Below, in pieces: positions 1-35,888 of a DNA stretch of 35,888 bases. The position numbers were made by a program, and so were the translations under genes. The first letter of the stretch is position 1. Every line of letters starts with the position of its first letter. This DNA comes from Minisyncoccota bacterium (lineage in GTDB: Bacteria > Patescibacteriota > Minisyncoccia > JAHIHE01 > JAGLIN01): NCBI GenBank assembly GCA_023142595.1, contig JAGLJF010000051.1, forward strand, positions 1 through 35,888, written 5' to 3'. Below the pieces are notes generated by a model. It had not been told where the DNA came from, made no database searches, and saw only the letters and a list, made by a program, of their open reading frames with translations.

Positions 1-1083
1 AAAAATGTAAAAATTGAAAAAATGATTGGAATTCAAGATGTTGATAAAATAAAAAAAATTATCACAGATTATAAATTCCAAGAAAAATCTTTTGCAGAGC
101 CAAAAGTTTTTGCCGAAAAGAAAGAAGATGAAGTCAAATATTTTCCGACAGATCAGTCAGTTTTCAAAATTCGAGGAAAATATGTTGGTGAGGTCTGGCT
201 TGAGATCTTGGAAAATATCTTGAAATTTGGAAGATTAAATCCGACTTGGTACGGTGGAAATGTAAAGGAGCTTTTTAATATCGCAGCTGTTGTTACAGAT
301 GAAAATTCAGACGAGCCAAAAATGTTTTCGCATATGCAAATAAATGAGGTTGATATCGAAAATTATTGTTCACATATAATGACTGGCGAAAAGGGGGATG
401 AGGTTTATACATATGGAGAAAGACTTTGGGATTACAAGGGAATAAATCAAGTAGAAGATGTTATAATCCCATACTTGAAACAATACCCAACGGATCGGGC
501 TGCGCTGGCAATGATGTTTGATCTAACAAACGATCATAAAGCAGAAAGGGCTCCTTGTATGACTCAAGTTCAAGTGACTACTTTGGAAGATAAAGTGAAT
601 ATGACAGCATATTTTCGTTCTCATGCAATTTTTTCTGGTTGGGCATTGAATGCCTTCGGACTGAGAAAAGTTCAAAAATATATAGCTGAAAAACTTTCAA
701 AGAAACTTGGAACTTTAACAATTTTTTCAAATTGTGCTCACATTTATGATAATGAATGGCAGACAGCTGAGGGTATTGTAGAAAAATATGGAAATAAAAT
801 GAAACTTGAAGCCGCCGATCCAAGAGGATATTTTATTATTAATATTGAAAATGAGAATATAGTAATTAAGCATTATACTCCCGACGGAAAGTTTATTCAA
901 GAATTTAGACAGAACGGAAAAGAAAAAAGTGCAACTGTAAAATTATATAGAAAATTATTATCAGCCAAGGCTATTTCAGAAATTTCGCATGCTTTTGATC
1001 TCGGAGCGGAAATACAAAAAGCTGAGACAGCGATAAAGCTTGGATTTACATATGTACAAGACAAAGAGATAATCTCAAAATAA
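1..1083 (+). CDS. Thymidylate synthase, archaeal-type, with C-terminal extension (5' end probably outside the window)
   Basis: Motifs RAPCMTQVQ, MTAYFRSHAIFSGWALNAFGLRKVQ and FSNCAHIYDNEW fit archaeal-type thymidylate synthases; the last ~80 aa resemble a DUF4346-like tail. The frame is open upstream of the listed ATG (22) to base 1, so the start is uncertain. Confidence 0.75.
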   Translation, partial: KNVKIEKMIGIQDVDKIKKIITDYKFQEKSFAEPKVFAEKKEDEVKYFPTDQSVFKIRGKYVGEVWLEILENILKFGRLNPTWYGGNVKELFNIAAVVTDENSDEPKMFSHMQINEVDIENYCSHIMTGEKGDEVYTYGERLWDYKGINQVEDVIIPYLKQYPTDRAALAMMFDLTNDHKAERAPCMTQVQVTTLEDKVNMTAYFRSHAIFSGWALNAFGLRKVQKYIAEKLSKKLGTLTIFSNCAHIYDNEWQTAEGIVEKYGNKMKLEAADPRGYFIINIENENIVIKHYTPDGKFIQEFRQNGKEKSATVKLYRKLLSAKAISEISHAFDLGAEIQKAETAIKLGFTYVQDKEIISK

Positions 1084-1680
1084 ATGAAAAATCAAAAAGG
1101 AAAATTCATTGTTTTATATGGAATAAATAATTTGGGTAAAACTACACAAGCAAAAATGCTGGTAAATTATTTTAATAAAAAAAATATTAAAGCTGAGTAT
1201 ATAAAATATGCTATTTACGATTTAGAGCCTGCTGGAAAATTAATTAATGAATATTTAAGGAATGGCAACCCACGTAATTTTAGCCCAAGAGAGTTTCAAA
1301 TTTTGCAATATATTAATAAGATTAATTTTGAGAATATCCTCAAGGAAAAATTAGATAATGGCATTAGCATCATTGCAGAAGATTATACGGGGACGTCTAT
1401 CGCATGGGGTGCTGGTGCAGGGGTTGATATGGAATTTTTAGAATATCTATACTCCTTTATATATAAAGAAGATTTAGCAATTTTGTTTGATGGAGAAAGA
1501 TTTACAGATTCTATAGAAAAGAATCATAAGCATGAAAATAATAGTGTTCTTATTGATAAAGTTAGACAAGTTCATTTGGTGTTGGCAGAAAAATACAACT
1601 GGAAAAAAATTAATGCCAATGAAACAATTAATGAAATTCATAATAATATTGTAAAAATTATTGAAAAAGAAATATTTTAG
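1084..1680 (+). CDS. Thymidylate kinase-like P-loop protein
   Basis: P-loop GINNLGKTTQAK; EDYTGTSIAWG resembling the dTMP kinase DR(Y/F) region; directly follows thymidylate synthase with no gap. Confidence 0.7.
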   Translation: MKNQKGKFIVLYGINNLGKTTQAKMLVNYFNKKNIKAEYIKYAIYDLEPAGKLINEYLRNGNPRNFSPREFQILQYINKINFENILKEKLDNGISIIAEDYTGTSIAWGAGAGVDMEFLEYLYSFIYKEDLAILFDGERFTDSIEKNHKHENNSVLIDKVRQVHLVLAEKYNWKKINANETINEIHNNIVKIIEKEIF

Positions 1681-1714
1681 AAATAAAAAAATATAACTAT
1701 ATAATATTAAGGCA

Positions 1715-2140
1715 ATGATTAAAATTAAAATTCAAAAAATTGGCGATGTGAAAACTCCTAATTATGCTCACAAAGGTGATGCGGGGCTTGATATTTATTC
1801 GGCAGAAGATGATTATGTTTTGAAAGTTGGAGAACGAAAGGGATTTAAAACTGGTATTAAAATGGAAATTCCAGAAGGATATGTGGCTCTTTTTTGGGAT
1901 AAAAGTGGTTTGGCTATAAATCATGGAATCAAAACGATGGGTGGCGTTATCGACTGTACTTATCGAGGGGAATTTATCGTGATTTTGAAAAATCTTGGAG
2001 AAGAAGATTACAAAATTGAAAAAAATTCTAAAATATCTCAAATATTAATTCAAAAAGTTGAGGAAGCTGAATTTGAAGAAGTTGAGTCATTGGAAAGCAC
2101 TGAGCGAAATGAAGGCAAATTTGGAAGCACGGGGAAATAA
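1715..2140 (+). CDS. dut: dUTP diphosphatase
   Basis: Trimeric dUTPase motifs HKGDAGLDIYS, WDKSGLAINHGI, GVIDCTYRGEF, and C-terminal glycine-rich end EGKFGSTGK. Confidence 0.88.
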   Translation: MIKIKIQKIGDVKTPNYAHKGDAGLDIYSAEDDYVLKVGERKGFKTGIKMEIPEGYVALFWDKSGLAINHGIKTMGGVIDCTYRGEFIVILKNLGEEDYKIEKNSKISQILIQKVEEAEFEEVESLESTERNEGKFGSTGK

Positions 2141-2184
2141 TAACGGAATTATTAATTCTCTATAATTACGAAACATTATTAAAA

Positions 2185-2289
2185 TGTCATCTCAAAATAA
2201 GTGAAACGATTGAGAGATCTAAAAAATGTAATAAACGAGATAAATTTCGTTTATAGATTTCTCGTCGCTATCGCTCTCACGAAATGACA
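2185..2289. repeat. Inverted doublet of dispersed TGTCAT...ATGACA element (105 bp)
   Basis: Outer ends TGTCATCTC and GAAATGACA; inner ATAAACGA...TCGTTTAT hairpin; related elements elsewhere in window. Confidence 0.65.
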
Positions 2290-2334
2290 AATCATAATTT
2301 TGTAATCAAAGAAAATTTTTAATAATGATTATTT

Positions 2335-2369
2335 GAAAAAAGAGCTTTAAATATAAAGCCTCTTTTTTT
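2335..2369 (+). terminator. Rho-independent terminator downstream of dut
   Basis: AAAAAAGAGCTTTAAATATAAAGCCTCTTTTTTT: stem-loop followed by T run. Confidence 0.7.
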
Positions 2370-2427
2370 GACTAATTTCAAATAAAATAGTATATTTAAA
2401 GGTAGTTAAAGATTAAATTTAAATGAA

Positions 2428-3978
2428 ATGATAGACAAATTAAAACAGGCTAGGCTTGATAAATTAGATAATATTTTCAAAGCTGGGATTGATCCATATC
2501 CTGCAAAATCAACTAGAACACATAATATTAAGAAGGCTCTGGAAGATTTCGATGAGCTTTCAAAATCCGAAGAAAACATCACTATTTCAGGGAGAATCAG
2601 AACAACTAGGGTTCACGGTGCCCTTACTTTTATTGACCTTGAAGACCAAAGTGGACAAATGCAGTTGTTTTTTCGAAAAGATGATATTGATGATGAAAAG
2701 TATGAGATGCTTGATAATTTAGATATGGGAGATTTTTTGCAAGCAGAAGGAATTTTATTCACTACGAAAAGAGGGGAGCAGACACTAGGAATTAGGGATT
2801 ATAAAATTCTGACAAAGTCTTTATTGCCTTTGCCAGAAAAATGGCATGGACTTCAAGATGAAGAATCGCGATATCGAAAAAGATATCTTGATTTGATTAT
2901 GAATAAAGATACAAAAGAGCTTTTTATAAAAAGAACAGAATTTACAAATCATGTCAGACAGTTTTTGAACAATAGCGGATATATGGAAGTTGAAACTCCA
3001 GTTCTTGAGGCAATTCCTGGAGGTGCTGACGCTGAACCATTTACGACACATCATAATAAACTTGATATAGATTTATATCTTCGTATTTCTTTGGAATTAC
3101 ATTTGAAAAGATTGTTGGTTGGTGGATTTGAAAAGATTTATGAAATTGGAAAAGTTTTTCGAAACGAGGGAATGAGTACTCAACATTTGCAAGAATTTAC
3201 AATGCTTGAATTTTATTGGGCTTATGCTGATTATGAAGATTTGATGAGTTTTGTGGAAAAATTTTATATGGAGATAATTGAAAAAACATTTGGCACTTTA
3301 GAAATTCCATATCAAGACACTGTTTTGAATTTCAAAGCTCCATGGCCTCGAATTGATTATCGCGAAGTTGTTTTGAAAGAATCTGGAGTTGATATTGATT
3401 TGTATCCGACGAAAGAAGATATGCAGAAGATTGTGAAAGAAAAAGGAATAAAAGTTGATCCAAAGGCAGGAAGAGGACGACTTATTGATCAACTTTATAA
3501 AAAACTTGTTAGACCAAAATTAATTCAACCGTCCTTCCTTATCAATCAACCTCTTGATATTTCACCGTTGGCCAAGAAAAAAGACGATGACAAGTCTAAA
3601 GTTCAAAGAATGCAAGTTTTGATTGCGGGATCAGAAATTGGTAATGGATTTTCGGAACTTAACGATCCGATTGATCAGAGAGAAAGATTTGAAGCGCAAG
3701 ACAAATTGCGAGCAGAAGGTGATGACGAAGCACAAATGATGGATGAGGATTTTATTGAAGCCCTGGAATATGGTATGCCACCGACAGCTGGATTTGGTGT
3801 TGGAATCGATAGATTGTTTATGATTTTAACAAATCAAGAAAGTATTCGAGATGTTGTCTTTTTTCCAACAATGAGAACGAAACATTTTAAATTAAAAGTA
3901 GAAACTGGAGAGCATAAGGTAAAAATGGGAGAAGCTGAAATGAAGATTGAGAAGAAAGAATCTAAGAAGAAAAAATGA
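2428..3978 (+). CDS. lysS: Lysyl-tRNA synthetase, class II
   Basis: Class II motifs: FRNEGMSTQHLQEFTMLEFYWAY, GSEIGNGFSELNDPIDQRERF, GMPPTAGFGVGIDRLFMILTNQESIRDVVFFP. Confidence 0.96.
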   Translation: MIDKLKQARLDKLDNIFKAGIDPYPAKSTRTHNIKKALEDFDELSKSEENITISGRIRTTRVHGALTFIDLEDQSGQMQLFFRKDDIDDEKYEMLDNLDMGDFLQAEGILFTTKRGEQTLGIRDYKILTKSLLPLPEKWHGLQDEESRYRKRYLDLIMNKDTKELFIKRTEFTNHVRQFLNNSGYMEVETPVLEAIPGGADAEPFTTHHNKLDIDLYLRISLELHLKRLLVGGFEKIYEIGKVFRNEGMSTQHLQEFTMLEFYWAYADYEDLMSFVEKFYMEIIEKTFGTLEIPYQDTVLNFKAPWPRIDYREVVLKESGVDIDLYPTKEDMQKIVKEKGIKVDPKAGRGRLIDQLYKKLVRPKLIQPSFLINQPLDISPLAKKKDDDKSKVQRMQVLIAGSEIGNGFSELNDPIDQRERFEAQDKLRAEGDDEAQMMDEDFIEALEYGMPPTAGFGVGIDRLFMILTNQESIRDVVFFPTMRTKHFKLKVETGEHKVKMGEAEMKIEKKESKKKK

Positions 3979-4379
3979 AAAAAGTAATGATATTTGGGAC
4001 ATTTGATATATTTCACAAAGGTCATGAAGATTTTTTCAGACAAGCGCGAGAATTCGGTCAATATTTGATTGTTGTAGTGGCGCGAAATGAAAATGTATTG
4101 AAAATCAAAGGAAATTTGCCGAGAAATAATGAAATTGCCAGGAGGGATGAAATAGTCAAGAGTGGTTTAGCAGATGAAGTTGTTTTGGGAAATTATAGTG
4201 ATAAATATAAAATTATTCAAGATAATAAACCAGATGTGATTTGTTTGGGATATGATCAGCAAGTTTCAGAAGATGAGTTGAAAAATAAATTAATTAAATT
4301 TGGTCTTGAGAATACAAGAATAGTCAGATTAAATTCATTTCATCCAAAAACTTATAAATCCTCAAAGCTAAGAAAATAG
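3975..4379 (+). CDS. Adenylyl-/cytidylyltransferase family protein (RibL/TagD-like)
   Basis: GTFDIFHKGHEDFF (HxGH motif), PDVICLGYDQ; overlaps lysS stop by 4 nt (ATGA). Confidence 0.85.
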   Translation: MKKVMIFGTFDIFHKGHEDFFRQAREFGQYLIVVVARNENVLKIKGNLPRNNEIARRDEIVKSGLADEVVLGNYSDKYKIIQDNKPDVICLGYDQQVSEDELKNKLIKFGLENTRIVRLNSFHPKTYKSSKLRK

Positions 4380-4384
4380 CAATA

Positions 4385-4406
4385 AAAAAACCCAAAAAAA
4401 TTTGGG
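4385..4406 (-). terminator. Rho-independent terminator for the small minus-strand ORF
   Basis: Minus strand: CCCAAATTTTTTTGGG followed by TTTTTTT. Confidence 0.65.
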
Positions 4407-4410
4407 TAAA

Positions 4411-4509
4411 TTACATAAGCGCGACAGCGATTAAGAATATTATCACTGCAAGTATGGTTGCTATCCATATTTTTCTAACTATTTTATTTCCTTTTGTTCC
4501 TAAATCCAC
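4411..4509 (-). CDS. Small single-TM protein, 32 aa (not in supplied ORF track)
   Basis: Minus strand AAGGAGGctatataagGTG; product MDLGTKGNKIVRKIWIATILAVIIFLIAVALM; hydrophobic C-terminal helix; terminator immediately downstream. Confidence 0.65.
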   Translation of the reverse strand: MDLGTKGNKIVRKIWIATILAVIIFLIAVALM

Positions 4510-4581
4510 CTTATATAGCCTCCTTATCTTTAGAATATCACATCTTATAGATTTATCAAGTAGAGTTATATGAAATTGAGA

Positions 4582-4620
4582 GGGATTTCTCCATTTTGTT
4601 TCACTTCAGTTGAAATGACA
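4582..4620. repeat. Dispersed ...GAAATGACA element copy
   Basis: GGATTTCTCCATTTTGTTTCACTTCAGTTGAAATGACA. Confidence 0.5.
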
Positions 4621-4665
4621 AATTATTATTTTGTGTAAAAAATAGATATTATCAATTGTAAACAA

Positions 4666-4692
4666 AGATCCTGAAATGAATTCAGGATGACA
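4666..4692. repeat. Dispersed palindromic element copy
   Basis: AGATCCTGAAATGAATTCAGGATGACA; palindromic core, ATGACA end. Confidence 0.7.
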
Positions 4693-4719
4693 AAATAACA
4701 ATAAAAATAATTTAAACAT

Positions 4720-6024
4720 ATGTTGGATATAAAATTTATCAGAGAAAATGCTGAAGAGGTGAAGCTTGCGGCAAAAAATAAGAATATTCAAATTGATATT
4801 GATAAACTTCTTGAAGTTGATGAGAAGAGAAGGAAGTATATTTCTGAGATTGATCAGTTGCAAGCGCAAAGAAATCAAATTGCCAAAGATGCCAAAGGAC
4901 AAAGACCAACGGAAGAACAAATTAAAGAAGGGAAAAAAGTGAAAGACGAGTTTCTGAAGACTGAAGAAAAATTTAAAAAAATAGACAAAGAATATTTTGA
5001 CTTGATGGTTAAAGTCCCGACAATTCCATCTCCTGACACTCCAGTTGGAAAAAGTGAGGAAGAAAATGTAGAATTTTTCAAATGGGGAAAGCCGACAAAA
5101 TTTGATTTTGAGCCAAAAAGTTATATTGAACTTGCAGAAAATCTTGATCTTTTGGATATGGAAAAGGGAACAAAAGTGGCGGGATACAGAGGTTATTATG
5201 TTAAAAATGAAGCTGTCATGCTTCAGATGGGATTGATGATGTTTGCACTTGAAAAATTGATTGCCAAAGGTTTCACTCCAATGATTCCGCCAACACTTGT
5301 GCGTGATTTTGCTCTTTTTGGAAGTGGATATTTTGCAGGAAAACAGTACGATCCTGAAGTGGATGAGATATATAAAATTGATAATGATGAAAAACTTGCA
5401 GATGGCAGCGTCAAAAAAGAAGATAAATTTTTAGTTGGAACTGCAGAACCATCACTTTTGGCGTATTATGCGAATGAAATTTTGGATGAAAAGGATTTGC
5501 CATTGAAAATGTGTGGTTTTTCACAATGCTATAGAAGTGAAATTGGAAGTTATGGAAAAGATACAAAGGGGATTTATCGCGTGCATGAGTTTATGAAAGT
5601 TGAACAAGTCTGCATTACAAAAGCAGATACAGAAGAGTCAAATAAAATGCAAGAAGAAATGGTGGAAATTTCCAAGGAAATTCACCAAGATTTAGGATTG
5701 CCATATCGCGTACTTCAAATTTGTACGGGGGATATGAGCACAGGAAAATATAAGATGTTTGATTTGGAAGCATGGATGCCAAGTCGAAACAGTTATGGTG
5801 AAACTGGTTCGGCTTCAAATTTTTTAGACTGGCAATCAAGAAGATTGAATGTGAAATATAAAGATAAAGATGGGAAGAAGAAATTTGTGCATATGCTCAA
5901 TAATACAGCGCTTCCAAGCGTGAGGCCGATGATTGCAATTATGGAAAACTTTCAACAAGCAGATGGTTCAATTATTGTGCCGGAAGTTTTGAGAAAATGG
6001 ATTGGGAAAGATAGAATTGGGTAA
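4720..6024 (+). CDS. serS: Seryl-tRNA synthetase
   Basis: MLDIKFIRENAEEVKLAAKNKN N-terminal arm, GTAEPSLLAYYANEIL, FSQCYRSEIGSYGKDTKGIYRVHEFMKVEQ, NNTALPSVRPMIAIMENFQQADGSIIVPEVLRKWIG. Confidence 0.97.
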   Translation: MLDIKFIRENAEEVKLAAKNKNIQIDIDKLLEVDEKRRKYISEIDQLQAQRNQIAKDAKGQRPTEEQIKEGKKVKDEFLKTEEKFKKIDKEYFDLMVKVPTIPSPDTPVGKSEEENVEFFKWGKPTKFDFEPKSYIELAENLDLLDMEKGTKVAGYRGYYVKNEAVMLQMGLMMFALEKLIAKGFTPMIPPTLVRDFALFGSGYFAGKQYDPEVDEIYKIDNDEKLADGSVKKEDKFLVGTAEPSLLAYYANEILDEKDLPLKMCGFSQCYRSEIGSYGKDTKGIYRVHEFMKVEQVCITKADTEESNKMQEEMVEISKEIHQDLGLPYRVLQICTGDMSTGKYKMFDLEAWMPSRNSYGETGSASNFLDWQSRRLNVKYKDKDGKKKFVHMLNNTALPSVRPMIAIMENFQQADGSIIVPEVLRKWIGKDRIG

Positions 6025-6044
6025 AAAAAATAAGCAGAGCAGCT

Positions 6045-6419
6045 TCATTGAGCTGGTGCTTTAGATTCTAGATATTCAATTGCAAGCTTATTTGATTCGC
6101 AAATTGAAAATGTAGAATGACCCGCTGAAAGTTTTGAACTATCTATTTGTGTACTATAACTTTCATCCATATTTTCTTGAACTGCATCAACTGTTTTTAG
6201 AGTTGTTGCAATTTTGACTGCTTCTAGACATACGAAGGTTTCGTATACTTCTTTTTTCCAGAAATCAGGATTCTTGTCTTGAAAATATTTAATCCTCTTT
6301 TTGAAGAAAGTTGGTAGCTCATGGAACTTTTTAGCTAACCACTCCCTATTTCTTTCATATTCTTCTTTTATTTTTGCCTCGTAAAAGGCATCTCTCTCTG
6401 CATTATCTTTAAATCTCAT
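6045..6419 (-). CDS. Hypothetical protein, 124 aa (start trimmed from ORF track)
   Basis: Start chosen at MRFKDNAERDAFYEAK, preceded by AAGGTGATCAAG (SD-like). Trimming removes the overlap with the + strand hydrolase. Confidence 0.6.
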   Translation of the reverse strand: MRFKDNAERDAFYEAKIKEEYERNREWLAKKFHELPTFFKKRIKYFQDKNPDFWKKEVYETFVCLEAVKIATTLKTVDAVQENMDESYSTQIDSSKLSAGHSTFSICESNKLAIEYLESKAPAQ

Positions 6420-6462
6420 CTTGATCACCTTGTAAAAATGACTTATAAATATATCATACTCT

Positions 6463-7572
6463 ATGAATAATGTCAACCTCCAAGAAAAACAAATAAAAAT
6501 AGACAATTTAAATATAAATTATAAAGAAATTGGAAATGGTGATATTCCGATTGTTTTGTTACATGGATGGGGAATTGATTCAGATAAGTATATGGAGTTG
6601 GCAAATTTGATAGTTAATTCAAATACGACACAAAAAAATAAATCAGAAAACAGTGAAACTTCACAAGAGAGTTTTATTCAGGAAAATGGAGTTAATGAGA
6701 ATAATGATAATTTGCAAAAAAGCTCCAGTCAAGAAACTGAAGCCAACGAAGATTCCTCCCCTGATAAGGGGAGGTTAGGAGGGGTTGATTTACGTTTTCA
6801 AACCCCCCAACCCCCCTTGTCAGGGGGGAATAATTCTCCTTATAAAATCATCATTCCAGATCTTCCTGGGTTTGGAAAAAGTGATGAGCCAGATGAAAAT
6901 TGGAATTTAGATAATTATGTTGAATTTACAGACAAATTTATAAAAAGCGTAACACAAGCAAGAGGATTTGAACTTTTGAAAAACATTATTAAAAAATCAA
7001 ATATAAAAGATCTGATGAATGGTGGATTTAGTTCAATTTCTGATACCAAAACAGAAGAAAAGAAAAAAGTTATTTTAGTCGGTCATTCTTTTGGCGGAAG
7101 GATCGCGATTAAGTATGCTGTAAAATATCCAGATAAAATTGAGAAATTGGTTCTTACTGGCGCGGCTGGAATCAAACATTCGCTTTCTAGGAAACAAAAG
7201 ATATTGTATGTTGCAACGAAAACTGGAAAAACAATTTTTTCTTTGCCTGTGATTAATAAATTTCAAAAATATGCCGAAAAGTTTTTATATAAAATTATCA
7301 GAGAAAAAGATTATAGAAAAGCGAGTTTGAGAATGAAAGAAATTATGAAAAAAGTTCTTGCGGAAGATTTAACGCCGATTTTGGAGAAAATAAAAACCAC
7401 AACACTTTTATTGTGGGGTAGGCTTGATAATTCAACTCCACTTTCTGATGGAAAGTTAATGAATGAAAAAATTGAAAATTCTGAACTTGTGATTTTTGAT
7501 GATGCAAATCATTCTTTGCCATATCAAAAGCCAGAAGAGTTTACAAAAGATATAATTAAATTTATCACATAA
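6463..7572 (+). CDS. Alpha/beta hydrolase with long low-complexity insertion
   Basis: IVLLHGWG, PDLPGFGKSDEP, ILVGHSFGGRIAIKYA (nucleophile elbow GHSFGG), LLLWGRLDNSTPL, DDANHSLPYQKPEEF. Confidence 0.88.
   Translation: MNNVNLQEKQIKIDNLNINYKEIGNGDIPIVLLHGWGIDSDKYMELANLIVNSNTTQKNKSENSETSQESFIQENGVNENNDNLQKSSSQETEANEDSSPDKGRLGGVDLRFQTPQPPLSGGNNSPYKIIIPDLPGFGKSDEPDENWNLDNYVEFTDKFIKSVTQARGFELLKNIIKKSNIKDLMNGGFSSISDTKTEEKKKVILVGHSFGGRIAIKYAVKYPDKIEKLVLTGAAGIKHSLSRKQKILYVATKTGKTIFSLPVINKFQKYAEKFLYKIIREKDYRKASLRMKEIMKKVLAEDLTPILEKIKTTTLLLWGRLDNSTPLSDGKLMNEKIENSELVIFDDANHSLPYQKPEEFTKDIIKFIT
6753..6830. repeat. C/G-rich inverted-repeat element inside the hydrolase CDS (78 bp)
   Basis: TTCCTCCCCTGATAAGGGGAGGTTAGGAGGGGTTGA...TTTTCAAACCCCCCAACCCCCCTTGTCAGGGGGGAA; arms are imperfect reverse complements; a near-identical right arm occurs at 20211-20245. 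Confidence 0.75.
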
Positions 7573-7589
7573 TTTCTATCCGGATTTAT

Positions 7590-7628
7590 CCGAGAGTTTG
7601 TGAGGTTTTAACCTCACGAATGATTCGG
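7590..7628. repeat. Long imperfect hairpin
   Basis: CCGAgagTTTGTGAGGTTTTAACCTCACGAAtgaTTCGG. Confidence 0.6.
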
Positions 7629-7695
7629 AAACATTGAAACTAAAGTTTCAAAAACCCTCAGCTGAAGCTGGGTAGAATATTAATTAATATAAAAA

Positions 7696-9354
7696 ATGTC
7701 AATAATCTTAATAACAATATTTATATTATTTTCCATAAAGCTTCTTCGTGATAGTTTGTTTTGTGTTTGGTTATGGCAGGTAAAAGAATATAGAATTGAT
7801 AGGATGATTTCGCATTTAAAAGGCAGGAATAGGATGTTAAAAAATAATTTATTTTATATTTTGATACTTATTCTTTTTGTTTCATATTTCATATTTTTGA
7901 AAAATAATGCATCGTTATTTCAATATTTAGCATTAATACTTTTTACAGGTTCTTTTTTGCAAATTATAAGAGAGATAAAGAACAGATCTTTGAAAAGACC
8001 CAAGTCTACATTTAAAGTTATCTTGATTTTATTGTCAATGTTAATTGTTTATGCATCAGCTTTCTTATATTCAATAATTATTGGATATGTCATAACTTTT
8101 GATTCAAATATAAGCACAGCAGAATTTTTTACAATATATTCATTGTTTGTTTATTTATTTGCTCCTATCGTAATTACATTAGTTGTTTTATTTATTAATC
8201 CATTTTTTAATTTTCAAAAAAGGAAAATAATCAAAAGAGCTTCTGAAAAAATGGAGCAATTAAAGAAAATAAAAGTTATTGGAATAACTGGAAGTTATGG
8301 AAAAACTAGTACTAAAGAATTTTTATATACGATTTTGTCTGAAAAATATAAAGTCGTAAAAACCGAGGGAAATAATAATACTAATATCGGAGTGGCTTAT
8401 ACGATTTTAAATAAAGTAAATGATGAATATGATTATTTTATTTGTGAAATGGGGGCTTATAAAATTGGTGAAATTAAAGAAATTTGCGGAATTGCAAATC
8501 CGGAAATTGGAATTTTAACAGGAATAAATGAGCAACATATTGAGTTATTTGGTTCAATTGAAAATACAAGAACAGCAAAGTTCGAGTTGATTGAATTTTT
8601 GCCAGATGATGGTTTCGCAATAATTAATAAAAAAATAAAAAATTATAAACCAGAAACAAAAGTTCAGAGTATTAAGTATTTTTCAAAAGAACTTGCAACT
8701 GATATAGAATATAAAAAAGACCATATAGAATTTAGATATAAAAATCAATTATTTAAAACAAACATTTTAGGACAGCATTATATTGAAAACATAATTTCTG
8801 CTATAATGGTGGCAGAGCATCTTGAAATGAATTTAAGTGAAATCGCAAGGGCAGTGGAAAAAATCAAGCCAACTGAATATATAATGAGAAAATTGAATGG
8901 ACCAAATGGTTCTGTTTTGATCGATGACAGTTATAGTGCCAATCCTGATGGAGTGATGGCAGCTCTGGATTATTTGGAAGAGGCTTATGAAGATTATCGA
9001 AAAATCATTGTTTTTTCAGGGATTATTGAATTAGGTGATAAGAGTAAGAGAGTGCATCAAAAATTATTCAATAGGATTGATACTGTTTGTGATGAGGCAT
9101 ATATCTTGAATGATGATTTAAAAAACACAATCCTGATCTTTCTCGAGAGGGGAATTGAAGAGGAAGAAATGGTCGAGGAAAGCAATGGACCGAAAAATAA
9201 GAATTGTGAATTTGTTTTTGAAAATGATTTTGATAAAGTGACAGAAATGGTTGAAAAAGATTTGAAATTTTATTTTGAAAAAAGAGAGAAAATTGTTGTT
9301 CTTTTTGAGAGTAGAGGCGCTGGTGTTGTGATGAGGAAGTTGAAAAATAATTAG
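7696..9354 (+). CDS. Mur ligase family (MurF-like) with N-terminal multi-TM region
   Basis: ATP-binding GITGSYGKTSTKEF, EGNNNTNIGVAYTIL, CEMGAYKIGEIKEIC, LIDDSYSANPDGVMAALDYL; N-terminal ~170 aa strongly hydrophobic in several segments. Confidence 0.85.
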   Translation: MSIILITIFILFSIKLLRDSLFCVWLWQVKEYRIDRMISHLKGRNRMLKNNLFYILILILFVSYFIFLKNNASLFQYLALILFTGSFLQIIREIKNRSLKRPKSTFKVILILLSMLIVYASAFLYSIIIGYVITFDSNISTAEFFTIYSLFVYLFAPIVITLVVLFINPFFNFQKRKIIKRASEKMEQLKKIKVIGITGSYGKTSTKEFLYTILSEKYKVVKTEGNNNTNIGVAYTILNKVNDEYDYFICEMGAYKIGEIKEICGIANPEIGILTGINEQHIELFGSIENTRTAKFELIEFLPDDGFAIINKKIKNYKPETKVQSIKYFSKELATDIEYKKDHIEFRYKNQLFKTNILGQHYIENIISAIMVAEHLEMNLSEIARAVEKIKPTEYIMRKLNGPNGSVLIDDSYSANPDGVMAALDYLEEAYEDYRKIIVFSGIIELGDKSKRVHQKLFNRIDTVCDEAYILNDDLKNTILIFLERGIEEEEMVEESNGPKNKNCEFVFENDFDKVTEMVEKDLKFYFEKREKIVVLFESRGAGVVMRKLKNN

Positions 9355-9383
9355 AATTGATTGCAAACATAAGAACTGTTTTT

Positions 9384-9486
9384 TTGCGGGAGCAGGTTTG
9401 TAACCAGTTTCAAAGCATTTTCTAATCTCATAAAATATAATGAAGTTGCAAAACAAAAAGATCTGGTTGCAAACCTGCTCCCGCAA
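9384..9486. repeat. 103-bp inverted-repeat element
   Basis: 24-bp arms TTGCGGGAGCAGGTTTGTAACCAG and CTGGTTGCAAACCTGCTCCCGCAA are reverse complements with one mismatch. Confidence 0.8.
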
Positions 9487-9529
9487 TGTGAATGTTATGT
9501 AAATATTATAAATTAAGCTAGTTTGACAA

Positions 9530-9556
9530 AGATCCTTCGACAAGCTCAGGATGACA
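9530..9556. repeat. Dispersed palindromic element copy
   Basis: AGATCCTTCGACAAGCTCAGGATGACA. Confidence 0.65.
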
Positions 9557-9575
9557 GTTAATTAATATTATTGAA

Positions 9576-9610
9576 GAGATTTGCTCATCCTGTCGGAATT
9601 TGAAATGACA
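9576..9610. repeat. Dispersed ...GAAATGACA element copy (degenerate)
   Basis: AGAGATTTGCTCATCCTGTCGGAATTTGAAATGACA. Confidence 0.45.
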
Positions 9611-9626
9611 AATTTATAAAATAAAA

Positions 9627-9666
9627 ATAAAAAAAAGAAGGGCGAGTCATTTAAACATCGCACCTT
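9627..9666 (-). terminator. Terminator for the zinc-ribbon gene
   Basis: Minus strand AAGGTGCGA...TCGCCCTTCTTTTTTTT hairpin plus T run. Confidence 0.6.
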
Positions 9667-9877
9667 AATAATTTTGACTTTCAACGACTGCTGAATTATC
9701 ATCATATCTGTGTTTTCTTAGTTCAGATTTTAATCTATGAACGCCCTTTTTTGAAAGACCAAACTTCAGCTTGCACTTCGGACAACCTAATCCAATTATC
9801 TCTCTATTCTCTAACAGAGGAACTTCTTTCCCAAGTGTATCAATTTTTTGTCCACAATATGGACATTTTATTATCAT
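9665..9877 (-). CDS. Small zinc-ribbon protein, 70 aa
   Basis: Two CxxC knuckles (IKCPYCGQK, GCPKCKLKFG); upstream TGGAGGAAAACTAATG provides an SD; terminator follows. Confidence 0.75.
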   Translation of the reverse strand: MIIKCPYCGQKIDTLGKEVPLLENREIIGLGCPKCKLKFGLSKKGVHRLKSELRKHRYDDNSAVVESQNY

Positions 9878-9920
9878 TAGTTTTCCTCCATTTATTCTAA
9901 AATAAATCTATATTAAAAAC

Positions 9921-11186
9921 ATGCTTATGTCAATATTCAAAAAATTTCAACCAATCGCATCAGCGTTTGCACCAAATTATATGATTTGGGATTGTTTTTT
10001 GGCGGGGAAATATTTATTGCCTTGGAATTGGAGAAAGTTGCAAAAAGGAAAAAATACGAGAAAATTGGAAAGAAAATTTTGCGAATATATGGATTCACGT
10101 TGGGCGATAAGCTTTGACAGTGGAAGGTCTGGTCTTTACACAATCTTGAAATGTCTTGGAATCAAGGATTATGATGAAGTTATTTTGCAAGCTTTTACAA
10201 CAGTAGCGCTACCTAATATCATACAGTGGTGCGGTGCAAAACCTGTTTTTATAGATATCAAAGAAAATACTTTAAATATGGATCCTGTAAAAATTGAAGA
10301 GAAAATTACTGACAAAACAAAAGCAATTATTGTTCAACATACTTTTGGAAATCCAGCAGATATTAATAATATTATTAAAATAGCCAAGAAACATAATTTA
10401 TATATCATTGAAGATTGCGCTCATTCTCTTGGTGCTGAATATAATGGCAAAAAAACGGGAACTTTCGGCGATGTTGGATTTTTTAGTTTTGGGAGAGATA
10501 AAGTAATCTCATCGGTTGCGGGAGGAATGATTGTGACAAATAACAATGCATTAGGTATGAAAATAAAGATATTTCGAGATCAAATGCCATATCCAAAAAA
10601 ATCTCTAATTATCAGACAACTTTTGCATCCAGTCGTTACTTTCAAAGCTCTGAAACTTTATTATTTTTTTAATTTAGGAAAAATGATGATGTTTATTATA
10701 AATAAATTTAAAATATTACCGAAAGCTTACACGACAGAAGAAAAAGGAAATATCAAGACTGAAAATTTTCCTGCAAAAATGCCGAATTCTCTTGCAACAA
10801 TTGCACTGCATCAGATGAAATTAATTGAAAAATTCAACAATCACAGAATAAAAATTGCAAATTTATATAAAGAAAAATTAGAAAATCAATCAGGAATCGT
10901 TTTGCTAAAATCAACTCCTGAATCAAAAAATATATTTTTATGGTATACTGTCTTAGTAGATAATAAAAAAGAGCTGATTCGTAAAGCTCATAAAAAACAT
11001 ATAATTTTGGGAGATTGGTTCCCGCAAGTGGTTGGACCGATTGAAGTTGATGTTGAAAAATTTGGATACAAGAAAGGAACTTGCCCGATTGCAGAAAAGG
11101 TAAGTTCGCAATGCGTGAACCTACCGACTCATCATAATATCGATAAAAAGGATATTGATAAAATCGTTAGTATTTTTGATAGATAA
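9921..11186 (+). CDS. DegT/DnrJ/EryC1/StrS family PLP-dependent aminotransferase
   Basis: SFDSGRSGLYTILK, VILQAFTTVALPNIIQWCGAKPVFIDI, YIIEDCAHSLGAEYNGKKTGTFGDVGFFSFGRDK(V) with internal-aldimine lysine context. Confidence 0.9.
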   Translation: MLMSIFKKFQPIASAFAPNYMIWDCFLAGKYLLPWNWRKLQKGKNTRKLERKFCEYMDSRWAISFDSGRSGLYTILKCLGIKDYDEVILQAFTTVALPNIIQWCGAKPVFIDIKENTLNMDPVKIEEKITDKTKAIIVQHTFGNPADINNIIKIAKKHNLYIIEDCAHSLGAEYNGKKTGTFGDVGFFSFGRDKVISSVAGGMIVTNNNALGMKIKIFRDQMPYPKKSLIIRQLLHPVVTFKALKLYYFFNLGKMMMFIINKFKILPKAYTTEEKGNIKTENFPAKMPNSLATIALHQMKLIEKFNNHRIKIANLYKEKLENQSGIVLLKSTPESKNIFLWYTVLVDNKKELIRKAHKKHIILGDWFPQVVGPIEVDVEKFGYKKGTCPIAEKVSSQCVNLPTHHNIDKKDIDKIVSIFDR

Positions 11187-11209
11187 AAAAAGAAGGAGTG
11201 ATTTCCTTC
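11185..11209 (-). terminator. Terminator for small minus-strand ORF
   Basis: Minus strand GAAGGAaatcacTCCTTCTTTTTTT. Confidence 0.75.
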
Positions 11210-11213
11210 ATCT

Positions 11214-11321
11214 TTAATAATGTTTGATGAATGCTTGTTCTGTGACTATTGGTGTTTCTACTGAAATTACTTTTTTATCTTGAGACTTTTCATCATCTCT
11301 TTTGCATTTGTCTTCTGGCAA
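11214..11321 (-). CDS. Small charged protein, 35 aa (not in supplied ORF track)
   Basis: AAGGAGGtaataatTTG start; MPEDKCKRDDEKSQDKKVISVETPIVTEQAFIKHY; perfect terminator downstream. Confidence 0.6.
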   Translation of the reverse strand: MPEDKCKRDDEKSQDKKVISVETPIVTEQAFIKHY

Positions 11322-11351
11322 AATTATTACCTCCTTGTTTAATTTCCCAGT

Positions 11352-11519
11352 TTAAATTGTTCTAACATGAAGTTCAGCGTTTGCTATTGTTGGCCAAAAT
11401 TCTGTTTCTTGATCAACAAAATTCGTAATAGCACTTATTGGTGTTCCTAAGATAGTACTATTATCTACTCCAGGACGAAGATTTAAAGATGTCGTTTGAA
11501 GAATGTTTGTATTATTCAA
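11352..11519 (-). CDS. Small protein, 55 aa (not in supplied ORF track)
   Basis: GGAGGAGttgaaTTG start; MNNTNILQTTSLNLRPGVDNSTILGTPISAITNFVDQETEFWPTIANAELHVRTI; 31 nt upstream of the 35-aa ORF. Confidence 0.62.
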   Translation of the reverse strand: MNNTNILQTTSLNLRPGVDNSTILGTPISAITNFVDQETEFWPTIANAELHVRTI

Positions 11520-11674
11520 TTCAACTCCTCCTACTTAATTATCTTTTAATTAATTTTATTCTACTCTAAATTTTAAAACAGTCAAGCAAATTTTTCAATT
11601 TAGAATTTTTATATAAGACATAAATAATTTCAAGCTATAAAATTTGAAGGAAACAGTAAACTGTCTCCATACAT

Positions 11675-11815
11675 TTATTCACTCGCCGTAGGTAGTCTTC
11701 CTTGAAGAATGACAATTCTCAGTGAATGTTGAATTGCCATTGCCACGAGACCTTTACGACGTTCATAATAAACATCTCCTTGTTTATTTTCAATAATATT
11801 TTCTTTCAAACTCAT
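11675..11815 (-). CDS. Possible small protein, 46 aa (not in supplied ORF track)
   Basis: MSLKENIIENKQGDVYYERRKGLVAMAIQHSLRIVILQGRLPTASE; followed by GGAGACAGTTTACTGTTTCC hairpin. No SD before this ATG. Confidence 0.42.
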   Translation of the reverse strand: MSLKENIIENKQGDVYYERRKGLVAMAIQHSLRIVILQGRLPTASE

Positions 11816-11872
11816 TTTATTACATTTTAATATAATAATCAAATTTTTAAACAAATAATCTTTATAAGACTA

Positions 11873-12943
11873 ATGCAAATAAAAGAAATAACTAACAAAT
11901 CACAATGGGAAGAATTTGTGCAATCAAATAAAGAAAATACTTTTCTTCATTCTTGGAATTGGGGTGAATTCAATAAAAATACTGGTGAAAAAATATGGAG
12001 ATTAGGAGTTTTTAAGGATGAAATTTCCCCTCACCCCAACCATCTCCCAGGGGAAAGGGAGCTTAATGAACTTGTTGCAGTTGTATTTGTTATAAAAATA
12101 AACGCCAGAAGAGGGTCTTTTTTGTTTGTTCCTCAGGGTCCAATTTTTTATCAAAAATCAAGAAATAATAATCAAGAAATATTAAATAAACTTTTTCAAT
12201 ATTTGAAAAACTTGGGAAAAAGGGAAAATGTTGGATTCGTAAGAATTAGCCCGCTTTTAGATCAAACTCAAGAAAATCTCAAAATATTTCAGGATTTTGG
12301 ATTCAAAAATGCTCCAATCCATATGATGCATCCCGAGATAACTTGGCTTTTGGATATTACAAAAAGCGAAGATGATTTGATGAAGGATATGAGAAAAACA
12401 CATCGTAATCTCATTAGGCGGGCTGGAAAAGATGGTGTAGAAATTGTTCAAAGTACTGATGAAAAATATTTGAAAGCTTTTTATAATATTCATGCAGAAA
12501 CCGTAAAGAGACATAAATTTATTCCTTTTTCTTATGATTATATTAAAAAAGAGATTGAAACTTTTAGGAAAGATAATCAGATTGAAATTTTTTCAGCAAT
12601 TTATGAAGGAAAAATAATTTCATCAGCGATTGTTGTTTTTTATGGTAAGCAAGCATTCTATCACCATGGCGCATCGTCTAGCGAATATATGAAAGTTCCT
12701 TCTTCATATTTAAGTTTATGGGAGGCAATTAAGGAGGCAAAGGCAAGAGGAAAAGAAATGTTTAATTTCTATGGCATTGTTGAAAATAAACCAAAACATC
12801 CATGGAGCGGACTTTCAAAATTTAAAAAAGGATTCGGAGGGTATCAAAAGGAAATATTGCATTGTCAGGATTTACCGCTAAATATAAATTATTTGTTAAC
12901 TTATTTTATTGAAACTGCGCGAAAAATCAAGAGGGGATATTAG
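11873..12943 (+). CDS. FemA/FemB/FemX-like peptidoglycan bridge aminoacyltransferase
   Basis: NTFLHSWNWGEFNKNTGEKIWRLGVF, FVPQGPIFY, MRKTHRNLIRRAGKDGVEI, YHHGASSSEYMKVPSSYLSLWEAI, FYGIVENKPKHPWSGLSKFKKGFGG. Confidence 0.88.
   Translation: MQIKEITNKSQWEEFVQSNKENTFLHSWNWGEFNKNTGEKIWRLGVFKDEISPHPNHLPGERELNELVAVVFVIKINARRGSFLFVPQGPIFYQKSRNNNQEILNKLFQYLKNLGKRENVGFVRISPLLDQTQENLKIFQDFGFKNAPIHMMHPEITWLLDITKSEDDLMKDMRKTHRNLIRRAGKDGVEIVQSTDEKYLKAFYNIHAETVKRHKFIPFSYDYIKKEIETFRKDNQIEIFSAIYEGKIISSAIVVFYGKQAFYHHGASSSEYMKVPSSYLSLWEAIKEAKARGKEMFNFYGIVENKPKHPWSGLSKFKKGFGGYQKEILHCQDLPLNINYLLTYFIETARKIKRGY
12022..12062. repeat. C-rich palindromic element inside the FemA/B CDS
   Basis: ATTTCCCCTCACCCCAACCATCTCCCAGGGGAAAGGGAGC, encoding ISPHPNHLPGERE between otherwise contiguous FKDE / ELVAVVF. 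Confidence 0.65.
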
Positions 12944-12980
12944 TTTTTTGTTGCTATAAATGTAGAAAACTCTGATAAAT

Positions 12981-13072
12981 TAATAAATTTATACTTTTAT
13001 AATTTGTTTTTTGCTTTAAATTCTAGATTCCCTTCTGCAAGGGAATGACAGAAATTTTATTTTTCAGAAATC
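12981..13072. repeat. Extended repeat copy A (pairs with 22942-23033)
   Basis: Aligns to copy B without gaps: TAATAAATTT...TTTATAATTTGTTTTTTG..TTAAATTCTAGATTC...GAATGACA...TTTTTCAGA. Confidence 0.75.
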
Positions 13073-13137
13073 ATTTGTGTTTGTATTGTAGTTTGATAAT
13101 AAAAATAAGTGGCGCAAGTATAAGCGTAGCAGACGAA

Positions 13138-13164
13138 AGATTCTGAAACAAGTTCAGAATGACA
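13138..13164. repeat. Dispersed palindromic element copy
   Basis: AGATTCTGAAACAAGTTCAGAATGACA. Confidence 0.7.
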
Positions 13165-13191
13165 GAAATAATAAAGCTTAATTTATAAAAA

Positions 13192-14241
13192 ATGCGGAAT
13201 ATTAGAAAAAATAAAAGATATAGAAAACAAAAGTATGATTTCAGAAAGAAAAAAAACAGACTGGCTGTTAATTATAAAAAGGCGCTAGTTGTCATCTTTT
13301 TATTAACTTTTTTTTATTTTTTATTTTTTTCAAGTTTTTTTCAAATAGATAATATTGAGATTGAAGGTAATCAAGGAATTGCAAAAGATAGTATAAAAAA
13401 TATTGTTAACGATGAAATGTCAAAATCAGCTGTAATGATTTTTAGCAAAAATAATTTCTTTCTGGCAAGTAAGACAAATATTGAAGAAAAATTATTTTTT
13501 GAATTTTCTGAAATAGAAAATGTCAAAATCAAAAAAATATTTCCTAAAATATTGAGAATAGAAATTATAGAAAAAACCCCTCTTATAATTTGGTGTAGAT
13601 TGAATCAGTGTTACTATTTAGATGATGACGGTATTGCGTTTGCAACAGAAGAGGCGAATTATGAAGATGTTAACGATGAAAAGTTTATAAAAATTATTGA
13701 ACAGCTTGAAATTGAAGAAGAGATTCTAGAAAAGAAAAATAGGATTGCGGAAGACAGTATTGAGAGTAAAATTAAATATATTGAAGATGACGATGGCAAA
13801 TGGGAAGTTAATAAGGATCTTCATGGAAGGGAATTTTATGAAAAAAAAATTGGTGAAAATGAAACTAAGGTTATATATCTTCAGCAAGAAACCGTTGAGG
13901 AAATGGTCGAAGATGTTGAAGAAAAAACATCTTTGAAACAAATTAACATTAACGATCAGGTTTCAGATCGTGATTTTATAGATTTTGCTTTAGAGATTAA
14001 CAATGAAATTCAACAAATAAATAATCTTAAGATTAAATATTACAAAACAAAAGGAATAAGAACAAGGCAATTAATTGCTTATACTGATAAAAATGTAAGA
14101 ATATACTTTAACACGATGAGTTCCGCAAAATTACAGGCTGAATATCTTAATGAGTTTTTATCTAAGGCAATCAGTAAAAATGAGATAAATACGATAGAAT
14201 ATATATATCTTGAGTCTGGAAATAAGATTTTTTATAAATAA
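13192..14241 (+). CDS. FtsQ/DivIB-like cell division protein (POTRA)
   Basis: Basic N-terminus, one TM, FQIDNIEIEGNQGIAKDSIKNIV POTRA start, FPKILRIEIIEKTPLIIW, YYLDDDGIAF. Confidence 0.75.
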   Translation: MRNIRKNKRYRKQKYDFRKKKNRLAVNYKKALVVIFLLTFFYFLFFSSFFQIDNIEIEGNQGIAKDSIKNIVNDEMSKSAVMIFSKNNFFLASKTNIEEKLFFEFSEIENVKIKKIFPKILRIEIIEKTPLIIWCRLNQCYYLDDDGIAFATEEANYEDVNDEKFIKIIEQLEIEEEILEKKNRIAEDSIESKIKYIEDDDGKWEVNKDLHGREFYEKKIGENETKVIYLQQETVEEMVEDVEEKTSLKQININDQVSDRDFIDFALEINNEIQQINNLKIKYYKTKGIRTRQLIAYTDKNVRIYFNTMSSAKLQAEYLNEFLSKAISKNEINTIEYIYLESGNKIFYK

Positions 14242-14252
14242 TCACGGTAGTA

Positions 14253-14281
14253 TTGTGATAAAACTTAAAAATTGATATAAT
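14253..14281 (+). promoter_or_regulatory. Putative sigma70-type promoter
   Basis: TTGTGA-N17-TATAAT upstream of the ATG at 14338. Confidence 0.45.
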
Positions 14282-14337
14282 TAAGTAAACTCGTTGTTTT
14301 TTAGTTGATTATTTTTAATTCGAATTCAAGAACAAAT

Positions 14338-14634
14338 ATGGATGATCAAGATATAATTCATTCTGATGAACCGAACAATCAAGCTGGTGCTACAGTGTCA
14401 GATGAAGACGCAGTTTTTCAGAAGGAAATGGATGACATAGAAAAAGCAAGAGAGGAGCATGAAAAAAAAAGAAAGAACAGCTTGAAAGGACAAGAAAAGA
14501 AAGAGAGAAAAATAAAAGAAAACCTCAAAAAAAAGATGAGGTTAAAGGACAGAGAATCGTTGCAGGTCAAGTTGTTCCAGACGAAAAGAAAACCTATGAG
14601 CATAAATCGGAATTATTCAGACATAAAAGACTAA
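14338..14634 (+). CDS. Hypothetical basic/charged protein, upstream part of a split frame
   Basis: MDDQDIIHSDEPNNQAGATVSDEDAVFQKEMDDIEKAREEHEKK...; runs through A9 (14462-14470) and A8 (14527-14534) tracts. Confidence 0.5.
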   Translation: MDDQDIIHSDEPNNQAGATVSDEDAVFQKEMDDIEKAREEHEKKRKNSLKGQEKKERKIKENLKKKMRLKDRESLQVKLFQTKRKPMSINRNYSDIKD

Positions 14635-14699
14635 ATAATTTTAGTGGCAAGGGACTAACTAAGATAAATAAAACACTTAAAGGGGTTCATGGAGTTTCT

Positions 14700-15008
14700 G
14701 TGCAGAAAAAAATTGAATTTATAAAAGCTCTTAAGGCTTATAATCCTTCCAAATCAGTTTTGAAAAAAGATGATTTCGTTGATTTTGCAAGGAGATTTAA
14801 GTCGAAAAGATTTGTTGGGCAAAAATTTAAAAATGTTGCAAAAGAAGGCATTGATATAAAGGACATGAGAAAAAGATTTGGAAAAAGAGATATCGATAAG
14901 CTAACCAGGGGCATTACAGGAGAAGAGGATCCAAACAGATATAAGTCAAGCAGTTCAAGATCAAAAAATTCATCTGTTCCGCCAGCCAATATAAGGCCTA
15001 GTAGATAA
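14700..15008 (+). CDS. Hypothetical basic protein, downstream part of the split frame
   Basis: Frame is open back to the A9 tract (KKEQLERTRKEREKNKRKPQKKDEVKGQRIVAGQVVPDEKKTYEHKSELFRHKRL...VQKKIEF), so the listed GTG start is probably not the true N-terminus. Confidence 0.5.
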   Translation: MQKKIEFIKALKAYNPSKSVLKKDDFVDFARRFKSKRFVGQKFKNVAKEGIDIKDMRKRFGKRDIDKLTRGITGEEDPNRYKSSSSRSKNSSVPPANIRPSR

Positions 15009-15040
15009 ATTTGATGTATTAAATAATTATTAAATAATTT

Positions 15041-16063
15041 ATGTTATTATTTTGGATATTGCTATTTGTGATTAGTATCACGGTTTTAGTAAAAGCAGCT
15101 GATTTTTTTACAGAGAGCAGTGAAGAAATTGGTTTATCTTTGAAAATATCACCTTTTATGATCGGAATTGCGATTGTTAGTATTGGAACATCTCTTCCTG
15201 AACTTGCAACATCAGTTATCGCAGCGCTTCAAGGACAAACTGAAATTGCGGCAGCTAATGCGGTTGGTTCAAATATCGCAAACATATTTCTTGTCGTTGG
15301 TCTTGCATCTGTGGTAGCGGGAAAATTGAAAGTCAAAAGAAGTTTAATAAATCTCGATTTACCACTTCTTGCAACCACTACAACTATTCTTGTTTTTATA
15401 TTATCTGACAAACAAGTCACTTTTATCGAAGGTTTGATTTTGTTATCTACTTATCTTATCTATTTCTTTTATATAATTTCTTCTAACAAAGAAAGAGATA
15501 TTTTGGAACATCGAGAAACTGAAGAAGAAAAAAGGGATAAAAGAAAATTTACATTTCCGCCAACAAAAGCAAGTAGAAATCGATTTTTGAAAAAACTTTG
15601 GGGTTATAAGCCAAAAGTTGAGCTTGGTGTTTTTGTAACTTTAATTGTAAGCGTGATATTCATATATATTGGTGCAAAATATACCGTAGAATCTTTGATT
15701 GAAATTGCCAAAAGCTTGAACATCGAAACTGGCGTAATTGCGATGAGTGCTGTGGCAATTGGAACATCTCTTCCTGAGCTTGTTGTTTCAATTCGAGCGG
15801 CCCTGAAAAGAAAATATGAAATTGCTCTTGGTAATGTTTTTGGATCGAATATTTTTAATAGTTTGGTGGTTGTAGGAGTTCCAGCGATGTTGGGAACATT
15901 GGTTGTCGATGATAAGACTTTTTATATTGGTGTACCATTTTTGATCGCAGCAACATTACTTTATCTTTTCTCTGGAATTTCAAAGAAGATTTATAACTGG
16001 GAAGGTTTGATGTATCTTGTTTTGTATGTTTTATTCTTGTTGAAAATTTTTGGGGTTGTGTAA
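15041..16063 (+). CDS. Calcium/sodium exchanger, YrbG family (CaCA)
   Basis: Two inverted alpha repeats: GTSLPELATSVIAALQGQTEIAAANAVGSNIANIFLVVG and GTSLPELVVSIRAALKRKYEIALGNVFGSNIFNSLVVVG. Confidence 0.93.
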   Translation: MLLFWILLFVISITVLVKAADFFTESSEEIGLSLKISPFMIGIAIVSIGTSLPELATSVIAALQGQTEIAAANAVGSNIANIFLVVGLASVVAGKLKVKRSLINLDLPLLATTTTILVFILSDKQVTFIEGLILLSTYLIYFFYIISSNKERDILEHRETEEEKRDKRKFTFPPTKASRNRFLKKLWGYKPKVELGVFVTLIVSVIFIYIGAKYTVESLIEIAKSLNIETGVIAMSAVAIGTSLPELVVSIRAALKRKYEIALGNVFGSNIFNSLVVVGVPAMLGTLVVDDKTFYIGVPFLIAATLLYLFSGISKKIYNWEGLMYLVLYVLFLLKIFGVV

Positions 16064-16134
16064 GTAGAGTTGTTATTTCGAGTGAGTTATGTTGAGTTGA
16101 AGGATTCCGAGTTTATGTGCGTTGAATTGTTAAT

Positions 16135-16332
16135 TGTCATCCTCAGCTTGACTGGGGATCCAGAATTAACTGAAACAAATTATAATTTAGGCTTAACACA
16201 ACTGAAAGAAACTAATCCTAGATTGCTGTCTTCGCGGTAATGACAAAAACGGATCTATTAAAATTTCATCTCGTATTGATTACAATTTTATGCAAAGTAG
16301 TTACGGGATTCTTCGCTCTACTCAGAATGACG
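16135..16332. repeat. Cluster of dispersed palindromic elements
   Basis: TGTCATCCTCAGCTTGACTGGGGATCCAG (16135), CCTAGATTGCTGTCTTCGCGGTAATGACA (16216), ACGGGATTCTTCGCTCTACTCAGAATGACG (to 16332). Confidence 0.65.
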
Positions 16333-16366
16333 ATAAATAAGGTATTTCTTTTACGCTTCAAATTTA

Positions 16367-16395
16367 TTGACATTTACATAATATTATGATATTGT
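16367..16395 (+). promoter_or_regulatory. Putative promoter
   Basis: TTGACA-N17-TATTGT upstream of the large coiled-coil gene. Confidence 0.35.
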
Positions 16396-16453
16396 ATAAA
16401 GTTTAAGAATTGTTTATAATAAGTTGAATTTTATTAGCTTTAATAATAAAAAT

Positions 16454-19400
16454 ATGCGTGAAAAATATTTTGAAATAAAAACAGGTAATGAGCCAGAAGA
16501 TGATCGTGTGGTAAAAATATCAAAAATTGAAAATAAAATTGCTGAGTTGGAAGATAGTAAACCAGATAATTGGAGAAAAGATGCAGTAGAATTAAAAAGA
16601 CAATTGAAAATAATTGAAGAAAAAGACTCTAAATATGAAAAATTGCCAAATCAATCAGAAGCAGACATTTCAGAAGATGGTGGATTACTAGAGAATCAAA
16701 GCGAGAACGCAAAGGAAATTTTAGAAGATTCTACAAGAGAAAAAATGGAGAAGATGAAATTATTTTTAGAAGAACTAAAAAAGACAGATTTTAGTAGTTT
16801 AAGCTTAGAAGAACTAAAAGAAAAAACAGAAAAAATAAAAATATTTCGTGGTGAAGTGAGGATAACAAATATTACAGATGATAATCTTAAAAAGGAAGTT
16901 GGTGATTTAAAAAATGAATTGTCTGAATTTGATGTGAAAATTAATTTTAAGATAGGAGAAATAAATGAAAGTAATCGGCAGTCGAAAAAAGTCAGTAAAG
17001 AGAGCCAAGATAGAATAGAGGGTAATCAAGACAACAGTGAGTCTTTTGAAAGTGAGAATTTTGACTCAAAAGAAGATGTGCAACCATCAAAAAGAGATCA
17101 GATCGCAGATAAAAAATTAAGAAAAGATAATTTCAGTACAAGTGAAGAAGTTAAGGCAGGATTAAAAAGAAAGAAGAGAGTACAGAAAGAAATATCTCTA
17201 AAAGGAGAAGAAAGAACAAAAGATCGGGATGAAGCAAGAATAAAAAAAAGACAAGAAGATCCAGTGGAAAACTGGAAGGATGAAGTTTTGGATGAAGAAA
17301 ATATTGATGAGGAAAATATTACAGAAGAGAAAACCATTAGCAAAAAAGATATAATTGATGAAATTCCAGTTATTAAAAACGAGGAAGATTTAGTTGAAAT
17401 GAGCTTTGACGAATTAGATAATGAGATCAAGAGAGTAAATAAGTATTTACTAGAAATCAAAGAAGAAAGGGGAATTGATAATGAGGATTTTACAGAACAG
17501 AGTATGTATTTGGCTTTATTAATTAGTGCAAAAGAAGAATTGAGAAATGGTGAGATAGTAGAGCCAGAAACTTCAGCTGTAATAGAAACTTTGCCACTCA
17601 CAAATGCAGAGGCGATAGAAAGATTGGAAAGAATGGATGTGTTTATAGAATTAGCTAAGGATAGATTGGTAAATACAGAAGAGAGGTTATCTGAAGTTGA
17701 AGAGTCTGACATAGCTACCTTAGCCGATAAAACAGCAGTGAGAGGTCTTACAAGTGCAGATTTACTTGGCACGGAGCTTTCAAAATTATATTTAATAGAT
17801 CCTGAAAATATGACAGAGGATCAATTAAGAAAATTACGACTTGCTAAAGCTGAAAAAATTACCGAGCTTAAGGAAAATCTTGAGTTAGGGGTTCGTGCTA
17901 TGCAAATGAAACTAGCAGATGCACAAGCTGAAAAAACTTCAGTAGAAACTAGAATTTTAGAAGAAAAGAAAAAAGGTTTTGTTGCGAAATTGAAAAATCT
18001 ATTTCCTAGTGGTGGCGTTGTAGAGAATTCTAATGAACGCGCTGTAGAGATTCCTGCGAATGTTGTTTCTAGCGAGTCAGAAGAAGCTACGCCTGATTTT
18101 GGTTATTTAAATGGGATTGGAAATTTGGATGATTTTGAAAGGATGACTCCTAAGATGAAAAAACAATTGAATGAAAGAGCTGGAAGGTGGCCAGGGGGAT
18201 CAAAAACAAGGTCGAAGGAAATAATTAAAACTGTAGGGGAACTGCCTTCAGCTATTAGGGCAGATGATTTTAATGAAAAGAAAGATAAGTTGTTGAATTT
18301 TATAAGAGAACATAGAGAAGAATTGAAAGATAAAAAAGTTAAAAAAGAAAAATTTGTAAAATATGCAAACGCTGTTTTGGATATGATGGAAGAATTATTG
18401 GGAAGAGAGGGGAAGAAGGAGGTTGTTGAGGAAAGCTTAGATAATGATTTATCGCAAAATGAATTTGAAAATGGAAAAAAGGTTGATGAATCGCTTCTTG
18501 GTAGATTGGTTGTAAGTGCGATTAATGACACTGTCTCTGGTAACGCTGAAAATATAAAAAATAATTTAAAGGAAATTGCCGAAGATACAGAAGGGGTAAA
18601 AATAATTTCTTCGGAATCTGAAAAAGAAGGCGGAAAGGATCAACAAGGGAACTCAGAAAGTATTGGCGATAATATGAAAAAAGAAAAAGAAGATTCGGAA
18701 AAAATTGTAGATTTTTTTGGAGACTTAACAGACGACAGAATAATTGATCAAGTTAGGACTGAAAAAGGATCTGTCTATACATATCTTGAAGACGGAACAA
18801 CACAAAGATATAAAGAGGTTACAGGTGAGACTGATGAACCTCAAGATGCAATTGTCTATATTCCAGATTTTGAATGGATAAAAAAGAGTGCTTCGAAAGA
18901 AATGCTGACAGAAATTGGAGGGAACACGGAATATGGGGAATTTGAATTCGAACGGAATCTTTTGAGTTATATTCATGATAAAGGGAAAAGAGTGGTAATA
19001 AAAGGCAAAGATGAGAAACTATTAAGAAATAATAAGGAAATCAGCGACTATAAGGATCAGATATATTTGGGATTTGCTGACAACGGAAAAATTAAATTTC
19101 ATATTCCAGTTTCACGAAAACCAAGAATAGGATTTAATACTTTTGACACTAGAACATTTAAGAAAGACGGTGTTGATTGGCATGAAAAACATATTGGAAA
19201 TAAAGTTACTGGTATTAAAACAAAAGAACCAGATAATGAAACAAGTGAAAATCAATCAGAAGGAAAAGAAGATTTTGATCTCAAAGGAGAAATTGTTAAA
19301 GCTTTGAATTCAAGAGATCGCAGTGACAAAGATTCGGTTGTAAAGACAATAGACAAGAATTCAGAAAAAATATCGATTTTTCTTGAAACAATGGAGTCGG

Positions 19401-19681
19401 AAATAAAAAATGCTAATAGAATGGAGGATTTACACAGAATACTTGTTAGCGGATTTGATATTTCTCAGCAAGTTGGATTAAAAGATGAGGATAAGCTTGT
19501 ATATGAAATGTTAAAAGGATCTTCGTTTAGCGAAATTAGAAAAGCATTCGGTAAAAGAATTTCAGAGATAAAATCTCCTATGAATACGCAATTCATAGAC
19601 TCAATAAACCTTCATTTTATACTTGAAGATGAATTGACTACAGACAAAGTTAAAATCGTCGAGATATTGAAAAGGGGTTAA
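16454..19681 (+). CDS. Very large charged, coiled-coil-rich hypothetical protein (~1075 aa)
   Basis: Long E/K-rich ORF; upstream TTG at 16424 possible. Apparent folded C-terminal segment GSVYTYLEDGTTQRYKEVTGETDEPQDAIVYIPDFEW...HIGNKVTGI. Confidence 0.8.
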   Translation: MREKYFEIKTGNEPEDDRVVKISKIENKIAELEDSKPDNWRKDAVELKRQLKIIEEKDSKYEKLPNQSEADISEDGGLLENQSENAKEILEDSTREKMEKMKLFLEELKKTDFSSLSLEELKEKTEKIKIFRGEVRITNITDDNLKKEVGDLKNELSEFDVKINFKIGEINESNRQSKKVSKESQDRIEGNQDNSESFESENFDSKEDVQPSKRDQIADKKLRKDNFSTSEEVKAGLKRKKRVQKEISLKGEERTKDRDEARIKKRQEDPVENWKDEVLDEENIDEENITEEKTISKKDIIDEIPVIKNEEDLVEMSFDELDNEIKRVNKYLLEIKEERGIDNEDFTEQSMYLALLISAKEELRNGEIVEPETSAVIETLPLTNAEAIERLERMDVFIELAKDRLVNTEERLSEVEESDIATLADKTAVRGLTSADLLGTELSKLYLIDPENMTEDQLRKLRLAKAEKITELKENLELGVRAMQMKLADAQAEKTSVETRILEEKKKGFVAKLKNLFPSGGVVENSNERAVEIPANVVSSESEEATPDFGYLNGIGNLDDFERMTPKMKKQLNERAGRWPGGSKTRSKEIIKTVGELPSAIRADDFNEKKDKLLNFIREHREELKDKKVKKEKFVKYANAVLDMMEELLGREGKKEVVEESLDNDLSQNEFENGKKVDESLLGRLVVSAINDTVSGNAENIKNNLKEIAEDTEGVKIISSESEKEGGKDQQGNSESIGDNMKKEKEDSEKIVDFFGDLTDDRIIDQVRTEKGSVYTYLEDGTTQRYKEVTGETDEPQDAIVYIPDFEWIKKSASKEMLTEIGGNTEYGEFEFERNLLSYIHDKGKRVVIKGKDEKLLRNNKEISDYKDQIYLGFADNGKIKFHIPVSRKPRIGFNTFDTRTFKKDGVDWHEKHIGNKVTGIKTKEPDNETSENQSEGKEDFDLKGEIVKALNSRDRSDKDSVVKTIDKNSEKISIFLETMESEIKNANRMEDLHRILVSGFDISQQVGLKDEDKLVYEMLKGSSFSEIRKAFGKRISEIKSPMNTQFIDSINLHFILEDELTTDKVKIVEILKRG

Positions 19682-19717
19682 TAAAAAAATATAGAGCTAA
19701 TCATTAAAATAGATTTT

Positions 19718-20023
19718 ATGAAATTAATAAACGAAAATATCATAGAAGATTTGAAAAATTCTTTGGGGTTGAAGTTTTTATCAGAAGAAGATGGTCAGAA
19801 AATTTTGACGGATGTTTTGAGTTTGATTAGCGAGAGGGCTGGTTTGCGAATTGTTGCGGATTTGAACGAGGCGGAAATTGATGAGTTTGAAAAAATTCCG
19901 AAGAGTGATTTTGAAGGAATGGAAAAATTTCTTCTTGAGAAAAATCCCAAAACAGAAAGTATTTTTTCAGAGGAAATTGAATTGGTGAAAAAAGAGATGT
20001 TGAATTTTAAGAAAGAAAAATAA
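19718..20023 (+). CDS. Hypothetical protein (possibly DUF5663-like)
   Basis: 101 aa acidic helical ORF, MKLINENIIEDLKNSLGLKFLSEEDGQKILTDVLSLI...; family assignment from memory only. Confidence 0.65.
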   Translation: MKLINENIIEDLKNSLGLKFLSEEDGQKILTDVLSLISERAGLRIVADLNEAEIDEFEKIPKSDFEGMEKFLLEKNPKTESIFSEEIELVKKEMLNFKKEK

Positions 20024-20064
20024 GAGCTTTGTTGGTGTGATTGTTTTGATGAAGTGTAGTAATC

Positions 20065-20175
20065 TGTCATTCTGAGGAGGAACGACGAAGAATCCCGAAG
20101 TCTATGTGAATGAAGCTGTATTGTAGCGTTGTGTGAAATTAAATGCGGGATTCTTCACTATCGTTCAGGATGACG
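20065..20175. repeat. Inverted doublet of dispersed palindromic element (111 bp)
   Basis: TGTCATTCTGAGGAGGAACGACGAAGAATCCCG ... CGGGATTCTTCACTATCGTTCAGGATGACG; arms are reverse-complement relatives. Confidence 0.75.
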
Positions 20176-20210
20176 ATGTTGAGATAATTTTATTTATAAC
20201 TCTGCGCAAT

Positions 20211-20290
20211 TCAAACCCCCTTGATCCCCCTTGTCAGGGGGAAACAAACAATACTTAAAATTTCTTAATCCTCTTTATTAGAGGGAGCTA
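20211..20290. repeat. Intergenic C/G-rich palindromic element
   Basis: TTCAAACCCCCTTGATCCCCCTTGTCAGGGGGAAAC...TTCTTAATCCTCTTTATTAGAGGGAGC; matches the element inside the hydrolase gene. Confidence 0.7.
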
Positions 20291-20307
20291 AAAATAACTT
20301 AGATTAA

Positions 20308-20484
20308 ATGAGCCAGTTAACTGATAAAGAAAAAATTTCAAGAATTAAGGGAATATTTGTAAAATTTCACGTAAAAATCGCAGATTTGAGAAAAAGGCAA
20401 ATTAATTTATTGAACAGAGCTTTGAAAATGAAACAAGAAAAGGAATTGAAAGAAGTGCGGAAAGAGATAGATGAGATGAAATAG
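20308..20484 (+). CDS. Small helical basic protein, 58 aa (not in supplied ORF track)
   Basis: MSQLTDKEKISRIKGIFVKFHVKIADLRKRQINLLNRALKMKQEKELKEVRKEIDEMK; ATG start, TAG stop, protein-like helical composition. Confidence 0.45.
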   Translation: MSQLTDKEKISRIKGIFVKFHVKIADLRKRQINLLNRALKMKQEKELKEVRKEIDEMK

Positions 20485-20583
20485 ATTTTAATTTTTTAAA
20501 AAATCCACCGACGAAGTCGGTTGTCCATGGTTTTCTCTTGCGGACGAAATCAGCTCAATTTAAAATATACAGAAAACATAAGT

Positions 20584-20694
20584 TGTCATTCTGAATTCAT
20601 TTCAGAATCTATCATCTGCTACCACTAATATTATGATTTGCAGGTAAATAAAAACCTAAACTACAAAAGATTCTGAATCAAGTTCAGAATGACA
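20584..20694. repeat. Inverted doublet of dispersed palindromic element (111 bp)
   Basis: TGTCATTCTGAATTCATTTCAGAATCT ... AGATTCTGAATCAAGTTCAGAATGACA. Confidence 0.8.
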
Positions 20695-20734
20695 ATTTCG
20701 GTACATTTTTATAAATAAATTTAATTTAAATATT

Positions 20735-22462
20735 ATGAGCAAAAAAGAAATTAATAATACAGAAAAAAAACCAGTCGTTGAAGTTTCTGATTCTGAAAGT
20801 GAAACTGTAGAGGAAATTGTTGCTACTGAATCAAATGAAGTTGAAAAAGAAGTTAAAGAAGTTGAAGGTTTGAATCAACAAACCAGTGATATTGTGTCTA
20901 CTCTTGGAGATCAAGGGATGGGAGAAGAAAATAGACGATTAGGAGAAGAGGCAGATAAACTTGTGGAGAGAGTTAAAAATGAAATTGAAGATGTCTCTTC
21001 TGCAGTAAAAGAGAAAGAATATCAATGTAACGCAGAGGAATTTGAAAAGCTTAAATTGTTTTTAGAAGAAGGAGGAGATGGAAGATGGAACAGTGCGCTT
21101 ATTACTCTTTGGGGAAAAATAGAAAACGATTTGGCATTACCTAATTTTTTTTCACAATCGTTTAAAACTTATCAAGTTCATAAATATAGTGAGGAAGCAG
21201 TAGGAATTAAACTACATTCTACGAATGAAATTGTAAAGTTTACGTTAAATTTTAATGATGAAAAACGAGGCATTAGCGTCAGTGATTTTGAGGTATTAAA
21301 AAACGATGAAGAACAAGAAGACATACCAGTAGAATCAGAAGAAACAACCGAAACCGAAACTGAAAAATCGGAAGATTTGAGTGTTGTTGTGATAGTTAAA
21401 AAAATTAATAAGGGAGAAAGAGTTGATGAAAAAGGAGAGATGAAATTGAGAAAAGAGATTGAGAAAATTATTTTGGCGAAGGGTTCGGTAGATGAGTCAA
21501 AGGAGGTTTGGACAGATGATGAAGGAAAAATGATGGCGGCCTATATAAAAGGAATTGATTTGAAATGGTTTAAAGAGGGAAATATGACTCGAATGGAGAT
21601 TGATTTTGATTTGAAAAGCATTGAATTTAATGATCTTGAAACTGAAAATGAGAAAAAGGATTTGATTGAGGAACGAAAAAAAGATTCTGCAGAAAAATTA
21701 ATTGAGCAGAATGTAGTAGAAAACGAAGAAGAAATTAATGATAATATCGGAGAGTTAAAGAGAGGATTACAGAAAAAAATTGAGATAGAGGCAAAAGCCT
21801 ACGAAGATATTTGTAAAGAGCAAAGCGCCGAAGATCTTTTTAATGAGAGTGGAAGAGAAAAGATGAAAAATATTATTGAGTACTTGAAAAAATCAAATCA
21901 AATTGAATTAAATTTAGAGAGACTGGATTATTATAATATTGCTTCTGATAGTGGCAAAATTGATTCTATGATAAGAGAAGAGCATGTTCAGAGAGATTAT
22001 ATAATTCGAATGTTAGAGCAGTCGCTGTTGGCGTTGGAACAGGTGAAAGAACTTCTTGATAAGAAAGAGGAAGATTTGAATAATGAAGAGAGAAGTGCTT
22101 TAGAAAAAATAGCTCAAGTGATTAAGGAAAATCCAAAAATGACAATTGTGGCTGTTGCAGCTCTTTTGGCAGGATTAGGATTGATTGCAGTTTATGGTCC
22201 TGGAATTTATGCAGGAGTTACGGGATTAGCAGGAGAAGAAGTAGCTGAAGAAATTATAAAAGCAACAATGAAACAAGCGGTAGATAATGGAGCGAAAAAA
22301 GGATTGACATATTTAGGTGTAGGAGCGGTTGTTGGTGGTACTGGTCTTATAGCTGCTTTTTATGCCGCATTTGATGAGGGAAAAAGAGACGACTTTATGA
22401 AATGGATTACTAATAAAGATGTTCCTACATGGAGTCGAGTAGGAGAAACAAACAAAGCTTAA
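20735..22462 (+). CDS. Large charged hypothetical protein with C-terminal hydrophobic segments
   Basis: 575 aa; long E/K-rich region then MTIVAVAALLAGLGLIAVYGPGIYAGVTGLAG and GLTYLGVGAVVGGTGLIAAFYAAF. Confidence 0.78.
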   Translation: MSKKEINNTEKKPVVEVSDSESETVEEIVATESNEVEKEVKEVEGLNQQTSDIVSTLGDQGMGEENRRLGEEADKLVERVKNEIEDVSSAVKEKEYQCNAEEFEKLKLFLEEGGDGRWNSALITLWGKIENDLALPNFFSQSFKTYQVHKYSEEAVGIKLHSTNEIVKFTLNFNDEKRGISVSDFEVLKNDEEQEDIPVESEETTETETEKSEDLSVVVIVKKINKGERVDEKGEMKLRKEIEKIILAKGSVDESKEVWTDDEGKMMAAYIKGIDLKWFKEGNMTRMEIDFDLKSIEFNDLETENEKKDLIEERKKDSAEKLIEQNVVENEEEINDNIGELKRGLQKKIEIEAKAYEDICKEQSAEDLFNESGREKMKNIIEYLKKSNQIELNLERLDYYNIASDSGKIDSMIREEHVQRDYIIRMLEQSLLALEQVKELLDKKEEDLNNEERSALEKIAQVIKENPKMTIVAVAALLAGLGLIAVYGPGIYAGVTGLAGEEVAEEIIKATMKQAVDNGAKKGLTYLGVGAVVGGTGLIAAFYAAFDEGKRDDFMKWITNKDVPTWSRVGETNKA

Positions 22463-22483
22463 AAATATAATTTAAATAAATTT

Positions 22484-22912
22484 ATGGTAGAAATAAATAG
22501 TGAGAAAATCAATCTTCAAGAAATTGAAGATCTTGAGAAAAAACTGGCAGAAAAAAAAGCGGGTTTAGCAGAGAAAATGCCGTTGCCAGAAAAAAAGGAA
22601 ATTGAAATTACAGAGAAAAATTTTTTGGAAAAATATAAATCTCAAATTTCCACACAAACTCAGCAGGTGATTGTTGATGATGAAGAAAAAAAAGAAAAGC
22701 ATATTAAGAAAGCTACCGAAGAGCTGAAAAGTCTTGACACTCCTGGGAAAGTCGCAAGGCTTGTGGTTATTGCTTTTGAAAAAGGAATAGGTCATAGTAT
22801 AAATATCGCTAGGAATTTAAATGATGCCTATCTTTTGGATGCGTTACATGATAAACTTATAGGAGAGCTTCATGATGAGCTTGTGGAAAAAGGGAAACTG
22901 AAGGATTTGTAA
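22484..22912 (+). CDS. Hypothetical protein, 142 aa
   Basis: Charged N-terminus then SLDTPGKVARLVVIAFEKGIGHSINIARNLNDAYLLDALHDKLIGELHDEL; lies directly upstream of the ATPase gene. Confidence 0.75.
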   Translation: MVEINSEKINLQEIEDLEKKLAEKKAGLAEKMPLPEKKEIEITEKNFLEKYKSQISTQTQQVIVDDEEKKEKHIKKATEELKSLDTPGKVARLVVIAFEKGIGHSINIARNLNDAYLLDALHDKLIGELHDELVEKGKLKDL

Positions 22913-22941
22913 GTAGTTATAGAGAGGGTTCTAAAAAAAAC

Positions 22942-23033
22942 TAATAAATTTTTATTTTATAATTTGTTTTTTGAATTAAATTCTAGATTCACGCCTTCGC
23001 GAGAATGACAAAAACTTCGTTTTTCAGAGAATC
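22942..23033. repeat. Extended repeat copy B (pairs with 12981-13072)
   Basis: Gap-free alignment with copy A over ~92 nt. Confidence 0.75.
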
Positions 23034-23059
23034 CTAGACTAATATTTTGTGAATTTTTT

Positions 23060-23100
23060 ACGGGATCCTTCACTACGCTATCGCTTCATTCAGGATGACG
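23060..23100. repeat. Dispersed palindromic element copy
   Basis: ACGGGATCCTTCACTACGCTATCGCTTCATTCAGGATGACG. Confidence 0.65.
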
Positions 23101-23200
23101 ATTTTATATATAATTTTGCGAGATTTCTCCTTCACTTCCGTGAGGAGTCCAGCTGCTTTCTTTGTATAGCAACTTATTTTTATAAAAATAAAAACAAAAA

Positions 23201-25678
23201 ATGGAAATTCCAATAAGCAATTATATAATAACATTAGAAATTCTGGATCTGTTTTTCTTTCTAGCTGTTTTTGTTATATTAATACTTGCTTATGTCAAGA
23301 TTCGGTTAAATATCAAAGGAAGGATTACGAGGTCGTTGAATATGATTGTGCTTCAAGTTTCTGTTCCTAGACAGACGGACGAAGATGCTCAAAATAGAAG
23401 CGAAAAAGAGAAGGAGGGTGTTTCTGTGATGGAGCAACTCTTTGCGAGTTTGAGTAATATTAGAGAAGAAATGTTTAAAAAAATTATATATGGACCTTTC
23501 TATTTAACTTTTGAGATTGCCACTCCAATCGATAGTAATGAAATTTCATTTTATGTTTCAATTCCCAAAAAATTTCGACCAATTGTTGAAAAACAGATTA
23601 ATAGTTTTTATCCTGATGCCGAGATAAAACAAATTGAAGATTACAATATTTTTGTTCCTCAAGGAGGATCAGCTGCTTCGTATATAGTTCAGAAAAGAAA
23701 TTATATTTTTCCGATCAAAACATATAAACAACTTGAGGCTGATCCGCTTTCAAATATCACGAATGCATTGAGTAAAATTCCACAGGGAGAAGGAGCTGCT
23801 TTGCAGATTGTCATCAAGCCTGCTGGAAATTCGTGGCAAGCAGAAAGTAAGAGTAGGATCAAAGAGATGCAAAAGGGCAATGGTTTTTCTGATTATGGAA
23901 AATCTTCTTTTGTCGTAAAATTATTAAAATCTTTTGTAGAGATTCTTCGAGCTGGAGGAAATTCCAAAGAAGAAGAAAAACCAACTACACTTACGCCATC
24001 TCAGGAGGAGATCGTAAAATCCGTTGAGGAAAAATCTGTTAAAGTTGGATTTGAAACCAATATTAGACTTGTAACTTCTGCTCCAACAAAAGAAAAAGCT
24101 GAAGACTTACTGAGAGAGCTTGAAAATTCATTTACGCAGTTTAATTCTCCAGACACAAATTCTCTAAAAGTGAATGAGACTTTTTTGAATAAAGTGGGAC
24201 ATTTAAATAAAACAATTTATAATTTTATATTTCGAAGTTTTGAAAAAAAGAGAAAATTAATTTTGAACACTGAGGAACTTGCCAGTCTTTTTCATTTTCC
24301 AATATTCACTACTGGTACTCCGCAGGTTAAATGGTTGAAATCAAAGCAGTCTGCCGTTCCTTCTGATTTGCCAACAGAGGGTCTAATTTTAGGGCATAAC
24401 ACTTATCGAGGAGATGACCAAGTTATCAGAATAGACAAAGAAGATCGTAGAAGACACATGTATGTGATTGGACAAACTGGAACTGGAAAGTCTGGATTTT
24501 TAGGTGAATTAATCAGGCAGGATATAATCAATGGAGAAGGTGTTTGTGTCATTGATCCTCATGGCGATTTGGTTGAAGATGCTTTGAATTGTGTACCAAA
24601 AGAAAGGGCAGAAGATGTTATTGTCTTTGATCCTTCAGATGTTGAAAGGCCTTTAGGTCTCAACCTTCTTGAATATGATCCAAATTATCCTGAACAAAAA
24701 ACTTTTGTGATTAATGAAATGATCAAAATATTTGATAAGCTTTATGATTTGAAATCAACTGGTGGTCCAATGTTTGAACAATATATGAGAAATGCAATGC
24801 TTTTGATTATGGATGATCCGAAATCAGGTTCAACTTTGATTGAAATTTCAAAAGTGCTTGCCGATGAAGATTTTCGAAAATATAAATTATCAAAATGTCA
24901 GAACTTCACTGTCAAAAACTTTTGGGAAAAAGAAGCGCAAAAGGCCGGTGGAGAAGCAGCTCTTGCTAATATGGTTCCTTATATCACTAGCAAGTTAACG
25001 CAATTTATTTCTAATGACACGATGCGTCCGATTATTGGACAGCAGAATAGTTCCATTAATTTTCGAAAGATAATGGATGAGAAGAAAATTCTCTTGGTGA
25101 ATTTATCGAAAGGAAAAATTGGGGAAATGAATGCCTATTTGCTTGGTCTCGTTATTGTAGGAAAGATTCTTGTTTCATCTCTAAGCAGAACTGACATACC
25201 TCAAGACGAAAGAAAAGATTTTTATTTTTATATTGATGAATTTCAAAACTTTACAACAGACAGTATTTCAACTATTCTCTCTGAAGCAAGAAAATATCGG
25301 CTTTCTTTGAATATTGCTCATCAGTTTTTGGGACAGCTTCCAGAAGAAATTCAAAAATCAGTTTTTGGAAATGTCGGAACAATTGTGTCTTTCAGGGTTG
25401 GACCAGAAGATTCAGAATTTCTTTCCAAACAATTCAAACCTGTTTTTGATGAACAAGATTTAATAAACATTGACAATTTCAATGCTTATCTTAAATTAAT
25501 GATTAATGGCACAATTTCTCAGGGATTTAATATGGCAACTTATCCTCCAAAGCATGGTGACACGAAAATCGCGAGTGCTATAAAAGAGCTCTCTAGGCTT
25601 AAATACGGTAAAACTAAGGAGATTATAGAAAGAGAAATTATAGAACGATCGAAATTAAAGATTGACTTAGGAAGCTGA
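23201..25678 (+). CDS. TraG/VirD4-like (type IV secretion DNA-binding domain) ATPase, membrane-anchored
   Basis: N-terminal TM; Walker A GQTGTGKSGFL, CVIDPHGDLVEDAL, Walker B-like FYFYIDEFQNF, LNIAHQFLGQLPEEIQKSVFGNVGTIVSFRVG. Confidence 0.88.
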   Translation: MEIPISNYIITLEILDLFFFLAVFVILILAYVKIRLNIKGRITRSLNMIVLQVSVPRQTDEDAQNRSEKEKEGVSVMEQLFASLSNIREEMFKKIIYGPFYLTFEIATPIDSNEISFYVSIPKKFRPIVEKQINSFYPDAEIKQIEDYNIFVPQGGSAASYIVQKRNYIFPIKTYKQLEADPLSNITNALSKIPQGEGAALQIVIKPAGNSWQAESKSRIKEMQKGNGFSDYGKSSFVVKLLKSFVEILRAGGNSKEEEKPTTLTPSQEEIVKSVEEKSVKVGFETNIRLVTSAPTKEKAEDLLRELENSFTQFNSPDTNSLKVNETFLNKVGHLNKTIYNFIFRSFEKKRKLILNTEELASLFHFPIFTTGTPQVKWLKSKQSAVPSDLPTEGLILGHNTYRGDDQVIRIDKEDRRRHMYVIGQTGTGKSGFLGELIRQDIINGEGVCVIDPHGDLVEDALNCVPKERAEDVIVFDPSDVERPLGLNLLEYDPNYPEQKTFVINEMIKIFDKLYDLKSTGGPMFEQYMRNAMLLIMDDPKSGSTLIEISKVLADEDFRKYKLSKCQNFTVKNFWEKEAQKAGGEAALANMVPYITSKLTQFISNDTMRPIIGQQNSSINFRKIMDEKKILLVNLSKGKIGEMNAYLLGLVIVGKILVSSLSRTDIPQDERKDFYFYIDEFQNFTTDSISTILSEARKYRLSLNIAHQFLGQLPEEIQKSVFGNVGTIVSFRVGPEDSEFLSKQFKPVFDEQDLINIDNFNAYLKLMINGTISQGFNMATYPPKHGDTKIASAIKELSRLKYGKTKEIIEREIIERSKLKIDLGS

Positions 25679-25718
25679 TAATTATTTTGGCATTATACCG
25701 CCCATTTCTCTCTTGCTC

Positions 25719-25746
25719 TTGCCATATTTTTTCTATTTGATATAAT
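25719..25746 (+). promoter_or_regulatory. tRNA promoter
   Basis: TTGCCA-N16-TATAAT ending 12 nt before the tRNA. Confidence 0.6.
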
Positions 25747-25758
25747 GCTTAAGTATTT

Positions 25759-25834
25759 GCGGGTGTCGTATAGTGGCTAATTATGCCAGCCTTCCAAGCT
25801 GGAGAGGTGGGTTCGATTCCCATCACCCGCTCCA
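25759..25834 (+). tRNA. tRNA-Gly (anticodon TCC), CCA encoded
   Basis: Acceptor GCGGGTG/CACCCGC, anticodon arm CCAGC-CTTCCAA-GCTGG, T arm GGTGG-GTTCGATT-CCATC, TCCA 3' end. Confidence 0.95.
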
Positions 25835-25883
25835 TTACATTTATTTTTATAAATATTGAATTAAATATATTTTTGAATAAAAA

Positions 25884-27662
25884 ATGAAAAATAATTCATA
25901 CACTACAAAAAGAAAAACAGCTACTTCCAAAGTAACGCTGTTTTTTTGTATAATATTTTTATTGTTTGCTTTTGTTGATACTAAGGCAAAAGCGGCTACT
26001 ATTTCGGAAAATAAAAATTTTCTTGTTGACTCTTCTTATGATTATTCTGACCGATCTCAGGTGCAAGCCAGTTTGAAAAAAATCAATTTAAATGGATATT
26101 TTTATGTTGAAAATGATTATTATAATAGTCTCTCTAATGCGCAAAAAAACGAATTTGATTTAAATTTAGATTTATTAGCGAGTGATTTTGACGATACAAT
26201 TTATCCTAGAATGAGAAATATATTTGGAACAGAATGGAACCCAGGAATTGACAATGACAGTAAAATTACAATTCTTTTTACTAGGACAAAAGAAAATGTT
26301 GGTGGATATTTCAATCCTAATGATGAATATTCAAAAGATGTGATAGTTAGTAAAAAAAGTAATGAAAGAGAAATGATATACTTGAACATATTATTTATTG
26401 ATGATGAAAGAATTAAAAGTTTTCTTGCTCATGAATTTCAGCATATGATTACTTGGTATAATAAAAATAAATTAAATAATATTTCAGATAATATTTGGCT
26501 TAATGAAGCGAGATCTGAATATGCCTCGACTGCTATTGGCTATGATGATAATTATAATGTCAGTAATTTAAAGGCGAGAATAAGCGGATTTAAAACTAAT
26601 CCGGTTGACTCTATCACTGAATGGCAAAATAAAATACATGATTATTCTTCAGTTAATTTATTTTCTCAATATTTAACTGATCAGTTTGGTGAAAATATTT
26701 TTAGGATTATGATATCTAATAATAAAATTGGAATTGAGAGTATAAACAATGCTTTATCAACTTTTAATCAGGGAGAGACTTTTAGATCTGTTTTTGAAAG
26801 TTGGTCTGTGGCAAACTATTTAAACGATGCTACGATTTCGTCAGATGGAAAATACGGATATAAAAATTTTAATATTAATTATGAAAATTTTCATATTTCA
26901 ACTCAAAATCAATTTACAGTAGATGACAGCGAAATTAATATTTCAAGTTCGATGAAGGACTGGACAGGTGAATATTATGAATTTAAAATTATCGATAAAC
27001 AATATGGCGCTAAGGATAAAATAAAAATAAATTTTACAGGAGAAGTTTCTGGAAAATATTCTGTTCCGTATGTTGTTTTTTATAAAAATGGAGAAAAGAA
27101 AGTTGAATATTTAAATTCAGGTAGTGATCAAGATTATAACAATTCTATATCGTTGTCCGATAATAATGTTTCTTCATTTACAGTAATTCCTATAAGTTAT
27201 AAAAACAGTACTAGTTTCGGAAGCGACATTGACAGTTATAGTTTTTCTTTGTCTGTTGATATTGTGAATAATAGTATTTTTGCCAACAATTCTCTTTTAA
27301 AGTCAAATAATAATTCCAAGGTATATTTAATAGAAGGAAGTAATAAAAGATGGATAAACAGTGTTGATTCGTTTATTTCAAATGGATATAAATGGGAAGA
27401 CATTCTTATTGTTACTGACTACGAACTAAGTCAGTATCAAAAAGGAGAAGACATAGTTGTAAAAATAAATTCAAATTCAAATTTTAATGGTAGCTTATTC
27501 AAAAGTTTAACTGATTCTAAGGTGTATTTAATCGAAGATAACAATAAAAGATGGATAAATAGTGTTCAATCTTTTGTTTCGAATGGATATAATTGGAAAA
27601 ATATAGTCATTGTTACTGATTACGAGTTAACTCAGTATCAAAGTGGGGCAGATATCTCATAA
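25884..27662 (+). CDS. Secreted HExxH metallopeptidase-like protein with two C-terminal KRW-type repeats
   Basis: Signal-like N-terminus (LFFCIIFLLFAFVDTKAKA); FLAHEFQHMITW...IWLNEARSEYAS (HExxH + downstream E); repeats SKVYLIEGSNKRWINSVDSFISNGYKWEDILIVTDYELSQYQ x2. Confidence 0.78.
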   Translation: MKNNSYTTKRKTATSKVTLFFCIIFLLFAFVDTKAKAATISENKNFLVDSSYDYSDRSQVQASLKKINLNGYFYVENDYYNSLSNAQKNEFDLNLDLLASDFDDTIYPRMRNIFGTEWNPGIDNDSKITILFTRTKENVGGYFNPNDEYSKDVIVSKKSNEREMIYLNILFIDDERIKSFLAHEFQHMITWYNKNKLNNISDNIWLNEARSEYASTAIGYDDNYNVSNLKARISGFKTNPVDSITEWQNKIHDYSSVNLFSQYLTDQFGENIFRIMISNNKIGIESINNALSTFNQGETFRSVFESWSVANYLNDATISSDGKYGYKNFNINYENFHISTQNQFTVDDSEINISSSMKDWTGEYYEFKIIDKQYGAKDKIKINFTGEVSGKYSVPYVVFYKNGEKKVEYLNSGSDQDYNNSISLSDNNVSSFTVIPISYKNSTSFGSDIDSYSFSLSVDIVNNSIFANNSLLKSNNNSKVYLIEGSNKRWINSVDSFISNGYKWEDILIVTDYELSQYQKGEDIVVKINSNSNFNGSLFKSLTDSKVYLIEDNNKRWINSVQSFVSNGYNWKNIVIVTDYELTQYQSGADIS

Positions 27663-27688
27663 ATTTTTATAAAAATTTAAAAAACATG

Positions 27689-27717
27689 CACCTTTGCTTT
27701 TTAGGGTGTTTTTGTTT
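27689..27717 (+). terminator. Rho-independent terminator
   Basis: CACCTTTGCTTTTTAGGGTGTTTTTGTTT. Confidence 0.55.
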
Positions 27718-27737
27718 GAGTCGGGATATGTAAGATA

Positions 27738-27767
27738 TTAGACCAAAAAACAAATCATTGCTATAAT
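27738..27767 (+). promoter_or_regulatory. Putative promoter
   Basis: TTAGAC-N18-TATAAT between the terminator and the next ATG at 27797. Confidence 0.4.
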
Positions 27768-27796
27768 TACCATAAATAAAAGTTATAAATATAAAA

Positions 27797-30700
27797 ATGA
27801 ATAAAAATTTTAGCCTAGTAAAGATGATAACTCTAAAGACGATGGTTCTGTTGGTTTTTATTTCTTTTTTTTCTCAAGCACAAATTTCAAACGCTGCAGA
27901 AATTCCAAAAATCATTTCTAGGTTGCAGTGGGGAACAGATGAGTCAAAAATGATTTGGCCAATAAAAAATGCTAAAGTGCAGAAATTTGTTATACATCAT
28001 ACGGCAAGTACTAATCTTGTTTCTGATTCGGATGGTAGTGGAGAATATAAAAATATGGTCAACAATATTTATAATTACCATAGTAGTAAAAAAAGTTGGT
28101 ATGAAGATGGTGAAAAATATATTGGATTTGGAGATATTGGCTATAATTATTTAATAGATCCAAATGGAAATATTTACGAAGGAAGATCTGGTGGAAATGG
28201 ATCTGTGGCAGGACATGTAAGTGGATTTAATACGGGAAGCATTGGCATTTCTGTGCTTGGAAGATATCAAGATTATGTTGATAGTGAAAATAATTTTGTT
28301 TCTTCGCATGTTGTGAATTCGGCAATTAAACAATCCCTGACTAATTTGGCTGGCTGGCTGGCTGCTAATAATAATATAAGCTTAAATAGTAGAACTAATT
28401 TTAATGGAAAATATATTGATGGCCTAGTTGGGCATGGAGAATTAACACCTACGATTTGTCCTGGAGATGAATTGGAAAAAGAACTAAATATCATTCAAAA
28501 AAATGCTAGTATAATTGAGAAAACTTATAGCAACTATGCTTATCAAATTAATGGAGATGAATCTGTTTATATTATAAGCGATGGTTATAAAATTAGGTTT
28601 GAATCAAGACAAAAACTCCCGAATGTTTATAAAAATAGAACAATAAAACAAATTTCAAAATCGCAGCTTAGTGCTTATAAATATAAAGACCTTGTTGTTT
28701 ATTCAGACGGAAGTTTGCTTCAGGAATTTAACGAAAATACTGTTTATTTTTTGCAAAATGGCAAAAAAAGAGCAATGGAAATGAGCGGAGAGGAATTTGC
28801 GAAAATGGGTTTCAAGGGTGATGATATTATAAAAGTTTTTTCAAGTGATTTGAAAATTTATCAATCTGGACTGAATATCAAATACTCTCCAGACGGAAAA
28901 TTAATCAATGACAAGAAGGGGACTGTATATCTTGCTGAAAATGGGAAAAAAAGAAAATTTACTTCAGCAACTCTTTTTGAATATCTCAACTATAAATGGA
29001 AAAATATTGTAGATGATAACTTTACAAATTATTATCTTGATGGGGATTATATAATTTATCCTGATGGAATTTTAGTGAAAAGCGTAAATAATGATAAAGT
29101 ATATTTAACGGAGAATAAGAAAAAGAAAGAAATTTCATCAGGCACACTGTTGCAAGTTTTGGGATATAAAGCTGAAAATGTTATTTCAATTAATCAGGAC
29201 GAGTTAGATAATTTTGCCATAGGAGATAAACTCAATTATCCAGATAATACTCTTGTAAAAGCAGAAGATTATTCTGCGGTTTATATCATTCAAGGCGCTA
29301 AAAGAAAAGAATTTACTTCAGCGGTGCTTTTTGAAAAATCTGGATATGATTGGAATAGCGTTATTGAAATCGACAAAAAAGAGCTTGATACCTATCCAAG
29401 AAATGGAAGAGCTTTATATCCTGATGGCTTATTGATTAAATCTACAGACAATCCAAATGTATATCTTCTTGAGTCGGGAAAAAAGAGAAAAATAACTTCA
29501 GCCGATTTATTGAAAAAAATAGGTTATGATTGGAGTGATATAATTTCTATCAATCCAAGTGAAATGAAAGATTATCCAGATGGAAAGACAATGATTTATC
29601 CAGATGGAACTTTAGTGAAAAGGAGGGGGTTTCCAATTATTTTCAAAATAGAAAATGGACAGAGAAAAGAATTTACATCTTTGGCTTTATTTGAGGCAAC
29701 AAATAGCAACTTTTCAGATGTTATATTTCTTGATAGAGAAGAATTTCTTGCGTATGAGAATGGAGGAAATCTTTTATATCCAGAAAACACTTTGCTCAGA
29801 GAAATTGGCAGTGATGGAGTTTATGTTATGAAAAATGGAAAAATTCAAGCAATACAATCAGCTGAAGAATTTAAACTGGCTGGATATAAATGGTCTGATG
29901 TGATTGAGGTTTTAAAAGAAGAAATGAAGTTATATAAAATTTCTGTCAAAGTTTCTTCTTCTCCGGTGACGCAAAAAGAAAAGGAAATCATACAAACAGT
30001 GGAACCTAAAAAAAATATAGAACTAGAAAACCCCGAAATAAAAGCAGGGACGGGAAAAGAACCGAATATAAAAATCGCGATATATTCAGTAAATGATGAA
30101 GATATTAAAATTACTGCTAATGGAAATTATACAGTTAATTATTATGATTCATCTGGAAAAATTTCTACGAGCTTACAAAAAGATTCGAACGAAGAAACTG
30201 TAATTTCATATTTTGACTCATCAAATTATGTCAGATTTATTCCAGAGTCCAGGGATGTAATTTTACAAGTACTTTCTTATAGTGATTTGTCGTGGAATAA
30301 GGAAACGAACGATGATAAATTCAGAGGAGAGATCGAAATCAAATACTCGGAGAATTCGCAAAAGTTGTGGGTTATAAATGAATTATTGTTGGAAGATTAT
30401 ATAAATGGTATTGCTGAAGCACTCAGCGATAGTCCAGAGGAATATCTCAAGGCATTTGGAACAATTGCAAGAACTTATGCAATGTATTATATTAAAAGAG
30501 GAGGGAAACATACTGATGAGCCGTTTCATTTAAAAAACAGCAGAAACGGAAACGGAAATGATCAAGTGTACAAAGGATATAATTTTGAGTTGAGAGCTTC
30601 GAAAATTGTTGATGCCAATGAGTTTACTACAGGTTATGTGATTGATTTTAATGATAAACCAATTGTGGCGGCATATTCATCTGATTCAGGTGGAGTTACA

Positions 30701-30925
30701 AAAAGTGGTTGTGAAGTTTTCAAGTATTGCGGTGCTGATTATATATATTTAAATGGCGGAATAAAAGACCCGACAAATACTGTTCATAATCAAGACAAGA
30801 TTTTAATAAGCCATGGAGTTGGAATGAGCGCTGTTGGAGCATATCAAATGGCAAGAGGCGGAAATAGTTGGGAGGAAATTATAGAGTATTATTATAAAGG
30901 CGTTGATATTAAAAAATATTATTAA
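27797..30925 (+). CDS. Secreted PGRP/N-acetylmuramoyl-L-alanine amidase + eight ~58-60 aa repeats + SpoIID-like domain
   Basis: N-term: IISRLQWGTDES...FVIHHTAST...YNYLIDPNGNIYEGRSGG...GHVSGFNTGSIGISVLG...VGHGELTPTICPGDEL. Repeats: VYLxENGKKRxxTSAxLFExxGYxWxxVIxIxxxELxxYxxG. C-term: VINELLLEDYINGIAEALSDSPEEYLKAFGTIARTYAMYY...YSSDSGGVT...SHGVGMSAVGAYQMA. Confidence 0.88.
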   Translation: MNKNFSLVKMITLKTMVLLVFISFFSQAQISNAAEIPKIISRLQWGTDESKMIWPIKNAKVQKFVIHHTASTNLVSDSDGSGEYKNMVNNIYNYHSSKKSWYEDGEKYIGFGDIGYNYLIDPNGNIYEGRSGGNGSVAGHVSGFNTGSIGISVLGRYQDYVDSENNFVSSHVVNSAIKQSLTNLAGWLAANNNISLNSRTNFNGKYIDGLVGHGELTPTICPGDELEKELNIIQKNASIIEKTYSNYAYQINGDESVYIISDGYKIRFESRQKLPNVYKNRTIKQISKSQLSAYKYKDLVVYSDGSLLQEFNENTVYFLQNGKKRAMEMSGEEFAKMGFKGDDIIKVFSSDLKIYQSGLNIKYSPDGKLINDKKGTVYLAENGKKRKFTSATLFEYLNYKWKNIVDDNFTNYYLDGDYIIYPDGILVKSVNNDKVYLTENKKKKEISSGTLLQVLGYKAENVISINQDELDNFAIGDKLNYPDNTLVKAEDYSAVYIIQGAKRKEFTSAVLFEKSGYDWNSVIEIDKKELDTYPRNGRALYPDGLLIKSTDNPNVYLLESGKKRKITSADLLKKIGYDWSDIISINPSEMKDYPDGKTMIYPDGTLVKRRGFPIIFKIENGQRKEFTSLALFEATNSNFSDVIFLDREEFLAYENGGNLLYPENTLLREIGSDGVYVMKNGKIQAIQSAEEFKLAGYKWSDVIEVLKEEMKLYKISVKVSSSPVTQKEKEIIQTVEPKKNIELENPEIKAGTGKEPNIKIAIYSVNDEDIKITANGNYTVNYYDSSGKISTSLQKDSNEETVISYFDSSNYVRFIPESRDVILQVLSYSDLSWNKETNDDKFRGEIEIKYSENSQKLWVINELLLEDYINGIAEALSDSPEEYLKAFGTIARTYAMYYIKRGGKHTDEPFHLKNSRNGNGNDQVYKGYNFELRASKIVDANEFTTGYVIDFNDKPIVAAYSSDSGGVTKSGCEVFKYCGADYIYLNGGIKDPTNTVHNQDKILISHGVGMSAVGAYQMARGGNSWEEIIEYYYKGVDIKKYY

Positions 30926-30935
30926 TAAAAATTTT

Positions 30936-31232
30936 ATGGATTATATCAATAAAATGAAAAGTAAATTATCAATAGCTATTACGGTACCGCCGACTACAAG
31001 TACTACTGATTTTTCAACATTAGTTGGAAAAGTGTTGGAGTGGGTTTTAAGTGTGGCTGGTTCAATTGCATTATTAATGCTTGTTGCGGGAGGAATTATG
31101 TATATAACCTCTGCAGGAAATGAACAAAAAATTGCGACTTCAAAAAAAATAATTACCTGGACTATTTTGGGACTAATGATTGTGCTTGCTTCGTATTCAA
31201 TTATTGTTGTATTAGATAATATCTTAACATAA
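30936..31232 (+). CDS. T4SS-pilin-like small membrane protein, copy 1
   Basis: DFSTLVGKVLEWVLSVAGSIALLMLVAGGIMYITSAGNEQKIATSKKIITWTILGLMIVLASYSIIVVLDNIL; two TMs (TrbC/VirB2-like pattern). Confidence 0.75.
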   Translation: MDYINKMKSKLSIAITVPPTTSTTDFSTLVGKVLEWVLSVAGSIALLMLVAGGIMYITSAGNEQKIATSKKIITWTILGLMIVLASYSIIVVLDNILT

Positions 31233-31238
31233 AAAATT

Positions 31239-31577
31239 ATGAAGAAAATATCGAATTTTTTTTATTTTGCCTCGTTGTCATTATTTGTGGTGACAAAAAA
31301 AGTTAGTGCTGTTACTGTTGTAAACGTTACAAATCCAATTCAAACTAGTGACTTTTCGGTTTTGGTTGGAAATGTTTTACAATGGGTTTTGGGTGTGGCT
31401 GGTTCAATATCATTATTAATGCTCATTGCGGGAGGAATTATGTATATAACCTCTGCAGGAGACGAACAAAAAATTGCGACTTCAAAAAAACTTATTACTT
31501 GGACTATTTTTGGCTTAATAGTAGTTCTCGCTTCATATTCGATTATTGTTGTGTTGGATAGTATCTTAACTGATTAG
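31239..31577 (+). CDS. T4SS-pilin-like small membrane protein, copy 2
   Basis: Signal-like N-terminus MKKISNFFYFASLSLFVVTKKVSA, then a core near-identical to copy 1. Confidence 0.78.
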   Translation: MKKISNFFYFASLSLFVVTKKVSAVTVVNVTNPIQTSDFSVLVGNVLQWVLGVAGSISLLMLIAGGIMYITSAGDEQKIATSKKLITWTIFGLIVVLASYSIIVVLDSILTD

Positions 31578-31623
31578 GCCATATCAAGGGGATTATAAGC
31601 ATTTTATTTTAATATAAAAACAA

Positions 31624-32520
31624 ATGCAAAAGAAAGTTTACATAATTTTATTAAATTGGAATAACGAAGAAGATACCATTGAATGTGTTGAATCTCTTAA
31701 GAAAATAAACTATAACGATTACAAAATTATAGTCGTTGATAATGGATCGGAAGAAGAATCTATTTCAAAAATAGAAAATAAATATCCTGATTTATTCATT
31801 ATTAAGAATAAAAATAATCTTGGATTTGCAGGTGGAAATAATGTTGGGATAAAATATGCGATTAACAATGATGCTGATTATGTCTTGCTGATTAATAATG
31901 ACACAACCGTTGATGAAAATTTTCTTGCTGAGCTTGTCAAAGTAGGAGAGGCCGATAAGGGGAATGGGCTTATAGGTTCAAAGATATATTTTTATAGTGA
32001 AAAAAATCGAATTTGGTTTGCAGGTGGAAAAGTTAATTGGCTCAAAAATAAAGGTACTCACATTGGATTGGACGAAATAGACAAAAAACAATATGATAAA
32101 ATAAAAGAAGTTGATTATTTAACTGGCTGTTGTTTGTTGGTCAAAAAAGAAGTTATTGAAAAAATAGGTGTTCTGGAAGAAGATTACTTTTTGTATTATG
32201 AAGACACAGATTTTTCACTGCGAGCACAAAATGTCGGATATAAATGTGTTTATGTTCCAGAATCAAAAATTTATCACAAAATTTCAAGATCAACTAAGCC
32301 AGGTTCTGCAAGTTATATCTATTATCACGTCCGAAACGGTCTTGTTATGGCAAAACGAACTGGCTCTTTTTTGAATAAAATTATTTTATATCCTTATTGT
32401 TTAATTCTATTTTTAAAACAAATTATAAAAATTATTTTTATGCCAAAAAAAAGACCATGGGCAAAAGCAGTGCTTGCAGGTCTTAAAGATTTTTTTGTTG
32501 GAAAAATGGGGAAAGCTTGA
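31624..32520 (+). CDS. Glycosyltransferase family 2
   Basis: VYIILLNWNNEEDTIECVESLKKINYNDYKIIVVDNGSEE, GFAGGNNVGIKYA, VLLINNDTTVDENFL, YYEDTDFSLRAQ. Confidence 0.93.
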   Translation: MQKKVYIILLNWNNEEDTIECVESLKKINYNDYKIIVVDNGSEEESISKIENKYPDLFIIKNKNNLGFAGGNNVGIKYAINNDADYVLLINNDTTVDENFLAELVKVGEADKGNGLIGSKIYFYSEKNRIWFAGGKVNWLKNKGTHIGLDEIDKKQYDKIKEVDYLTGCCLLVKKEVIEKIGVLEEDYFLYYEDTDFSLRAQNVGYKCVYVPESKIYHKISRSTKPGSASYIYYHVRNGLVMAKRTGSFLNKIILYPYCLILFLKQIIKIIFMPKKRPWAKAVLAGLKDFFVGKMGKA

Positions 32521-32605
32521 TGTTTATTTGTATATTATTTTTTAACTGAATATATTAGAATCTAATATGTATTAAATAATCTTGTGTGGTTTATAATAGA
32601 TAAAA

Positions 32606-32641
32606 AGGTTATGATCAAGATATTTGATACATAACCTTTTC
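32606..32641. terminator. Bidirectional terminator between convergent genes
   Basis: Perfect 11-bp stem AAAAGGTTATG / CATAACCTTTT. Confidence 0.7.
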
Positions 32642-32645
32642 TTGT

Positions 32646-32915
32646 TTATATTTTGATAACAAGGTTTTCATTTCCTGATTTATCTATGCCGATAGATATG
32701 CCTCCTTTTAAAATACGAATTGCATCCTCCTTTTTCTCTATATCTGCTTTAATTTTAGTAATTTGACTTTGTTTATTGCGAGCTCCGATGCTGTTTTCTC
32801 TCAAGCTTAATAATTCTTCTTCTGCTTTTGCTAATTGATCTTTTAATTTACGAAGAGATGCTTCGTATTTTCTTACTTTACCATTATTAATGGTTGTTAT
32901 TCTATTCGTATTCAT
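32646..32915 (-). CDS. Hypothetical coiled-coil protein, 89 aa
   Basis: MNTNRITTINNGKVRKYEASLRKLKDQLAKAEEELLSLRENSIGARNKQSQITKIKADIEKKEDAIRILKGG...; convergent terminator at its 3' end. Confidence 0.65.
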   Translation of the reverse strand: MNTNRITTINNGKVRKYEASLRKLKDQLAKAEEELLSLRENSIGARNKQSQITKIKADIEKKEDAIRILKGGISIGIDKSGNENLVIKI

Positions 32916-32964
32916 ATAAATCAATATTAAATTTCATTTATTAAATGTCAAAATTTATTATATT

Positions 32965-32993
32965 TTGACAGTTTTAATTGTATCTGATAGTAT
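32965..32993 (+). promoter_or_regulatory. Putative promoter upstream of rny
   Basis: TTGACA-N17-TAGTAT. Confidence 0.3.
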
Positions 32994-33269
32994 ATAAACA
33001 TAATTAACAATTAATGTTGATTGGTTAAAATTTCTTGAGATGGGTTTGATTTCTATTTAATTCTGTTATTATTTGCTAAAATGAGACAAAAATTATTTAT
33101 TAAAGATTATAAGTTATTAAATTTCTTAAATAAAGAAATTCTTTATCGTGGGCTGTTTTATTATGTAAGGGTCGTGTAATTAACAGCTTAAATAGTTAAA
33201 TATAACAAATTGTTAGAAATCTTAGATTGTATCTCGGTATTTGACCGATTGATTTAGGAGAAATAAAAA

Positions 33270-34799
33270 ATGGATGTAATACAAATTTTGGGCATAGGTC
33301 TTGTTGCTTTTAGTTTTGGTGGAGTTATCGGTTATTTTGGTCGGCAATTTTTTGCTTCAAAGCAAATGGAAACAGCCGAAGGAAAAGTTGGTAAGATAAT
33401 TTCAGATGCAAAAGATAAAGCAGCGGAAATTTTGCTTGAGTCAAAAAATAAAGCAGTAAAAATATTGGATGACGTAAAGAACGAGGAAATTGAAAGAAAT
33501 AGGCAAGTTAATAGAAATGAGCAAAGGGTTGTAAAAAAAGAAGAAGGCTTGGATCAGAAATATAACGAAATTGAAAAACAAAAAACCGTTCTTCAGGATA
33601 AGGCGAAACAAGTAATGAAAATTAAAGAAGATGTTAAAAAGATCAAAGAAGAACAACTTGAAAAACTTGAGAAAGTTGCGCAACTTGATCAAGAAGATGC
33701 AAAACAGATTTTAATCAAAAAGGTTGAAGAGGATCAAAAAATAGATATTTTGAAAAAAATGAAACAACTAGAGGAAGAGGGTGCTGAAGATTTGCAGAAA
33801 AGGGCGAATGATATTATTATTCAGTCAATTCAAAAATACTCAGGAGCTCATACGGCCGAAACAACAACTTCTACTGTTAGTTTGCCAAGTGATGAAATGA
33901 AAGGAAGGGTTATTGGGAGAGAAGGAAGAAATATAAAAACTCTTGAGAAGGCTACGGGAGTTGAAATTATTATTGATGACACTCCTTTGACAATTGTCGT
34001 TTCTGGATTTGATCCAATCAGAAGACAAATTGCAAAATTGTCGCTTGAACAACTTATGAACGATGGTAGAATTCATCCAGCGAGAATCGAAGAAATTGTA
34101 GAAGAGGTGAAGAACGGGTTGGTTGAAAATATTAAAAAAGCAGGACAAACAGCTATATCTAATGTAGGTATTGTTGGTTTTGATCCAAAACTAGTTCAAC
34201 TTTTAGGTAGATTGAAGTTTAGAACAAGCTATGGACAGAATGTTTTGATGCATTCCATTGAAGTGGCTCACTTATCTGCTTCGCTTGCATCAGAATTAGG
34301 TGCTAATGTTGCAGTCGCGAGAAAAGCTGGAATTCTTCATGATATTGGAAAAGCAGTTGATCATGAAATTCAAGGTACTCATGTAGAAATTGGAAGAAAT
34401 ATTTTGAATAAATTCAAAATTTCAGAAGATATCATCAAGGCAATGCAATCTCATCATGAAGATTTTCCTTTTGAAACAACTGAATCAGTTATTGTTCGTG
34501 TAGCGGATGCAATTTCAGCTTCGCGTCCTGGAGCAAGAAAAGACAGTCTTGAAAACTATTTGAAGAGATTAGAAGAGTTAGAAGGTATTGCTAACGCGTT
34601 TGATGAAGTTGAGAAATCATATGCAATTCAAGCTGGAAGAGAAATTCGTGTCTTTGTGACACCTGAAAAAATTGATGATCTTGGCGCAGTAAAATTATCA
34701 AGAAAGATTGCCGATGGTATTGAAGAGAATTTGAATTATCCAGGAGAAATCAAGGTTCATGTTATACGAGAAACAAGGTCAATTGAATACGCGAGATAG
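33270..34799 (+). CDS. rny: Ribonuclease Y
   Basis: N-terminal TM, long coiled coil, KH (KGRVIGREGRNIKTLEKATGVEIIIDDTP), HD (AGILHDIGKAVDHEIQGTHVEIG); SD TAGGAG. Confidence 0.96.
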   Translation: MDVIQILGIGLVAFSFGGVIGYFGRQFFASKQMETAEGKVGKIISDAKDKAAEILLESKNKAVKILDDVKNEEIERNRQVNRNEQRVVKKEEGLDQKYNEIEKQKTVLQDKAKQVMKIKEDVKKIKEEQLEKLEKVAQLDQEDAKQILIKKVEEDQKIDILKKMKQLEEEGAEDLQKRANDIIIQSIQKYSGAHTAETTTSTVSLPSDEMKGRVIGREGRNIKTLEKATGVEIIIDDTPLTIVVSGFDPIRRQIAKLSLEQLMNDGRIHPARIEEIVEEVKNGLVENIKKAGQTAISNVGIVGFDPKLVQLLGRLKFRTSYGQNVLMHSIEVAHLSASLASELGANVAVARKAGILHDIGKAVDHEIQGTHVEIGRNILNKFKISEDIIKAMQSHHEDFPFETTESVIVRVADAISASRPGARKDSLENYLKRLEELEGIANAFDEVEKSYAIQAGREIRVFVTPEKIDDLGAVKLSRKIADGIEENLNYPGEIKVHVIRETRSIEYAR

Positions 34800-34842
34800 T
34801 TTTAGTATTAAGTATAGAGTATTAAGCGATAAGCATTAAGTG

Positions 34843-35640
34843 ATGAACATATTATTTTTTGGAGATCTTGTTGGGAAACCTGCGAGAAATATATTGAAAC
34901 AGATTTTACCAGATATGAAAAAAGAATATAATATTGATTTGACAATTGCTAATGGTGATAATTTGGCGCATGGTAAGGGAGTAACAAAAAATACTCTTGA
35001 GGAAATCAAGGGGCATGGAATTGATATTGTAACTTGTGGTGATCATACCTGGGATACTTCTCAGGCAATTGAAATCTTGAAAAGTGGTGATTATGATTTT
35101 ATTTGTCCGGCAAATTATCCTGCGTTGGATTATACAAAGGGATATAAGATAGTCGAAGTTAATTCAAAGCGTGTTTTGATTATAAACTTGATTGGAAGGG
35201 TTTTTCTTAAAGATCATCCTGATTGTCCTTTTCGAGTGGTTGATGAGATATTGGAAGATAATGCAAAACAATTTGATATAGCTGTTGTGGATTTTCATGG
35301 CGAAGCAACAAGCGAAAAGAGAGCTCTTGGTCTATATTTAGATTCAAGGGTTTCTTGTTTTTTAGGAACGCATACGCATATTCAAACTGCTGATGAAGAA
35401 ATTTTTCCTAAAGGTACGGCATATATTTCTGATGTGGGAATGGTTGGTCCGAAAGATTCAGTATTGGGTTGTAAAAAGGAATTTGTTATAGAGCAGATGC
35501 AAAATCAGACAAAATTTCGTTATGAGATTAGCGAGGATGAAAATATTTTGGTTGGGGCGGTAGTTGTTGAAGTGAATGATAAAACTGCAGTTGCGAAAAA
35601 AATTATACGCATAAACAAGACCTTCAAAATGGCACCTTAA
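34843..35640 (+). CDS. ymdB: YmdB-type metallophosphoesterase (TIGR00282-like)
   Basis: MNILFFGDLVGKPARNILKQILP, ANGDNLAHGKGVTKNT, VTCGDHTWD, DFHGEATSEKRALGLYLDSRVSCFLGTHTHIQTADEEIFPKGTAYISDVGMVGP; follows rny. Confidence 0.92.
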   Translation: MNILFFGDLVGKPARNILKQILPDMKKEYNIDLTIANGDNLAHGKGVTKNTLEEIKGHGIDIVTCGDHTWDTSQAIEILKSGDYDFICPANYPALDYTKGYKIVEVNSKRVLIINLIGRVFLKDHPDCPFRVVDEILEDNAKQFDIAVVDFHGEATSEKRALGLYLDSRVSCFLGTHTHIQTADEEIFPKGTAYISDVGMVGPKDSVLGCKKEFVIEQMQNQTKFRYEISEDENILVGAVVVEVNDKTAVAKKIIRINKTFKMAP

Positions 35641-35762
35641 AAAAATTTGCCTTATTTCAGCTAATTATATATAATGTCAGTGTATGGAGATTTAGGCTTA
35701 ATTTAGAATATTTACTTTTTAAAATAATTAATCAATCTTAATTAAGAAGGGAGGTGAATCAA

Positions 35763-35888
35763 ATGACAAAAGATGAATTAATCGAAGCAGTAGCGGCTAA
35801 AACTGATATGTCTAAAAAAGACGCAGAAAGAGCTGTAAGCGCTGTTTTAGAAACAGTCACAAGCACACTTGTTGAAGGTGGAAAGGTT
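35763..35888 (+). CDS. HU family DNA-binding protein, truncated by window end
   Basis: AAGGGAGGTGAATCAAATG; MTKDELIEAVAAKTDMSKKDAERAVSAVLETVTSTLVEGGKV. Confidence 0.93.
   Translation, partial: MTKDELIEAVAAKTDMSKKDAERAVSAVLETVTSTLVEGGKV

Follow-up and report, generated by a model that had tools for sequence, protein, structure and literature searches.

Rickettsia palindromic elements (RPEs) are found in frame within unrelated housekeeping genes, where a stop-free frame is translated into a peptide compatible with the fold of the host protein (reviewed in PMC10969869). In the same 2024 review it was pointed out that the RPE case is unusually frequent, that its contribution to protein evolution is still unexplored, and that something similar may have happened in other prokaryotes. 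Intragenic REPs are also already known. Di Nocera et al. (2013, PMC3733652) located GTAG/CGTC REPs inside ORFs of several species, tRNA synthetases included, where they add 20-30 extra residues, and recB provides a single example, from two Xanthomonas species, of different REPs at about the same site (PMC3733652). The text of that survey holds no mention of Patescibacteria (the words 'candidate' and 'OD1' are absent), and a search of a limited literature set found no paper joining RAYT/REP elements and Patescibacteria in substance. What is new here is the Paceibacteria lineage, the repeated occupation of given loops of essential enzymes by different families, and a series of inserts at successive stages of erosion.

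The window, by which we mean the whole stretch of 35,888 nucleotides that was analysed, is a complete contig (C47) of a 1.04 Mb genome in 74 contigs, 957 kb of which was examined as stretches. A preliminary description had claimed a 78-bp inverted repeat in frame within an alpha/beta hydrolase gene, with a right arm that recurs in an intergenic spacer. Both claims were confirmed, and the features concerned are the following.

6463-7572, plus strand: alpha/beta hydrolase gene, host of the palindrome; 369 aa; Pfam Abhydrolase_1, 2.1e-20; orthologues across 9 genera within the family.
6616-6752, plus strand: low-complexity expansion of loop 1, residues 52-97; absent from all orthologues; pLDDT low from about residue 60 and below 50 from residue 73.
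6753-6830, plus strand: full two-unit palindrome, 78 bp, an inverted repeat; read as SSPDKGRLGGVDLRFQTPQPPLSGGN, codons 98-123.
6753-6787, plus strand: left unit, of the CCTCCCC-TGATAA-GGGGAGG-TTA-GGAGGGG subtype; 97% match to the intergenic copy C15:11598-11631.
6796-6830, minus strand: right unit, in the opposite orientation to the left one, of the CCCCCC-TGACAA-GGGGGG-TT-GGGGGG-TTTGAAAA subtype; matches the family pattern genome-wide.
6997-7065, plus strand: hydrolase loop 2, residues 179-201; no repeat in the window; other palindrome families at this position in G001, G002, G009, G010, G014 and G016.
20210-20244, minus strand: single-unit intergenic copy of the CCCC family, in the spacer between an ORF ending at 20023 and an ORF starting at 20735.

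The palindrome begins at the last base of codon 97 (GAT), its peptide occupies 6754-6831, and the gene is longer by 26 codons as a net result. Of the six frames of the palindrome four contain stops, and the hydrolase gene uses one of the other two. Since 78 bp is divisible by three and a stop-free frame is available, the palindrome would be translated within the hydrolase, as we infer from the conservation of the frame, which is preserved across every insertion in at least 11 orthologues (in the order, 12 of 13 genera have the gene). The catalytic motifs (nucleophile GHSFGG, acid and His) are intact, and dN of ~0.2 against dS of ~1 to relatives gives a dN/dS of ~0.2, indicating that the gene is kept under purifying selection. 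As RNA the palindrome folds at -56.6 kcal/mol, much more stably than shuffled versions (-31.5, sd 3.5), which corresponds to z = -7.2. In each unit a third, G-rich arm mirrors the stem, as seen at 6753-6787 and in family copies (CCTCCCC..GGGGAGG..GGAGGGG; CCCCC..GGGGG..GGGGG; roughly CCCTCCC..GGGAGGG..GGGGTGGG), and a purine-motif triplex or a G-quadruplex would be compatible with this mirror arrangement. No match to phages or plasmids that might have pointed to such an origin was obtained.

The window holds four occurrences of the core motif of the palindrome where 0.14 would be expected. Blast gave 36 pieces in the genome, and after merging there are 29 copies, in the 957 kb examined, of what we call the CCCC family. 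The left arm recurs as well as the right, which goes beyond what had been claimed. Of these copies, 25 lie outside ORFs, though ORFs cover ~81% of the sequence; the remaining four segments fall in three genes (hydrolase, MurB and ComEC), all in frame, as anticipated by the suggestion that other coding sequences might carry the element. The unit of ~35 bp can be written TTCCCCCTGAYAAGGGGG-(N)TTAGGGGGTTTGAA, with subtypes CCTCCCC and CCCTCCC. Among 286 genomes scanned, the exact pattern was multi-copy only in G000, G005, G001 and G008, all four from the window's family, and was met as a single copy in three genomes of the class that belong to other families (G020, G102 and G263), while the reversed pattern, used as a control, gave 0 matches in the 286 genomes. 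Paired units of opposite orientation were seen in the window copy, in G005 (L099) and in G020 (L326), whereas single units make up many of the copies. A second, related hairpin adjoins the copy of G263 and that of G020, and the two units of G020 have the inverted arrangement of the window copy. Another kind of repeat, of the 'CATTCTGAGGAGGAACGACGAAGAATC' type, occupies 20060-20180 in the spacer just upstream of the single CCCC unit, and a related TCATTCTGAAC family has ~98 copies in the same genome, 13 of them in ORFs.

Like RPEs, the CCCC palindromes are dispersed between and inside genes and lie in frame in otherwise intact, unrelated genes. Unlike RPEs, they belong to a host whose relatives are Candidatus Paceibacterota/Parcubacteria and not Rickettsiales, the element measures 78 bp rather than ~150 bp (PMC10969869) and is built of two inverted REP-like units, and several unrelated families occupy the same loops of the same enzymes. 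Judged by behaviour and lineage, the palindrome appears to work like an RPE but not to be one. With REP, BIME and REPIN elements it shares an imperfect palindromic unit of ~35 bp, dispersal, an intergenic bias and inverted pairs, and as in REP/RAYT systems the genome has Y1 transposase genes. In contrast to typical REPs, the copies examined have no GTAG or CGTC tag at their unit ends, the family numbers only ~29 copies, and no cognate transposase was found for it among the Y1 loci scanned. Enterobacterial RU/ERIC elements and intragenic MITEs are also small non-autonomous repeats with ORFs that lie inside genes (PMC2759123, PMC10969869), although RU, compared here by description, is longer (103-168 bp).

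In the hydrolase orthologues of G012, G010, G009, G003, G011 and G013, loop 1 is short and reads through without the insert, so that the empty sites sought in relatives do exist. A genome-contig scan supplied 80 homologues, from other Patescibacteria, Firmicutes, Bacteroidota and others; in all those from outside the order that could be parsed loop 1 spans 21-25 residues and loop 2 ~29-33, and deviating loop lengths were confined to the window's order. Loop 1 of the window is ~95 residues long, with a total insertion of ~72 residues comprising the palindrome peptide and, directly before it, a lineage-specific, S/N/E/Q-rich expansion of 46 residues. This other expansion blurs the exact pre-insertion site, which we count against the explanation preferred below, and the closest relatives compared stand at a dS of ~1.

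The position of the insert also bears on whether the metagenome assembly might have joined unrelated flanks through a repeat. In favour of such an error, the assembly is repeat-rich and in 74 contigs; however, the flanks are the two halves of one conserved gene and adjoin each other in all orthologues, the frame is unbroken, and inserts of the same kind are present in independent named assemblies (L202 RS_2_5 and L203 RS_2_6) and in several other genes, which makes an artefact barely credible. In the AlphaFold2 model the hydrolase core is confident (pLDDT 95-98 in the core blocks) and matches solved alpha/beta hydrolases, and pLDDT falls below 50 at residues 73-99 and 101-120, between a helix ending at residue 69 and a strand at 127-132. 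The palindrome-encoded peptide is thus predicted to be a disordered loop at the surface, linking helix A to the core strand that follows, which answers the suggestion to see by structure prediction whether it forms a surface loop.

We therefore favour, with a probability of roughly 0.87, the reading that a non-autonomous, REP/REPIN-like mobile palindrome inserted in the hydrolase gene and is translated as a flexible surface loop of 26 residues in an enzyme under purifying selection. It draws directly on the dispersed family, the empty sites, the continuity of the frame, the placement in a disordered loop, the retained gene, and the occupation of the same loops by unrelated families in sister genera. 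In the sequence of events that we envisage, two inverted hairpin units of ~35 bp would have entered the hydrolase gene of a Paceibacteria (Patescibacteria) genome, with insertion being roughly indiscriminate; selection would then have removed all but in-frame, stop-free inserts in tolerant loops, so that the same loops would recur; and inserts might later lose the palindrome and remain as ordinary loop sequence, as in MurB.

The two hydrolase loops are filled differently from genus to genus. Loop 1 carries the CCCC family in the window genome, G001 and G005 and pairs of GGYTCC repeats in G002 and G014. In loop 2 the palindromes are of the GGYTCC family (G001, G009), AGGGGCTTAGCCCCT (G010, G014), CGAAGGCGAACA (G002) or CTTGGAAGCC (G016), and the G016 hydrolase has two further loops with GGATCCGCC palindromes. 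All of these loop palindromes are in frame across genera. When family-level events were placed uniformly, the observed clustering was reached with frequencies of 0.0014 for the hydrolase, 0.001 for MurB and 0.00015 for TsaD; as the families were grouped by eye and the null was uniform, these simulations show non-random recurrence and not targeting. Selection alone can produce such clustering, and a target preference is thus not required. In comparison with intragenic GTAG/CGTC REPs, same-site recurrence was seen in all three proteins followed across the order, and one insert could be traced to the loss of its palindrome.

The CCCC copy in loop 1 of G005 carries a nested insert of 26 bp, and the same insert is present in an intergenic CCCC copy of G008. 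A small second, TTCGGCTATCGCTCAGGGCAGGC-like element was noted within the CCCC hairpin in these two genomes, and similar nested inserts appear to lie in other repeats, namely in TsaD of G008 and in a GGCTCC repeat of G014; the loci concerned are L039 (loop 1), L102 (near 2769), L311 and L063 (loop 1).

In MurB (dN/dS ~0.2) the CCCC family supplies the peptide PLDKGGWGVR in the window's genome, common to G005 and G007. The insert persists in G006 and G010 with its hairpin eroded, the fold z being ~0 as against -3.7 in the window's genome and -4.6 in G005. No CCCC copy was matched in G006 at E <= 0.01, nor by exact pattern, and its MurB insert can thus be regarded as a fossil. Other palindromes occupy the same site in G014, G001, G002 and G009, and the site is short in G011, G013 and others. 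The MurB insert is an old one that members of the genus have inherited in common and whose peptide is drifting, and what starts as tolerated selfish DNA therefore turns into ordinary loop sequence over time. The preliminary comparison with Rickettsia, of selfish DNA tolerated as peptide, consequently stands as regards behaviour, and does not hold as regards lineage or the later fate of the MurB insert.

The retention of a CCCC-derived peptide in MurB across the genus and beyond (G000, G005 and G007; eroded in G006 and G010) would also be expected if the repeat had been recruited for a useful peptide, such as a selected binding or regulatory loop. We regard this as unlikely for the hydrolase, given that at this position of the hydrolase, and likewise in TsaD, sister genera have either no insert or unrelated peptides that derive from different families, that the hydrolase peptide is predicted to be disordered, and that its hydrophilic frame is merely one of the stop-free frames. 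The orthologues do not share the peptide as a real protein domain, and other copies exist in the genome. The eroded MurB copies bear on another alternative, that the hairpin acts as RNA (an attenuator, a ribosome-pausing or folding signal, or an RNA processing site) and that coding is incidental. The mRNA hairpin would indeed be very stable, and intergenic REPs have been proposed as RNA elements (PMC3733652). Nonetheless, G006 and G010 retain the insert without the hairpin, the position differs between genes, no T-run follows the hairpin, and the palindrome has no match in Rfam, so that a role of this kind seems very improbable. The only known RNA family found in the window was a tRNA elsewhere.

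The reading of a mobile palindrome that is tolerated in loops extends to TsaD, one loop of which holds GTAGAGACG-type palindromes in the window's genome and related or different palindromes in G014, G004, G002, G003, G008 and G009. The congener G006, like G010, G001, G012, G011 and G013, has this loop empty.

The GGYTCC repeats lie on both sides of Y1 (RAYT-like) transposase genes in the window's genome (L032), in G002 (L089, six copies) and in G008 (L091). As it directly flanks such genes, this sister family is a REP family in the strict sense, and its mobilisation by Y1 (RAYT/TnpA-REP) is shown by association only. The CCCC family flanked none of 34 Y1_Tnp loci from 18 genomes, which are fragmented, and that a Y1 transposase also moves this family would be a guess by analogy. 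The Y1 transposase genes of the window's genome at L031, L032, L034, L035 and L036 adjoin palindromes that differ by locus, and that at L036 has its own repeat inside, in frame.

The Paceibacteria palindromes provide a case of the kind foreseen in the 2024 review, far from Rickettsia and in essential enzymes, for which sister genera supply sites that are empty, loops filled by other inserts, and old inserts that have eroded. Whether selfish palindromes become protein sequence can thereby be put to the test with comparative genomics and simple enzyme assays. A wider proposal, to which we would give slightly less than even odds, is that in this order of Paceibacteria several unrelated palindrome families continuously seed new loops, that a filled loop becomes a landing pad, as the nested inserts suggest, that eroded inserts persist as lineage-specific loops in MurB and TsaD, and that short mobile DNA may be a main source of new protein sequence in these reduced genomes. 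The findings are also a warning that lineage-specific loops of Patescibacteria proteins may be repeat-derived.

In a de novo survey of the ORFs of at least 150 aa, 33 of 643 were flagged for a repeat that is also intergenic, or ~25 after ~8 AT-rich matches were discounted by eye, a few of them being at ORF ends. The repeat-bearing ORFs include HypD, FemAB, a glucose-6-phosphate isomerase-like protein, ComEC, LeuRS and IleRS. Apparent 'intragenic' matches of CAGCCTGAAGG were discarded, as a run of N had been read as an ORF.

Two of the tRNA synthetase frames of the window's genome drew attention in their own right. The leucyl-tRNA synthetase frame on C30 (L163:14781-18416; 1212 aa; leuS_bact 1e-287) encloses two further domains within the synthetase, a NUDIX domain at 471-562 and, at 864-1048, a Ham1/RdgB (XTP/dITP diphosphatase) domain that is complete; whole house-cleaning enzymes seem to be nested within this essential LeuRS. 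The isoleucyl-tRNA synthetase frame on C18 (L139:17493-19967) has an inserted histidine-phosphatase domain (His_Phos_1 3.7e-41, residues 112-308) and also carries in-frame GGYTCC repeats.
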